Of a stretch of DNA of 64,000 nt, positions 1 to 64,000 are shown piece by piece (position 1 is the first letter of the stretch; the number at the start of each line of letters is the position of its first letter). The notes below the pieces were generated by a model that saw nothing but the letters and a program-made list of their open reading frames with translations, was not told the DNA's origin and did not search any database. The position numbers and the translations under genes were made by a program. The DNA comes from Rhizobiaceae bacterium (GTDB lineage: Bacteria > Pseudomonadota > Alphaproteobacteria > Rhizobiales > Rhizobiaceae). Location: the NCBI GenBank assembly GCA_017643495.1, contig JAEPNK010000002.1:1054001-1118000 (forward strand), read 5' to 3'.

Positions 1-364
1 CCAGTTTTATGTAACCGCACTGCTGGCATTCCTCGCCTACCTGATCGGGCTGGCAACCGGCCTGTCGGAAATCCCCTCTCCTGCCCAGTTGATGGCAGCA
101 GCACCGGAAGTCCTGTATGCGGGAGTTATCGCCGGCGGACTGGGCTTTACGCTGCAGGCAGTCGGACAACGCTATACCAGTGAAAGTGCGGCCGCGATCC
201 TGATTTCAACCGAAAGTCTTTTTGCAGCACTGCTGGGTGCCATCTTCCTTGGCGAGCGCCTGGCAATTATCGGTTACGTTGGCTGTGCCATGATCTTTGC
301 GGCAATCATCATGGTCGAACTCGCTCCGGCCCTGAGAATGAGAAGGGCAAAGGCTGCCGGGTGA
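1..364 (+). CDS. EamA/DMT-family transporter, C-terminal part
   Basis: The reading frame enters from the left edge (codons from position 2) and stops at a TGA ending at 364. It encodes about 120 residues with three or four hydrophobic segments. The phrase STESLFAALLGAIFLGERL, with its conserved Glu in the penultimate helix, is characteristic of EamA-type drug/metabolite transporters. The substrate cannot be told. The N-terminal half lies outside the window. Confidence 0.8.
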   Translation, partial: QFYVTALLAFLAYLIGLATGLSEIPSPAQLMAAAPEVLYAGVIAGGLGFTLQAVGQRYTSESAAAILISTESLFAALLGAIFLGERLAIIGYVGCAMIFAAIIMVELAPALRMRRAKAAG

Positions 365-405
365 ACCTTGATTGCCGGGCGGTCTTTCCCTGATTTTCCA
401 AAAGA

Positions 406-429
406 AAACGCCCGCAAAAGCGGGCGTTT
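406..429. terminator. Bidirectional rho-independent terminator
   Basis: A perfect 10-bp stem (AAACGCCCGC / GCGGGCGTTT) with an AAAA loop lies between the convergent EamA gene and the Tyr/Arg-rich gene. It has A/T tracts on both sides, so it can serve both strands. Confidence 0.85.
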
Positions 430-457
430 CAAATCAGGTTCAAATCCGTCACAAGCC

Positions 458-808
458 TTAGCGGCGGTATCCGGGATGGAAATATGGATCCCGATCATTA
501 TACCGGCGGTTGGTTCTGTAACCATGGCGCTTGTGGTATGAATTGCGGTAATAACCACGCGGGCTGTGATAGCGGTAGTAACGCGGTGCATAGTAGCGTC
601 CGCGATAATAACGTCGCTTGTAACGCTTGTTCCGCTTGTAGGCACCATAGGCAATGGCACCGCCAATGATTGCACCGGCAATGATTGCCGCCCGCTTGTT
701 TCTGCTGCCCGCATCTGCTTCCGAGACGTTGACCGTCGCAAATACCGGCGCTGCAACAGCAAGTATAAGCAAGGGCTTGAGCAGGAAATCGGTAATGCTC
801 TTGGTCAT
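458..808 (-). CDS. Secreted glycine-zipper, Tyr/Arg-rich protein
   Basis: This 116-residue protein starts at an ATG preceded by a good Shine-Dalgarno run (GGAAGG). The N-terminus is a signal-peptide-like hydrophobic segment. A glycine-zipper stretch (AGAIIGGAIAYG) follows at about residues 40-52. The C-terminal half is dominated by Tyr, Arg and His. Small exported proteins of this style are common in rhizobia. The role is unknown, but the basic aromatic tail suggests an envelope-associated protein. Confidence 0.7.
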   Translation of the reverse strand: MTKSITDFLLKPLLILAVAAPVFATVNVSEADAGSRNKRAAIIAGAIIGGAIAYGAYKRNKRYKRRYYRGRYYAPRYYRYHSPRGYYRNSYHKRHGYRTNRRYNDRDPYFHPGYRR

Positions 809-957
809 GAGAGACCTTCCTTTCCTTTCACATGATGGCCATAACAATACAAATTCTTGACCATATTAAGATTTGTAACCTGAACGTTTTGTGAACAGCC
901 ATTCTGTGGCAAACTTGTATGCTGCTTTAACAGCAATATTCAGGGCGGAGAGAACAG

Positions 958-1677
958 ATGACCGGAATTGCAGTGCGTGCACTGACCTTTGATACGGGCG
1001 GCACCATACTCGACTGGCACACGGGCTTTCGCAATGCCCTCACGGCTGTTGGCAAGAAACACGGCATCGAACGGGACTGGGCCGGTATTGCCAACGAACT
1101 GCGGCGCAATTCGCTGATGTCCATGCTCAACCTCGGGCAGGACAGTCCCCCGCCATGGACCTTTGACGGCGCACACCGGACAGAACTGGAAAAGCTCTGC
1201 AGCAAGCATGACTTGCCCTTTGATGAAAACGACCTCAACCGGATTGCATGGGAAGCCCCACACAATTTTGCCTGCTGGCCGGATTTTCCCGGGACACTGC
1301 CCCGGTTGCGCAAACACTATCTTGTCTGCTCATTCACAATCCTGAGTTACCGCATCATCATGGATACAGCCCGCCGGAACGGCCTTTCCTGGGATGCGGT
1401 TTTTTCCTGCGAGGGCATCGGTAAATACAAGATACTTCCGCAATCATACCAGACAGTGGCCGAGTATTTGCAGATGGAACCGTCAGAGATATGCATGGTT
1501 GCCTGTCACAATTTCGACCTTGATGCGGCCAAGGCTGTTGGCTTCAAGACAGCCTTCGTACGCCGCCCGGACGAATGGGGTCACGAGCAACCACCCGATC
1601 CGGAACCCAATCCGCACCATGACATTATCGTGGACAGTTTTCCGGACCTGGCGGCAACCCTAGGCATTGAGACATGA
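958..1677 (+). CDS. HAD-superfamily hydrolase (haloacid dehalogenase type II-like)
   Basis: A 239-residue cytosolic protein. Motif I is FDTGGT, with Asp12 as the likely nucleophile. A Ser/Thr region (SFTILS) stands where motif II is expected, a Lys in KYKILP is motif III, and an Asp-containing segment (ACHNFDLDAAKAVG) is motif IV. This is the arrangement of L-2-haloacid dehalogenase-like HADs. The start has a strong ribosome site (GGAGAGAACAG). The actual substrate could be a phosphate ester or a haloacid; the sequence does not decide. Confidence 0.8.
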   Translation: MTGIAVRALTFDTGGTILDWHTGFRNALTAVGKKHGIERDWAGIANELRRNSLMSMLNLGQDSPPPWTFDGAHRTELEKLCSKHDLPFDENDLNRIAWEAPHNFACWPDFPGTLPRLRKHYLVCSFTILSYRIIMDTARRNGLSWDAVFSCEGIGKYKILPQSYQTVAEYLQMEPSEICMVACHNFDLDAAKAVGFKTAFVRRPDEWGHEQPPDPEPNPHHDIIVDSFPDLAATLGIET

Positions 1678-2360
1678 TTCACACCATTCCGGAAATTTGT
1701 GCGGCGCAACAGTCAGGAATTGACGGTTTGTTCATTTTCAGCTCGTCACCGCAACTGTAACATGACAAAATAATTGTTTTATAACAATGCCTTGACCATG
1801 AGTAACGGTAAGTAACTTCCAAATATACAACCCCCTGCCTATATCCCGCTCATGAAATCGGTTCGGTGGTCATGCGGCATATCCGGACGCTTTCCAAAAA
1901 TACATGGCTAAAGCCATCCGGCGCCTTGGGGCAAGGCACTGGTTTGGCTCAAGCCATTTTGTCGGAAGCACATGTTTCCGAACAGATCCGGACGCTTGAT
2001 TGATTTGTGGGGCACGTCCGGGTTTGACAGGGGGTTTCGTTGAAATCCCTGTACTGACAAATCCCTTGATGCCTTTCTCCTCCCTTGGGCAGCGATGGAT
2101 TTTGATTGCGCAGACTTTTCGGGGCGAAAGAAAACCTGCGCATGGCGGCAGGCGGTGAATTACAGTAGCTGTCTGCCGCACTGATTTTTGGCTTGGCGCC
2201 AGTCTGGTCCTTCTCCATCCCGGTCCTGCAAGCGTCCAACAATGGCTGCTTCATCCTGCTGTCACATGCTTCACATGTTCGAGAGTACACTTCCCCCAGA
2301 TTGATGTAATTGCGATACGCCCTATAATTCGGGGTTCAACTTTCCTCGAAGGAGAAAGCC
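1678..2360. other. Gene-free stretch of 680 bp
   Basis: Two overlapping minus-strand frames are open here (1870-2181 and 1949-2290), but neither has a ribosome site, a recognisable domain or neighbour-like codon use. The first part is AT-rich with TAAC repeats around 1755-1815, which could hold promoter elements. I recognise nothing else. Confidence 0.5.
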
Positions 2361-3308
2361 ATGTCCCCCGTATCAACCATTACCCGTCGCTCATTTGTTG
2401 CAGGCGCTGCCGCAAGCCCGGCAATTGCAGCCCTGCCCGGTCTCCCGGCCTTTGCCAAGGCTCCGCTGCAGGATGCAGGGGGCGGCATTTTCGCCCGCGT
2501 CAAGATCGGCGAGTATGATGTGACGACCCTGCTTGACGGCCAACGCACCGTGGAAGAACCGCAAAACATTTTCGGCATGAATGTGGATGCGGAGGAATTT
2601 TCCGGGGTTTCCGCCGAAAACCTGATCCCGCATGACAAGACACGCTTCTTTTTCACCCCGACAGTCGTGAACACCGGCAATGAGCTTGTCCTGTTTGATA
2701 CCGGTCTTGGAGAAAGCGGCAATATTGTCGGCGCTCTTCAGGCCGCTGGTTACACGCCCGACCAGATCGATGTGGTTGTCATCACCCACATGCACCCGGA
2801 CCACATCGGCGGGCTTGTCGTGGATGGCAAGCCGACCTTCCCGAATGCCCGTTATGTCACCAGTTCGGCAGAATATGATTTCTGGAAGAAACAGGATCCC
2901 GAAAGCCGGGTTCCGAAAATCATGGCCGCCAAGGTCGACCCCCTCGTCGGCAAGTTCAGTTTTATCAAGGATGGTGACAGCGTGGCTTCCGGCATCACTG
3001 CCATGGCAGCCCACGGCCACACCCCCGGCCACACTCTCTACATGATAGAAAGTGACGGCCAGCAGATACTCCTGACCGTCGACCTTGCCAACCATTATGT
3101 CTGGTCCCTCGCTTATCCCGAGTGGGAGGTGAAGTTCGACATGGACAAGGAAGCCGCTGCTGCTTCAAGAAAAAAAGTGCTTGGAATGCTCGCCGCAGAG
3201 AAAATGCCGTTCATCGGTTACCACATGCCGTTCCCTGCAACCGGATACGTGGAAACCCGGGGCGACGGGTTCAAATATGTACCAACCAGCTACCAGCTGA
3301 AACTCTGA
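2361..3308 (+). CDS. Tat-exported metallo-beta-lactamase-fold hydrolase
   Basis: A 315-residue protein with an N-terminal twin-arginine signal (TRRSFV followed by an Ala-rich stretch), so it is probably exported folded. The zinc-binding signature HMHPDH occupies residues 143-148. A second His cluster (HGHTPGH) is at 218-224, and the Asp of TVDLANH is near 241. The ribosome site GAAGGAG precedes the ATG. The layout matches periplasmic MBL-fold proteins of the quorum-quenching lactonase and related groups, but the substrate is not evident. Confidence 0.85.
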   Translation: MSPVSTITRRSFVAGAAASPAIAALPGLPAFAKAPLQDAGGGIFARVKIGEYDVTTLLDGQRTVEEPQNIFGMNVDAEEFSGVSAENLIPHDKTRFFFTPTVVNTGNELVLFDTGLGESGNIVGALQAAGYTPDQIDVVVITHMHPDHIGGLVVDGKPTFPNARYVTSSAEYDFWKKQDPESRVPKIMAAKVDPLVGKFSFIKDGDSVASGITAMAAHGHTPGHTLYMIESDGQQILLTVDLANHYVWSLAYPEWEVKFDMDKEAAAASRKKVLGMLAAEKMPFIGYHMPFPATGYVETRGDGFKYVPTSYQLKL

Positions 3309-3335
3309 ACAAACCGAACAGCTTCAACAACAACG

Positions 3336-3365
3336 AAAAATGCCGGGCAATGACCCGGCATTTTT
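3336..3365. terminator. Bidirectional rho-independent terminator
   Basis: A perfect stem (AAAAATGCCGGG / CCCGGCATTTTT) with a CAATGA loop lies between the convergent MBL-fold gene and the CysH-like gene. It carries A and T runs on both sides. Confidence 0.9.
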
Positions 3366-3385
3366 CATGAAACAGGTTGTAGCTA

Positions 3386-3892
3386 CTAGGCAACGCGCGC
3401 GGCGGAACCGGGCATGTCGGCAGGATGAACCGGCACTTCATGATCCAGCACATATTGGACCAGCGCCTCATCGCTCCAGTCTGCAACCGGGTTGATGGCA
3501 GTCAGGCCGGTAAGGGCGTCCCGTCCTGCAAAACTTGTCTTGCGTCCGACACGAATCCGGCTGTCGATCAGCAATTGTGCCTCGTCCGCGACCTGCTCAT
3601 CAAATGCTAGCCCGTAAACCTCACGGGAAATCCCGACCAGGCTTTTCAGCTCGGCATCGCGTGCCATGTTTACGGTATCCTTGAGTACTTTCACCCGGGA
3701 GTGACTGCTTACCAGCCCGTGCAGTATGACCTGGTCGGCCAGTGTGAAACGGGTGCGGAAAACAATTCCCTCAAAGCTGTTGCGCAGCAATTCGAGCCGG
3801 TCATGCAGGTCGAAACGCTTCATGCGCTCCGCAAGATTGCGGGTTTTTGCATCAGGTGCGGTAAAATCGGGATATGCAATACGGCTGGCCAT
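3386..3892 (-). CDS. Degenerate CysH-like (PAPS/APS reductase family) protein
   Basis: A 168-residue protein. The second Met is chosen as start because AAAGGAG abuts the first ATG but lies 6 nt before the second. Two blocks resemble adenylylsulfate reductases: IVFRTRFTLADQVILHGLV corresponds to their IVFxTSxGxEDQVxT strand, and INPVADWSDEALVQYV corresponds to NPLADW near the C-terminus. The protein is shorter than the usual ~240 residues. It contains no Cys at all, so the CC...C..C cluster and the catalytic ECGLH tail are absent. It is probably a non-catalytic paralogue or a decaying gene. Family placement is by eye. Confidence 0.55.
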   Translation of the reverse strand: MASRIAYPDFTAPDAKTRNLAERMKRFDLHDRLELLRNSFEGIVFRTRFTLADQVILHGLVSSHSRVKVLKDTVNMARDAELKSLVGISREVYGLAFDEQVADEAQLLIDSRIRVGRKTSFAGRDALTGLTAINPVADWSDEALVQYVLDHEVPVHPADMPGSAARVA

Positions 3893-4075
3893 GGACATCT
3901 CCTTTTGATGACCACGAGTGTGCGCCTTTTCACAAAACTTGTAGAGTAATGCTGTTCCAATCGACAGACCGGACGTAAAATAAAAGTCTCAATTTTTGAA
4001 TTTCAGGGGAAAACAGGCTGGTCTGCCGGTGGTTTCAGGCGTACCGGGGCAAGCATTCACACATGGGCAGGCTGT

Positions 4076-4798
4076 TCAGCGTGAAAACGCCCCAAACCGC
4101 AGGAAATTGTAGGTTTGCACGATTACCCGTTCGTTCTGCGGAAAGAATGTATGCGACGCATTGACGATGATGTGGTCGCGCATCCCCTGCACTTTTGTGC
4201 TTTCAACGGACACCTTTCCGTCATCCGGCCCCGGAATAACGGCAGAAGACACCGGATCAATGGTGAAATTTCCGGCAATGACACCCAGTTCGTAGTCAAC
4301 GCTCCCGAGCAATTCGGCAATGCCGTTATCGCGCGTTGCCAATTCGGTACCGGCCGGACCGAACACTTCGGCATACAGCCAGTTTCCGCGCAACAGATCT
4401 GCAACTTCGCTCCCCTTGTTGGGGGAAGCCAGTTGCACGACACGGCCCAGATTGTCCGGTCGATAGCGGTTCAGAACCGCACGTGTAACCAGCCCACCCA
4501 TGGAATAGCCGACAAAATGCAATGGCTGGTCCGGGCGCACTTTCTTGCGCAATTCATCGGCAACCATCGCGGCCAGCTTTTCCATGCCGTGCCTGGTCGA
4601 GGGATAGTCAATGTTGAAAACCGTATAGCCCCTGTCTTCCAGATAATTGGAAAGGGCGGCCATGTGGCTCGAAGAACGGGCAAGCCCGTGCAACACCACG
4701 ACCTGTTCGTTTCTTTCATCTGCCACCGCCAGCGGCACGGAAAAAACCGCCAGCTTTGCCAGCAGTAACAGCGCAGACAATATGCGTAATGGGCTCAT
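4076..4798 (-). CDS. Secreted alpha/beta hydrolase (lipase-like)
   Basis: A 240-residue protein starting at an ATG with AAAGGTGGC directly upstream. The upstream extension would need a TTG. A signal peptide covers residues 1-26. VVVLHGLARSS supplies the oxyanion-hole region. The nucleophile elbow is GYSMGG with Ser99. The Asp in GPDDG and the His in NASHTFF are plausible triad members. The pattern fits bacterial triacylglycerol lipases or esterases acting in the periplasm or outside. Confidence 0.78.
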   Translation of the reverse strand: MSPLRILSALLLLAKLAVFSVPLAVADERNEQVVVLHGLARSSSHMAALSNYLEDRGYTVFNIDYPSTRHGMEKLAAMVADELRKKVRPDQPLHFVGYSMGGLVTRAVLNRYRPDNLGRVVQLASPNKGSEVADLLRGNWLYAEVFGPAGTELATRDNGIAELLGSVDYELGVIAGNFTIDPVSSAVIPGPDDGKVSVESTKVQGMRDHIIVNASHTFFPQNERVIVQTYNFLRFGAFSR

Positions 4799-4941
4799 GC
4801 CACCTTTATGAATTTTGACGGCGCGGAATTCAATAGCCGGTTTGGACACCGGTTTTGGCTTTTTGTTGGTTTTTTTCAGGAACAATGCGCAAGCCCATTC
4901 ATTGACCGCACAGAACGAAGAAAAACGAAAGGATTTCTGAC

Positions 4942-5418
4942 ATGTTCATGAAGAAGATTACATATGCTACCGCAATCGCTGCCCTGATGGCATCACCGGC
5001 CCTGGCAACCAATGCCGACGGTACACAAACCGTAAGGGACCCGGGCATCAGCGCTCTCGAAGCCGCCGGCAATGCCGATGCTTCCGCCAATGTGGACGTT
5101 GAAGCAGGCGCGGCAGTGAGTTCCGATGGGGATACAAAATCCCGCGATGCAGGCATCAATTCAAGGGAAGCTGCCGAGGCATCAGCCGATGCAGACGTTT
5201 CCGTGAACAATGAAAATGATGCTGAAACGGTTGTTCGTGAAAAGGACAGCGTAACATCTTCCAAGGATGCCGGAATCAGCAGCGAGGAAGCTGCCGAGGC
5301 ATCAGGTGATCTGGATGTGAACGCAACGTCTTCTCAGGAATCAAACCTGCGTATCGAAGAAGGTGAAAACCTTGACGGACGCATCGATGCTATCGAAGCA
5401 GCAAAAGATGCCAGCTAA
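4942..5418 (+). CDS. Secreted acidic repeat protein
   Basis: A 158-residue protein with a signal peptide (about 1-22) and a very acidic mature part. Three tandem units of about 36-40 residues begin at residues 33, 69 and 109. Each has the form D(A/P)GI(S/N)xxEAA followed about 8-10 residues later by DxDV. A fourth, weaker unit (RIDAIEAAKDAS) ends the protein. The spacing of AAAGGA supports this start. No known family is recognised. Repeats with regular Asp could bind cations, which is inference only. Confidence 0.65.
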   Translation: MFMKKITYATAIAALMASPALATNADGTQTVRDPGISALEAAGNADASANVDVEAGAAVSSDGDTKSRDAGINSREAAEASADADVSVNNENDAETVVREKDSVTSSKDAGISSEEAAEASGDLDVNATSSQESNLRIEEGENLDGRIDAIEAAKDAS

Positions 5419-5446
5419 ACACAGGCATTGATTGTCTGAATCACAA

Positions 5447-5481
5447 ACCGGTCGGCAAACAAATTGCCGGCCGGTTTTTTG
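5447..5481 (+). terminator. Rho-independent terminator of the acidic repeat gene
   Basis: A 12-bp stem (ACCGGTCGGCAA / TTGCCGGCCGGT) with one T-G pair and an ACAAA loop is followed by TTTTTTG. It lies 29 bp after the stop codon. Confidence 0.85.
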
Positions 5482-5588
5482 TTGTGGGTTGATTTGAGAA
5501 CGCAGGAACTTCCCAATTAACCCCAACTTGCAGCCACACCCTACTTATTTACGTTGGCATCGGGAAAACGTGTTTAAGCAATAATGCC

Positions 5589-5933
5589 TCACAACAACTC
5601 CGCCTGAACGGCCTTGGTCCAGCCGACATAAACCTTGTCTCCGGCGATAATCGCCGGGCGTTTCATCAGGCTTGGATGTTCGGCAATCAGGGACAATGCC
5701 TTTTCGCGGTCAATACCCTGTTTCACTTCCTCACTCAGGCCGCGCCATGTCATCGATGCACGGTTGGCGAGTTTTTCATACCCGACCGCTGCTTCCAGCT
5801 GCTCCAGCACCCCGGCCGGAACCCCGTCATCACGAACGTCGACCAGCGTCAGTTCATGCCCCGCATCGCGCAATGCGGCAATCGCCTTCTGGCAGGTGGA
5901 ACATTTGGTCAGGTGATAAACGGTAAGTTGCAT
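5589..5933 (-). CDS. ArsC/Spx-family protein (YffB-like)
   Basis: A 114-residue thioredoxin-fold protein with the N-terminal motif KCSTCQKA (CxxC) and a C-terminal MKRPAI segment, as in ArsC-family proteins. True arsenate reductases have a similar RP-containing region, but this one is not next to any ars gene. It could reduce an unknown disulfide or be a glutathione-dependent YffB-type protein. Confidence 0.75.
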   Translation of the reverse strand: MQLTVYHLTKCSTCQKAIAALRDAGHELTLVDVRDDGVPAGVLEQLEAAVGYEKLANRASMTWRGLSEEVKQGIDREKALSLIAEHPSLMKRPAIIAGDKVYVGWTKAVQAELL

Positions 5934-6077
5934 TGGCTTGTCCCGGTTTCTGGTTCTCAGGGCGATTTATACCGATTCACCGCCAGGGCTCAACAACGGC
6001 TCCGGAAAGGAAAATTTCAACCGGCAATTTGATGATCATCCCTTCCATTTGTTCCTGTTTTACCCCATATTGCAATC

Positions 6078-9632
<3,555 letters not shown>

Positions 9633-9635
9633 TTG

Positions 9636-10073
9636 ATGAAAATATATTTATTTATTTTGTTGATTGGAGTATTTCTTACGGGCTTGATACTAGGAGCGAT
9701 TTTGGTCGCATTAAATTTAAGTATAAGTCCGTCTGCCGATTTACTGATACCTAAAAAACTAGATTTTAGTTCTTTTTCTGGACTACTTTTAGGGTCGATA
9801 TCAATAATTTTCACGTTTTTTGGCGTATTCGTGGCGGTTCTGGCATTTTTCGGATTTACTTCAATAAGAGAGCGTGTCGAAGAGGTTGCACGGATAGAAA
9901 TTGAGGAGTCTGCAAAAACTGGTAAACTCAGGGAATTTATGGAGAATTCTCTTAAACCTGACGGTTCACTTTACAAGTCTGCACAACAAACATTTCGAGA
10001 TACAACTTTCCGTGGAATAGGTTTGGCAGAATCATCCGGTTTTGAGGATCCAAAGGAGGAGGACAAAAATTGA
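9636..10073 (+). CDS. Two-TM membrane protein of the AT-rich island
   Basis: A 145-residue protein. An ATG at 9636 is assumed; a TTG at 9633 directly abuts the uvrB stop and is also possible. Hydrophobic segments span about residues 3-27 and 50-73. A charged cytoplasmic tail follows (SIRERVEEVARIEIEES, then a Lys/Glu-rich stretch). Base composition is clearly AT-richer than uvrB. Its stop overlaps the TTG start of the next gene by 4 bp, so the two are likely translated together. No family is recognised. It could anchor or be a substrate of the following protease; this is inference. Confidence 0.65.
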   Translation: MKIYLFILLIGVFLTGLILGAILVALNLSISPSADLLIPKKLDFSSFSGLLLGSISIIFTFFGVFVAVLAFFGFTSIRERVEEVARIEIEESAKTGKLREFMENSLKPDGSLYKSAQQTFRDTTFRGIGLAESSGFEDPKEEDKN

Positions 10074-10558
10074 GTATTTTAAGGGAATTACCTGCTGGCG
10101 AGCTAGAGATTGTGAAGGAAGCATTGAGCGAGTTTCCCGTAAAATTAGGTGCACTAGCAAAGAAACTTGGCATCAAAGTTTTTGTCGCAACGCTACCGGC
10201 AGGTATATCGGGCGAAATAAAGGCTTCACCAAATGAAGAAGATACTTTCATAATTCGAGTAAACAGACACGAGAGCAGGCCCAGACAAAGGTTCACGTTG
10301 GCGCATGAGATTGGTCATTTTCTGCTACACAAGGACAAAATTGGGAATGGAATAGTCGACGATGCCTTATACCGATCACGATTATCTAACAGCCTGGAAT
10401 ACGAAGCCAATAGATTTGCTGCCGATCTACTAATGCCGAAGGCAGAGATTGATAAAATTTTGGATACTGCGGTGGGATCGGATGACGCTTTGATCGAAAC
10501 TGTCTGCCGGAAATTCGGCGTCTCAAAACAGGCCGCCGAAATTCGATTAGGATTGTAA
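10070..10558 (+). CDS. ImmA/IrrE-family metallo-endopeptidase
   Basis: A 162-residue protein with zinc motif HEIGH (His79, Glu80, His83) in RFTLAHEIGHFLLH. A downstream YEANRFAADLLMP segment has the likely third ligand Glu112. The ending FGVSKQAAEIRL is a helix typical of the family. It starts with TTG after a very strong ribosome site (AAAGGAGGAGG, about 7 nt upstream), overlapping the stop of the membrane gene. Family members such as ImmA of ICEBs1 and IrrE/PprI of Deinococcus cleave HTH repressors. Here no repressor gene is adjacent, so the target may be another island product or a distant regulator. Confidence 0.9.
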   Translation: MSILRELPAGELEIVKEALSEFPVKLGALAKKLGIKVFVATLPAGISGEIKASPNEEDTFIIRVNRHESRPRQRFTLAHEIGHFLLHKDKIGNGIVDDALYRSRLSNSLEYEANRFAADLLMPKAEIDKILDTAVGSDDALIETVCRKFGVSKQAAEIRLGL

Positions 10559-11632
10559 ATGCTTCGAGACATTTTTAAATGTAACTACATTCCGACCTTA
10601 TGTGTACGCCCTGCTGAAATGCGCGCACTTGAGGAATTACCTGAAACCGACAAAGACCTTTTATTTCCCTTTATCCTTTTATCGCCTTGGGTCGGATCGA
10701 ATGAATTGAAGTCTAGTATTGATCGTTTGGAAAAATCATATGGCTCCAGGACTTTTATACTAGGAATTGATCGCTACTATAACCATCAAAGTCCTAAACG
10801 ACAGGCACAATTTGATATCATATCTATGCTTAAGGGTGAGGACAATTTTAAAGAATATTATGATTTTGCTTCAGATATTGAGCAAGCAATCCCCTGTGCA
10901 TTCTTGAGGGAAGACAATTACGCTTGTCTAGAGATTCAAATCGACAGATGCCTAGCTTTAGGTCGTGGAGTAGTCTTATCTATTGATAAAAACAGGTCGG
11001 TTATCAGCAACAACCTCACTTCACTGATTTCTCAATATGACCCTAAGGATATTGCTGTGCATATCGACGGAGGTTGGTCCAAAAACGAGCAGATCGATGC
11101 GCTATGGTACATTAATGTTTGCAAGTCGATCTACTCACAAAATGAAAAGTGCGCGATCGTCGTGTCGTGCTCAAGTTTTCCAAAAGGTTTCGATAATGTT
11201 GAGGGTGTTATTGATATTCCCATTGGGTCCCGACAACTTTTTAATGAAGTAAGCGGAAACTTCAACAATGAAACAATCATTTACGGCGACTGGGCAAGTA
11301 CAAAACCTAGATCGGACGAACGAGGTTCACAACCCAGACCGCGAATTGACTATGCGCTCCATGATAAATGGGTCATTTCTAGGAAGTGGACTCTGGGGAG
11401 TAAGGACAACTGGGACTATGACGATGCTGCTAATAACCTAATTGAAAGTGAATTTTGGCCCAGTTCAATCAATGTTTGGGGCGAAATGCGAATTCAACAG
11501 ACCGCCCTTGGCATGGCATTTTCTATCGAAAATGCGCCAGCAAACGTTGCGGCAAGAATAAATGTTCATCTACATCAACAAACTAATTTTGGTGGTGTAA
11601 TCATCAGTACTGATGATGTCTGGGAAGACTAG
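10559..11632 (+). CDS. Beta family protein (Beta_protein domain)
   Basis: A 357-residue protein whose ATG follows the ImmA-type stop with no gap. It shows features I associate with the 'beta protein' family of phages and bacterial accessory regions: an opening Y-I-P-x-L strand followed by ExRALEEL, a central barrel-like alternation (VVLSIDKN, IAVHIDGG, CAIVVSCSSFP), and near the end the block IYGDWASTKPR then PRIDYALHDKW. No catalytic residues are known to me. Base composition is AT-rich like the two upstream genes. It is the last gene of the operon. Confidence 0.75.
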   Translation: MLRDIFKCNYIPTLCVRPAEMRALEELPETDKDLLFPFILLSPWVGSNELKSSIDRLEKSYGSRTFILGIDRYYNHQSPKRQAQFDIISMLKGEDNFKEYYDFASDIEQAIPCAFLREDNYACLEIQIDRCLALGRGVVLSIDKNRSVISNNLTSLISQYDPKDIAVHIDGGWSKNEQIDALWYINVCKSIYSQNEKCAIVVSCSSFPKGFDNVEGVIDIPIGSRQLFNEVSGNFNNETIIYGDWASTKPRSDERGSQPRPRIDYALHDKWVISRKWTLGSKDNWDYDDAANNLIESEFWPSSINVWGEMRIQQTALGMAFSIENAPANVAARINVHLHQQTNFGGVIISTDDVWED

Positions 11633-12080
11633 TTTATATTTTTGTCTCCGCTTCCCCACTCCCCCATAATTGATCCATCGCATCTTCATAAGCAAACAAT
11701 CACGCTCTGCATTACGCGGCCAACACCACTCTCCCCGTCATCCCGGTTGCCATGCACACCAGGTTCCGTTGCCACTATCGGCAGAAGTGGCGTTAGCGGT
11801 TTGAGGCAAATGGTTGTTCACCCACAGTATCGAACAAACAGATCGGCATAGTGGACCCCACCGGAGCAAGTCCGGCGCAAGCTCATCGCAGTAGCGGCAG
11901 CGGTGACCGGAAAACCGGACGATAATCCCGCCTGCAAAGCCCCCAAAAATATTTCACACGCCCCAATTCCCCGCCATAAATCGGACGCAATGCAGGCGCC
12001 AAATCCTGATTGTTCTGACGCGTGCCTATCGGACAATCATGCCCCCGGCCTCCACGCCAGACTTTTTCAGGACAACAGTC
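11633..12080. other. Gene-free region downstream of the island
   Basis: A T-rich start (TTTATATTTTTG) is followed by GC-richer DNA with several small CCGG-containing palindromes around 11869-11925. A minus-strand frame (11883-12404) is open but looks like a shadow. I see no terminator hairpin directly after the beta gene and no coding region. Confidence 0.4.
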
Positions 12081-12143
12081 ATGAAAGCACCAAAACCTTC
12101 TGCAAAGCCGAAGCCTTCCACTGTGAAGCCAGGCCAGAAGTAA
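12081..12143 (+). CDS. Putative 20-residue basic Pro/Lys-rich peptide
   Basis: An ATG with CAGGA 8 nt upstream opens a 20-codon frame of alternating Lys-Pro and Ser/Ala residues (it starts MKAPKPSAKPKPS). It ends in TAA 43 bp before a strong terminator. The spacing of ribosome site, short frame and terminator suggests a small independent transcript. The composition could also be chance, so the call is tentative. Confidence 0.35.
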   Translation: MKAPKPSAKPKPSTVKPGQK

Positions 12144-12186
12144 GCTGAACTGCGCGTTGCTACCGCCTGCAACGCCCCTGTTCTGG

Positions 12187-12220
12187 ATGGCCGGAGGGTA
12201 CACTCCGGCCATTTTTGATT
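12187..12220 (+). terminator. Rho-independent terminator
   Basis: A perfect 10-bp stem (ATGGCCGGAG / CTCCGGCCAT) with loop GGTACA is followed by TTTTGATTT. Confidence 0.85.
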
Positions 12221-12465
12221 TCCGCTTTGCTTGGTCACTCTTTCGAAAATACCTCTGTACTTTTGCCCGTGCACGGTCTCTGCCCCCACACACGCGAAGC
12301 CAAGGGAAATTGCGGGCTGCCGCGCCGAACAAACAGACCGGTACAGGGACTCCTGGCTGGCCGCAGCGGCCAGGATGACAATCGGTTACCGCCCCCATTC
12401 CCACGCCTTAATTCCCCCCTAGCCTCTTCCCCGCAAACCGAAAACCTAACCCAAGGAGGAAAACC

Positions 12466-12669
12466 ATGTCAGTTGCACGGGTAACGGAAATCATTTCATC
12501 ATCCACCAAGGGCTTTGATGATGCGGTGGAGAAGGGGATAAAGCGGGCTTCCAAAACGTTGAACAACGTCTCCGGTGCGTGGGTGCAGGACCAGAAGGTC
12601 GAATGCAAGAACGGCAAGATAACGGCTTATCGCGTAACCCTCAAAATCACCTTCGTCCTTGATGACTGA
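12466..12669 (+). CDS. Dodecin, flavin-binding storage protein
   Basis: At 67 residues it matches the family's usual length. The opening VARVTEIISSSTKGFDDAVEKGI, the central Trp-containing strand (GAWVQDQKVE) and a YRVTLKITFVLDD ending are all dodecin hallmarks. Dodecins form hollow dodecamers that bind riboflavin, FMN or FAD and are thought to buffer free flavin. A strong ribosome site (AAGGAGG) precedes the ATG. It stands alone. Confidence 0.92.
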   Translation: MSVARVTEIISSSTKGFDDAVEKGIKRASKTLNNVSGAWVQDQKVECKNGKITAYRVTLKITFVLDD

Positions 12670-12888
12670 AGCGCCTGGATAGTGAAATGGCGGGAATTGC
12701 TCCCCCTCACCCTGGGCCTGCCTCCTTGCGGCATGCTCAGGGTGAGATTCAAACTTTCTCCCAAAAATCTATCCCCGCCCCCAATTCGTCTTCCATACTT
12801 CACCCATCGCCTGTTTCACACAAACGACGGATCGCGACCGAAACGAACCGTGGGCAGGCGACAGTGAGGCGGTGAAGGGCTCGGTCTC

Positions 12889-12985
12889 TTTTCCGTCAGC
12901 ATATCCATGCTGACGTCCGTTCACGCGCTGACGTTTTGACCCATTGTCAAAACCTGCGCTGCCACGGAGGGAGGGAAACCTCCCG
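12889..12985 (+). repeat. Intergenic copy of the palindromic repeat
   Basis: TTTTCCG is followed by the 9-bp hairpin CGTCAGCAT-ATCC-ATGCTGACG (12894-12915) and then TCCGTTCACG. Next come the stem GTTTTGAC-CCATT-GTCAAAAC (12933-12953) and GCCACGGAGGG (12961-12971), which begins a GGGAGG-GAAA-CCTCCC hairpin (12969-12984). The order matches the reverse complement of the third uvrB block. Confidence 0.75.
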
Positions 12986-13082
12986 GGAGTTGCGAACCCG
13001 TTGCGGCAAGTTTCGGACTTGTCGCCACCTGAAGGCTGACCCGGGTGGTTTACCTCGCCGAGGCGGTTCTAAAAATCCTCAC

Positions 13083-13145
13083 ACGGGCTGCTCTGTCGAG
13101 CGTCTGAAACAACAACATGGACTGGCGTTCAACCGAGCAGCCCGT
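13083..13145. repeat. 11-bp inverted repeat with 41-bp loop
   Basis: ACGGGCTGCTC (13083-13093) pairs perfectly with GAGCAGCCCGT (13135-13145). It could form a long hairpin or be the end of a degenerate mobile element. No transposase frame lies inside. Confidence 0.5.
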
Positions 13146-13374
13146 TGTTTGTAATACTAGCGTCAGCGATGTCGTCACCCGACAGACAAGCGAAGCGCCA
13201 GCGGGAGAAACAATCCACCACACTGGCCGGAAGGATCGAGTGATCAATCCTGCTTGCTTCCGCCGGCCCATCCGCACCGGCAGCCATTCACACATGGGCA
13301 AAAGTGCCGGTCGCAATTGCCGGGGCCGCCACGCCGGGAGAGAAGCCCCCACGCAAAATTGTTTCGAGGTAAAA

Positions 13375-13400
13375 GAACAACCCTCCGTGGCAGGGCAAGT
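13375..13400 (-). repeat. Short copy of the CCCTCCGTGGC box
   Basis: AACCCTCCGTGGCAGGGCAAG matches the boxes at 9168 and 9408 in uvrB almost exactly. The rest of the repeat is not recognisable. It lies about 35 bp before the start of the next gene. Confidence 0.55.
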
Positions 13401-13422
13401 GGAAAACAGTCAAGAGGAGCCG

Positions 13423-13824
13423 ATGACCACTTCACCATCCCGCCGTTTCAACGCTGCAAAGCTGCTTCAGACAGACATCAATGCCTGGATGACCTGCTCA
13501 TTTGCGAAATGCACCGAAAAGCAGGCCTGCCTTGGCGGGCCGCGCGGTACCTGCGCCAGAACGGATGGCTGGCCGCTTTGTACGCATGAGGGCCGGGAGC
13601 GCATGAAGACCGTACCACCCGGGAAAAAATGGCGGACCAATAAAACCCATGCCCGTGAAACGCCGGGCGAGCGCCAGTTGCGACGCGACGGCGAAGCGCT
13701 GATGCGGATCAACGAGGAACTGCTGAGGCTCAGGATCAAGGAGACAGCAACCCGTATCATGCATTGCACCGGCAATGACGCGCCTTTCCGTGGCTGGCCG
13801 GAAATCGCGGACAACAACCTGTGA
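13423..13824 (+). CDS. Hypothetical Cys-cluster protein
   Basis: A 133-residue protein with AAGAGGAG properly spaced before the ATG. A cluster C-x4-C-x5-C-x6-C (CSFAKCTEKQAC...GTC) lies in the first half, with a further Cys ten residues later (PLCTHEG). The second half is basic and helical (GERQLRRDGEALMRINEELLRLRI). The Cys spacing could hold a metal. Similar C-x-RCxG proteins of unknown role occur in rhizobia. The gene may instead be extended upstream through the repeat, but no start supports that. Confidence 0.5.
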   Translation: MTTSPSRRFNAAKLLQTDINAWMTCSFAKCTEKQACLGGPRGTCARTDGWPLCTHEGRERMKTVPPGKKWRTNKTHARETPGERQLRRDGEALMRINEELLRLRIKETATRIMHCTGNDAPFRGWPEIADNNL

Positions 13825-13896
13825 CTTGCATGTCTCTCTGCTCCGCCCCACATAGGTTTGTAACGGAATCAAACGGACAACCGGAGAGACGAACAG

Positions 13897-14259
13897 ATGA
13901 AAGCCCTGATCCCCAATGCCCTGAAAAAGGGCCTTGCCATTGCCGCCCTGACACTCGCAACACCGCTTGTACCCGCCCTCGCCCCGGCAGCAAATGCCTA
14001 TCAGGGCGATGTGGTGCGCCTGCAGAATGAGGGGTTTGATGCCTGCCGCCAGCTTGGCAATACCGGCTATACGGCAGTGGTGCGCGGCCGCACGGTCTAT
14101 GGGTCCGGCGGGGGCCGCTACACCAACGGGTATGACGGTTTTTCGGTGCGCTACTGCTTTCAGGGCCGTGGCCAGTGCGAGGCTTTTCTCGACCGTATCA
14201 CCCACATAGTGCATGGCGTTTCGGAGATCCGCTACGCAAGCTGCCGCGCCCGCGGCTGA
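13897..14259 (+). CDS. Secreted four-Cys protein, copy 1
   Basis: A 120-residue protein with a clear signal peptide ending near ANAYQG. The mature part has four Cys in the order CRQL ... YCFQ ... QCEAF ... ASC, with a Gly-rich YGSGGGRYTNGYDGF stretch between the first and second. It is a paralogue of the next gene. The ribosome site is GGAGAG. Two disulfides are plausible after export. No family is recognised. Confidence 0.7.
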   Translation: MKALIPNALKKGLAIAALTLATPLVPALAPAANAYQGDVVRLQNEGFDACRQLGNTGYTAVVRGRTVYGSGGGRYTNGYDGFSVRYCFQGRGQCEAFLDRITHIVHGVSEIRYASCRARG

Positions 14260-14388
14260 CGGTGTTCGGGGCAAATCCGCCCGTGTGACATATGTCACAC
14301 AGCGAACAGCCCTGCCCTTCACAGGGCTTTTTCCCTCCGCTACGCTTTGGCATGTTCAGTCAGAGAAACGGGAGATGGAGAAATTCCC

Positions 14389-14742
14389 ATGAAGAAACGC
14401 ACACTTTCCGGCATGGTCCGGTTTGTCACCGGCAGCGGCATTGTCGCTGCTTCACTGTTCACCCTCGCCCTGCCCGCCCAGGCAGACCGGGGCCAGGTCG
14501 TCCGCCTCAATGCCGCCGGGTACGATATCTGCCGGCAGCTAGAAGCAAGTGGCGGGCCGGTATGGTCTGGCAAGGTTCGCGGCAAGCTGCTCGATGGCGG
14601 TGCTTACGGTTCGGGTTACAAGTTCAACATCACGAACTGTTTCCGTACGCAGCGCGAATGTACACAGTTTGTCGGCAGCATCGAGAACCGCATCACGCAA
14701 GTTGACATGATCAATGCCCGCATCTGCCGCAAGCGGTTCTGA
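14389..14742 (+). CDS. Secreted four-Cys protein, copy 2
   Basis: A 117-residue paralogue of the preceding gene. The signal peptide is about residues 1-31. It shares GQVVRLNAAGYDICRQL with the GDVVRLQNEGFDACRQL of copy 1, then the Gly-rich GGAYGSGYKF, NCFRTQREC and a final Cys. The ATG at 14389 is chosen because the signal peptide begins there. The two copies lie 129 bp apart, so they may be separate transcripts from a tandem duplication. Confidence 0.7.
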   Translation: MKKRTLSGMVRFVTGSGIVAASLFTLALPAQADRGQVVRLNAAGYDICRQLEASGGPVWSGKVRGKLLDGGAYGSGYKFNITNCFRTQRECTQFVGSIENRITQVDMINARICRKRF

Positions 14743-14843
14743 GCAAATGCTCAGCCGGCACGACAAAGCGGCGGCAAACAGGGCAGGCAAGGGACACGAT
14801 GCGGCTCAACAGCTGGCACCCGTGTCCGGCCTCTCCGCTGCCG

Positions 14844-15491
14844 TCAGCCCTGCTGCAGGAAGGGGTTCGTCGCCCGCTCCTCGCCGATGGTGCTGGCCGG
14901 GCCGTGCCCGCAGATGAATTGCACATCATCGCCAAGCGGCAGCAGCTTGTTTCGGATCGAGGCAATCAGCGCATCATGGTCACCGCCCGGAAGGTCTGTG
15001 CGGCCGACGGAACCGCGAAACAGCACATCGCCGACATGGGCAAACTTCAGGTCGGCATTGTAGAAAACAACATGGCCCGGCGCATGGCCCGGGCAGTGCA
15101 ACACGTTGAACTCGACCCCGGCAATTGAAACCGTGTCGCCTTCCTCAAGCCAGCGGTCCGGACTGACATTGCGGAAACCTTCATTCATTCCGTAATTCGC
15201 CGCCACCGTCTCGACACTCTCGCATAGCGGCTTGTCATCGACATGCGGCCCGACAATCTCGACACCCAGTTTTTCTTTCAGCGCTTCCGCCGCCCCGACA
15301 TGGTCAAGATGGCCATGCGTCAGGAGTATCGTCTCGACCTTTATCCCCGTCTCGTCAATCGCCCCCATAATGCGTTCGAGGTCACCCCCCGGGTCAATCA
15401 CCACACCCTTCCTGGTTTCCTCGTCAAAGATCAGGGTGCAGTTCTGCTCGAAAGGTGTAACAGGAACAATGGCTATGTTGATTTTCGGCAT
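14844..15491 (-). CDS. MBL-fold hydrolase, glyoxalase II-like
   Basis: A 215-residue protein starting at MPKINI; the 26 upstream codons have no start support. The zinc signature THGHLDHVG is followed by a distant HCPGHAPGHV, the Asp in HVGDVLF and the C-terminal His in CGHGPASTIGEE. This is the small bacterial GloC/YcbL type of hydroxyacylglutathione hydrolase-like protein. It would hydrolyse S-lactoylglutathione or a related thioester in the cytosol. Confidence 0.85.
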   Translation of the reverse strand: MPKINIAIVPVTPFEQNCTLIFDEETRKGVVIDPGGDLERIMGAIDETGIKVETILLTHGHLDHVGAAEALKEKLGVEIVGPHVDDKPLCESVETVAANYGMNEGFRNVSPDRWLEEGDTVSIAGVEFNVLHCPGHAPGHVVFYNADLKFAHVGDVLFRGSVGRTDLPGGDHDALIASIRNKLLPLGDDVQFICGHGPASTIGEERATNPFLQQG

Positions 15492-15617
15492 GTTGTCTAT
15501 CGGAGCTTTCTTCAGTTCTCGTTTCTCATCAAGCCATACGAAAAGGGCGGCTGCCACGCAACCGCCCACAGTATCGAACCGGTTGGTCCGTAACCGTCTC
15601 TGTTCAGGCTGTTCGCA

Positions 15618-15932
15618 CTATTGCTTGTTGCCCATCAGCATTCCGGCAATTCCGGTAAGCGCACCACCGCCAACGGCTCCGCCACCGATCATGGAGATAA
15701 GCGAACCCATGTCCATTCCGGCAATTGCTCCGCCTGCCGCATCACCACCGAGCGAACCGGCTGCTCCGCCAAGTGCTGCACCAAGGGCGCTGCCACCTGC
15801 AATGCCGCCAATGCCGCCTGCCAGGATTTTTGGCAGCAGACCGATTGCTACCTGCTTCACAACAGCCCCAACAATGCCGCCGCCAACCATGCCGGAAATG
15901 GCCTGAATGATAAGTGGTAAAATAGCTTCCAT
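15618..15932 (-). CDS. Gly/Ala-rich small hydrophobic protein
   Basis: A 104-residue protein with GGGAG well spaced before the ATG. It is composed almost entirely of Gly, Ala, Ile, Leu and Met with repeated GG(A/I) steps (GGIGGIAGGSALGAALGGAAG). It probably inserts in a membrane as glycine-zipper helices. No family or partner is evident. Confidence 0.55.
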   Translation of the reverse strand: MEAILPLIIQAISGMVGGGIVGAVVKQVAIGLLPKILAGGIGGIAGGSALGAALGGAAGSLGGDAAGGAIAGMDMGSLISMIGGGAVGGGALTGIAGMLMGNKQ

Positions 15933-16104
15933 GATTATGTCTCCCAAAAAGACCGGCTGGAATTACCAGTCTGATCACAATCTGGCATCCCCTGCCAGTG
16001 AGCGGAACCGGAATTGCCCGCTTCCGCATACATCATACCGTCCCGGCATGAAAATTGGGAGTCAGTGTCAGTATATCGGCAGATTCCACACAGAATTGTG
16101 GGGA

Positions 16105-16989
16105 TTAGTCATCAAGATGGGCGCGAACCACCTTGTCATAATCTTCCATCAACGCCTTGGAAATCTTGCCTGGCGTAAACGAATACTCTCCAATCTGCGA
16201 TACAGGAGTAACTTCGGCGGCAGTTCCGGTAAGGAAGCATTCCTCAAAATCTGCCATCTCGTCAGGCATGATGGTGCGCTCGATCACCTCGATCTGACGG
16301 GCCTTTGCAAGGTCTATTACGGTTCTACGCGTGATACCATCAAGAAAACAGTCAGGCTTTGGCGTATGAAGAGCGCCATTCTTGCTGAAGAAGACATTGG
16401 CACCCGTGGCCTCTGCAACATGCCCGCGATAGTCCAGCATCAAGGCGTCCGCAAAGCCCTTTTCCTCTGCAGCATGCTTGGAAAGCGTACAAATCATGTA
16501 CAGACCAGCAGCCTTGGCAAAACAGGGTATGGTTGCCGGATCTGGGCGACGATAATGGGCAAGGTCAAGCCGGATGCCATTCAGCCGTTCTTCAGGCTCA
16601 AAGTAGCTAGGCCAATCCCAAACCGCGATGGCGACATTGATCTTGTTTGCCTGGGCAGAAACACCCATCATCTCGCTGCCTCTCCAGGCGACCGGACGAA
16701 CATAGGCATTCTTCAATCCCTGTTTTTCGAGAGTATCGATACAGGCCTGGTTGATCTCGTCCTGGGTGTAGGGAATTTTGAATCCCATTTCGCCCGCAGA
16801 AAAGAACAGGCGTTCAGTGTGTTCTTCAAGCTTGAATATCTTGCCCTCATAGGCGCGTTCACCCTCAAACACGCTGCTCGCGTAATGCAGACCGTGCGTC
16901 AACACATGCACCTGGGCTTGCCCCCACTCAACAAATTCACCATTAAACCAGATATGACCACTCATCTGGTCATAGGGAGCTCCAGCCAT
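16105..16989 (-). CDS. ilvE: Branched-chain amino acid aminotransferase
   Basis: A 294-residue fold-type IV PLP enzyme that transfers the amino group to or from Leu, Ile and Val. Lys159 (CFAKAAGLY) is the PLP lysine. YASSVFEGERAY near residues 36-47, EATGANVF and the TGTAAEVTPV phosphate-binding stretch near the C-terminus are typical. GGAGGG directly precedes the chosen ATG. The gene is divergent from marR. Confidence 0.94.
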   Translation of the reverse strand: MAGAPYDQMSGHIWFNGEFVEWGQAQVHVLTHGLHYASSVFEGERAYEGKIFKLEEHTERLFFSAGEMGFKIPYTQDEINQACIDTLEKQGLKNAYVRPVAWRGSEMMGVSAQANKINVAIAVWDWPSYFEPEERLNGIRLDLAHYRRPDPATIPCFAKAAGLYMICTLSKHAAEEKGFADALMLDYRGHVAEATGANVFFSKNGALHTPKPDCFLDGITRRTVIDLAKARQIEVIERTIMPDEMADFEECFLTGTAAEVTPVSQIGEYSFTPGKISKALMEDYDKVVRAHLDD

Positions 16990-17090
16990 TTTGCCCTCCA
17001 AAAGCAACGCAGTTTCAGCCGATTTTGCACGCCCAATACCAATACAGATGAATTTCGGCGTACGATTACAAAAGCGTAGGTCCGGTACAA

Positions 17091-17117
17091 AAATATGTCA
17101 ATAGTGCTGACATATTT
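17091..17117. promoter_or_regulatory. Probable MarR operator
   Basis: A perfect inverted repeat AAATATGTCA-ATAGTGC-TGACATATTT (10-bp arms, 7-bp spacer) ends 25 bp before the marR start in the divergent ilvE-marR gap. Its size and position fit autoregulation by the MarR product. Confidence 0.65.
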
Positions 17118-17142
17118 CAGGAACCGTGCGATAAGGATTCCC

Positions 17143-17619
17143 ATGAGCAATGAACACCAGATTGACGAAGAGACAATTGTCGAAAGCCCGATCGGGCCGG
17201 ATGACATCGCACAGATCAGGAAGATCGAGCTTCTGTTCTTCGCCTACCGGGACTTCATCTCGGACCCGGATCGCATATTGTCACAATACGGTTTTGGGCG
17301 GGCGCACCATCGCACCCTGTATTTCGTTAATCGCAATCCGGGCATGACAGTCGCACAATTGCTCGAAATCCTGGACATTACAAAGCAAAGCCTGTCACGT
17401 GTCCTGCGTGAACTGATCAACTCGGGCTACATTGCCCAGACTGCCGGGAAAAACGACCGGCGCAAACGCATGTTGTATCCAACTTCCAAAGGCAGGGAGC
17501 TCGTTTTGGCCCTTTCCGCCCCCCAGTCAAGACGAATTGAGCGGGCACTTGCATCGCTTGATCACGAAGCAGGGGAAAAGGTCGAACAATTCCTGCAAGC
17601 CATGTTCGGACAAGAGTAA
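17143..17619 (+). CDS. MarR-family transcriptional regulator
   Basis: A 158-residue winged-helix regulator. The recognition-helix region LEILDITKQSLSRVLRELINSGYIAQ is followed by the wing (KNDRRKRMLYPTSKG), the classic MarR pattern. AAGGA lies before the ATG, and 16 further upstream codons are dismissed. It is followed by a response regulator and kinase in the same direction, which suggests a shared regulatory role. The inducing ligand is unknown. Confidence 0.9.
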   Translation: MSNEHQIDEETIVESPIGPDDIAQIRKIELLFFAYRDFISDPDRILSQYGFGRAHHRTLYFVNRNPGMTVAQLLEILDITKQSLSRVLRELINSGYIAQTAGKNDRRKRMLYPTSKGRELVLALSAPQSRRIERALASLDHEAGEKVEQFLQAMFGQE

Positions 17620-17739
17620 CCGGACAACCACAAAGAGTACTGAAATTTCTGCTTACGGTAGCATTCTGATACAATATGTTATTTGCCAGTCACCGGGCAG
17701 GAAATATCTTGGCCCATATTCTGCATTATGGACAAAGCC

Positions 17740-18456
17740 ATGAATGACTTGAATGAATACATGAGCATGCCGGACGATCAGGCACCACACGTTCTTGTGG
17801 TTGATGATGACCGCAGGCTACGGGAGTTGTTGTCCCGCTACCTGTCAGGCAATGGCTTCCGTGTAACCAATGCCAGTAATGCGGAAGAAGCACGCAACAA
17901 GATAGAAAACCTGCAGTTTGACCTGCTTGTGGTCGATGTGATGATGCCTGGCGAGAATGGCCTGAACCTCACTAAGACATTGCGTGAGAAACTCGATGTA
18001 CCCATCCTGATGCTCACGGCCCTGGCAAACACCGAGAACCGCATTGAAGGCCTTGAGGCAGGTGCGGATGATTATTTACCAAAGCCGTTCGAACCCCGAG
18101 AACTGCTACTACGTATCAATTCAATCCTGAAACGCAGCGCCAAACCCGATGATCCCGTCATCGAGAAGGTTCGTTTCGGGAAATATGACTTCTCTGTCAA
18201 ACGCGGCGAACTACTAATGGAGGGAAATCCTGTCCGGCTTACAGACAGGGAGCGGGAAATTCTCACCACCTTTGCCCTCAAGCCCGGTGGCACCATTGCC
18301 CGTCACGAACTTCTGGGGGACGAAAGCATGGCTGGCGAGCGAAAGATTGATGTGCAGATCAACCGGTTGCGCCGCAAGATCGAGGAAGATCCAGCCAACC
18401 CCAAATGGCTGCAAACCGTACGCGGTGTCGGCTACCGACTGTCTGTCGACGGTTGA
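17740..18456 (+). CDS. OmpR-family response regulator
   Basis: A 238-residue protein. The receiver domain has acidic pair Asp22-Asp23, phospho-acceptor Asp66 (LLVVDVMMP), a Thr in MLTAL and a Lys in LPKPFEP. The C-terminal winged helix ends in INRLRRKIEEDPANPKWLQ. An ATG four codons upstream (17728) is equally possible. It pairs with the histidine kinase that follows 115 bp later. Confidence 0.93.
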   Translation: MNDLNEYMSMPDDQAPHVLVVDDDRRLRELLSRYLSGNGFRVTNASNAEEARNKIENLQFDLLVVDVMMPGENGLNLTKTLREKLDVPILMLTALANTENRIEGLEAGADDYLPKPFEPRELLLRINSILKRSAKPDDPVIEKVRFGKYDFSVKRGELLMEGNPVRLTDREREILTTFALKPGGTIARHELLGDESMAGERKIDVQINRLRRKIEEDPANPKWLQTVRGVGYRLSVDG

Positions 18457-18571
18457 TATTTCGCGGCATCTGACTGTGCCCCCTACAATTTCGTCATGGC
18501 GTGTTGTAAGAATCCGTATTGCGTTTGCATGACGGACAACAGGTTTGACGGTAAACAGAACCAAGAATTTC

Positions 18572-19936
18572 ATGACCAGTATCAGGAAACGGCGTCCCCC
18601 GCTTCAGGTTTTTAGCCGCTGGTTCTGGCGTCGCATGCCGAAAGGGCTTTACGGGCGCTCGCTTTTGATCATCATTGTACCGATGGTCTTGCTGCAATCC
18701 GTGATCGCATTCGTGTTCATGGAGCGTCACTGGCAAACCGTAACACAACGGCTTTCAAAATCGGTGACAGCAGACATTGCTGCGGTGATAGATGTAATCG
18801 AGAATTACCCGCAAGATCCGGAATATCAACAAATCACGGAACTGGCCCGCGAAAAACTCTCACTGAACATTTCCATATTGCCACCAACCCCGTTCCCGCC
18901 TGCCGTGGGCAAGCCGTTTTTCTCGCTTCTTGATGATACGCTGCGAACTGAAATCACCCAGCAGATTGGCCGGCCGTTCTGGATTGACACGGTTGGTGAT
19001 TCAGACATCCTGGAAATTCGCATCAGGCTTGAAAAACCGGAGAATGTCCTGCGTGTATTCGTGCGCAGGAACCAGGCATATGCATCGAACAGTCACATAT
19101 TCCTGATCTGGATGGTCGGCACATCTATCGTCCTGATCTTGATTGCCATCCTGTTTCTTCGCAACCAGATCAGACCGATCCAGCAACTCTCAAGAGCTGC
19201 GGACAGCTTTGGCAAGGGACAGGTAATGCCTGAAGGCTTCCGGATCAGGGGAGCCGCAGAAGTCCGCCAGGCAGGATTGGCCTTCTTGCAAATGCGCGAA
19301 CGCATCGAACGCCAGATAGAACAGAGAACCGCAATGCTTACAGGGGTAAGCCACGACCTGCGGACCATACTTACCCGCTTCAAACTGCAACTTGCCATGT
19401 TGCCGCAATCACGCGAGACCGAAGAACTGCAAACCGATGTCGACGACATGCGCAAAATGCTGGAAGGCTATATTGATTTTGCCAAAGGCGATGCAGATGA
19501 ACCGGTGCAGTTGCTGAATGTTTGTGATGTTCTTGAACGCCATTCCATGGAGGCAACGCTCAGAGACAAGGACTACCAGATCGATTGCCCGAACGACCTG
19601 ACCATCGAGGTGCGGCCCAACGCGTTTTCAAGACTTGTCGCGAACATCGTCACGAACGGTTTTCGCTATGCAGACAAATTGTCCGTGAAAGCTTTTGTCA
19701 GGGGAGAAAAACTCACCATACAGTTTGACGATGACGGGCCAGGCATCAGCGAGAAGATGCGGGAAGAGGTTTTCAAACCGTTCATGCGACTGGATGAGGC
19801 GCGCAATCTCGATGAAAGCGGAACGGGTCTCGGCCTTTCAATTGCCCGCGACATCGCCCGCAATCACGGGGGCGACATCAATCTTTATGAAAGTCCGGCT
19901 GGCGGCTTGAGGGCAATCGTGGTTCTGCCTGTATAA
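18572..19936 (+). CDS. Sensor histidine kinase (EnvZ-like)
   Basis: A 454-residue inner-membrane kinase. TM1 is near residues 33-52, followed by a periplasmic sensor region of about 120 residues and TM2 near 176-200. A HAMP-like linker (RPIQQLSRAADSFGKGQ) leads to H-box GVSHDLRT with His261, an N box (NIVTNGFRYA), DDDGPGI (G1) and GTGLGLSIARDI (G2). It presumably phosphorylates the upstream regulator. The signal is unknown. Confidence 0.92.
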   Translation: MTSIRKRRPPLQVFSRWFWRRMPKGLYGRSLLIIIVPMVLLQSVIAFVFMERHWQTVTQRLSKSVTADIAAVIDVIENYPQDPEYQQITELAREKLSLNISILPPTPFPPAVGKPFFSLLDDTLRTEITQQIGRPFWIDTVGDSDILEIRIRLEKPENVLRVFVRRNQAYASNSHIFLIWMVGTSIVLILIAILFLRNQIRPIQQLSRAADSFGKGQVMPEGFRIRGAAEVRQAGLAFLQMRERIERQIEQRTAMLTGVSHDLRTILTRFKLQLAMLPQSRETEELQTDVDDMRKMLEGYIDFAKGDADEPVQLLNVCDVLERHSMEATLRDKDYQIDCPNDLTIEVRPNAFSRLVANIVTNGFRYADKLSVKAFVRGEKLTIQFDDDGPGISEKMREEVFKPFMRLDEARNLDESGTGLGLSIARDIARNHGGDINLYESPAGGLRAIVVLPV

Positions 19937-19941
19937 GCCGG

Positions 19942-20280
19942 CTAGTGAAGGCGCTTGCCAAGCGGAACATCCCGTTCAACCGCTGCCAGAACAACATTAC
20001 CGTTGTCGTCATCAAAGCCCAGGGTGAGAACTTCGGACATGAAAGGGCCAATCTGCCGCGGCGGAAAATTGACCACTGCAATCACCTGCCTGCCCATCAG
20101 GTCTTCCCTTGAATAATTCTCGGTTATCTGCGCCGAGCTTTTCTTCACTCCGATTTCGTCTCCAAAATCAATGCGCAGTTTCCAGGCAGGTTTTCTGGCT
20201 TCAGGAAAATCCGAAACCTCCACAATCCGCCCTACCCGGATATCGACTTTCATGAAATCGTCAAAACTGATCTCGCTCAT
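19942..20280 (-). CDS. csaA: CsaA-type tRNA-binding (chaperone-like) protein
   Basis: A 112-residue single OB-fold protein of the tRNA-binding domain family. Characteristic parts are FMKVDIRVGRIVEV, the KLRIDFGDEIG strand, SSAQITENY and VNFPPRQIGPFMSEVL. It overlaps the end of proC by 4 bp (ATGA), so the two are translationally coupled. CsaA proteins have been linked to protein export and tRNA binding. Confidence 0.9.
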   Translation of the reverse strand: MSEISFDDFMKVDIRVGRIVEVSDFPEARKPAWKLRIDFGDEIGVKKSSAQITENYSREDLMGRQVIAVVNFPPRQIGPFMSEVLTLGFDDDNGNVVLAAVERDVPLGKRLH

Positions 20281-21080
20281 GAAAGCTCTCTCGATCTTTT
20301 GGCTGCTGCTTCAATCGCTTTTTCGAGCAGCCCCGGCATGCCGTCATCCGCCATCAACACTTCAAGTGCCGCTGCTGTTGTTCCATTCGGCGATGTCACG
20401 TTTTGACGAAGTTGCGCGGGTGTCTCATCTGATTGGCGCATCAGTTCACCCGCCCCTGAAACAGTTTCAATAGCCAGAGTCATGGCAAGCTCTTTTGGAA
20501 GCCCTGCTTTTTCTCCGGCTGCGGCCATGCATTCAGCGAGATGGAACAGGTAAGCAGGCCCGCTACCAGAAACGGCAGTAACCGCATCCATCAAAGCTTC
20601 GTCATCTATCCATTCGACAGCCCCGATTGCCAGAAGCAAGTCGGCAACCTGTTGTTTCTGGTCATTACTGACATTGCCATTGGCGCAAAGCACAGTCATC
20701 CCTCGAAGGACAAGCGCCGGTGTGTTCGGCATGGCGCGAATGGCAGCCGGATTGCCAAGAGCGCGCTCAAGCGTTGCGAGTTGCGTACCCGCAGCAACCG
20801 ACACGACAACCGTATTCTCTCCTACAAGTCCGGTCAGACCGGGAAGGACTGCATCCATCATTTGTGGCTTTATCGCGACCAGCAAAACATTTGGCGGCGG
20901 AACATCGTCTGCCGAAACTGCATGGCCAACAGAATTCCGGGCAAGGAAATCCTGCATCTGCTCGCTTGGCGAAGGGTCAATTACGGTTATGTTTGCCGGA
21001 TCCATGCCGTTGTTGATCCAGCCACGCAACATGGCTCCACCCATATTGCCGGCGCCCACAAGGGCAACTGAGAAATTCAT
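20277..21080 (-). CDS. proC: Pyrroline-5-carboxylate reductase
   Basis: A 267-residue NAD(P)H enzyme of the last step of proline synthesis. The Rossmann motif is VGAGNMGGAM. VAIKPQ, RAMPNTPAL and the C-terminal TAVSGSGPAYLFHLAE and GAGELM signatures are all present. Its stop overlaps the csaA start by 4 bp, and GGAGC precedes its own ATG. Confidence 0.95.
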   Translation of the reverse strand: MNFSVALVGAGNMGGAMLRGWINNGMDPANITVIDPSPSEQMQDFLARNSVGHAVSADDVPPPNVLLVAIKPQMMDAVLPGLTGLVGENTVVVSVAAGTQLATLERALGNPAAIRAMPNTPALVLRGMTVLCANGNVSNDQKQQVADLLLAIGAVEWIDDEALMDAVTAVSGSGPAYLFHLAECMAAAGEKAGLPKELAMTLAIETVSGAGELMRQSDETPAQLRQNVTSPNGTTAAALEVLMADDGMPGLLEKAIEAAAKRSRELS

Positions 21081-21116
21081 GAATGCTCCAGAATGTATGT
21101 TTGTTGTGCGGCTACC

Positions 21117-21623
21117 TTAAGCCGTACCCCGGGTTTCGAAAAGAGCACCTTCGATTGCTTCGGCTGCGGAGTGCCCTGCCCAGACAACAAACTGGAAGGC
21201 CTGGTAGTAACGCTCACATGCCTCAAGAGCACTAACCATCAGACATTCAAGCTGCTCGCCGGTTGGCACTGCTCCGCCATTGAGCATAAGGGTTTGGCGA
21301 AACATTACCGCCCCCTCCTTCATCCAGACATCAAAATGCCCGATCAACATCTGTTCATTGACCAGGGAAAGCAGCTTTGTGGTTTCGGGAATTCGGCTCT
21401 CAGGCACTTTGAGGTCGAATGCACATGCCATGTGAAGCGCCTCGAAATCCTCCATCCAGGAAAGTGAGGCATTGTAATCCGTCCACACACCGGCAACCGT
21501 AAGGTTGATCTCATCCTCACTGGAACGCTCGAATTCCCAGTTGTTGTAGGAAGCAACATGCTCGATCATGTCGACCGGGTTGATATCGCGTTCAATTTCT
21601 AGCTCGGCGACTGCCATTACCAT
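21117..21623 (-). CDS. YbjN domain-containing protein
   Basis: About 168 residues. The start is taken at MVMAVAEL, where AGAAGG precedes. The sequence NPVDMIEHVASYNNWEFERS opens a YbjN fold, and SLVNEQMLIGHFDVW is the conserved family block. YbjN-like proteins are type III secretion chaperone-like folds of unclear role. This form, next to proC, is common in Hyphomicrobiales. Confidence 0.8.
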   Translation of the reverse strand: MVMAVAELEIERDINPVDMIEHVASYNNWEFERSSEDEINLTVAGVWTDYNASLSWMEDFEALHMACAFDLKVPESRIPETTKLLSLVNEQMLIGHFDVWMKEGAVMFRQTLMLNGGAVPTGEQLECLMVSALEACERYYQAFQFVVWAGHSAAEAIEGALFETRGTA

Positions 21624-21930
21624 TCCTTCTCCCGCCCGATTATCATCGGACAAAAACCTTGCCTCAATCATGCGACTCACATGCTGATGGAGCGCCCCAC
21701 TGACCCGGCCTCGTCATTTTCGGGCCAGCGGGGATTAAGAGTCCGCCACGAATCATCCTGTAAAATCAGTCTATAATGGTGAATCGTGATTGCTACCCCA
21801 GCAGAATCCGGCGCCCCGTCTTTCTGTGGAGAATCATTGAATCGATGGATTCAGAACAGGCGCTAAAGGATTCTGCAGGCTGGTTTTTTCAGAACTTATT
21901 CACCGGTCAAAAAAATCGGGGGAGAAGCCG

Positions 21931-22227
21931 TTATTTCTTGCGGGAGGTTGCACGGGCAGGCTTGGAACCATTCTCAAGCTCGTCGATACGCTTTTCAAGT
22001 TTCTCGACCTGCTCTTTCAAAACCGCATTTTCAGTGCGCGCCCGCGAAGCCATTTCCTGAACCGCATCAAAATCATCGCGTTTGACAAGGTCCATGTCTG
22101 CAAGAAAACGTTCCATCTGGCTGCGGAAAGCATTTTCTGCCTCACGCTTCACCCCTTGGGCCGTACCTGCAGCATCTGTCATCAGCTTGGCAAATTCATC
22201 AAACAAGCGATTGGTCGGCTGGCTCAT
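21931..22227 (-). CDS. ubiK: UbiK-type ubiquinone biosynthesis accessory factor
   Basis: A 98-residue protein with the BMFP-family pattern: NRLFDEFAKLMTDAAG, an amphipathic helix, KRDDFDAVQEMA, then a coiled coil (LKEQVEKLEKRIDELE) and a basic tail. In E. coli UbiK acts with UbiJ in aerobic ubiquinone synthesis and binds lipid. It is divergent from lgt. Confidence 0.85.
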   Translation of the reverse strand: MSQPTNRLFDEFAKLMTDAAGTAQGVKREAENAFRSQMERFLADMDLVKRDDFDAVQEMASRARTENAVLKEQVEKLEKRIDELENGSKPARATSRKK

Positions 22228-22360
22228 GGTATTTCTCCAAAATTCCGTTTTCATTTACATGGTAACAGCAATGGCTGCTTTCAACGGCGAATGAAAGGTG
22301 ACAAACCGTCCGCCACATGCAATTCAGTCGATAAAACCAAAACTGCCGGAAACCCCGTCG

Positions 22361-23206
22361 ATGATCAACTTTCTAGCTGCAATTTCCCATCCAGGTTTCG
22401 ATCCGGTCATGCTCTCCCTCGGGCCATTGCAGATACACTGGTACGGGGTTGCTTACGTATTCGGCATTCTGTTTGGCTGGTGGTATGCAAGAAGGCTTGC
22501 GGCAACAGATCGCCTGTGGGCGAATGAAAACTCTCCCATCACTCCTGTGCAGGTCGATGATTTCCTCGTTTGGGCCGTTATCGGGATCATACTCGGTGGC
22601 CGGGTTGGCTATATCCTGTTTTACGACCTTCAGGCCTATTTGAATAACCCGTTGCAAATTTTCGCATTATGGCGTGGAGGAATGAGTTTTCATGGCGGAC
22701 TTGCCGGCATTGTTCTGGCAATGGTGCTCTTTGCAAAACGTGCAGGCTTTTCTCCCTTCTCGCTGTTCGACATCATCGCAGCAAGCTGCGGTATCGGCCT
22801 GTTTCTGGGCCGGGTAGCCAATTTCGTGAATGCGGAATTGTTCGGCCGGGCAAGCGACGTCCCCTGGGCGGTAATTTTTCCCGGCACGGACGGGCAACCC
22901 CGTCATCCAAGCCAGCTCTATGAAGGGTTGCTGGAAGGATTGATCCTGTTTGCAGTGCTAGCAATACTGTGCTGGCATTTCAAGAAACTGAAATATCCCG
23001 GATTTGTCGGCGGTGTATTTCTCTGTGGTTATGCCCTCTCACGTATCGCCGTCGAATTCGTGCGGATACCTGACCCGCAATTGGGATATCTGCTGAACAC
23101 CGGCTGGATAACGATGGGCATGATATTGTCGTTGCCGGTACTGGCAGTTGGCATCTGGGGAGTGGTTACATCCAGAAACCGGGCAATGTTAAGCAGTTCT
23201 GCATGA
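22361..23206 (+). CDS. lgt: Prolipoprotein diacylglyceryl transferase
   Basis: A 281-residue inner-membrane enzyme with about seven helices. It attaches diacylglycerol to the lipobox Cys. Signatures are IHWYGVAYVFG, GGRVGYILFY, GGMSFHGGLAG and GRVANFVNAELFGR, the Lgt signature with the key Arg and Asn. An in-frame GTG upstream (22298) is possible but has no conserved sequence after it. Its stop overlaps midA by 4 bp. Confidence 0.95.
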   Translation: MINFLAAISHPGFDPVMLSLGPLQIHWYGVAYVFGILFGWWYARRLAATDRLWANENSPITPVQVDDFLVWAVIGIILGGRVGYILFYDLQAYLNNPLQIFALWRGGMSFHGGLAGIVLAMVLFAKRAGFSPFSLFDIIAASCGIGLFLGRVANFVNAELFGRASDVPWAVIFPGTDGQPRHPSQLYEGLLEGLILFAVLAILCWHFKKLKYPGFVGGVFLCGYALSRIAVEFVRIPDPQLGYLLNTGWITMGMILSLPVLAVGIWGVVTSRNRAMLSSSA

Positions 23207-24294
23207 CCGAAAGTTTCACAGAACGCCTGGCAAGGCACATCTCGGTCAATGGTCCCTTGCCACTGGCAGAATTCATGCATTGGGCCATGTCGGATCCCGC
23301 GCAGGGTTATTATGCTACCCGCCAACCCATCGGCAGGGATGGTGATTTCATCACCGCTCCTGAAGTCAGCCAGATGTTTGGTGAACTTCTTGGCATCTGG
23401 GCAATCGCAGCCTGGCAGGCAATTGGCAGTCCGGCACATTTCAATCTGGTCGAGATCGGACCGGGCCGCGGCACACTAATGGCAGACATGCTCCGCGCTG
23501 CTGCTTCCCACCCCTCTTTCATGAGCAGTGCTAACATCATCTTCGTGGAAACAAGTGACAGCCTCACCCAAACCCAGAAAGAAACACTGGTCGGCCATGA
23601 TACGGTTGAATGGATTGCATCCCTTTCAGACCTGCCGGACCGGCCATCCATTATTCTGGCAAATGAATTGCTCGATGTCCTGCCGGTTCGACAATACGTG
23701 AAAACGGGTGCCGCATGGCACGAACGTTCGGTGGGACTGGATACAAACGGCAAACTCTCTTGGGTTCTCGGCACAGGAAGGTTGCCTGATGATAGCCTGC
23801 CTGCCGGACACGAAAATGAGCCGGATGGCGCCGTGTTTGAAATATCTCCGGTTCGCGAGGCCTTCATCAGGAACACCGCAACGGCTCTGGAAAACAACGG
23901 CGGCGTAGCGCTTTTCACGGACTATGGACATGGCAAAACCGCCATCGGGGATACATTTCAGGCCGTAAAAAACCACCGTCCTGTCGACCCGCTGGAAATG
24001 CCTGGAGCCGCAGACCTGACCAGCCACGTCGATTTTGAAGCCCTGCAGAATATCGCGCTATCAAGCGGAATGCATGTGTTCCCGCTCATGACCCAGGGAG
24101 AATTCCTTCTTTCACTCGGATTGCTGGAAAGAGCCGGTGCCCTCGGGCGGAACCAGTCCCCGGAAATTCAGCAACGCATTACCGGCGAAGCAGAGCGACT
24201 GGCTCTGCCCGGGGAAATGGGAGAGATCTTCAAGGCATTTGCCTTTTCTGGGTCTGCCATTGAACTGACACCATTTCCCGCGAACGATTGTTGA
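23203..24294 (+). CDS. MidA/NDUFAF7-family SAM-dependent methyltransferase
   Basis: A 363-residue protein of the COG1565 type. AEFMHWAMSDPAQGYYAT near the N-terminus and GDFITAPEVSQMFGELLGIW are family signatures. The SAM site is LVEIGPGRGTLMADML, and NELLDVLPV follows. The mitochondrial relative NDUFAF7 dimethylates an Arg of complex I subunit NDUFS2, so the bacterial protein may do the same. It is coupled to lgt by ATGA overlap. Confidence 0.9.
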   Translation: MTESFTERLARHISVNGPLPLAEFMHWAMSDPAQGYYATRQPIGRDGDFITAPEVSQMFGELLGIWAIAAWQAIGSPAHFNLVEIGPGRGTLMADMLRAAASHPSFMSSANIIFVETSDSLTQTQKETLVGHDTVEWIASLSDLPDRPSIILANELLDVLPVRQYVKTGAAWHERSVGLDTNGKLSWVLGTGRLPDDSLPAGHENEPDGAVFEISPVREAFIRNTATALENNGGVALFTDYGHGKTAIGDTFQAVKNHRPVDPLEMPGAADLTSHVDFEALQNIALSSGMHVFPLMTQGEFLLSLGLLERAGALGRNQSPEIQQRITGEAERLALPGEMGEIFKAFAFSGSAIELTPFPANDC

Positions 24295-24439
24295 ACCAAC
24301 GCAAACACCGAAACTGGCTACATCAACACCAGGACATGATCTTCCTTACGACCGGACCGGGAAGCGAAATCTAACCATTGACACTTTGTGATGCCGCAAT
24401 ACCTTCTTGTACGGCCTGATCAGGAGAATTGATAAATCC

Positions 24440-25243
24440 ATGACCCAGCCTGACCCGATACGCTCGAATGCGCTCGACAATGAAAGTATTCAACACGGGT
24501 TCTTCACACGAACCGGTGGTGTCTCAACCGGAATGTTTCATGGCCTCAACGTCGGCCTTGGCTCATCTGACGACCGGCAAAATGTTCTGGAAAACAGGCG
24601 CCGGGTTGCAGAATGCCTGCATGTTTCACCAGACCACCTGCTTACCGTCCATCAAATCCATTCACCCGATGTCATAGAAGTTACCGGGGGATGGTCCAAT
24701 GAAGACCGGCCAAAAGCCGATGCAATGGTAACAAATCTTCCCGGCCTTGCATTGGGAGCCCTAACTGCTGATTGCGGACCGGTTCTGTTCTGCGACCCGA
24801 AAAACCGCGTGATTGGGGCAGCCCACGCAGGCTGGAAAGGTGCAACAGGCGGCGTGCTTGAAAACACTATCGATGCAATGGTGGGGATTGGTGCTGCCAG
24901 GACCGATATCACCGCTGTTCTTGGCCCGACAATCAGCAGCAATGCTTACGAGGTCGGCCCCGAGTTTGTTGAACGCCTGATCGACATGAACCCAACAAAC
25001 AAGGACTTTCTGTCCCCTTCGACACGGCACGGACATGCAATGTTTGATCTTCCCGGCTACATTATCATGAGGCTGAAAGCAGCCGGGGTAAATGCCCACT
25101 GGACCGGTGATTGCACATATGGCGATGAGGCGAGGTTTTACTCCTACCGGCGATGCACACACCGCGACGAACCTGACTACGGCCGGCAAATCTCGGCAAT
25201 AACCCTGAAGAAACTGGATACTGATCATGGCACTGCACTTTGA
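24440..25243 (+). CDS. pgeF: PgeF/YfiH multicopper-type peptidoglycan editing factor
   Basis: A 267-residue laccase-domain protein. The signatures HQIHSP, TADCGPVLF and AHAGWKGATGG supply the His/Cys/His zinc site typical of YfiH. A final CTYGDEARFYSYRR is also family-typical. In E. coli it removes mis-incorporated L-Ser-containing precursors from peptidoglycan synthesis. The start has only a distant AGGAG, so the exact N-terminus is uncertain. Confidence 0.9.
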   Translation: MTQPDPIRSNALDNESIQHGFFTRTGGVSTGMFHGLNVGLGSSDDRQNVLENRRRVAECLHVSPDHLLTVHQIHSPDVIEVTGGWSNEDRPKADAMVTNLPGLALGALTADCGPVLFCDPKNRVIGAAHAGWKGATGGVLENTIDAMVGIGAARTDITAVLGPTISSNAYEVGPEFVERLIDMNPTNKDFLSPSTRHGHAMFDLPGYIIMRLKAAGVNAHWTGDCTYGDEARFYSYRRCTHRDEPDYGRQISAITLKKLDTDHGTAL

Positions 25244-26381
25244 GCGCAAAGAATATTCGGACCGCATGGAGAGGCTGAACAAGGCCATGGCGGAGCAAAA
25301 ACTCGATTGCATGCTGCTCTTTGCCCAGGAAAGCATGTACTGGCTTACAGGCTACGATACATTCGGCTTCTGCTTCTTCCAGTGTCTGGTGGTAACGTCG
25401 GAGGGAGAGATGACACTCCTGACCCGCGCACCCGATCTTCGCCAGGCACAGAATACATCCATCATCCAGAATATCGAGATATGGACAGACCGCGGCGGGT
25501 TTGACCCGACACGGGATCTGGAGGAAATTCTCGCCGAACTGGACATGGTTGGAGCACGTATCGGTGTCGAATATGACACACAAGGGCTGACGGGAAAGTC
25601 TGCCATGCTCCTCAATGCCAGACTCCAGACGTTCGGCGAACTCGAAGACGCATCCGCCCTTGTTCCTGGTTTGCGCTCGGTAAAGTCTGCCGCCGAACTC
25701 GAATATGTGAGAAAGGCGGCTGAACTCTCCGACTTCGCCTATGATGCAGCGATCGACAAGACATGCGCCGGCGCTGACGAGGGAGAAATACTGGCAGCCA
25801 TGCATTCCGAGATATTTTCCCGTGGTGGTGACTATGCCGGGAACGAATTCATTATCGGCTCTGGCAGCGATGCCCTGCTGTGCCGCTACAAGTCTGGCCG
25901 CCGCAAACTTGATGCGCAGGACCAGTTGACCCTGGAATGGTCCGGAGCGGCAGCCCATTACCACGCAGCGATGATGCGTACCCTGGTGATCGGAACACCA
26001 ACCGCACGACATGTTGAGTTGCATGAGGCAGCAACGAACGCCCTGTCAGCAGTTGAAAATGCAATGATGGTCGGCAACACATTTTCAGACATGTTCGAGG
26101 CCCACGCCGGAGCCCTCGATGATGCAAACCTGATGCGCCATCGCATGAATGCCTGCGGATACTCTCTCGGGGCGGCTTTCACACCATGCTGGATGGATCC
26201 GCCGATGATCTATTCCGGCAATGACACAAAAATTGAAGAACGAATGGTGATTTTCGCTCACATGATAATTTTTGACAGTGAAAGCAATACCGCCATGACC
26301 ATTGGGCAAAGCTTTGTCACCAGAGCCGAAGGTGCTCCGCAATGTCTTTCCCGCCACGATACGGGCTTGATTACGCGTTAA
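25227..26381 (+). CDS. Creatinase/prolidase-fold (M24) protein lacking the metal site
   Basis: A 384-residue pita-bread protein that starts inside pgeF (17-bp overlap). The N-terminal creatinase-like domain (1-160) is followed by the catalytic fold. The positions that carry metal ligands in prolidases are replaced: LTLEWSGAAAHYHAAMMRT has Glu and Met where DxGxxxxGYxSDxTRT has two Asp. The later His and Glu motifs are also altered (GYSLGA, FAHMIIF). Creatinase and ectoine hydrolase (DoeA) are metal-free relatives with similar changes, so it may hydrolyse an amide rather than a dipeptide. Confidence 0.78.
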   Translation: MALHFERKEYSDRMERLNKAMAEQKLDCMLLFAQESMYWLTGYDTFGFCFFQCLVVTSEGEMTLLTRAPDLRQAQNTSIIQNIEIWTDRGGFDPTRDLEEILAELDMVGARIGVEYDTQGLTGKSAMLLNARLQTFGELEDASALVPGLRSVKSAAELEYVRKAAELSDFAYDAAIDKTCAGADEGEILAAMHSEIFSRGGDYAGNEFIIGSGSDALLCRYKSGRRKLDAQDQLTLEWSGAAAHYHAAMMRTLVIGTPTARHVELHEAATNALSAVENAMMVGNTFSDMFEAHAGALDDANLMRHRMNACGYSLGAAFTPCWMDPPMIYSGNDTKIEERMVIFAHMIIFDSESNTAMTIGQSFVTRAEGAPQCLSRHDTGLITR

Positions 26382-26486
26382 GCATGGGCGGAGTTAGTGA
26401 AGACCACGGCGGCCGGTGGGTTTGACATCGCCAACCTGTTTAGATAGGCGTATTCGCCAGGGGCTTTCCAAGCAGCAGGATCAGAT

Positions 26487-27089
26487 ATGAAATCTCGTCT
26501 ATTGAACAGTATTGCGTTGTTGGTTGGTCTTTTTGCACTGGCAGCATGCACGAGTGCCACCGTAGACCAGACCCTTGCTCCCCAACCAGTCGCATCCAGT
26601 GTTCAACCAACGGAAAACCCGCAGGATATCGCCACTGCAAATGCAGAGCCTTCTTCTGTGGTTGGTTATGCCTCTGCGGAAAGCACGCCATCGCCGCTGA
26701 CCAGCCAGACGGCAGCAATTGATCCTTCCAAGTCAATTGTCTTCCTGCCCGTTGAAGGCGCCCCGCAATCAACTGTTTCAGCCCTGAACCGTTCGCTGCG
26801 CAATTCATCGCAGGTTCACGGACTGGGCCTTGTCCCCGGAAATACAACGAATGCAAAATACAGGGTCAAGGGCTATTTCTCCGCACTCAATGATGGCACC
26901 GGCACCCTGCTCGTCTACATCTGGGATGTGGTGGATCAAAACGGCAACCGCATACACCGCATCAATGGACGCGAGCGGACAGGAAATGCCAGTGCGGATC
27001 CTTGGCAGTCCATTACCGATCAGGAAATTTCTGCCGTAGCGGATACAACCGCCGCAAAGCTGAAATCCTGGGTAGAAGCACGCAGCTGA
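26487..27089 (+). CDS. Hypothetical lipoprotein
   Basis: A 200-residue protein with a lipobox LAAC at residues 18-21 after a hydrophobic signal. A Ser/Thr/Pro/Ala-rich linker covers about 22-80. A compact C-terminal domain (IVFLPVEGAPQSTVSALNRSL ... YRVKGYFSALNDGTGTLLVYIWDVVDQNG) follows. Its shape resembles rhizobial outer-membrane lipoproteins of unknown role. It would be processed by Lgt, encoded nearby. Confidence 0.75.
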   Translation: MKSRLLNSIALLVGLFALAACTSATVDQTLAPQPVASSVQPTENPQDIATANAEPSSVVGYASAESTPSPLTSQTAAIDPSKSIVFLPVEGAPQSTVSALNRSLRNSSQVHGLGLVPGNTTNAKYRVKGYFSALNDGTGTLLVYIWDVVDQNGNRIHRINGRERTGNASADPWQSITDQEISAVADTTAAKLKSWVEARS

Positions 27090-27282
27090 TCAACACCCCG
27101 TTTCCAGCCAGGTTTGTTTGCCTGTGAATCAGGACAAGTTCCTTTCGGTTGTTAAGGGATAATTCCCCATTTTTTTGAAGGTTTGCCGAATCCGCCATTG
27201 CGACCCCAGGAACATTGGCATATGACTCGCCCATCAGAAGAAGGGGCCGGTCGCGACTGGCTAAACTGGGGTAAACCGACTG

Positions 27283-28215
27283 ATGAAATTATTTGCCGGT
27301 AATTCGAACGAAACCCTCGCAAATCTGATCACCGAATATCTGGACATCCCTTTGGGCAAGGCTAATGTTCGTCGCTTCGCTGATCAGGAGATATTCGTCG
27401 AAATTCTGGAGAACGTAAGAGGGGAAGATTGCTTCGTATTGCAGTCAACCTCTTACCCTGCCAACGATCACTTGATGGAACTGCTCATCATGATCGATGC
27501 GTTGCGCAGAGCCTCCGCAAGACGCATCACAGCCGTGATCCCGTATTTCGGCTACGCAAGGCAGGACCGAAAGCCCGGCCCGCGCGCACCGATTTCAGCC
27601 AAGCTGGTAGCAAACATGATTACCGAGGCTGGCGCTGACAGGGTTCTTACCCTTGACCTTCATGCTGCGCAGATACAGGGGTTCTTTGATATACCGACAG
27701 ACAACCTGTTTGCGGTACCGGTTCTGGGCCGGGACGTAAAAGAGCATTACGAGCTTGAGAATGTCATGGTCGTGTCACCCGATGTCGGCGGTGTGGTTCG
27801 CGCCCGTGCACTTGCAAAGCGCACGGATTCCTTGCTCGCAATCGTTGACAAGCGCCGCGACAAGCCTGGTGAATCCGAAGTCATGAACGTCATCGGTGAT
27901 GTAACCGGCAAGGATTGTATCCTGATTGACGACATCGTCGATTCAGGCGGCACTTTGTGCAATGCGGCTGAAGCACTGCTGAACATGGGTGCAACCAGCG
28001 TCACCGCATACATCACGCACGGAGTTCTGTCCGGCGGAGCCGTTGCGCGGATTTCCTCTTCCAAACTCAAGGAACTGGTTATCACGGACTCGATTGAACC
28101 TACTTCAGCCGTTCAGGCGGCCGGTAATGTTCGTGTGGTCTCGATCTCCGAACTCATCGGTGAAGCCATAAAGCGCACGGCCCTGGAAAAATCCGTTTCG
28201 AGCCTGTTCGACTAG
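27283..28215 (+). CDS. prs: Ribose-phosphate pyrophosphokinase
   Basis: A 310-residue enzyme making PRPP from ribose 5-phosphate and ATP for nucleotide, His and Trp synthesis. [24 protein letters not shown] (the flexible ATP loop), [12 protein letters not shown] and the PRPP-binding [14 protein letters not shown] are present. A 26-codon frame starting at 27222 overlaps its start. Confidence 0.97.
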
Positions 28216-28233
28216 GAATGAAAAGAGGATGCA

Positions 28234-28725
28234 ATGACAGCTAAAAATCTGGCCATCACTTCCATCCTCTTGAGCCTGTCCACGTTTGCAGCCTTGCCTG
28301 CGGCACACGCTGAAAGCATCGAACTTGGCAAACTGGAATGTTATGTCGACGAAGGTAGTGGTTTCATTTTCGGTTCGACAAAGGATATCAGTTGCGTTTT
28401 CTCGCCCACCGGAAACAGCGAATTTACTGACAATTATTTCGGTGTAATCAACAAATACGGCATCGATATCGGCAAGACTGAACAGTCCACGATAACCTGG
28501 CTGGTAGTCGCTGCTTCGCGAACGGATTTTCAGCCCGGTTTCCTTGAAGGTGATTATGCCGGAGCCTCAGCGGAGGCTACTTTTGCCGTCGGGCTTGGTG
28601 CCAATGCCCTGATTGGCGGCTCGGAAAAAAGCTTTGCCCTGCAACCTTTGAGTATCCAGACACAAAAGGGCTTCAACCTTGCCGCAGGAATAGCTGAAAT
28701 AGAGCTTCGCTCCATCAGCAACTGA
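28234..28725 (+). CDS. DUF992 domain secreted protein
   Basis: A 163-residue protein with a signal peptide ending at AAHAES. The mature part has LGKLECYVDEGSGFIFGSTKDISCVF, GKTEQSTITWLVVAA, LEGDYAGASAEATFAVGLGANALIGGS and a final LAAGIAEIEL. These are the hallmarks of DUF992, common in Hyphomicrobiales. The two Cys may form a disulfide. It follows prs by 18 bp and may be cotranscribed. The function is unknown. Confidence 0.88.
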   Translation: MTAKNLAITSILLSLSTFAALPAAHAESIELGKLECYVDEGSGFIFGSTKDISCVFSPTGNSEFTDNYFGVINKYGIDIGKTEQSTITWLVVAASRTDFQPGFLEGDYAGASAEATFAVGLGANALIGGSEKSFALQPLSIQTQKGFNLAAGIAEIELRSISN

Positions 28726-28809
28726 GATATCTGCACCAGCATGCGTCTGCATCCCTTGCTGGTGTATCTGCACTTGCGCAAAACCACACTTTCTCTTATA
28801 AGCCCCTTG

Positions 28810-28850
28810 CCCGCACAGACACCCTTGGAGGCAGTGCGGGTTTGTTGTTT
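28810..28850 (+). terminator. Hairpin with T-rich tail upstream of rplY
   Basis: CCCGCAC (28810-28816) pairs with GTGCGGG (28834-28840) across a 17-nt loop, followed by TTTGTTGTTT. It could terminate the prs/DUF992 transcript or act as a leader structure for the L25 gene 127 bp downstream. Confidence 0.5.
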
Positions 28851-28967
28851 CAGATCATTTTGTTTTTGACAGCAATTTCCGTCTTTTACCGGGCGGATGC
28901 CGAAAACCGGTTCAGGCCATGATCATGCCAAGGCTTGTAACCAGACAAACTAGCGAAAGGCTAACAA

Positions 28968-29633
28968 ATGAGTGACTCATACGTACTCGAGGCCCAATTG
29001 CGCGAGCGTACTGGCAAGGGGGCCAGCCGTGAATATCGCCGCAATTCAATGGTGCCTGCCGTAATTTACGGCGACAAGAAAGACCCCGTTTCCATCGTCC
29101 TGCCATACAAGGAGCTCTCCATGAAGCTTCATGGCGGCGGCTTCATGAACACGATTGCAACCATCAAGGTTGATGGCGATGAATACCGTGTTCTGCCCAA
29201 GGATTACCAGCTTGAACCGGTTCGCGACTTTATCCTGCACGTGGATTTCCTGCGCGTTTCCAAAAACACGATTGTTACCGTTGAAATTCCGGTTCACTTC
29301 GAGAACGAGGAAACCTGCCCGGGTCTCAAGTCTGGTGGTGTTCTCAACGTCGTGCGCTTTGCGGTTGAGGTTAACTGCCCTGCTGACGCCATTCCCGACA
29401 GCTTCACGATTGACCTCGCACCTTTCGAACTCGGTGACTCAATCAACATCTCCAGTGTTACACTTCCGGAGGGTGTTGAGCCGACAATTACGGACCGCGA
29501 CTTCACGATTGCGACCATTGCTTCTCCTGCCGGCCTGAAGTCCGACGAGGAAGAGGAAGAAGGTGCACCGGAAGCACCGGAAACCGAAGTTATCGGCGAA
29601 GAGAAAGAAGAAGGCGGCGAAGAAGAGGAATAA
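28968..29633 (+). CDS. rplY: 50S ribosomal protein L25 (CTC form)
   Basis: A 221-residue protein of the long L25/Ctc type that binds 5S rRNA. The N-terminal L25 domain has [18 protein letters not shown]. The C-terminal TL5 domain is followed by an acidic Glu-rich tail of about 30 residues. It is followed closely by pth, as in many alphaproteobacteria. Confidence 0.95.
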
Positions 29634-29672
29634 TTCTCCTCTCTTTCCGCACGTGGCATTGGAGTTTGAGTC

Positions 29673-30395
29673 ATGCTCATTATCGCAGGGCTCGGCAATC
29701 CGGGCAGCAAATATGCAGGCCACCGCCACAATATAGGCTTCATGGCGGCGGACGAGATCGTTCGCCGTCATGCATTTGGTCCCTGGAAAAGCCGTCACAA
29801 GGCACAGGTATCGGAAGGAACACTGGGTAACGAGAAGGTTCTCGTCGTCAAACCCCAGACCTTCATGAATGAATCCGGACAGTCGATCGGCGAAGTCCTG
29901 AGATTCTACAAGGAAGACGTTTCAAGTCTTGTTGTCCTCTATGATGAACTTGATCTTGCTCCCGGCAAGCTACGCATCAAGACCGGTGGCGGTTCAGGCG
30001 GGCACAACGGCATAAAATCAATAGACAGGCATTGCGGCCAGGACTACAGGCGGGTGCGCCTTGGCATTGGCCATCCCGGCCACCGGGACCGTGTCACAGG
30101 CCATGTGCTGGGTGATTTTTCAAAAGCGGACCAGGAATGGCTTGTCCCCCTGCTTGAAGCGGTTGCGGATCATGCCGGAGAACTTGCCGACAAGAAAAAC
30201 GGGGCCGCCAACTTCATGAACAAGGTAGCGCTGGCAACGGGCGGTGATGAAAAACCGGGGCAGAACGCCAAACCCAAAGCAAAACCGCAGTCGCACATTC
30301 ATCAGGCACGAAACAATTCGCCACGTGTAAAAAACATGCCCACCTCCGGGCCAATGGCTGATATGCTGAAAAAACTGTTCCCCGGTAAGGAATAG
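29673..30395 (+). CDS. pth: Peptidyl-tRNA hydrolase
   Basis: A 240-residue enzyme that frees tRNA from aborted peptidyl-tRNA. It has [16 protein letters not shown] with the catalytic His19, [17 protein letters not shown] and [13 protein letters not shown] Lys/Pro-rich tail of about 50 residues extends beyond the E. coli length and ends with a helix ([12 protein letters not shown]). Confidence 0.96.
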
Positions 30396-30415
30396 CATAA
30401 TACGGATACTCGGCC

Positions 30416-30802
30416 ATGCCTTGTCCTTGCGGCTCTATCTCGCCTTATGAAACCTGTTGTGAACCGTTTCACAAGGGCAAGTCATTCCCGGCGACTGCTG
30501 AACAATTGATGCGGTCGCGCTACAGTGCGTTTGTCAAGCAGGAAGTCGACTATCTGCGCGAGACGCTCTGGCCCCCGAACCAGAAACATTTTGACGAGAT
30601 CGCCCATCGTTCACGCGCCGAGAACAGCTTGTGGCTCGGACTGTCAATCTACGACATCGGCGGTGGATCGGAGCAGGACAGCAGGGGCACGGTTTTGTTC
30701 AATGCCCGCTCAATGGCCAATGGAAAGCTTCAGGAACAGGTGGAAAACAGTCTTTTCCGCAAACGTGACGGCCGTTGGTATTATGTCAAGGCGGTTGGCT
30801 GA
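30416..30802 (+). CDS. YchJ-family SEC-C motif protein
   Basis: A 128-residue protein with the SEC-C zinc motif CPCGSISPYETCC at the N-terminus, then MRSRYSAFV and a C-terminal DGRWYYVKA, the YchJ/UPF0225 pattern. It lies 20 bp after pth and 79 bp before ychF, in the same direction. The biochemical role is unknown. Confidence 0.88.
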   Translation: MPCPCGSISPYETCCEPFHKGKSFPATAEQLMRSRYSAFVKQEVDYLRETLWPPNQKHFDEIAHRSRAENSLWLGLSIYDIGGGSEQDSRGTVLFNARSMANGKLQEQVENSLFRKRDGRWYYVKAVG

Positions 30803-30881
30803 ACGCCAACCCTTGCCCTGACCGTTCGCATGCACTAAAGCATGGCAAAATATCTCTCCACCCATCTGAAGGACCCGTTTT

Positions 30882-31985
30882 ATGGGATTTAAATGCGGTA
30901 TTGTCGGATTGCCGAATGTAGGCAAATCCACGCTTTTCAACGCACTGACCAAGACAGCCGCCGCACAGGCTGCCAATTATCCGTTCTGCACGATTGAACC
31001 CAATACCGGTGAAGTCGCCGTTCCTGATGACCGGCTGGCAAAGATTGCAGGCATTGCAGGCTCCAAGGAAGTCATCCCAACCCGTATTTCATTTGTCGAC
31101 ATTGCAGGGCTGGTAAAGGGCGCATCGAAAGGCGAAGGGCTGGGCAACCAGTTCCTGGCCAATATTCGTGAAGTCGATGCAATTGTGCACGTATTGCGAT
31201 GCTTCGAAGATGACGACATCACCCATGTTGAAGGCCGTATAAATCCTGTCGAGGATGCAAGCACAATCGAAACCGAGTTGATGCTGGCCGATCTGGAAAG
31301 CCTGGAAAAACGCGTTGACCGCATCCGCAAGCAGGCCAGCGCGAAGGACAAGGAAGCGGTTGCCGTACTCCCTGTCATGGAAGCAGCGATAGAGCTGCTT
31401 CAGGAGGGCAAACCCGCAAGGTTGTTGCTCAAGGACATGGATCAGGAAGCGTTGAAAACACTCCGCGGCCTGAACCTGCTCACGTCAAAACCTGTTCTAT
31501 ATGTCTGCAACGTAAGCGAAGCCGAGGCTGCGGACGGCAACGAACACAGTGCGCAGGTTGAAGAACTGGCGAAGGCAGAAGGCGCGGGCACGGTTGTGAT
31601 CTCGGCAGCGATTGAAGAAGAAATCGCCCAACTGCCTGATGAAGAGCAGCCGGAATATCTGGAAATGAACGGGCTGGAAGCATCCGGACTGGATCGCCTG
31701 ATCGCTGCCGGATACGGGCTTCTGGAATTGATCACCTATTTCACCGCGGGACCGAAGGAAACGCGGGCATGGACAGTCAAACAGGGCTCACGTGCCCCCC
31801 AGGCAGCCGGCGTGATCCACACGGATTTCGAAAAGGGCTTTATTCGCGCACAGACGATTGCTTATGAGGATTATATTGCCCTTGGTGGGGAAACCGCTGC
31901 GAAAGAGGCAGGCAAGTCACGCGACGAAGGCAAGGAGTACATCGTTCAGGACGGTGATATCATGCTGTTCAAGTTCAACGTCTGA
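30882..31985 (+). CDS. ychF: Redox-regulated ATPase/GTPase YchF
   Basis: A 367-residue Obg-family P-loop ATPase. G1 is GLPNVGKST; a FVDIAGLVKGASKGEG G3 region, a coiled-coil middle and a C-terminal TGS-like domain (GAIHTDFEKGFIRAQ-type) ending in GDIMLFKFNV follow. The NxxE specificity motif in YVCNVSEAE is the ATP-preferring form. It binds ribosomes and affects stress responses in other bacteria. Confidence 0.96.
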   Translation: MGFKCGIVGLPNVGKSTLFNALTKTAAAQAANYPFCTIEPNTGEVAVPDDRLAKIAGIAGSKEVIPTRISFVDIAGLVKGASKGEGLGNQFLANIREVDAIVHVLRCFEDDDITHVEGRINPVEDASTIETELMLADLESLEKRVDRIRKQASAKDKEAVAVLPVMEAAIELLQEGKPARLLLKDMDQEALKTLRGLNLLTSKPVLYVCNVSEAEAADGNEHSAQVEELAKAEGAGTVVISAAIEEEIAQLPDEEQPEYLEMNGLEASGLDRLIAAGYGLLELITYFTAGPKETRAWTVKQGSRAPQAAGVIHTDFEKGFIRAQTIAYEDYIALGGETAAKEAGKSRDEGKEYIVQDGDIMLFKFNV

Positions 31986-32020
31986 ACCCGAATAGGCTGC
32001 TTCCTGCAAAGTTGAATGCC

Positions 32021-32725
32021 CTAGGGCACTTGCTCATCAAGCAGCACTTTCCTTGCCTGTGAAAAATACTGGCGGCGGACCAGCACCACCAGCACAAACA
32101 CTGTTGTCGCGACCAGCATGTAAGGCCCGATAAACCAGCCAAGATACCCAAGGGCAAAAAATATCCCGCGCAAACCTGCTGTGAAATGACGTGAGGCAAT
32201 AATATTGACCTCGGCTGCGACAAGCGCCTGTTTGCGCCGCTCTGCCTGCTCGGCGTCACTGGGTTGGCGAACTGAACCGATCAGGATCGCACAATAGTTG
32301 AACAGCCTTGCCGACCAGGCAAACTTGAAAAACGAATAAATGAAGATCAGGGCTAGCCCCAGCACCTTCATTTCAAAAACACTGCGCGAAAGGGGCTCTT
32401 CGATTGAAAGATCCCGGTAAATATCAAGCGCCACATCCGCTGAATTGATCAGGGCAAAACACCCTCCAATGGCAAAGATGCAGGTCGAGGCAAAGAACAC
32501 CGTACCATTCTGGAGGCCTGCTATGATCGATGTATCGACAATTCGCAGTTCACGGTCGGCAAGAACAAGCATCCATTCCCGCCGCTTCCGCGCCATCAAG
32601 CCTGAAAGAGAATTGAAACGGAATCGAGTGTGATCGTTGACGATCTCGAACATTACCCAGATCGCAATGCACAGGCAAAGGGCAACCTGGTCGATTAACG
32701 GTATGTCATTGAGTAGCTGGCGCAT
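32021..32725 (-). CDS. DUF599 membrane protein
   Basis: A 234-residue protein with about four membrane helices (residues 12-32, 70-92, 115-135 and 190-215). It has conserved DUF599 phrases: ADRELRIVDTSIIAGLQNGTVFFAST, KFAWSARLFNY and AEVNIIASRHFTAGLRG. The gene is convergent with ychF. The function of this family is not established. Confidence 0.85.
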   Translation of the reverse strand: MRQLLNDIPLIDQVALCLCIAIWVMFEIVNDHTRFRFNSLSGLMARKRREWMLVLADRELRIVDTSIIAGLQNGTVFFASTCIFAIGGCFALINSADVALDIYRDLSIEEPLSRSVFEMKVLGLALIFIYSFFKFAWSARLFNYCAILIGSVRQPSDAEQAERRKQALVAAEVNIIASRHFTAGLRGIFFALGYLGWFIGPYMLVATTVFVLVVLVRRQYFSQARKVLLDEQVP

Positions 32726-32814
32726 GGCGTATCCGGTTTAAATGCAGGATAGAACCGTTCGCCCCCTGTTCCAACAGGGAATTGCTCAAAGATGCTGCTC
32801 CCGCCTGACTGAAT

Positions 32815-33771
32815 TTAACACCGTTTCGGCACAACCTCATACCCTGCCTCTTCCGGCTCATCATCTTCCATCTGCGCAGGAAAACCGTCCGCCAGGATGG
32901 ACAGGCCTGTCGCGTCTTCCAGCCTGCGAATGATGTTCGGCGAAAGTTCACGGGGACCGTAGCGTTCAATTCCGTCATTGAATATGTCCACCATCAGGGG
33001 GGATATTTCCAGGGGAACCGAATATTTCTCGGCAAGAATCTGAAACAGGCCGATATCCTTTTTCACAAGATCCATGGTGAATGAAATGTCTCTTGAGCCA
33101 TTGAGAATGACTTGCCCTTCAGTCTCCGCCACGAATGACGTGCCCGAAGAAATGGCAATCGCCTCATAGGTGGTGGCCAGATCAATTCCGGCGGCTTTCA
33201 TGGTTGTCATTGCTTCACAGACAGTAAGCAGGTTTGCAGTTGCCAGATAATTGGTCATCACCTTCAGGATGGAAGCAGAACCAATCGGGCCGGTGTGAAG
33301 GACACGACGGCCAAGCGTTGTTAACACCGGCATCATCTGGTCAAAGGCCTCCCGCGAACCTCCGGCAAAGATGGAGATATTGCCGGTTGCCGCACGATGG
33401 CACCCTCCCGATACAGGGCACTCTATGGCAGAGGCCCCCTTTTCTTCTACAAGTGCCGCTATCCGCCTGATCTCGTCCGCATCTGTAGTGGACATTTCCG
33501 CCCAGATTTTTCCTGGTGCCAGGCCTGCCAGAATGCCGTCTTCTGCTTCCATTACCCGCGAACATGCTTCCGGACTGGGCAGACAGGTGATTACAAGGTC
33601 ACAATTGACTGCAAGGTCGAGTGGGGATTTGGCTGCCTTCGCTCCCCGTTCCACAAAGTTTGCAACCTTGTTCTGGTCCAGGTCCAGAACCATGAGATCA
33701 TGACCATTGCGCAACAGGCTACCGGCAAGCTTTGCGCCTACATTTCCCAGTCCGACAAACCCTGTTTTCAT
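32815..33771 (-). CDS. NAD(P)-dependent 3-hydroxyisobutyrate dehydrogenase-like oxidoreductase
   Basis: A 318-residue beta-hydroxyacid dehydrogenase. It has GFVGLGNVGAKLA (cofactor site), ECPVSGG (substrate site) and the catalytic Lys in GSASILKVMTNYL near residue 170. A pair of DUF-type extensions is absent. The substrate is unclear: 3-hydroxyisobutyrate, tartronate semialdehyde and related acids are possible. Start taken at the second Met of MHMKT. Confidence 0.88.
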   Translation of the reverse strand: MKTGFVGLGNVGAKLAGSLLRNGHDLMVLDLDQNKVANFVERGAKAAKSPLDLAVNCDLVITCLPSPEACSRVMEAEDGILAGLAPGKIWAEMSTTDADEIRRIAALVEEKGASAIECPVSGGCHRAATGNISIFAGGSREAFDQMMPVLTTLGRRVLHTGPIGSASILKVMTNYLATANLLTVCEAMTTMKAAGIDLATTYEAIAISSGTSFVAETEGQVILNGSRDISFTMDLVKKDIGLFQILAEKYSVPLEISPLMVDIFNDGIERYGPRELSPNIIRRLEDATGLSILADGFPAQMEDDEPEEAGYEVVPKRC

Positions 33772-33852
33772 GTGCATACCCGATCTTGTTCAACGAAAAA
33801 GCTGACCCTATCCCATGAAAAGGAAAAGGTCTGGATGCGACAAGTGGGGTTT

Positions 33853-34398
33853 TTATTTTCCTGTGAACTCAACGAGTGTACGAACCGGAATACCCATGTC
33901 TCTGAGACGTGTACGTCCGCCAAGCTCGGGCAAATCAACCACAAAACAGGCTGCAACAATGGTTGCATCGAGTTGTTCAAGCAGTTTCACTGCGGCCTCT
34001 GCCGTTCCGCCTGTCGCAATCAGGTCATCAACCAGCAGCACACGGTCTCCCGGCTTCACGGCATCCTTGTGGATCTCTATTTCGTCGACACCGTATTCCA
34101 GCTCGTATTCCATGCACAGCGTGTCATGGGGGAGCTTGCCCTTCTTGCGAACCGGTACAAACCCGCAAGACAATTGGTGTGCCATTGCACCGCCGAGTAT
34201 GAAGCCCCGCGCTTCGATACCGGCAACGTAGTCGATGTTTGCTCCACTGTAAGGATGGACCAGTTCATCAACGGAACGACGGAAAGCCGATGCATCTCCC
34301 AGGAGGGTCGTGATGTCGCGAAAGATGATACCTTCTTCCGGATGATCGGGGATCGCACGAATTGAATTCTCAAGTTGAGCCCTGAGCGAATATTCCAT
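33853..34398 (-). CDS. apt: Adenine phosphoribosyltransferase
   Basis: A 181-residue purine salvage enzyme making AMP from adenine and PRPP. It has [24 protein letters not shown] and the PRPP motif [20 protein letters not shown] precedes the ATG. It lies about 80 bp downstream of a dehydrogenase gene start, on the same strand. Confidence 0.96.
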
Positions 34399-34529
34399 AA
34401 AACTTCAGTCTCCGTTACGTGCAAAAGCAGAGGCTTGACAGATATCATGTGCAAAACCGCACATCCCGGTCACCCCCGGTTTCATAGCGTTTTAGGGTTC
34501 CAAAAACAAACAATACATTGGAGAAATTC

Positions 34530-35078
34530 ATGCACAGGTTGAAAGGGTCTGCAGCGTTGCTGATCGTGGCCACATTGCTGGTCGGCTGCTCCCAGACGGC
34601 TGAGAAAATCGAGAACGCGGCAAACCGCTCAACCACAAGCTGGGCCATGGGAAAGCCCTATTCAAGGGTTGCTGCCCTGGGTAACCAGCCCCTCGACAGC
34701 CTCTCAACAAGCCAGACCGGTTACGGCCAGTTGATAGGCACTTCAACCTATGCAGACGGCACCAGGCTTTATCGTCATATTGCACCGGCCGCACAAGCAG
34801 AGACCAGTTCCGATTTCGGTGGAATTGTTGCTTCAAACAAGACCGTGACAAACTACCGCCTCTCCTATTTCAAGGTTGGGCAAGACGGTCTGGTCAAGGA
34901 CTGGGCAACAGGCAGTGTGCCCGGCACTTTCAGCAAGTGCATTTCGTATATCGGTGGTATTTTCCGGAAGTGCCAAGACCAGGCACGTGTTCAACAAACT
35001 CTGGCCTCCTACGATGCACAGGTAAGGACAAGCTCGGGAACCGGCATAGACGCCTGGGGATCACCGGTCGGCTTTTAG
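34530..35078 (+). CDS. Hypothetical lipoprotein
   Basis: A 182-residue protein with lipobox LVGC near residues 16-19. The mature part has no recognised domain. It has two Cys (SKCISY and RKCQD) near the C-terminus that could pair. The ATG at 34530 is chosen for its upstream GGAG. A strong terminator follows. It may be exported through Lgt/Lsp to the inner or outer membrane. Confidence 0.72.
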   Translation: MHRLKGSAALLIVATLLVGCSQTAEKIENAANRSTTSWAMGKPYSRVAALGNQPLDSLSTSQTGYGQLIGTSTYADGTRLYRHIAPAAQAETSSDFGGIVASNKTVTNYRLSYFKVGQDGLVKDWATGSVPGTFSKCISYIGGIFRKCQDQARVQQTLASYDAQVRTSSGTGIDAWGSPVGF

Positions 35079-35101
35079 GCAGAAATCGACAACTGAAACA
35101 A

Positions 35102-35129
35102 AAAAGCCCGGCAAACAAGCCGGGCTTTT
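35102..35129. terminator. Bidirectional rho-independent terminator
   Basis: AAAAGCCCGGC / GCCGGGCTTTT with loop AAACAA lies between the convergent lipoprotein gene and the petC end. Confidence 0.92.
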
Positions 35130-35151
35130 CAATTTGAATGCAATCAGAAAC

Positions 35152-35997
35152 TTATTTTTTCAGGCTCTGAAATACCTTTTTCTTGGTCAGATAAAGCAGG
35201 ACCGAGAAAATGAGCAGGAAGATCATTACACGGAAACCGAGCGACTTGCGTTCATCAAGTGATGGTTCCGCTGCCCACATCATGAAGGCCGATACGTCTT
35301 TGGAATACTGGTCAAGGGTTTCCGGCGAACCGTCATCATAACTGACAATGCCATCACTCAGCGGACTTGCCATGGCAAGTGCGGGACCGGCGATGAAATA
35401 CGGATTGTAATGGGTTCCTTCAGGAATCTCCCTGCCTTCCGGAGCTTCTTCGTAACCGGTCAGCAATGAGTAGATGTAGTCAGGACCGTTTTCCGCATAC
35501 ATTGTGAAAATGTCGAACACGAAGTTCGGGAAACCGCGCTCTGGCGCACGCGCCTTTGCGAGCAATGAGAAGTCAGGCGGCACCGCACCGTTATTGGCGA
35601 CAGCAGCCTCCTGCGAGTTGGCATAAGGCCCGGGTATCTTGTCAGCAGGGACAGCCGTGCGGTCAAACATCTCGCCATCGCTGTTCGGTCCGTCTTCAAC
35701 TTCGAACTCGGCAGCAATCGCCTTTACCTGGGCCTCACTGAAGCCCAACTCACCCAAATTGCGAAATGCAACAAGGTCGATGGAATGACAGGCCGCACAG
35801 ACTTCTGCATAAACCTTGTAACCGCGCTGCAACTGGCCAAGATCCCATGTACCCATGGGGCCGGAGAAGCTCCAGTCCACATGCTTGGGTTCCTTGATCG
35901 GATAATGCTCCGCACCCGCGGCAAACGCAGAACCGGTTCCCATGGTCAGCAGGGCTGCCAACGCAAGTCCGGCAATTCTCGGGAATTGAAGTTTCAT
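35152..35997 (-). CDS. petC: Cytochrome c1 of the bc1 complex
   Basis: A 281-residue protein with a signal peptide (1-26). The haem c motif CAACH is at residues 67-71. The axial Met lies in the GPALAMASPLSDG segment. A C-terminal membrane anchor (VMIFLLIFSVLLYL) is present. It transfers electrons from the Rieske protein to cytochrome c. It is last in petABC, 19 bp after petB. The upstream extension without a ribosome site is rejected. Confidence 0.96.
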   Translation of the reverse strand: MKLQFPRIAGLALAALLTMGTGSAFAAGAEHYPIKEPKHVDWSFSGPMGTWDLGQLQRGYKVYAEVCAACHSIDLVAFRNLGELGFSEAQVKAIAAEFEVEDGPNSDGEMFDRTAVPADKIPGPYANSQEAAVANNGAVPPDFSLLAKARAPERGFPNFVFDIFTMYAENGPDYIYSLLTGYEEAPEGREIPEGTHYNPYFIAGPALAMASPLSDGIVSYDDGSPETLDQYSKDVSAFMMWAAEPSLDERKSLGFRVMIFLLIFSVLLYLTKKKVFQSLKK

Positions 35998-36016
35998 GAT
36001 TGTTTGTCTCCGGGCT

Positions 36017-37333
36017 TTATTCGGCAGGCTGCGGTGAGGAAGCACGGCCACGACCGGCCTTCGCTGGTTCGTCAAGAACCGCATCCGCGATGCTTGGTGG
36101 CAGTTCGTCCGGTTTCTCGATTCTGCCGAGTATCGGAAGAATGATCAGGAAGTGCGCAAAATAGTATGCTGTGAAGAACTGCGACAGGATTGTGTAAATG
36201 CCTTCTGCAGGGCGTGATCCCAGATAGCCAAGGGCCACACACGCAATTGCGAACAGGATGAAGCAGATCTTGAACATTGGACGATAGTTGCCTGAACGCA
36301 CCTTTGATGTGTCCAGCCATGGCAGGAAGAACATCACCGCGATTGAGGCAAACATTGCAATGACACCGCCAAGCTTTGAGTCGATCAGCACAATGTCGGT
36401 GAACGGAATACCGATATTGAACGTTATCGCGCGCAGGATTGCGTAGAACGGCAGGAAGTACCATTCAGGAACAATGTGGGCAGGTGTTTTCAGCGGATCA
36501 GCCGGAATGTAGTTGTCCGGGTGACCGAGGAAGTCCGGCAGATAGAACACAAACCAGCCGAAGAACAGCAGGAAGATGACAATCGCCAGTGCATCCTTGA
36601 TGGTTGCGAAAGGTGTAAAGGGCACCGTTTCCTTGCGCATGTTCTTGACTTCAACACCCGTCGGATTGGTCTGGCCTGTCACATGTAGTGCCCAAACATG
36701 CAGGATCACCACACCGGCAATCATGAACGGCAACAGGTAATGCAGTGAGAAGAAGCGGTTCAGTGTGGCATTGTCGACTGCAAAGCCGCCAAGAAGCCAT
36801 TGCTGGATACCTTCACCAATCAGCGGAATTGCCGAGAAGAAGCCGGTAATCACGGTCGCGCCCCAGAAGCTCATCTGTCCCCAGGGAAGGACATAGCCCA
36901 TGAAAGCGGTTGCCATCATCAGCAGGAAGATGAGGACGCCCAGGATCCAAAGCACTTCGCGAGGCTCCTTGTACGAGCCATAATACATGCCGCGGAACAT
37001 GTGGATATAGACGGCAATGAAGAACATTGAGGCACCATTTGCATGTATGCCCCGGATCAGCCAGCCGTAATTAACGTCACGCTCGATATGTTCGACACTC
37101 TGGAAAGCAAGCTCCGTGGAAGCTGCGTAGTGCATTGCAAGTGTCACACCGGTCAGGATCATGACAACCAGCATGACCATCAGGATGGCACCAAAAGTGT
37201 ACCAGCTGTTCAGGTTGCGGGGCACCGGATAGGCAATGAAACTGTCATAGACCATCCGCGGCAAGGGAAGGCGGGAATCAAGCCACTTGGAAAAACCGTT
37301 GCCTGGAACGTATTCTGAATGTCCACCACTCAT
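36017..37333 (-). CDS. petB: Cytochrome b of the bc1 complex
   Basis: A 438-residue eight-helix protein. It has the haem-binding His pairs ([17 protein letters not shown] and a later [11 protein letters not shown]), the [14 protein letters not shown] (PEWY) quinol-site loop and LPWGQMSFW. At the C-terminus a Pro/Ala/Arg tail extends the family core. GGAGAATAATC precedes the ATG. It is co-transcribed with petA and petC. Confidence 0.97.
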
Positions 37334-37350
37334 GATTATTCTCCTCTACC

Positions 37351-37920
37351 TTAACCGATTTTGATGGTGTCGTCAGAGACGAACTCATATGGCGGAATCA
37401 ACAGGTTCAGGGGAGCCGGACCTTTGCGGATACGGCCCGCCGTATCGTAGTGCGAACCGTGACAGGGACAGAACCAGCCGTTGAAATCACCGGCAAGCCC
37501 GACAGGCACACACCCCAGATGCGTACATGAACCGATCATCACGATCCAGTTCTCCTTGCCCTCTCCGGCAGAACGGTTGAGATCCGTGGCAGGAATTCCC
37601 TCGTCATCAGCGACACGTGCAACCGGATCCTTCAGATCGGAAAGCTCAACAGAATTGGCTTCCTCGACTTCCTTGTCCGTACGGTTACGAATGAAGATCG
37701 GCTTGCCGCGCCATTTTACGGTGATGGCCTGACCAGGCTCGATCGCCGAAACATCAACCTCGATTGAGGCAAGGGCAAGGGTTGAAGCATCCGGTGACAT
37801 CTGGCGGATCAATGGCCAGGCAACAGCGCCTGCACCAATGGCGCCCATTGCACCTGTTGCTATGTAAAGAAAATCCCGGCGGGTAGGTTCCGGTGATCCA
37901 GCTTTCGTTTTCGCAGCCAC
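37351..37920 (-). CDS. petA: Rieske iron-sulfur protein of the bc1 complex
   Basis: 189 residues are assigned from a GTG with AAAGGA 8 nt upstream; a longer frame to 37977 has no start support. A twin-arginine segment ([11 protein letters not shown]) precedes the single TM. The cluster ligands are in CTHLGC and CPCHGSH near the C-terminus. It is the first gene of the bc1 operon. Confidence 0.94.
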
Positions 37921-38184
37921 GGATGGTATCCTTTCGATTTCAGCAAGTTCGGCACGGCGCAGAATAACACAGAACAAAACACGCGCACGAACCCCCAGTG
38001 AAGCCGTGTTTTGGCGGTTTTATTATCCAATAATCCGGGTGTCTACCCTTGAATGGGCCTTATGGCAGTTTGTCGCGGAAAATTTGTGCGAAAATCCCCT
38101 TCTGCTTCCCTTCTCAATTCATGCACAAACAAACACTGAACAGCATTCTTGAGTTTCTATGGCCAACGGCGTATCGCTTCGCTC

Positions 38185-40011
38185 ATGGCAACACCAATCC
38201 TGTTTCTCAACGATATTTATCTCAATTTCGGCGGCACACCGCTTCTTGAAGGGGCTGACCTCATGGTTCATCCGGAAGACCGGCTTTGCCTGGTCGGCCG
38301 CAATGGATCGGGAAAATCAACTTTGATGAAGATCGCAGCCGGCCTGATCGAACCGGACAAGGGCGAGCGCTTTGTTCAACCGGGAACCACGCTCCACTAT
38401 CTTCCCCAGGAACCGGACCTTGCCGGATATTCCTCAATCGAGGCATACGTCCTTTCTGCCCTCGGCCCTCAGGGCGATCCGCACACTGCCCGCCTTCTGA
38501 TTGAGGAACTGGGACTATCTCCCGGGCAATCAACGGACAGCCTTTCAGGCGGGGAAGCCCGGCGGGCCGCCCTTGCCCGCGCAATCGCACCCGATCCTGA
38601 CATTCTGTTTCTGGATGAACCGACCAACCATCTGGACCTGCCCGTAATTGAGTGGCTGGAACAGAAATTGCGCAATATCCGGTCCGCACTGGTCCTGATC
38701 AGCCATGACCGCCGTTTTCTGGAAACACTGTCGAAACAAACCGTGTGGATGGACCGAGGGCAGTCACGCACACTGGATTCCGGTTTTGCCGAATTCGAGG
38801 ACTGGCGTGATGACCTGCTTGAACAGGAAGAAAACGACCGTCACAAGCTTTCCCGCAAGATTGTCCGCGAAGAACACTGGATAACCCACGGCGTTTCCGG
38901 GCGGCGCAAACGCAACATGCGGCGGGTGCGGGAACTTGCTGACCTGCGGGCAGAAAAAGCCGGGGAAAGAAAAGTCGCCGGTGGCGTCAACCTGACACTT
39001 GCTGAGGGCGAATCGTCAGGAAAGCTAGTCGCGAAGCTGTTTTCCGTCTCAAAATCCTATGGCGAGCGGACAGTTGTCCGTGATTTGTCCACTACCATCT
39101 CCCGGGGCGACAGGATCGGCCTTGTTGGCCCCAACGGTTCGGGAAAGACGACACTGGTCAAACTGATTACCGGTGCACTTGAACCCGATAGCGGAAAGGT
39201 AAAACTCGGCGTCAATCTCGAAACTCTTGTCATAGACCAGAAACGCGAGATGCTTGATCCGGAGTGGACCCTCAAGGATGCATTGACGGACGGCACAGGC
39301 GATACGGTCGTGATCGGTGAGGAATCAAAATATGTCTATTCCTACATGAAAGACTTCCTCTTTCTGCCGGAACAGGCACGAACACCTATTCACGCATTAT
39401 CCGGTGGTGAGCGGGGCCGGTTGATGCTGGCAAGGGGGCTTCGCACGCCTTCAAATTTTCTGGTTCTTGATGAACCTACCAATGATCTTGATCTCGAAAC
39501 CCTGGATCTTCTGCAGGAATTTCTTGCCGATTACCCCGGAACGGTCCTGCTGGTCAGCCATGACCGCGATTTCCTGGACCGGGTTTCTACAGCCGTTATT
39601 GCCAGTGACGGAGACGGGATTTGGCGGGAATATGCCGGTGGTTACTCGGACATGCTGGCCCAGAAAAAAAACCACCCTGCCCGCTCGGAAGAGAAACCGT
39701 CGCAAACCCGCCCCAAAAAGAAAAAACCTGCAAAACAGGGAGAACGCAGACAGGAAGAAACGGCAGAGGTGAAACTGACGGTTCCCCAGCAACACCAGTT
39801 GAAACAGTTGCCGAAGGAAATCGAGAGACTGGAGTTTGAAATAGGAAGACTCAAGACCGCCCTGTCAAAACCCGGCTTCTATGAGGAAGATCCGAAAAAG
39901 TTCACTGCCTGGAGCAATGAACTGGCCAAGCGTGAGAAACTGCTTGTCGAAAAGGAAGAAGAGTGGCTGGAACTGGAAGTCCTTGCCGAGGAGCTTGCCG
40001 ACAATTCATGA
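38185..40011 (+). CDS. ABC-F family ATPase (Uup-like)
   Basis: A 608-residue soluble protein with two ATPase domains. Walker A motifs are GRNGSGKST and GPNGSGKTT. Signatures are SLSGGEARR and ALSGGERGR. The inter-domain linker carries a basic, helical arm. A Lys-rich stretch (RPKKKKPAKQG) leads to a C-terminal coiled coil, as in Uup. Such proteins act on ribosomes or DNA rather than in transport. Start at MATPILF. Confidence 0.92.
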   Translation: MATPILFLNDIYLNFGGTPLLEGADLMVHPEDRLCLVGRNGSGKSTLMKIAAGLIEPDKGERFVQPGTTLHYLPQEPDLAGYSSIEAYVLSALGPQGDPHTARLLIEELGLSPGQSTDSLSGGEARRAALARAIAPDPDILFLDEPTNHLDLPVIEWLEQKLRNIRSALVLISHDRRFLETLSKQTVWMDRGQSRTLDSGFAEFEDWRDDLLEQEENDRHKLSRKIVREEHWITHGVSGRRKRNMRRVRELADLRAEKAGERKVAGGVNLTLAEGESSGKLVAKLFSVSKSYGERTVVRDLSTTISRGDRIGLVGPNGSGKTTLVKLITGALEPDSGKVKLGVNLETLVIDQKREMLDPEWTLKDALTDGTGDTVVIGEESKYVYSYMKDFLFLPEQARTPIHALSGGERGRLMLARGLRTPSNFLVLDEPTNDLDLETLDLLQEFLADYPGTVLLVSHDRDFLDRVSTAVIASDGDGIWREYAGGYSDMLAQKKNHPARSEEKPSQTRPKKKKPAKQGERRQEETAEVKLTVPQQHQLKQLPKEIERLEFEIGRLKTALSKPGFYEEDPKKFTAWSNELAKREKLLVEKEEEWLELEVLAEELADNS

Positions 40012-40103
40012 ATACACAACGCCGGCCCCCAATGGGAACGGGGACCGGCCTGATGTACGGGCGAAGCAAGACCGCCTGCGCGGTCAAGGTCAGCCCCCTT
40101 TTA

Positions 40104-40661
40104 TTACTTCGGCACCAGCACATCATTGACGACATGAATGACGCCGTTGGATTGCATCACATCATCCGTTGTGATCCTTGCCGTTCCACCATTTTCATCC
40201 TTGATGAAAATCTGTCCGAAGCGCATGGATGCAACGAGCGTATCACCGCTTGCAGTCTTCATGCTGTAACTGCCGCCGTTTGATGAAATGCGCTCCTTCA
40301 AACCATCAGATGTAATTGTTCCGGGTACCACGTGTGCGGTTAGCACTTTTGTAAGTTGCCCCTTGTTTTCGGGCTTCAGCAATGTATCGACCGTGCCGCG
40401 AGGCAACTTCCGGAATGCCAGGTTGGTTGGCGCAAAGACCGTGAATGGCCCCGGGCTTGCAAGCGTGTTTACAAGACCCGCAGCCTTAACAGCCGCCACC
40501 AGCGTGGTGTGAATGGGGGAGTTAACGGCATTTTCCACGATGTTCTTGTTCTCGAACATCGCTGCACCACCAACCCGCGGATTTGCCAACGAGTAGCTCG
40601 CAGACGCCAACAGCATGGCAGATGCGGCACAAGCAACAATTCTTGAAGTTCGGTTTGTCAT
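40104..40661 (-). CDS. Secreted fasciclin-domain protein, copy 1
   Basis: A 185-residue protein with a signal peptide (about 1-26) and one fasciclin (FAS1) domain, with the conserved pieces GPFTVFAPTNLAF and HVVPG and the terminal GVIHVVNDVLVP. GGAGAACAAAACA supports this ATG. The paralogue upstream shares the block MFENKNIVENAVNS. FAS1 proteins often act in adhesion. Because it neighbours an ECF sigma pair, it may be a target of that regulator. Confidence 0.9.
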   Translation of the reverse strand: MTNRTSRIVACAASAMLLASASYSLANPRVGGAAMFENKNIVENAVNSPIHTTLVAAVKAAGLVNTLASPGPFTVFAPTNLAFRKLPRGTVDTLLKPENKGQLTKVLTAHVVPGTITSDGLKERISSNGGSYSMKTASGDTLVASMRFGQIFIKDENGGTARITTDDVMQSNGVIHVVNDVLVPK

Positions 40662-40783
40662 TGTTTTGTTCTCCATTTGATGACTTGTCCTGTTTTCACA
40701 CAGCCCAAAACCGCTGTGTGCAGGACATTGTTCAGGTATCGGGAAACGACCGGCACCTGCCCGGTGCCGGTCCTTGGTTTTTC

Positions 40784-41344
40784 TTATTTCGGCAGAAGTA
40801 CATCGTTCACGACATGAATCACGCCGTTCGATTGCTTCACATCAGCAATGGTGACCTTGGCTGCACCACCAGCCTCGTCAAAAATGTAGACTTGGGCACC
40901 CTTGACCACAGCAGTCAGGGCATCACCGCTGGCCGTTTGCATGTTGTAGCGACCACCATTCGCCTTGGCCTTGCTCACAAGTTCCGCAGCAGTAAGGTTG
41001 CCGGGTACCACGTGCGCAGTGAGCACTTTGGTGAGCTGGTCCTTGTTTTCCGGCTTGAGCAAGGTTTCCACCGTACCGTCCGGCAGCACTTCAAATGCAC
41101 TGTTGGTTGGGGCAAAAACGGTGAACGGCCCCTCGCCTGAAAGCGTTTCGACCAGGCCTGCTGCCTTTACGGCTGCAACCAGCGTCGTGTGATCCTTGGA
41201 ATTCACGGCATTTTCAACAATGTTCTTGTTTTCAAACATCGGTGCACCACCGACCTCCGGGTTTTCCGCAAGTGCGGAACCTGTGGCAACGAAGAGCGCA
41301 ACAAAGCTTCCCAATGCCGACATTCTGCTGATTGTATTTTTCAT
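40784..41344 (-). CDS. Secreted fasciclin-domain protein, copy 2
   Basis: A 186-residue paralogue of copy 1, with the same GAPMFENKNIVENAVNS opening after the signal peptide, GPFTVFAPTNSAF, LTAHVVPG and GVIHVVNDVLLP. The ribosome site CAGGAGGAC is strong. The 122-bp gap to copy 1 may allow a separate promoter. The two arose by duplication. Confidence 0.9.
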   Translation of the reverse strand: MKNTISRMSALGSFVALFVATGSALAENPEVGGAPMFENKNIVENAVNSKDHTTLVAAVKAAGLVETLSGEGPFTVFAPTNSAFEVLPDGTVETLLKPENKDQLTKVLTAHVVPGNLTAAELVSKAKANGGRYNMQTASGDALTAVVKGAQVYIFDEAGGAAKVTIADVKQSNGVIHVVNDVLLPK

Positions 41345-41800
41345 GATTGTTTGTCCTCCTGAGTATGTTTCTGCGAAAGGCAGATGTCCAAGACACGCAG
41401 GCGGTCAAATAAAGTTTCAAATTATTTAATTATTTCAATTACCTATCACAAAAGACATGCAAATTCGCGCGACACCTGAAAGTGTCGGTGAAATATATCC
41501 GGAGACGGCTGCTTGATTGCATATGCTTGGAAGGCACACGGGCATTTCCAAAACCAGTCAATGACAATTACGGTAATGGCGCGAGTTTGGTTTCAATATT
41601 CACATTGAAGTTGTTTCAGCAAACACAAGGTACACCCTACACCGCATACCTGCACAAAAAACGCGGCAGGGCCATGCCCTGCCGCGCTAGGATGGATCAT
41701 AAAGGCAATCATCATCGCCTTCTCCTCCCTGATCGCATCCAGAAATGCATCTTGCTGAAAATGGTCTTCAGCCCGCCGAAACTTCTGAAACTGTATGTTT
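41345..41800. other. Gap upstream of the fasciclin genes
   Basis: This 456-bp gap holds the terminator of the sigma operon at its far end and, near 41405-41460, an AT-rich stretch likely to contain the fasciclin promoter. I see no gene. Confidence 0.45.
41655..41686 (-). terminator. Terminator of the sigma/anti-sigma operon
   Basis: CGCGGCAGGGC / GCCCTGCCGCG is an 11-bp stem with a CAT loop. On the minus strand it is followed by TTTTTTGTG. Confidence 0.88.
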
Positions 41801-42799
41801 TTACTGTAAAGCCTGCAATTTTCCAACAGCAATAATCGGCCCCGTCGCAGAACCGGTTGGTGAACCACCCTCGGGCTCCATGGTAATGGCAAGGGTCCCA
41901 CCTTCATCCATCCAGGGTACATACTCTTCCCTGACCTGAAGACGGTTCGGGGCGGATTCATCCATCACACCAAGTGACAATGCCTCCCCTTTGCGTGCGC
42001 CCTTGCCGGGTATGAACCATATCTCGGGGACTTTTTCATCCTGGTCTTCAGCACTGGTACGAATAAGAAGTGAACGCGAGAGAGGGTCATACTGCGCAAC
42101 AAATGCAGGAACTTCTCCTTCGCTGGTCAGTGAAGCAACCAGTGGTACTGACGCATCAATGTCCCGCTCGATTTCCGCAAGCCGCTCGAGACTCTCTTCA
42201 TTCTCGCGCTGGGCTGCCGCAAGTCTTTCCTCGGCCTGGGCAAGCTGTTGTTCAAGGCTGGCGACCCGCCCGGTCGAGCTTTCATTGTCGGATCTGGCCT
42301 GGGCCACTTCCCTTTTTGCAACATCCAATTGCTCACTGGTAACAGTCAGCCGGTCCTGTGCCGCTTCAAGCTTTCCTGATAGCGTCTCGATCTCGTCACC
42401 TGATTGGGCGATCTGGCTACGCAACTCTGAAACACTGGTTCCGAAAATGTCACCTTCCGTAACAGAAAACAGCATCGCCACACTGGCAACAGCCACGGCG
42501 CTTGCAAAACCGGCAACCCATTTCCAGAGCCCTTCTTTTCCAGAAGCGGCATAAGCTGCTTGCGCGGATATGCCGATCTCCGCCTCGATGGCTTTCCATA
42601 CCGCAGGAGGAGGTGTGACTTCGTCTACCTCCTCAAGCATTGGCTCAAGCTGGTTGTGCCAGCCATCAACTGCAGCCCGGAAATCCGTTTCTCCGTCATA
42701 CCGTTTTTCAGCCAGCTTTTTCTGTTCGCCAGTCAATACGCCCAGTGCGTATTCCGCAGCCAGCCATTCATCGTGTTTTGGCAAACTTGCTCGTGTCAT
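41801..42799 (-). CDS. RskA-like anti-sigma factor with an inserted coiled coil
   Basis: 332 residues are assigned from the ATG that overlaps the sigma stop (ATGA). The N-terminal anti-sigma region has WLAAEYALGVLTGEQ and PPPAVWKAIE. One TM (KWVAGFASAVAVASVAML) is near residues 93-112. Then about 95 residues of heptad-rich coiled coil follow (SGKLEAAQDRLTVTSEQL ... ENEESLERLAEIERDI). A C-terminal RskA-type domain (VPEIWFIPGKGARKGEALSLG, EGGSPTGSATGPIIAVG) completes the protein. Ordinary members of the family have no such long coil. Confidence 0.85.
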   Translation of the reverse strand: MTRASLPKHDEWLAAEYALGVLTGEQKKLAEKRYDGETDFRAAVDGWHNQLEPMLEEVDEVTPPPAVWKAIEAEIGISAQAAYAASGKEGLWKWVAGFASAVAVASVAMLFSVTEGDIFGTSVSELRSQIAQSGDEIETLSGKLEAAQDRLTVTSEQLDVAKREVAQARSDNESSTGRVASLEQQLAQAEERLAAAQRENEESLERLAEIERDIDASVPLVASLTSEGEVPAFVAQYDPLSRSLLIRTSAEDQDEKVPEIWFIPGKGARKGEALSLGVMDESAPNRLQVREEYVPWMDEGGTLAITMEPEGGSPTGSATGPIIAVGKLQALQ

Positions 42800-43338
42800 C
42801 TGTTCAAGCACTCTCTCAAACTGATCAGGCCGCGCCGGATCCATGTCTTAACCGTATTCAGCGGTATATCGAGTTCGGTCGCCGCTTCATTGTATGACCA
42901 CCCCCCCAGATATACATTGCGAATGGCGCTGGCATGGCGTTCATCCAGTTCACCCATGCACCGGTCCAGGTTATCCATGTCATCAGACATGATGGCATTG
43001 GACTCCGGTGATGGCGCCTCGTCCGCAACAACCTCCGCTTCCACAAGCTCGGCCGTATCCGGCTTTTTCTTACGGTAGCGATCGATCGCTGAATTTCTGG
43101 CGATGGCAGCGAGCCAGGAAATAGGACTGGCCTTGCCCGATGCAAACTTGTCGGCAGAACGCCAGACTTTCACATAGGTTTCCTGCAAGGCCTCCTCTGC
43201 CTCACTACGATCATTCAAGATACGCAGACAAATGCCGAATAGTTTCGCGGAAGTGGCATCATATAGATCGGAAAAGGCTTGCCGGTTTCCCAGCGCCACC
43301 TGCGAAATGTGAATTTCAATCTGCTCTCTGCTGCTCAT
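42796..43338 (-). CDS. ECF sigma factor (SigK-like)
   Basis: A 180-residue sigma-70-family factor. The sigma2 region has FSDLYDATSAKLFGICLRILND and EEALQETYVKVWRSA. The sigma4 region ends with YNEAATELDIPLNTVKTWIRRGL. It overlaps the anti-sigma gene by 4 bp, so the pair is coupled. Likely targets are the neighbouring fasciclin genes and its own operon; this is inferred from location. Confidence 0.92.
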   Translation of the reverse strand: MSSREQIEIHISQVALGNRQAFSDLYDATSAKLFGICLRILNDRSEAEEALQETYVKVWRSADKFASGKASPISWLAAIARNSAIDRYRKKKPDTAELVEAEVVADEAPSPESNAIMSDDMDNLDRCMGELDERHASAIRNVYLGGWSYNEAATELDIPLNTVKTWIRRGLISLRECLNR

Positions 43339-43449
43339 GTCTGTTTGAAGACCCTGTCGTCACTGGATGGCATGTTTGCATATTCGGGCATGATTCCGAA
43401 AGCCTGTTTGTCGATGGCATTTCTGTATTTAAAACCATACCGGAAACAG

Positions 43450-45339
43450 TCAATCGGACAATTGCCGTGGCACGCTTCCCGTCTGCTTCTGCCACAGGCT
43501 TGCATACTGGCCTGCCTTCTTTATCAGCTGTTCATGGGTTCCTTCTTCAACGATCTTGCCCTTATCAAGCACAATCAGCCGGTCGAGGCTCGAAACGGTG
43601 GAAAGGCGATGGGCAATGACGAACACGGTTTTGCCTTTCATCAAGCGTTGCAGGTTGCTCTGGATCGCCTCCTCAACCCCTGAATCAAGCTGGCTTGTCG
43701 CCTCATCGAGCACCAGTACTGGTGCATCACGATAAAAGGCCCGTGCAATCGAGATACGCTGGCGCTGACCACCGGAAAGCTTGACCCCGCGCTCACCGAT
43801 ACGGGCCTGATACCCGGTCCGTTCCTTGCCATCCCTGATTGCGGATATGAACTCGTGTGCTTCCGCCTTTCTTGCCGCAGCCTCCACCTTTTCCGGAGAG
43901 GCATCCGCATCACCAAATGCGATGTTTTCAAAAACCGATGCGTGAAACAATTGTGTATCCTGCTGAACCAGTGAAAAACAGGAGCGCAGGCTTTCCTGGG
44001 TAACATGGCGAATATCCTGTCCATCAACCAGTATGCGACCGCTTTCAGGATCGAAAAAACGCATCAGCAGATAGACAAGCGTGGTCTTTCCGGCGCCGGA
44101 TGGACCGACAATGCCGATTTTTTCGCCAGCGTTCACGTGCAGCGAAAGGTCATCCAGCGTCCCTTCATCCCGGTCATAATGAAAGCTGACACGGTCGAAT
44201 TCGACCTCGCCCCCCTTGAAATCAAGGGGCTTGGCATCAGGAAGGTCGGTAATGCCGTGAGGCTGCGCAACAAGCTCCATCGTGTTCTGGGTAACCCCGA
44301 CATTGCGAAAGAAGCTGTTGAGATTGCCAAGCAACCTGTTCAGCAGCAATCTCAAACGCAGACTCAGGGCCAGTACAAATGCGACGGTTCCAAGTGTCGT
44401 AAGACCATTCAGCCACATGTCGACGGCAATGATTGCAATAAGCGAGATACCGAGCCCGTTGACGAGGTTCGCGAGTACGCGCAGGCTGGTGAGCATCCGC
44501 GTAAACCTGAAAATGGAAGACCGGTGACTGTCGAAGGCTTTTCGCACGCCGTCACGGTCACCGGATTCCGAACCATACAGTTTTACCGTCTGGATGTTGG
44601 AATAGGCATCGACCATGCGCCCCGATACACCCGAAGCGGTTTCGGCGGTTATTTTCGCGTGATGGCGTATGCGCGGAACAAAGATGAAGGCAAGCCATGT
44701 GAACAGGCCGATCCAGCCTGCAACCACGAGGCCCAACTGCCAATCCAGTGCAAAAAGGATTCCTGCAGTTGTGAAAGCGTAAATCACAATGAACCAGATG
44801 ACCTGCAACAGGCCGATCATCATGTCGCCGGTTGCCATTCCGGACTGGAAAACCTTCTGGCTAATCCGTCCTGCAAGGTCATTCTGGAAGAAAGAGAGTG
44901 ACTGGCCCAGAACGTGCCGGTGACTTTGCCAGCGCATCAACACGAAGAATCCGGGAACAATGACCTGCTCTTCAACAAGCGCGTCAAGCGCGATGATGAG
45001 CAGGCGAAGCACGGCAACAACCAGCAACATCGAAAGCAACGTTGACCCATACGCTTCCAGCAAACCGCCCCATCCGGCCTGTCTGCCGGTTTCCTGGTCG
45101 AACGCCGTAAGTAGGTCAACCAGCTGACCGACATAGGAAAACATCAGGGCTTCCACAATCGCGGTCAGAAACCCAAAAATCAGGAGGGCAAGGAATGCCC
45201 ACCTGACCTGTCCGACATAATACCAGACATATCCGAAGAACGTGTCAGGTGGCTCGTAATCGTCCCGTTGGGCAAACGGGTCTATACGGTTTTCAAAAAA
45301 CCGGAAAACCCCGTTTATCAGTCCGGAAAAAAAAGCCAT
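43450..45339 (-). CDS. ABC exporter half-transporter (MsbA-like), second of pair
   Basis: A 629-residue protein with a six-helix membrane domain (about 30-330) and an ATPase domain. Motifs are GPSGAGKTT (Walker A), LSGGQRQRISIARA (signature) and VLVLDEATSQLD (Walker B). It lies 2 bp after a similar gene, which suggests a heterodimeric exporter. The substrate is unknown. Confidence 0.92.
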   Translation of the reverse strand: MAFFSGLINGVFRFFENRIDPFAQRDDYEPPDTFFGYVWYYVGQVRWAFLALLIFGFLTAIVEALMFSYVGQLVDLLTAFDQETGRQAGWGGLLEAYGSTLLSMLLVVAVLRLLIIALDALVEEQVIVPGFFVLMRWQSHRHVLGQSLSFFQNDLAGRISQKVFQSGMATGDMMIGLLQVIWFIVIYAFTTAGILFALDWQLGLVVAGWIGLFTWLAFIFVPRIRHHAKITAETASGVSGRMVDAYSNIQTVKLYGSESGDRDGVRKAFDSHRSSIFRFTRMLTSLRVLANLVNGLGISLIAIIAVDMWLNGLTTLGTVAFVLALSLRLRLLLNRLLGNLNSFFRNVGVTQNTMELVAQPHGITDLPDAKPLDFKGGEVEFDRVSFHYDRDEGTLDDLSLHVNAGEKIGIVGPSGAGKTTLVYLLMRFFDPESGRILVDGQDIRHVTQESLRSCFSLVQQDTQLFHASVFENIAFGDADASPEKVEAAARKAEAHEFISAIRDGKERTGYQARIGERGVKLSGGQRQRISIARAFYRDAPVLVLDEATSQLDSGVEEAIQSNLQRLMKGKTVFVIAHRLSTVSSLDRLIVLDKGKIVEEGTHEQLIKKAGQYASLWQKQTGSVPRQLSD

Positions 45340-45341
45340 GC

Positions 45342-47201
45342 CTATTCCGCAGCCGAGCTATCTACCGGCTGGCACGATATGAACCCGCCTGACTGGCGAG
45401 ACCAGAGATCCGCATAGATGCCCTGTTTCGCAACCAGTTCATCATGGGTACCTGATTCAACAATTGTGCCCTCATCCATCACAACCAACCTGTCGAGCTG
45501 TGCAATCGTTGAAAGGCGATGGGCAATCGCGATCACGGTCTTTCCTTCCATCAGGGCAAAAAGGCTTTCCTGAATAGCTGCTTCAACCTCGGAATCAAGT
45601 GCCGATGTCGCTTCATCCAGAACCAGAATTGGCGCGTCCTTCAGGAATATCCGGGCAATCGCTATCCGCTGGCGCTGTCCACCGGAAAGTTTCACCCCGC
45701 GCTCACCAACCTGCGCATCAAGCCCGCGATTTCCGTGAACATCCACAAGTTGCTGGATGAATTCCCAGGCATTCGCTTTTTTCGCTGCCTCGACAATCTC
45801 GGCATCGCTTGAGTTCGGTCGTGAATACGAGATGTTCTCCCGGATGGTCCGGTGAAGCAATGAAGTATCCTGCGTAACCATGCCGATATTCTCGCGCAGG
45901 CTGTCCTGCTTGACATCATCAATACTAACGCCACCGATTTTCACCGAACCGCCTTCAATGTCATAGAACCGCAGGAGAATGTTGGTCAGGGTGGTCTTCC
46001 CTGCTCCTGAACGGCCCACAAGGCCGATTTTCTCGCCGGGAGCGATTTCCAGGGAAAGATTGTCCATTACCTTTCCGTCGCCGCCATAGGCAAACCGGAT
46101 ATTCTTGAAAACAATGGGTTTGCCGTCGGCATCAAGTTCACCGGCGCCGGGCTTGTCTGTCACAAGTTGGGCCTTGGAAAGCATGTTCATGCCATCCTGC
46201 ACAACGCCAAGAGACTCGAACAGGCGGGCCAGTTCCCACATCACCCAGTGCGCCATGCCGTTCATTCTCAGCACCAGTCCCATGGCAACGGCAACGGCTC
46301 CCACTCCGGACATTTCATTCATCCAAAGCCAGATACCAATGCCGCCTGCTGCACTCAGCAACAAGCCGTTCAGCAATTGCACGATAAACTCGAAACTGGT
46401 CGAAAGACGCATCTGCGGATAGACTGTTTGCAGGAAACCATCCATTGCGTCGCGGGCATACTCTTCCTCACGATCAGTATGGGCAAACAGCTTGACCGTT
46501 GAGATGTTGGTATAACTGTCGACGACACGCCCGGTCATGAGCGAGCGGGCATCTGCCTGCCGCTTGGCTACCGCAGCCATTTTCGGCAGGATGAACCTCA
46601 ACAGGATCCCATACAGAACAAGCCAGGCAATAAATGGCAAAACCAGCATCCAGTGGAAAGATGCAACAAGTATCAGTGAGCCGAAGAAATAGACATTCAC
46701 AAACACCATCACGTTCAGCATGGTGACTGTGGCATCCCTGACCGCAAGCGATGTCTGCATGACTTTGGTTGCAACCCGCCCGGCAAACTCGTTGGAAAAG
46801 AAAGACATGCTCTGGCGCAGGAGATAACGGTGCATGTCCCAACGCATGATCATGCCGAAATTGCCAAGAATACTCTGATGCAGAAGAAGCGAATCGAGCA
46901 GGGCCAGTCCGGGAATGACGAGCAATGCAACCACCATCATCAGCAGAAGCTTGCTTCCCTCTTCCTGAAGGAATGTTTCCCGGTCGGATTGACTCAACCA
47001 GTCCACGATATTGCCCAGAAAACCGAACAGCGCGACTTCAACAACGGCAAGCACCGCCACCGAAACAGTCATCAATGCGAGAACTTTCCACACGCCTTCC
47101 TGCCGGGCATAGTGCCAGAAGAATGCCGGAATCGTATTGGGCGGCTGTTGGGGAACGGTCGAAGGGTATGCGTTTATTAATTTTTCAAAAAAGGAAAACA
47201 T
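45342..47201 (-). CDS. ABC exporter half-transporter (MsbA-like), first of pair
   Basis: A 619-residue protein, start at MFSFFEKL (longer frame needs TTG). Membrane domain then ATPase with GRSGAGKTT, LSGGQRQRIAIARI and LVLDEATSALD. Unlike many heterodimeric exporters, both ATPase domains keep the catalytic Glu after Walker B, so both sites look active. Confidence 0.92.
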   Translation of the reverse strand: MFSFFEKLINAYPSTVPQQPPNTIPAFFWHYARQEGVWKVLALMTVSVAVLAVVEVALFGFLGNIVDWLSQSDRETFLQEEGSKLLLMMVVALLVIPGLALLDSLLLHQSILGNFGMIMRWDMHRYLLRQSMSFFSNEFAGRVATKVMQTSLAVRDATVTMLNVMVFVNVYFFGSLILVASFHWMLVLPFIAWLVLYGILLRFILPKMAAVAKRQADARSLMTGRVVDSYTNISTVKLFAHTDREEEYARDAMDGFLQTVYPQMRLSTSFEFIVQLLNGLLLSAAGGIGIWLWMNEMSGVGAVAVAMGLVLRMNGMAHWVMWELARLFESLGVVQDGMNMLSKAQLVTDKPGAGELDADGKPIVFKNIRFAYGGDGKVMDNLSLEIAPGEKIGLVGRSGAGKTTLTNILLRFYDIEGGSVKIGGVSIDDVKQDSLRENIGMVTQDTSLLHRTIRENISYSRPNSSDAEIVEAAKKANAWEFIQQLVDVHGNRGLDAQVGERGVKLSGGQRQRIAIARIFLKDAPILVLDEATSALDSEVEAAIQESLFALMEGKTVIAIAHRLSTIAQLDRLVVMDEGTIVESGTHDELVAKQGIYADLWSRQSGGFISCQPVDSSAAE

Positions 47202-47473
47202 GATCTGGAACCACAAAAAGAATAATCGAACGGGAGCATCGGAAGCTTGCCGGGTCGGCAATCAATGCACGGACAGCAGGCGTTTTTGCCTGTTTATGAG
47301 TCCGCTCCCGCATAGGAAGGCATGCATTTGACAAAACTGATCAACATTTATGCCTCCTGTAGCTGTGTTCCAAGGCATCAATGTGAACCCGATTGTTTCG
47401 AAAATCAATTGCCGACTGTAAACAAGTGTAACTTCGCAAAAACTGTTGCCCGCCTGCCACACGGATAAATCCC

Positions 47474-47935
47474 ATGCCTGATCTCGTTCTTTACCAACCC
47501 GACATTCCCGGAAATACGGGCACCCTTCTCAGACTGGGTGCATGCTTTGGAATCCGCGTGCACCTGATTGAACCGGCCGGGTTTCGCCTGGATGAAAAAG
47601 CCTTCCGCAGGGCCGGAATGGATTATCTCGAACAGGCCACCATGCAGCGGCATCTGGACTGGGCATCTTTTGAGAAATGGCGCAAAGACGAAAACCGGCG
47701 GCTAGCCCTGCTCACAACCCGCGGGAGTGATTCATATACAGGTTTCAAATTTCAGCCAGACGACCTGCTCATGCTTGGCAGGGAAAGCTCCGGCGTACCG
47801 GATGCGGTCCACGATGCCTGTGATGCCAGACTGCGAATTCCCATGCAGGAAGGAGCAAGATCGCTAAACGTCGCCCTTTCGGGTGCGATCGTTATTTCAG
47901 AGGCACTGCGCCAAACCGCGTGGCAAACAACGTAA
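47474..47935 (+). CDS. trmL: tRNA (cytidine/uridine-34-2'-O)-methyltransferase
   Basis: A 153-residue SPOUT-knot enzyme that methylates the wobble ribose of tRNA-Leu species. Characteristic parts are YQPDIPGNTGTLLRLGACFG, LMLGRESSGVPDAVHD and IPMQEGARSLNVALSGAIV (knot). It is divergent from the ABC exporter pair. Confidence 0.93.
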   Translation: MPDLVLYQPDIPGNTGTLLRLGACFGIRVHLIEPAGFRLDEKAFRRAGMDYLEQATMQRHLDWASFEKWRKDENRRLALLTTRGSDSYTGFKFQPDDLLMLGRESSGVPDAVHDACDARLRIPMQEGARSLNVALSGAIVISEALRQTAWQTT

Positions 47936-47937
47936 AC

Positions 47938-48654
47938 CTATTTCCCTGCGCTGAAATAAACTGCCCGCCCGCCTATGATAAGAAAGCCCGCAGCTGCAAT
48001 TCCAGCGATAAGCCATTGTGGCTCAACATCGCTAACACTCTTCACCAGAATGCCAAGCAGTGCCCAGCAAATGCCAACTGCATAGGCCCATGCATGGGGT
48101 TTGATGGACTGCACCCATAGTGCCACTATCAGCACACCGGCGAGTGAAATCACACCCGCTGGCACGGCATCAAGCATGCCATAACCCGGGAGACAAATGC
48201 CGATCGATACACCGGTCGCGGCAGTAAGCCAGCCTGCGTAAAGTGCTGTTGGTTCGCGTTGCATCAGCGGAGATTCCGTACCACTGCGAATAAGGGCGAG
48301 AATTGCACCGGCAGCCATCAACACAATCATGATAGTTGCCGCGAGTGGCGACATGGCTGCAACTGTGAGCCAGAAAACGCCAATGCCGAGGCTGACCGCC
48401 AGTGGATATCGCATTGCCTGCCAGTCAGTGTTTGCAGCCGCACGAAACGCACCATAGCCTGATCCGGCGACGAGCCACAGGTAAATTACGCCCCAAATGG
48501 AAAATGCCCAGCCAGCAGGCTGGATAACCGGGTTATTTTGGGGAACAGGAAAGTCTTCCGCATTATATCCTGCAAAGTCCGTTGCCAGGAACGGCGCGAG
48601 CGCAAAAATCACGGAAAGCAAAAATACTGTATAGGCGAGCGTTTGTCGTGACAT
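47938..48654 (-). CDS. TspO-like (tryptophan-rich) membrane protein
   Basis: A 238-residue protein with about seven helices. The phrase IQPAGWAFSIWGVIYLWL resembles the W-x-F-x-x-x-W-x-x-x-Y block of TspO/MBR. Another Trp/Pro-containing stretch (QSIKPHAWAYAVGICWALLGI) is near the C-terminus. It is longer than canonical five-helix TspO (~160 residues), so it belongs to a wider relative. Its ligand is unknown. It is convergent with trmL (2-bp gap). Confidence 0.7.
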   Translation of the reverse strand: MSRQTLAYTVFLLSVIFALAPFLATDFAGYNAEDFPVPQNNPVIQPAGWAFSIWGVIYLWLVAGSGYGAFRAAANTDWQAMRYPLAVSLGIGVFWLTVAAMSPLAATIMIVLMAAGAILALIRSGTESPLMQREPTALYAGWLTAATGVSIGICLPGYGMLDAVPAGVISLAGVLIVALWVQSIKPHAWAYAVGICWALLGILVKSVSDVEPQWLIAGIAAAGFLIIGGRAVYFSAGK

Positions 48655-48741
48655 GGAAAATCCGGCATCTACTAATTGGCTGGCATGTGTAACGCTTTGC
48701 CGGACAATCCGTTCCAGCAATCATCAGCTCGGAAAATTGAT

Positions 48742-49062
48742 TTAATCGGCGCTGGGCAATCGGCGCATGGTAAATTCTATCAGGCCGTCATCCAGTACTC
48801 GCCAGTTTTCAACTTCCGACCAGTAAGCAGCTTTGGGATATTTCTGGAAAAACCTGCGCGCCTGCTCGCGTGCCTGTTCGCGCGGCAGTGTGTAGGTTTC
48901 TCTGCACCACAGCGGAGTTGTTGAGGCCTTGCGTTGAACATTGTTTCTCAACTCGCGACGCCGTTCCGCCCAACTCTTGTTGGCAACCCGGGTTTTTTCA
49001 ACAGCCCTGGCCGCACGATCGACATCTGAAACGGAATAAATGGCTTTCTTGTCTTCCACCAT
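48742..49062 (-). CDS. Hypothetical small basic protein
   Basis: About 106 residues, starting at MVEDKKAIYSV after AAGG. A start 7 codons further up is possible. A Lys/Arg-rich helix (SWAERRRELRNNVQRK) is followed by LPREQAREQARRFFQKYPKAAYWSEV. No family is recognised. It has a single Cys and no signal peptide. Confidence 0.5.
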   Translation of the reverse strand: MVEDKKAIYSVSDVDRAARAVEKTRVANKSWAERRRELRNNVQRKASTTPLWCRETYTLPREQAREQARRFFQKYPKAAYWSEVENWRVLDDGLIEFTMRRLPSAD

Positions 49063-49283
49063 CGCACTTGCCTTGATCAACATCCGAAAATTGCACTTAC
49101 AACATTCTGAATACACAAGATGATGTGTATTTTATTTTTAAAATGTCAATATGTTGATTTTCCATACGCGCTTTTGGCTGCTGCAGGCAGCGTCTAACCA
49201 AAGCAGTTGACCGATATGCAAGCTCCCTTGTAAAGCAGTGACAAACACGACCGCCTCTCCCGCACTTGCAAAGGTTTCACCCA

Positions 49284-50201
49284 TTGTCCGAGAAACGTAA
49301 ACCACCGCCTCCGGGCTTGCCTGAAGACATCGCCGCCAAGCAGGACAAGGCACGCCAGTGGTTTGAACAATTGCGGGATGCCATCTGCATCAGTTTCGAA
49401 AACCTGGAAGACGCACTGGAAGGCCCGTATTGCGATCGGGAACCGGGCCGTTTTGTCCAGAAAGACTGGGACCGGGAAGAGGGTAAAGGTGGTGGCGGCA
49501 AGATGTCGATGATGCACGGCCGTGTATTTGAGAAAGTCGGCGTTCATACCTCCACCGTACACGGTGAATTGTCGGAGGATTTTCGCAAGCAGATACCGGG
49601 CGCGGATACCAACCCCAAATTCTGGGCGTCAGGAATTTCGCTGATAGCCCACCCACACAACCCCAACGTGCCAGCGGTCCACATGAATACCCGCATGGTC
49701 GTTACCACCAGTCACTGGTTTGGTGGTGGCGCTGACCTTACCCCGGTGCTGGACGCACGACGCACCCAGGAAGACGAAGACACAAGGGTGTTTCACAAGG
49801 CCATGAAGTTTGCCTGTGACCGTCACGAGGTGGCCGATTACGACAGCTACAAGGACTGGTGCGACGAGTATTTTTTCCTGAAGCACCGTAATGAAATGCG
49901 CGGAGTTGGCGGCATTTTCTACGACTACCTTCACTCACCCGATGAAAAAGGGGGATGGGAAGCCGACTTCGCCTTTACCCAGGATGTCGGTCGCGCTTTC
50001 AACGTGGTTTATCCAGCGCTAGTGAAGAAGAACTTCAATACACAATGGTCACCCGAACAGCGCGAGGAGCAACTTGTGCGACGCGGACGCTATGTTGAAT
50101 TCAACCTTTTGTACGATCGCGGTACGATTTTCGGCCTGAAGACGGGCGGTAATGTGGAAACGATTTTGTCCTCCATGCCCCCGGAAGTAAAATGGCCCTG
50201 A
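49284..50201 (+). CDS. hemF: Oxygen-dependent coproporphyrinogen III oxidase
   Basis: A 305-residue haem biosynthesis enzyme that decarboxylates coproporphyrinogen III using O2. [42 protein letters not shown] and GGIFYDYL are the standard signatures. The N-terminal start is assigned to a TTG with AAAGG upstream, since no ATG is suitable. The last 10 bp overlap the next gene. Confidence 0.95.
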
Positions 50202-51433
50202 CAAACACCGATGTATCGCCCACCACACAAAAAGCGCTGAAACTGCCTGAATTCATCCTGCTTCTGGCAATGATGATCTCGGTGCTGGCGCTTTCCATTG
50301 ATGCAATGCTGCCGGCCCTTGATGTCATCGGAAAGGATTTGGGTGTCGCCAATCCGAATGATGTGCAGCTCGTTATATCAGCAATGTTCCTTGGTTTTGC
50401 GGCTGGTCAGATCATATCCGGTCCGCTCTCTGACAGTTTTGGCAGGAAACCGGTCATCTACTGGGGCTACATCATCTTCATTATCGGCACGCTCATGTGC
50501 ATGTTTGCCGGTAATTTCACGGTCATGCTGGTCGGGCGTGTCCTTCAGGGACTGGGTGCAGCGGCTCCCCGTATTGTCAGTCTCGCCCTGGTACGCGACT
50601 GTTATGAAGGGCGGGCCATGGCGCGGATCATGTCCATTGTGATGGCGGTATTCGTTCTTATTCCGGCAGTTGCCCCGGCAATCGGCCAGGGTGTTCTGCT
50701 TGTTGCTGACTGGCGCGGAATTTTCATTATGCTTCTGCTGACTGCAGTGGTTGCATTTGCGTGGTTCGGAATTCGCCAGCCGGAAACGCTTGCAAGCGCA
50801 GACCGGCGAAAATTCTCGCTTAAAAATATTATGGGCGGCATTGGCGAGGTCCTGACCATACGCATTGCCACCGGCTACACAATTACGGCAGGTTTTGCCT
50901 TTGGTGGCTTGCTTGGTTATCTCAATTCTGCCCAGCAGGTTTTCCAGATTGCCTATAATTCAGGCCAGTATTTTGCGCTGTATTTCGGAATGGCAGCCCT
51001 GGCGATCGGTGCCGCCAGCATTTTCAATTCCAGGGTCGTGGTCAGGCTGGGAATGCGCTACATGACCTGGCGATCACTACTCGGTCTGACAGCTTTTTCC
51101 TGCGCCTTTTGCCTTTACATGTTTGTTTACGGGTTTCTTCCCCCACTCTGGCTGACCATGATATGGCTGATCGCAACCTTTTTCTGTTTCGGCATTCTGT
51201 TCGGCAACTTCAATGCCCTTGCCATGGAACCGCTTGGACACCTTGCCGGACTGGGCGCTGCCGTTGTCGGTTCCCTGTCCACATTTATCGCACTGCCTTT
51301 GGGTTGGCTGATCGGCTATCTTTTTGACGGCACGGTCCTGCCTCTTGTGGGTGGATTCGCCAGCCTTGGACTGGTGTCCCTTGCTGCAATGTGGTGGACA
51401 GAGCGCGGCCTTGAAACAGTCAGGTCGTCCTGA
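50192..51433 (+). CDS. Bcr/CflA-type MFS drug exporter
   Basis: A 413-residue protein with 12 predicted helices. It has [17 protein letters not shown] and [21 protein letters not shown] (MFS motif A), and [22 protein letters not shown] in helix 4-5, as in the Bcr/CflA family. It starts within the hemF end. Its 3' end overlaps the convergent DUF1772-like gene by 14 bp. Confidence 0.9.
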
Positions 51434-51935
51434 CATCACAGTTTTTGTGAAGGGCAAGCATCCCTGCCCCACAAAGCAGAAGGGCAATGCCCGAGGCTAT
51501 TGTGCGCATCTGGTTCCAGAATTGCCACTTGCCCGAATAGGCAAGCCACGTTTCGGCTGCAACTGCCTGATCAACAATGGGGCCTGCAAGTCCCAACACT
51601 TCATTCATCGGCACATTGACCATCATCGTCAGGACAAGCCCGAAGCAGAAATAGACAATCGCAGAAGCAGCAAAGAAAGCCATCGCTAGCCGTCTTCCTC
51701 CGAGCCAGGCCAACGCTGCTGCAATTGAAAGGGCAATTGGTGTTCCGAAGAATGCCGGGGCAAAAACCGCATTGCGAACCGACTGGTTCATTGCCTGCAT
51801 CGCCTGAATGGCGACACGGGGATCAGCATTATCCAGCCCCCACATGGTCGAACACACCCAAGCATAGAAGAAACCGAATATTGCGCCCGTCAAGAGCAAC
51901 GCAATCAGGGCGGAAAAACGCATCAGTCCGTACAT
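51420..51935 (-). CDS. DUF1772-like membrane protein
   Basis: A 171-residue protein with four helices, starting at an ATG with AAGGAT well placed. The phrases FYAWVCSTMWGLD, QAMQAMNQSVRNAVFAPAFFG and FWNQMRTIASGIALLL resemble the DUF1772 (anthrone oxygenase-like) family. It is divergent from the TetR regulator, whose operators lie in the gap, so it is a likely target. Confidence 0.8.
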   Translation of the reverse strand: MYGLMRFSALIALLLTGAIFGFFYAWVCSTMWGLDNADPRVAIQAMQAMNQSVRNAVFAPAFFGTPIALSIAAALAWLGGRRLAMAFFAASAIVYFCFGLVLTMMVNVPMNEVLGLAGPIVDQAVAAETWLAYSGKWQFWNQMRTIASGIALLLCGAGMLALHKNCDVRTT

Positions 51936-51956
51936 GGCAACATATCCTTGGCAAAA

Positions 51957-52002
51957 GTGTACACATGTGTACCATTGCTTCAATGTGTACATAAGTGTAC
52001 AC
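51957..52002. promoter_or_regulatory. Paired TetR-type operator sites
   Basis: The first palindrome, GTACACATGTGTAC, is at 51959-51972. The second, GTGTAC-ATAAGT-GTACAC, is at 51985-52002. Both lie between the divergent DUF1772-like and TetR genes and share the half site GTGTAC(A). Two copies in such a position suggest control of both genes. Confidence 0.75.
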
Positions 52003-52040
52003 CCGTGTCAAGTAACCGGCAGAAAACGGGGAGTGCAGCC

Positions 52041-52643
52041 ATGAGGGACCGGGAAGGCAAGTTCATGCAGATCGAGAAGGCAGCCTACGAACTGCTTCAG
52101 GAAAAGGGTTATGAGAGCACTTCAATGCTGAGCATTGCCAAACGGGCGGGCACTTCCAACCAGACGCTTTATCGCTGGTATGGTGACAAGCGCGGCCTGT
52201 TTGGTGAAATGGTGAAGTCAAATGCCACACAGGCCCGCAACCTGCTGAATGAGGCAATCCGGCAGGACAAGAGCGTTGAACAATGCTTTGAAGAACTTGG
52301 CCCTGTTTTGTTGGGCATGTTGACCGGACCGAGGGCGGTAGCCCTCAACCGGGCCGCTGCAGCAGACCATTCCGGTCAACTTGGCGAGGCGCTGGCTGCG
52401 TTCGGACGCGAGGATCTCTTTCCCTTGTTCAGAAACCTGATGCAGCGGGTCGTTTCATCGGAAAACCTGTCCGGTCACTGGCTGCCTGAAGAACTTGCCG
52501 AGCTTTACATCAACCTGCTGGTTGGCGACTGGCAGATAAGATGCGTAACGGGTGCCATGCCCCGCCCCGATGCTGCACAAATTATATCACGATCCGGCAA
52601 GGCCTTGTCTGCCTTCCGCAGCATCGCTCTCTCGTCCTGCTAG
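52041..52643 (+). CDS. TetR-family transcriptional regulator
   Basis: A 200-residue repressor. The HTH is in YELLQEKGYESTSMLSIAKRAGTSNQTLYRWYGDKRGLF. The C-terminal half has no recognised ligand pocket, though the AefR-like C-terminal pattern (ELAELYINLLVGDW) is seen. The ATG at 52041 is chosen because upstream codons lie in the operator. Confidence 0.9.
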   Translation: MRDREGKFMQIEKAAYELLQEKGYESTSMLSIAKRAGTSNQTLYRWYGDKRGLFGEMVKSNATQARNLLNEAIRQDKSVEQCFEELGPVLLGMLTGPRAVALNRAAAADHSGQLGEALAAFGREDLFPLFRNLMQRVVSSENLSGHWLPEELAELYINLLVGDWQIRCVTGAMPRPDAAQIISRSGKALSAFRSIALSSC

Positions 52644-52652
52644 CGTTTCAGT

Positions 52653-53888
52653 TTATTCTTGGTTGTCCTGCACCATGACAAGCAACTCCTGCCTGTCCAG
52701 CTGGAACCCGCTATCAATCCAGGCTTCCTCCAGTTCTGAAAGAATCTTGCCCATTTCAGGGCCAGCGGGTATTCCCAGTTCCACCAGGTCGCGTCCCTGA
52801 ACCGGCATGGACGGACGCTGCCAGCGTCGCGCTTGGCAGATCATCTTGAGCAGTTTTTCCAGTTGCCCACCATTCCGGTCTGCCTCCTGATGCGCCGCCT
52901 CAAGGCGAATCCTGTCAACAATTCCCTGTTGTGAACCGCGGTAAAGTTGCTTCTGGAATTCATCCATCGACACATCAAACGCCGGCGGCTGGCTTTCTGC
53001 CCAGGCCTCCAGCCGTTCCAGCTCACGATTGGACATGGCAAGCCGCTTTGCCAGCTGCTGCACATTCGGCACATGCGGGCGAATGATGGCCATCAGGCGG
53101 ATCAGTGGATCGGGTGCCCAGTTCTCGGATGCCTCAAGGCGGACCAGAGAAGGTATTGTATCAATGCCCCATTTCTCGCTTTCCGGCAGCACCATTTCGA
53201 GAATTCCGGTCGTACGCATCCACAGCAAGGCACGGCCCGGATCGGATGCCGACAGAATCTTGCGCAACTCCATCCATACACGCTCTGCAGAAAGTTGCTT
53301 GATACTGGTTCGGGAAGCTGCGCAGGCCTTTAGTCCCGCCGCATCGGGCCTGCCACTGCCATATTGGGCAAAGAACCGGAAAAACCGGAGAATCCGCAAG
53401 GCATCCTCACTGATACGCCGGGCAGGATCACCAATGAAACGAACCTCACGCTTCATGACGTCATCAATACCCTGCAGCGGGTCATGGATCAGGCCATGAC
53501 GGTCACAGTAAAGAGCATTGATGGTGAGATCGCGACGCTCCGCATCACGCTGCCAGTCCGTGCCGAAACGTACAACGGCATGGCGCCCATCTGTTTCCAC
53601 ATCCTCCCGCAGGGTCGTAATCTCGTAATGCTGTCCCCCGGAGACCACTGTTACCGTGCCGTGTTCAATGCCGGTCGGAACTGTTTTGAAATCGCTACCG
53701 TTCAGCCTTTCAACCACTGCGTCCGGCAGCAGGGTCGTACAGAGGTCAACTTCGGTGACATCTTCATCCATGAGGGTATTTCGGACAGCTCCACCGACTA
53801 CCCTGGTTTCGGCTCCGTTTCCTTCAAGCGCATCAAAAAGCCGTTGCAACACCGGGTCCTTCAGCCATTCCGCGTTTTCTATGCGCAT
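52653..53888 (-). CDS. cca: CCA tRNA nucleotidyltransferase / poly(A) polymerase family
   Basis: A 411-residue class II nucleotidyltransferase. It has RVVGGAVRNTLMDE, the EVDLCTTLLPD acidic site (D-x-D form replaced by VDL), RRDLTINAL, IGDPARRISEDALRILRFFRF and a C-terminal helical domain. The start with AAAGGACGAT was preferred to an upstream GTG that would overlap the NUDIX stop. It adds CCA to tRNA 3' ends. Confidence 0.9.
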   Translation of the reverse strand: MRIENAEWLKDPVLQRLFDALEGNGAETRVVGGAVRNTLMDEDVTEVDLCTTLLPDAVVERLNGSDFKTVPTGIEHGTVTVVSGGQHYEITTLREDVETDGRHAVVRFGTDWQRDAERRDLTINALYCDRHGLIHDPLQGIDDVMKREVRFIGDPARRISEDALRILRFFRFFAQYGSGRPDAAGLKACAASRTSIKQLSAERVWMELRKILSASDPGRALLWMRTTGILEMVLPESEKWGIDTIPSLVRLEASENWAPDPLIRLMAIIRPHVPNVQQLAKRLAMSNRELERLEAWAESQPPAFDVSMDEFQKQLYRGSQQGIVDRIRLEAAHQEADRNGGQLEKLLKMICQARRWQRPSMPVQGRDLVELGIPAGPEMGKILSELEEAWIDSGFQLDRQELLVMVQDNQE

Positions 53889-53902
53889 ATCGTCCTTTGC
53901 TT

Positions 53903-54529
53903 TCACGATGCAAAAATCCTGTCATGCATGGCGCGAATGATTCCTGCAGTCACACCCCAGATATAATGTTCTCCAAACGGCATTTCGTAATAGCGACGCT
54001 CGGCACCCCTGAATACCCTGCTGGCCTTTACGTGGTTTTTCGGATTCATCAGAAAATTGAACGGAACTTCAAACATGTAATCCACTTCGTCCGGATTTAT
54101 TCTGAAATCCGCATCAGGGTTTACTTCTCCAAGCACCGGCGCAATGCGAAAGCCGGAACCGGTATGATAATCCGGCAAGCGGCCCATCACCCGTACTTCG
54201 TCGGTTTCAAGCCCGATCTCCTCCCATGCCTCCCGCAATGCCGCCGCTTCCGGTGAGACATCGGCCCGGTCAATCTTCCCGCCGGGAAAAGCAATCTGGC
54301 CGGAGTGGGAAGAAAGCCTTTCCGTGCGTTTCGTCAGTATGACCTGAACCCCTTCACTCCGTTCAACCAGACCAATGAGAACAGCAGCATCCCTTTTGGC
54401 ACTCCCGATTATCCCCTCACGAAGCTCCGGGTTCAGGTGAAAATCGCCATCTGTATCGCTTGCCTCATGTTGCGAGGCCATGACCAGCGCACGAATATCG
54501 GCCAGGGATTGTAATTCGGTAACAGACAA
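53903..54529 (-). CDS. CoA pyrophosphatase-type NUDIX hydrolase
   Basis: A 208-residue protein with LTKRTERLSSHSGQIAFPGGKID and the NUDIX box EAAALREAWEEIGLE. The combination with the preceding SSHxGQxxFPGG is the CoA pyrophosphatase (NudL/YeaB) signature. A TTG start is assigned; another ATG lies 16 codons in. It cleaves CoA to 4'-phosphopantetheine. Confidence 0.88.
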   Translation of the reverse strand: MSVTELQSLADIRALVMASQHEASDTDGDFHLNPELREGIIGSAKRDAAVLIGLVERSEGVQVILTKRTERLSSHSGQIAFPGGKIDRADVSPEAAALREAWEEIGLETDEVRVMGRLPDYHTGSGFRIAPVLGEVNPDADFRINPDEVDYMFEVPFNFLMNPKNHVKASRVFRGAERRYYEMPFGEHYIWGVTAGIIRAMHDRIFAS

Positions 54530-54543
54530 GGTGATCTTTCCGT

Positions 54544-55158
54544 TCAGGCGCTGAGGCGGGCCAGTTCTGATGCTTCCATGATGGGATAAACCTCGCCCTT
54601 GCTTCGCACTGCAAACATTTTTTTGCCCTCGACATCGATCTCTTCTCCATGGGCAACCAGTTCATACATGACCGGTCGCGCGAGCAGGGCTTCAAGCCGG
54701 CCACGAACCAGAACATAGGGCTTCACCCCGTCATTCTCCTCGACAATTTCAAACCGCAAAGGGTTCTCCGGGCCGACTTCGACCACATCGTCAACATTTG
54801 TCCGGAAAGTGAGGACCTGCTCGCCTGCCTTTTCACTTGCATTCATCTCGACTGCAACAAAATGGGCATCCTCGACCCGTATCCCGACCCGTTCGACGGG
54901 AGTGACAAGATACGTCTTGCCATCATCATCCTTGCGCAAAACACTGGAAAACAACTTGACCAGCGCATGGCGACCGATTGGCGTACCCAGATAAAACCAG
55001 GTGCCATCGGCCTTTATTTCCATGTCGAGGTCACCACAAAACTCCGGATTCCATTTGTCGACCGGGGGCAACCCCTTCCCTGCTCCACCGGCACGGGAAA
55101 CCAGGGCTTCAAGGCCGGCAAGGCCGCCCTGTCCTGATCCTTCCGCACTATCATTCAT
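54544..55158 (-). CDS. DUF1285 protein
   Basis: A 204-residue protein. WNPEFCGDLDMEIKADGTWFYLGTPIGR and LVKLFSSVLRKDDDGKTYLVTPVERVGI are DUF1285 hallmarks. The gene sits 14 bp upstream of the NUDIX gene, with cca beyond: an operon order common in Hyphomicrobiales. The biochemical function is unknown. Confidence 0.88.
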   Translation of the reverse strand: MNDSAEGSGQGGLAGLEALVSRAGGAGKGLPPVDKWNPEFCGDLDMEIKADGTWFYLGTPIGRHALVKLFSSVLRKDDDGKTYLVTPVERVGIRVEDAHFVAVEMNASEKAGEQVLTFRTNVDDVVEVGPENPLRFEIVEENDGVKPYVLVRGRLEALLARPVMYELVAHGEEIDVEGKKMFAVRSKGEVYPIMEASELARLSA

Positions 55159-55353
55159 ACTCCAGCCTCCGGAACCGCCATTACATTGCCGTCAAACATG
55201 ATTGTCTTGCCATTGTAAGTCGCTGCAACACGACACCGCAACAGATCAACAATAATTGTCCAGCATCAAAATGCTTGCAGTCACACATTCGACAATTACA
55301 CTGTTATATTTAGTGTATTACCCATTGATGCAAACCAGTCCGGAGCTTTTTCC

Positions 55354-56364
55354 ATGAGTGCAATCGATCCTTCAATGTCCAGCACCGATGAAAAAGAAGT
55401 CATTGCAATGGCTGAAAAAGCCGTAAGTGACCTCCGGCAGATCCGCGACAATGTCGGGACAGTCATTTTCGGACAGGAGGATGTGGTCTCCAACGTTCTG
55501 GTTACCATTCTGTCCGGAGGGCATGCATTGCTGGTAGGATTGCCCGGCCTTGCCAAAACCAAACTGGTAGAAACACTTGGCACCGTTCTCGGACTGGACG
55601 AAAGCCGTATCCAGTTTACGCCTGACCTGATGCCTTCAGACATACTGGGCTCCGAAATCCTGCATCAGGATGCAGATGGCAAGCGCTCATTCCAGTTCCT
55701 CAAGGGACCAGTATTTGCACAGCTTCTGATGGCTGACGAAATCAACCGGGCCAGCCCCAGAACCCAGGCAGCCCTGCTTCAGGCCATGCAGGAATATCAC
55801 GTGACCATCGCAGGCAAACGCTACGACCTGCCCGCTCCCTTTCACGTGCTTGCTACACAAAACCCGCTTGAACAGGAGGGGACATATCCGCTGCCCGAAG
55901 CCCAGCTTGACCGCTTTTTGATGCAAGTGGACGTACTTTATCCAGACCTGGAATCCGAGCGGCGCATCCTTTTCGAAACCACCGGTACAAATGAGCAATC
56001 AGCCAGCCAGGCTGTGAAGGCAGGTCGCCTCAGGGAAATGCAAACCCTTGTCCGCCGCCTGCCGGTTGGGAAAAGCGTCGTTGACGCAATTCTTGAACTG
56101 GTTCGTTCGGCACGGCCCGGCACTACGGCCGATGATCTTTCCGAGTTCATTTCATGGGGCCCCGGCCCCCGCGCGTCCCAGTCACTGATGCTGACTGTCC
56201 GCGCCCGCGCCCTGCTTGACGGGCGACTTGCACCATCCGTGGATGACGTCATTGCCCTTGCAGAACCGGTCTTGCAGCACCGGATGCAACTGTCTTTCGC
56301 CGCACGGGCGGAAAACATGACGGTGCGCGATGTCATCTCCACGCTGAAAGGGCGAATAGGATAA
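55354..56364 (+). CDS. MoxR-family AAA ATPase
   Basis: A 336-residue protein. It has Walker A GLPGLAKT, FTPDLMPSDILGSE, LLMADEINRASPRTQAALL (Walker B and sensor) and NPLEQEGTYPLPEAQLDRF. MoxR ATPases act as chaperones for partners with von Willebrand A domains. Its stop shares a base with the next start (TAATG). Confidence 0.93.
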   Translation: MSAIDPSMSSTDEKEVIAMAEKAVSDLRQIRDNVGTVIFGQEDVVSNVLVTILSGGHALLVGLPGLAKTKLVETLGTVLGLDESRIQFTPDLMPSDILGSEILHQDADGKRSFQFLKGPVFAQLLMADEINRASPRTQAALLQAMQEYHVTIAGKRYDLPAPFHVLATQNPLEQEGTYPLPEAQLDRFLMQVDVLYPDLESERRILFETTGTNEQSASQAVKAGRLREMQTLVRRLPVGKSVVDAILELVRSARPGTTADDLSEFISWGPGPRASQSLMLTVRARALLDGRLAPSVDDVIALAEPVLQHRMQLSFAARAENMTVRDVISTLKGRIG

Positions 56365-57263
56365 TGCCGCCACTGGGCACGATTGCGCCGCGTGAAACCG
56401 GACGGGAAACAATGGAGCGGGCACGGGCCCGGGCCAGCCTGATACCCGATCTTCTGGTAGAGGCCAGACGCGTCGCCAACACGGTCTTTTCAGGTTGGCA
56501 TGGGCGCAGAAAACGCGGCATCGGCGAGAACTTCTGGCAGTTTCGCCCCTATCTGCCCGGCGAAACCATGTCCCGGATCGACTGGCGCCGTTCTGCACGG
56601 GATGAAACCAGCATTTTCGTTCAGGACAAGGAATGGCAGGCAGCCCATACGGTTTGGTTATGGGTGGACGAATCCCCTTCCATGCTTTTCAGATCGGAAC
56701 AGGCCACTGTGGCAAAACAGTCGCGCGCTCTTGTTCTCGCATTTGCGATGGCAGAATTGCTGGCACGCAGTGGTGAAAGGATTGGCTGGCTCGGCAACAC
56801 AAAGCCGATCCTGAGCCGCAATGCTGCAGAGAGACTGGCACAGGCCCTCATACTTTCAGAGCCGCAAACCGAATTTCCGGTCAATCCGGATCTGGGTCCC
56901 CACAGTGATATCATATTGTTCAGCGACTTTCTTGACCCCGTCGATGTCAATGCGCAGAACCTTCACGACCTTTTCAAACGCGGCGCGCGTGGTCATGTCG
57001 TCCAGTTGATCGATCCTGTAGAAGAAGTTTTTCCCTATTCCGGTCGGGTGGAATTCCAGGACCCCGAAAGCCGTGAGACATTCACCATAGGTAACGCCGA
57101 AAGTCTGAAACAGGATTATTTCGCAGAAATCCGCAGCCGAACCAGTGCAATGCGGCAACTGACCGGTCAACTGGGCTGGAGCTTCATACGCCACCACACG
57201 GACCGGCTGGCTTCCGAGGCACTGGTAGCACTGCACACACACCTGGGCGAACGGGGGCGCTGA
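56364..57263 (+). CDS. DUF58 domain protein
   Basis: A 299-residue cytosolic protein. The DUF58 hallmark is FWQFRPYLPGETMSRIDWRR with SARDET. WVDESPSMLF supplies a D-x-S-x-S MIDAS of a VWA fold. A predicted MoxR substrate or partner. The overlap TGATG couples it to the next gene. Confidence 0.92.
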   Translation: MPPLGTIAPRETGRETMERARARASLIPDLLVEARRVANTVFSGWHGRRKRGIGENFWQFRPYLPGETMSRIDWRRSARDETSIFVQDKEWQAAHTVWLWVDESPSMLFRSEQATVAKQSRALVLAFAMAELLARSGERIGWLGNTKPILSRNAAERLAQALILSEPQTEFPVNPDLGPHSDIILFSDFLDPVDVNAQNLHDLFKRGARGHVVQLIDPVEEVFPYSGRVEFQDPESRETFTIGNAESLKQDYFAEIRSRTSAMRQLTGQLGWSFIRHHTDRLASEALVALHTHLGERGR

Positions 57264-60067
57264 TGTTTGGACTGCCCCTCGCCTTTGCAACACCCTGGTT
57301 GTTGACCGCACTTTTATCCCTGCCGGTTATCTGGTGGCTCCTCAGGCTCACACCCCCACGTCCACAGGAAGAGGTCTTTCCACCGACGAGGATACTCGCC
57401 CGCTTGAGACCAAAGGAAGAGACCCCCGCACGCAGCCCATGGTGGCTAACGCTTCTGCGCCTGCTGATGGCTGCTCTCGTCATCATTGCCATGTCAGGCC
57501 CTGTATGGAACCCGGAAAAGTCTGCGCTTACAGGCGAAGGGCCGGTGCTGGTCGTGGTTGATGACGGCTGGGCTTCTGCGCAGGATTGGGAGATCCGAAA
57601 GAATACGGCATTATCAATTGTGTCCCAGGCCCGGGAAACGGGACGCACGGTTATCCTTGTAAGCACAACCGGCAGGGAAAACTGGACTGGAACACCACTC
57701 GCACCCGACGAGGCAGCTGGCCTGCTCGAAGCCGCAGAGGCTCGCCCCTTCGAACCTGACCACCATGCCACGGCCAGACGGATCGGCGAAATTGTCAGAC
57801 AATCTCCGCCCGGGCATATAAGCTGGCTGTCGGACGGTCTTTCACGCAATGAAAATACCGAAACACTTTCACAGGCACTTTCCGGCTTGGAGGCCGGCAA
57901 GGGAATTTACAACCGGGTTGCTGATGACCTCCTGTTGATTGAGCAGGTACGCAATGAACCGGCAGAACTTTATGGAGATATCGTCAGGGCTGACTCCTCA
58001 CTGTCCGGCGAGTATGCGATTGAAGCAAGGGACGAAGAAGGAATTGTTCTTGCCCGCAGTATTGTCAGCTACCAGCCCGGGCAACAGAGGGTACGCTTTT
58101 CCTTTCAGCAACCTGTCGAACTGCGGAACCAGATCACCCGTCTTGACGTAGCCACTGTTGACAATGCAGGAGCCGTACAATTGCTGGATGAAGCAAACCG
58201 GCGGCGGCTGGTTGGCCTGATATCCGGTGAAGAGTTCGACCAGAACCAGCCGCTCCTCTCCCCGCTATATTACATTTCAAGGGCGCTTGAACCCTTTGCA
58301 GATCTCCGTCGTTCGGAAAATGCCAATGTTGCAGCCTCTGTTCCCGATCTCATCAATCAGGGTGTTTCAGCCATCGTACTGGCTGATGTCGGTGTTATTC
58401 CCGAGGAAACCGTGTCCACATTGCAGGGGTGGATCGAAAAGGGCGGCTTGTTGATCCGCTTTGCCGGTCCCCGTCTTGCAGCCTCACCTGACAGCCCGTT
58501 GTTGCCGGTCGATATTCGGCCCGGCGACCGCAATCTTGGAGGTGCCCTTTCATGGGAGGAGCCAAAACCGCTGGCCGCATTTGAGAGGGAAAGTCCGTTT
58601 TTCGGCCTTGATGCCCCGCGTGATGTTTTGGTCAAGCGACAATTGCTGGCCTTGCAGGAAGCGCGGCTTGAAGAAAAGACTTGGGCAGTTCTGGAAGACG
58701 GAACCCCGCTTGTGACGGCGGACAAGATCGCAAACGGATGGATTGTTCTTTTCCACGTCGGATCCGATGCGGAATGGTCAAACCTGCCGCTTTCGGGCAC
58801 ATTTGTCGAAATGCTGAGAAAGACCGTGAACCTCTCCAGATCAACGGGAATATCCAGTCCTTCGGACCAAGCTGTCTCCCTGCCACCATTGCGGCTGCTG
58901 AACGGGTCAGGCGAATTTTCACCGCCGGACATTTCCGTCAAGCCACTGGCTCTGTCCTCCAACTCACAACCGGTTGTATCCGGCGAGAACCCTCCGGGCT
59001 TTTATGGCACGGAAGACGCTTTCAGCGCATTGAACCTGTTTGAATCGGAAACCGAACTCGAACTGTTGGCCACCGATAGCTTGCAGGGAGATTTTGAACA
59101 GCACAATTACCTGACCGGCAAGCAGTTTGAATTGAAAGTCTGGCTACTGCTTGGCGCAGCCTTGTTGCTTCTGGTTGACTGTATTGTGGTGCTGTGGATG
59201 GCAGGCGCGTTGCGCTTCGCAAAACCAGATATCAGATCTTCAGTAGCGGGCATTGTATTGGTTTTCAGCATGATATTGTTTTCACCTGCCGATGTTCTTG
59301 CGCAGGGCAGTGACAACAACGAAACCGACTTTTCGTCGGCACTGGAAACCCGGCTGGCATATGTGCGCACAGGCATAGCCGAAATAGATGAAATCAGCGA
59401 AGCCGGGCTACGTGGGCTCACTTTGTTTTTGGCCCAGAGAACCGCACTGGAACCCGGTGAGCCGATCGGCCTTGATATTTCCTCGGACGAACTGGCGTTT
59501 TATTCCATAATTTACTGGCCGGTTGATCCGCGTGCCGAAATCCCCACTCCTGAAACAATGGCCCGCATTGATGCATTCATGAAACAGGGCGGCAGCATTC
59601 TGTTCGACACACGCGATCAGGTATCGGGCGTATATGGCGGAACAGCTTACTCTCCGGCCGCCAACGCATTGCAACAGATACTTTCCACCCTGGACATCCC
59701 CCCACTGGAGCCGGTCCCCTCTGACCATGTCATAACGAAATCCTTCTACCTGCTGGACAGTTTTCCGGGTCGCTATACCGGTGGTGACCTCTGGGTTGAA
59801 ACAACCTTTACAGCTGAAACAGCACGTAACCGCCCCGTTCGGGCGGGTGATGGAGTTTCCTCCATATTGATAACCAGCAATGACATGGCCGGGGCATGGG
59901 CTGTTGACAACAGCCTGCGCCCCTTGTTGCCAACCGTGCCACCCGATCCTGTCCAGCGAAACTATGCATACCGGGTTGGTGTGAATGTGGTCATGTATGC
60001 GCTGACCGGAAACTACAAGGCAGATCAGGTTCACTTGCCTGCCCTGCTCGAACGGCTGGGCCAGTAA
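57263..60067 (+). CDS. BatA-like N-terminal / DUF4159 membrane protein
   Basis: A 934-residue protein. The N-terminus has two TMs of the BatA type (MFGLPLAFATPWLLTALLSL, LLRLLMAALVIIAM). A VWA-like region (VLVVVDDGWASAQDW) and a long periplasmic-type middle follow. TMs recur near residues 635-655 and 665-685. The C-terminal DUF4159 domain is from about residue 690 (TRLAYVRTGIAEIDEIS, FMKQGGSILFDTRDQ). Role in the envelope complex is inferred. Confidence 0.9.
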   Translation: MFGLPLAFATPWLLTALLSLPVIWWLLRLTPPRPQEEVFPPTRILARLRPKEETPARSPWWLTLLRLLMAALVIIAMSGPVWNPEKSALTGEGPVLVVVDDGWASAQDWEIRKNTALSIVSQARETGRTVILVSTTGRENWTGTPLAPDEAAGLLEAAEARPFEPDHHATARRIGEIVRQSPPGHISWLSDGLSRNENTETLSQALSGLEAGKGIYNRVADDLLLIEQVRNEPAELYGDIVRADSSLSGEYAIEARDEEGIVLARSIVSYQPGQQRVRFSFQQPVELRNQITRLDVATVDNAGAVQLLDEANRRRLVGLISGEEFDQNQPLLSPLYYISRALEPFADLRRSENANVAASVPDLINQGVSAIVLADVGVIPEETVSTLQGWIEKGGLLIRFAGPRLAASPDSPLLPVDIRPGDRNLGGALSWEEPKPLAAFERESPFFGLDAPRDVLVKRQLLALQEARLEEKTWAVLEDGTPLVTADKIANGWIVLFHVGSDAEWSNLPLSGTFVEMLRKTVNLSRSTGISSPSDQAVSLPPLRLLNGSGEFSPPDISVKPLALSSNSQPVVSGENPPGFYGTEDAFSALNLFESETELELLATDSLQGDFEQHNYLTGKQFELKVWLLLGAALLLLVDCIVVLWMAGALRFAKPDIRSSVAGIVLVFSMILFSPADVLAQGSDNNETDFSSALETRLAYVRTGIAEIDEISEAGLRGLTLFLAQRTALEPGEPIGLDISSDELAFYSIIYWPVDPRAEIPTPETMARIDAFMKQGGSILFDTRDQVSGVYGGTAYSPAANALQQILSTLDIPPLEPVPSDHVITKSFYLLDSFPGRYTGGDLWVETTFTAETARNRPVRAGDGVSSILITSNDMAGAWAVDNSLRPLLPTVPPDPVQRNYAYRVGVNVVMYALTGNYKADQVHLPALLERLGQ

Positions 60068-60082
60068 CCGGAAGGAACAGGG

Positions 60083-62155
60083 ATGGAGAACCTCGACATC
60101 ACATTTGCTCCGGAGCTTCCGGTCTGGTTGCTGATCGCAATTTCCGGTCTGATAGCCCTTTTCTGCCTTTACGGCCTCATACATGGATTAAGGGGTAGCT
60201 GGCTGCGCAGTGTCGCCGGTGGCCTCTTGATACTGGCGCTTTTCAATCCTGCATTGCTGCAGGAGGATCGCTCCCCCCTCAAGACCGTCATTCCCCTTGT
60301 CATTGATGAAACAACCAGCCAGCGGATGGATGGCAGGGATGAACAGACCGCAGCAGCAGTGGAGCAGATCCGAGAGGAAGTTTCCAAGCACAATGGTTTC
60401 GAGTTGCGGGAAGTTCGCGTCCGTGACCAGATTTCGCAGACAAGCGATGTTTCGTCCGCACTGTTTGGTGCCTTGTCTTCTGCCAGTCAGGACATCCCGA
60501 GAGAGCGGATCGGCGGGGCAATCTTTGTAACAGACGGTCAGGTTCACGACGTGCCGGACAGCCCCGACCAGATGAATGCATCTGTTCCCCTGCATGTGAT
60601 ATTGACCGGAAGGGAAAACGAAAAGGACCGCCGCATAATCCTGAAAAATTCACCGCGTTTCGGAGTTGTCGGAGAAAGCCAGGAAATTCTCTACCAGATT
60701 GAGGAAACCGGCTTTGACGAACGCAGTGAAGTCGATGTGACCATTTCAATTGATGGTGAAATCGCCAGCGTTGAAAGGGTTATTGCCGGAGAGGAAGCCT
60801 CGTTTGTCTTTGATGTGCCACACGGCGGCAAGAACATTATCGAGTTCCAGGCAGAAGTTGCCGAGGGAGAAATCAGCGAGATCAACAACCAGACATTCAC
60901 AACCGTAAACGGAATTCGCGAAAACCTTCGCGTCCTGCTGATTTCCGGCGAACCGCATGCCGGTGAGCGTACATGGCGCAATCTGCTTAAATCCGATGCA
61001 TCCGTCGACCTTGTACATTTCACGATTTTGCGGCCTCCTGAAAAACAGGACGGCACGCCGATCAACCAGCTCTCACTGATCGCCTTCCCCACGCGAGAGT
61101 TGTTCATTCAGAAGATTGATGAATTCGACCTGATCATATTTGACCGTTACAAGCGCCGGGGAGTGTTGCCGGTCCTGTATTTCGACAACATTGCCCGTTA
61201 CGTGCAAAACGGAGGCGCTGTCATGGTAGCGGCAGGTCCGGAATATGCAGACGTTTCCAGCATCAGTGTAACACCGTTGAATTCAGTGCTGCCCGGAACA
61301 GCGGATGGAGCCATCTCCGAACAGCCCTTTGTGCCACAAATCTCTGACACGGGAGAAAAACACCCGGTCACCCGGAACCTAGATGGTTGGAATGCGGGAG
61401 AACCGGATTGGTCACGCTGGTTCCGTTCAGTCGGCATAGAACCGGATGCTACAGGCGAGACCCTGATGCTTGATGGCGAGGACCGCCCCCTGTTGATGCT
61501 GGAGCGACATAATGAAGGACGGGTTGCACTATTCCTTTCCGATCATGTCTGGCTTTGGTCGCGTGGTTTCGAGGGCGGCGGTCCACATGTCCAGCTTTTG
61601 CGCCGCCTTGCACACTGGTTGATGAAAGAACCGGAACTGGAAGAAGAACGCCTGACTGCCGAGTCCCGTGGCGAAACACTCACCATTTTGCGCCAGACGC
61701 TGGGTGAAAAGCCTGATCCAGTGGAATTGCTGAGCCCTTCCGGCTTGCAAACTACCCATGAGTTTGAACGGCTTGGCCCGGGTGCCTGGCAGATCGAGCA
61801 ACAGGTTGAAGAGATCGGCTTGTACCGGGTAACCAATGGGGACCTGAATGCACTGGCCCAGGTGGGACCGGCAAACCCGCGGGAACTGGCCGCCGTAACC
61901 AGCACACCAGACCTTCTGGAGCCTGTCGTTCGTGAAACCCAGGGTTCAATATCCCGTTATGCCGAGGCTGGCATTCCAAGCTTTATTCCGGTCAGCAGCA
62001 ATGCAACCAGGGCCGGTCGGGGATGGGCTGGATTGGTCAATACCAATGCCAGCGTACTGAATGGTGTTTTCAGAATTCCCCTTTTCACCGGTCTTCTTGG
62101 GCTTGCGCTGCTGTTGCTTGGTTTTGCGGCAATGTGGTTCAGGGAAGGCAAGTAA
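60083..62155 (+). CDS. VWA/glutamine amidotransferase-like membrane protein
   Basis: A 690-residue protein. Two N-terminal TMs (about 12-30, 40-58). Then a VWA-like region (VIDETTSQ is a D-x-T-x-S MIDAS-like motif; GAIFVTDGQVHDVP). A class I amidotransferase-like domain (NGGAVMVAAGPEYAD) comes next and a final TM (LLGLALLLLGFAAMWF). GGAAGGAACAGGG precedes the ATG. It is the fourth gene of the MoxR operon. Confidence 0.88.
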   Translation: MENLDITFAPELPVWLLIAISGLIALFCLYGLIHGLRGSWLRSVAGGLLILALFNPALLQEDRSPLKTVIPLVIDETTSQRMDGRDEQTAAAVEQIREEVSKHNGFELREVRVRDQISQTSDVSSALFGALSSASQDIPRERIGGAIFVTDGQVHDVPDSPDQMNASVPLHVILTGRENEKDRRIILKNSPRFGVVGESQEILYQIEETGFDERSEVDVTISIDGEIASVERVIAGEEASFVFDVPHGGKNIIEFQAEVAEGEISEINNQTFTTVNGIRENLRVLLISGEPHAGERTWRNLLKSDASVDLVHFTILRPPEKQDGTPINQLSLIAFPTRELFIQKIDEFDLIIFDRYKRRGVLPVLYFDNIARYVQNGGAVMVAAGPEYADVSSISVTPLNSVLPGTADGAISEQPFVPQISDTGEKHPVTRNLDGWNAGEPDWSRWFRSVGIEPDATGETLMLDGEDRPLLMLERHNEGRVALFLSDHVWLWSRGFEGGGPHVQLLRRLAHWLMKEPELEEERLTAESRGETLTILRQTLGEKPDPVELLSPSGLQTTHEFERLGPGAWQIEQQVEEIGLYRVTNGDLNALAQVGPANPRELAAVTSTPDLLEPVVRETQGSISRYAEAGIPSFIPVSSNATRAGRGWAGLVNTNASVLNGVFRIPLFTGLLGLALLLLGFAAMWFREGK

Positions 62156-62196
62156 ATAGCTTGCCACAGCTTGCCAACTAACGCGCCTTTGAGCAG

Positions 62197-62700
62197 TCAA
62201 ACCGCCCGCGTGGCGTCTCCCTTGTAGGATGCACCCACACCATCAACCAGTTCACAAAACAGCAACCGTCCCCTCTCAACAGGTGCAGGCATGCTGATCT
62301 GGCCATGCGGAACAACAGCGAAACCGAAACGCTGGTAATATGGCAGATCGCCCACCAGAAGGATCAGTTCATGCCCGGCGCTCCGGGCCGCTTTCACGGC
62401 ATGTTTCATCAGCATTGCTCCCACACCCTGGTTCTTGACATCAGGGTCAACCACCAATGGCCCGAGCAGCAGCGCAGACTTGTCACCAATCATGATTTTC
62501 GTAAGCCTGACAGAACCGAACATTTGACCGCCTTTTCCGTTGGCAACAAAAGAAAGCGACGCTTCATGCGGGACTCCCTCGCGCAGACGGAACGCAGAAC
62601 GAGCAAAACGGCCCGGGCCAAATGCGCGTGCCGCCATGGCTTCCACACACTCATGCTCATGCTTGGACTCTGTCGTAATGGTCAGTTCATTGATATTCAT
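62197..62700 (-). CDS. GNAT-family N-acetyltransferase
   Basis: A 167-residue protein. LLGPLVVDPDVKNQGVGAML is the acetyl-CoA-binding motif A, followed by VGDLPYYQRFGF. This is the YhbS-like small acetyltransferase pattern. Convergent with the MoxR operon. The acceptor is unknown. Confidence 0.88.
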   Translation of the reverse strand: MNINELTITTESKHEHECVEAMAARAFGPGRFARSAFRLREGVPHEASLSFVANGKGGQMFGSVRLTKIMIGDKSALLLGPLVVDPDVKNQGVGAMLMKHAVKAARSAGHELILLVGDLPYYQRFGFAVVPHGQISMPAPVERGRLLFCELVDGVGASYKGDATRAV

Positions 62701-62905
62701 GGTTTCAGGCTTTCACGTTCGAAGGATCGACCCGGAGCCTGAACCTGTTTCAGGCAGCCGGAATAGGGCGTGCGTCAACGGACGCTGGGAGCGTCGCCGG
62801 TCGTCGTCGATGTGAAAATGCACGTGTCATGACAAGCCTGAAATGAAATGATTGAAAGCGGTTAGCACAGTGTTTTGGGTTCGTCCATGCATTTCCTCGC
62901 GCGGT

Positions 62906-63367
62906 TTACCAAAATTCTGAAACCGGTTGACCCAGAATGTGTTCCTCTATCCGGTTGGCCGACCCCTTCGTCATACCATCCGGCAACTGGTTCACCGGAA
63001 AAAAGCCGATTTCTGCAATCTCGCGATTGGGGAGAAAATCGCGAATTTTTTCCACGTTCTCGCAACGGTAAAGCAGCACGTGATCACGGGCAGAAGCTCT
63101 CCGGTTGAAATAAACACCCAGCAGCGTTGGTGCCTTGCCCGGGGCATGACCTGTTTCTTCCGACAGTTCCTTGCAGGCAGCCTCTAGCGCCGTTTCCCCT
63201 GTTTCGACCCCTCCCCCTGGCAAATACCAGCCTGGAACATAGGTATGTTTGACAAGAAGGATTTCTTCCATTTGGTTGGTCGCAAGCAGCCTTACACCCA
63301 GGGTCATGGGCCGCTTCATCAGAAATCCCAGATGAAACAATTTGCCGACAAAGCGTTTCTGCGCCAT
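62906..63367 (-). CDS. NUDIX hydrolase
   Basis: A 153-residue protein starting at an ATG after AAAGGGGTGAT. VPGWYLPGGGVETGETALEAACKELSEETGH is the NUDIX box (GxE...REVSEE-like). The substrate is unknown. It is divergent from the metallophosphoesterase. Confidence 0.88.
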   Translation of the reverse strand: MAQKRFVGKLFHLGFLMKRPMTLGVRLLATNQMEEILLVKHTYVPGWYLPGGGVETGETALEAACKELSEETGHAPGKAPTLLGVYFNRRASARDHVLLYRCENVEKIRDFLPNREIAEIGFFPVNQLPDGMTKGSANRIEEHILGQPVSEFW

Positions 63368-63438
63368 ATCACCCCTTTCACCCTGCAGGCCCAACCTGCC
63401 GGTTTTCACAACAACAGACAGTCAGGACACCATTTTTC

Positions 63439-64000
63439 ATGTTCCGGTTTGCCCACATTTCGGATGTACATCTGAGACCATTACCAAAGCCCACTTTCCG
63501 GCAACTGGCGAGCAAACGCATACTGGGCTACATCAACTGGAAGCTCAACCGCCGCAGCTTCCTTGCCGGAGATTATCTGGCAAACCTGGTTAGCGACATG
63601 GCAACCAAGCCGCTCGAACAGGTTGTTGTCACCGGCGATCTTGTCAACATTTCATTGCCTGCCGAGTTCATCAATGCAGCCAAGTTTCTAAAGCTACTGG
63701 GTGAACCTGAAGATGTCTTTGCAGTTTGCGGAAACCATGATGCCTACATCCCCGGCAGCCTCCGCAATGCGATACGGGCATGGCGCCCTTATGTCAGCGG
63801 CGATGGAGACCTGATGCAAAGCGCCAAGGAATACCCGGCTGTCCGCATACGGGGGGATATTGCTTTCATCGCCTGCAATTCCGCCGAGGCAACCCTGCCC
63901 TTTTTCGCCACCGGTTATTTTCGCCGCAAACAGGCCAAGCGGCTTGCAGCCATACTGGAACAACACAAGGACAAGTGCCGGGTCATCATGATCCATCATC
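63439..64000 (+). CDS. Metallophosphoesterase, N-terminal part
   Basis: The frame runs off the right edge after 187 codons. It has the calcineurin-like set: HISDVHL (residues 6-12), VTGDLVN, VCGNHDAY and the final MIHH that would begin the last metal motif. Too incomplete for a substrate call. Confidence 0.88.
   Translation, partial: MFRFAHISDVHLRPLPKPTFRQLASKRILGYINWKLNRRSFLAGDYLANLVSDMATKPLEQVVVTGDLVNISLPAEFINAAKFLKLLGEPEDVFAVCGNHDAYIPGSLRNAIRAWRPYVSGDGDLMQSAKEYPAVRIRGDIAFIACNSAEATLPFFATGYFRRKQAKRLAAILEQHKDKCRVIMIHH

Follow-up and report, generated by a model that had tools for sequence, protein, structure and literature searches.

Gene organization of the operon

The window, that is, the whole stretch of 64,000 nt that was analyzed and from whose first letter all coordinates are counted, carried three closely packed genes after uvrB. 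The features were as follows.

uvrB: 6078..9632, + strand, conserved anchor gene 5' of the operon, not part of the system
ORF1: 9636..10073, + strand, 145 aa, small two-TM protein with a soluble acidic C-terminus, candidate Gop-like membrane effector
ORF2: 10070..10558, + strand, 162 aa, single-domain ImmA/IrrE (M78) metalloprotease without HTH, TTG start
ORF3: 10559..11632, + strand, 357 aa, beta-family protein (PF14350), TIM barrel in the model, candidate neutraliser
Acidic C-terminal tail of beta: 11609..11629, + strand, residues 351–357 (TDDVWED), common to the betas of this clade

ORF1 and ORF2 overlapped by 4 bp, and the gap between ORF2 and ORF3 was zero. The ATG at 9636 was a more likely start of ORF1 than the TTG at 9633, which lies directly 3' of the uvrB stop codon. 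With this ATG, ORF1 begins 3 nt past the uvrB stop (9632), which leaves no intergenic room for a promoter, and no promoter or terminator signal rose above the shuffled background. The GC content of the operon was 0.412 (0.372, 0.444, and 0.413 for ORF1, ORF2, and ORF3, respectively), compared with 0.615 in uvrB, 0.569 in the downstream DNA, and 0.539 in the window. No HTH gene was found within the operon, and the region 3' of beta (11501–16000) gave no match to an sce7726/cII gene or a remnant of one. An earlier note on this DNA had described a packed, AT-rich operon for a two-TM protein, an ImmA/IrrE protease, and a beta protein, with no DNA-binding repressor encoded; the coordinates, the GC contents (0.41 vs. 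0.54 for the window), and the gene identities given below all bore this out.

The hydropathy of ORF1 peaked near residues 7–25 and 56–74, which gave two TM segments. Its predicted structure, of low confidence (pLDDT 74, pTM 0.40), comprised helices 2–30 and 44–95. The Pfam scan returned no family above the cut-off, and neither Pfam nor PADLOC scans matched ORF1 to HigB. Weak matches to ZorA and Wzy_C were judged to be generic TM similarity and were rejected. Homology to Gop of phage P4 was also rejected: the hhalign probability was 0.9%, with only two sequences on the Gop side of the comparison. The gop profile of PADLOC did not match ORF1, and the agreement with Gop was limited to topology and position. 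A second TM family resembled the ORF1 family weakly (67%), and no homology was found between it and Gop. Neither ORF1 nor ORF3 matched a repressor in the domain and profile scans.

ORF2 was assigned to Peptidase_M78 (Pfam, 7.5e-24) and consisted of the M78 domain alone, with neither an Xre HTH fusion nor a second domain. Its best PADLOC match was capP (4.2e-32), and a weak match to PD-Lambda-2_B (7.3e-07) was to the peptidase part. Among solved structures, IrrE and CapP were matched. The HEIGH motif at residues 79–83 formed the HExxH zinc site, and the downstream Glu was E110, which we take to be the candidate third zinc ligand by analogy with IrrE. H79, E80, H83, and E110 were invariant across ten ImmA homologues of the trios.

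ORF3 belonged to the Beta_protein family (PF14350, 5.6e-50) and matched the PADLOC profile 'beta' (4.2e-43) and, weakly, PD-Lambda-2_C (3.6e-08). It was homologous to the beta protein of phage P4, with 27% identity over 93%. Comparison with solved structures by sequence gave nothing convincing, and none of the solved structures related to the operon's proteins accounted for their function. The structural model was confident (pLDDT 89, pTM 0.89) and matched TIM barrels, with a best Z of 12.2 and an rmsd of 3.1 over 192 residues; Foldseek also found them, and many enzymes tied at similar Z. The match describes the modelled fold of beta and names no activity, and conserved polar residues were present on this enzyme-like modelled fold.

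Residues 352–357 of the beta tail were disordered in the model (pLDDT <50). W355 and D357 were invariant in the first alignment of ten trio betas. Neither the second TM-ImmA group nor the betas beside Xre-ImmA proteins had the W-containing tail, and the P4 beta ended in an acidic C-terminus without W. At two related viral loci (L065 and L068), the C-terminal residues were DEEWRD in the membrane protein and DEPWVD or DEPWSD in beta. If the two tails contacted a common partner, such like acidic, W-containing ends on an ORF1-type protein and on beta would be expected. The TIM-barrel model of beta and the acidic W-containing tail of this beta clade are new in this analysis, and the conserved tail provides a concrete site for mutation.

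Recurrence of the trio and other gene arrangements

Single-sequence searches with beta returned few or no relatives, and the search therefore relied on alignments and on the Pfam family. The PF14350 beta was rare, being present in 9 of 289 genomes of the class and 13 of 398 genomes of the phylum, two sets that share the genome of the window and genome G026. Reading of the neighbourhoods of 23 full-length genomic beta loci showed the order TM-ImmA-beta in ten, a long ImmA in five, and neither in eight. One of the five long ImmA proteins was scanned, and it matched PD-Lambda-2_B at 1e-75. Further trios were found at two Rhizobium loci and on a conjugative plasmid of Neorhizobium, and a scan of viral contigs by ImmA alone added many more. 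The co-occurrence counts from the A5 profile in genomes were partly circular since A5 was seeded from beta loci; the viral scan and the Pfam beta scans were therefore relied on.

A small membrane protein was encoded 5' of the short ImmA beside beta in all 39 loci with upstream DNA present. Near-copies occur among the viral loci of this set, only one clear TM peak is seen in a few of the membrane proteins, and the gap in one genome locus (L050) is 220 nt. A convergent sce7726 (cII-type) gene lay 3' of beta in 8/13 non-viral trio loci. The earlier note had named rare co-occurrence of the three genes as a finding that would refute its reading; the search for this gene order showed that the trio recurs widely. 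The trio is more than chance, because the same order is present in many unrelated loci.

TM-ImmA pairs without beta were common in both viral contigs and genomes, for example as two-gene modules (L095, L096, L102, L185, L186, L188, L193, L195, and L197). In the viral contig L094 (2130–3122), an ORF1-type TM hairpin and ImmA were fused in frame into a protein of 330 aa; the search for further fusions returned only this metagenomic contig. These pairs and the fusion point to joint action of ORF1 and ORF2, with room left for beta as a sensor and not an antitoxin. In some other viral contigs (L116, L118, L119, L123, L129, L131, and L137), a small TM protein was encoded 3', not 5', of ImmA.

Phylogeny of the beta proteins

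In the tree of 52 betas, the type of neighbouring gene changed 7 times, compared with 25 in shuffles. A branch with 100/99 support separated the betas of Xre-ImmA loci from those of TM-ImmA and gop loci, and the betas of the window and of P4 fell on the same side. This indicated that the type of beta tracks the kind of effector. The tailed TM-ImmA betas formed one group with modest support (82/46).

The variable slot after uvrB

The DNA 3' of uvrB varied from genome to genome among the relatives. AT-rich genes followed uvrB in 16 of 42 evaluable relatives and followed ilvE, the one control gene, in 1 of 31 (Fisher p 0.0005). This variable slot corresponds to 9632–9636 of the window, and examples among the relatives are L169, L170, L173, L175, L176, L178, L243, L268, and L276. 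The trio of the window and the trios of Rhizobium L002 and L003 all occupied it; about 120 nt separated uvrB and ORF1 in the two Rhizobium loci. Eight relatives had PADLOC matches at the slot. These were a PDC-M19 pair (in a genome outside the 42 evaluable ones, its local GC being low), an RT, a type II-A retron, a GmrSD-type gene, an RT-TIR (type XII) retron, a dCTPase, a SIR2-like gene, and an OLD/GajA-like gene. The slot is thus a hotspot rich in defence genes in the family of the host. Of the evidence that the operon serves in defence, this weighs most, and it is contextual in kind.

The uvrB gene of the window also carried an in-frame insert of ~77 aa just before the Walker A motif (aa 214–290; 6717–6947), which was absent from the relatives by tblastn match. 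Part of it matched, mostly reversed, a ~95-bp repeat in the uvrB tails of relatives, and its sequence suggests a mobile coding repeat. Upstream of uvrB, 4942–5418 encoded a small acidic secreted-looking protein with repeated DAGI-x-S-x-EAAEAS-like motifs.

Comparison with known systems

The gop-beta-cII system of P4 protects against lambda and P1 (Rousset et al., PMC9122126). The same paper, citing Ghisotti et al. (1990), reports that Gop is toxic without beta; beta is likely the antitoxin. In P4, gop is followed by beta, which faces cII (an sce7726 protein); Gop is a small membrane protein of 133 aa with two hydrophobic segments. The Pasteurella phage Pmp11 has the same layout, with a small membrane protein and beta without ImmA. 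The window operon shares with P4 the beta family and the side of the 100/99 split, both units begin with a gene for a small membrane protein, and a convergent cII-type gene is present in many relatives of the trio. However, ImmA is absent from P4, no homology between Gop and ORF1 could be recognised, the W tail motif is missing from the P4 beta, and cII is missing from the window.

PD-lambda-2 also protects against phages, and its three parts are a HigB-like protein, an Xre-peptidase, and a P4-antitoxin-like protein (Vassallo et al., PMC9519451). Its second part (Xre-ImmA) is toxic and is rescued by the first, and its beta is needed for defence and dispensable for toxin neutralisation (PMC9519451). 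Both this system and the window operon have three genes, the last two being an ImmA/IrrE peptidase and then beta. However, the first gene is HigB-like there and encodes a membrane protein in the window, the PD-lambda-2 ImmA is fused to an Xre HTH whereas ORF2 is the M78 domain alone, and the betas beside Xre-ImmA fusions, which have no such tail, are separated from the window beta by the deep split in the tree. The window operon therefore lacks two features of P4 gop-beta-cII (a Gop homologue and cII) and two of PD-lambda-2 (HigB and the Xre fusion), while beta is common to all three and the ImmA peptidase is also part of PD-lambda-2.

CapP/CapH and ImmA/ImmR likewise have an M78 protease with HExxH, and capP was the best PADLOC match of ORF2. 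In contrast to them, ORF2 has 162 aa, no second domain, and no adjacent HTH repressor, and it is flanked by a membrane protein and beta. A RexAB-like pair, Sbash gp30/gp31 (PMC6426596), resembles the window operon in the proposed logic of a prophage-type defence, in which a cytosolic partner turns on a small membrane effector. The two have no families in common: a four-TM effector and a DUF4747 sensor stand against a two-TM protein, a protease, and beta.

The earlier note had called the operon an undescribed system. That was too strong, as beta is part of the validated P4 gop-beta-cII (PMC9122126) and the pairing of ImmA/IrrE with beta occurs in PD-lambda-2 (PMC9519451). In the open-access literature, where several search terms matched poorly, no description was found of a small membrane protein combined with beta and an ImmA that lacks an HTH. 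The trio links these two separately found systems through the parts common to both. It also makes the role of beta testable, and the target of ImmA where no repressor is present.

Putative function and alternative explanations

The operon probably functions in phage defence, a role that is well supported, among other things by the defence genes beside uvrB in relatives. A putative module whose protease controls another part, as proposed in the earlier note, is the best-supported reading. We propose that the operon may be a protease-controlled relative of P4 gop-beta-cII and may act in abortive infection as a toxin-antitoxin-like module of three parts. ORF1 would be a small inner-membrane effector, harmful once unleashed, like Gop, and beta would hold it in check. 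ORF2, a cytoplasmic protease without a repressor of its own to cut, would sense infection or damage and cleave a partner, most likely beta (perhaps via the acidic tail) or the tail of ORF1. Cleavage would free ORF1, and the infected cell would die or stop before phage release. We infer the toxicity of ORF1, its neutralisation by beta, the cleavage target of ImmA, and the trigger; that a Gop-like toxin, a beta neutraliser, and an ImmA trigger are combined here has about an even chance of being right.

The membership of beta in the P4 family, together with the reported toxicity of the small membrane protein Gop without beta, supports beta as the neutraliser. The membrane protein 5' of the short ImmA in 39/39 loci, the beta tree, the L094 fusion, and the like tails of both proteins at L065 and L068 support the arrangement of toxin, neutraliser, and trigger. 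On the other side, the similarity of ORF1 to Gop is undetectable, which counts against a Gop-like effector, and beta is dispensable for neutralisation in PD-lambda-2, where Xre-ImmA is toxic (PMC9519451). The common beta-less modules also count against this reading, as they show that some TM-ImmA units do without beta.

Alternatively, ORF1 and ORF2 would form the toxic core. The membrane protein would then anchor and restrain the protease, and beta, which may bind a phage product or metabolite, would activate it on infection so that host or phage proteins are cut. The beta-less pairs and the one known fusion fit this explanation, as do the toxic Xre-ImmA of PD-lambda-2, whose beta serves defence and not neutralisation, and the enzyme-like modelled fold of beta with its conserved polar residues. 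However, P4 and Pmp11 have a small membrane protein and beta without ImmA, their betas lie on the side of the tree to which the window beta belongs, and Gop is reported to be toxic without beta (PMC9122126); we consider this explanation possible but not probable. The operon is unlikely to be an addiction or stabilisation module of toxin-antitoxin type that occupies a permissive integration site and has no real phage role. In favour of such a module are the AT-rich, accessory nature of the operon, its variable site, and its relatives in viral contigs and a conjugative plasmid, which could profit from addiction, but defence genes recur at the same uvrB slot, and P4 gop-beta-cII and PD-lambda-2 are both phage-protective. 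It is highly improbable that the operon is transcribed together with uvrB as a module for stress or DNA damage, in which ImmA acts like IrrE on a repressor encoded elsewhere. The missing promoter room behind uvrB and the match of ORF2 to the IrrE structure would suit such a module; however, phages and plasmids also carry the partners, far from uvrB, and uvrB and ORF1 lie about 120 nt apart in Rhizobium L002 and L003, and the operon encodes no HTH partner.

The reading of a toxin, a neutraliser, and a protease trigger may be extended, although in this form it is doubtful. The trio would then represent an antiphage type of its own. Its metalloprotease would directly gate a membrane toxin under the hold of a TIM-barrel antitoxin, with the acidic W tail as the recognition or docking site of the protease, and P4 gop-beta-cII would be a derived form that lost the protease. 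If so, the beta-less TM-ImmA pairs would make up a broader class of protease effectors tethered to the membrane.

The uvrB slot is also a place to seek further systems. AT-rich slot genes were observed at L175:5520–7281, L274:3280–4827, and L245:446–940. PADLOC gave no match for any of those scanned (both L175 genes, L245, and L274:3280–4302), and these are possibly undescribed systems. At L268:636–2488, a ParA-like ATPase adjoined the SIR2-like gene at the slot.
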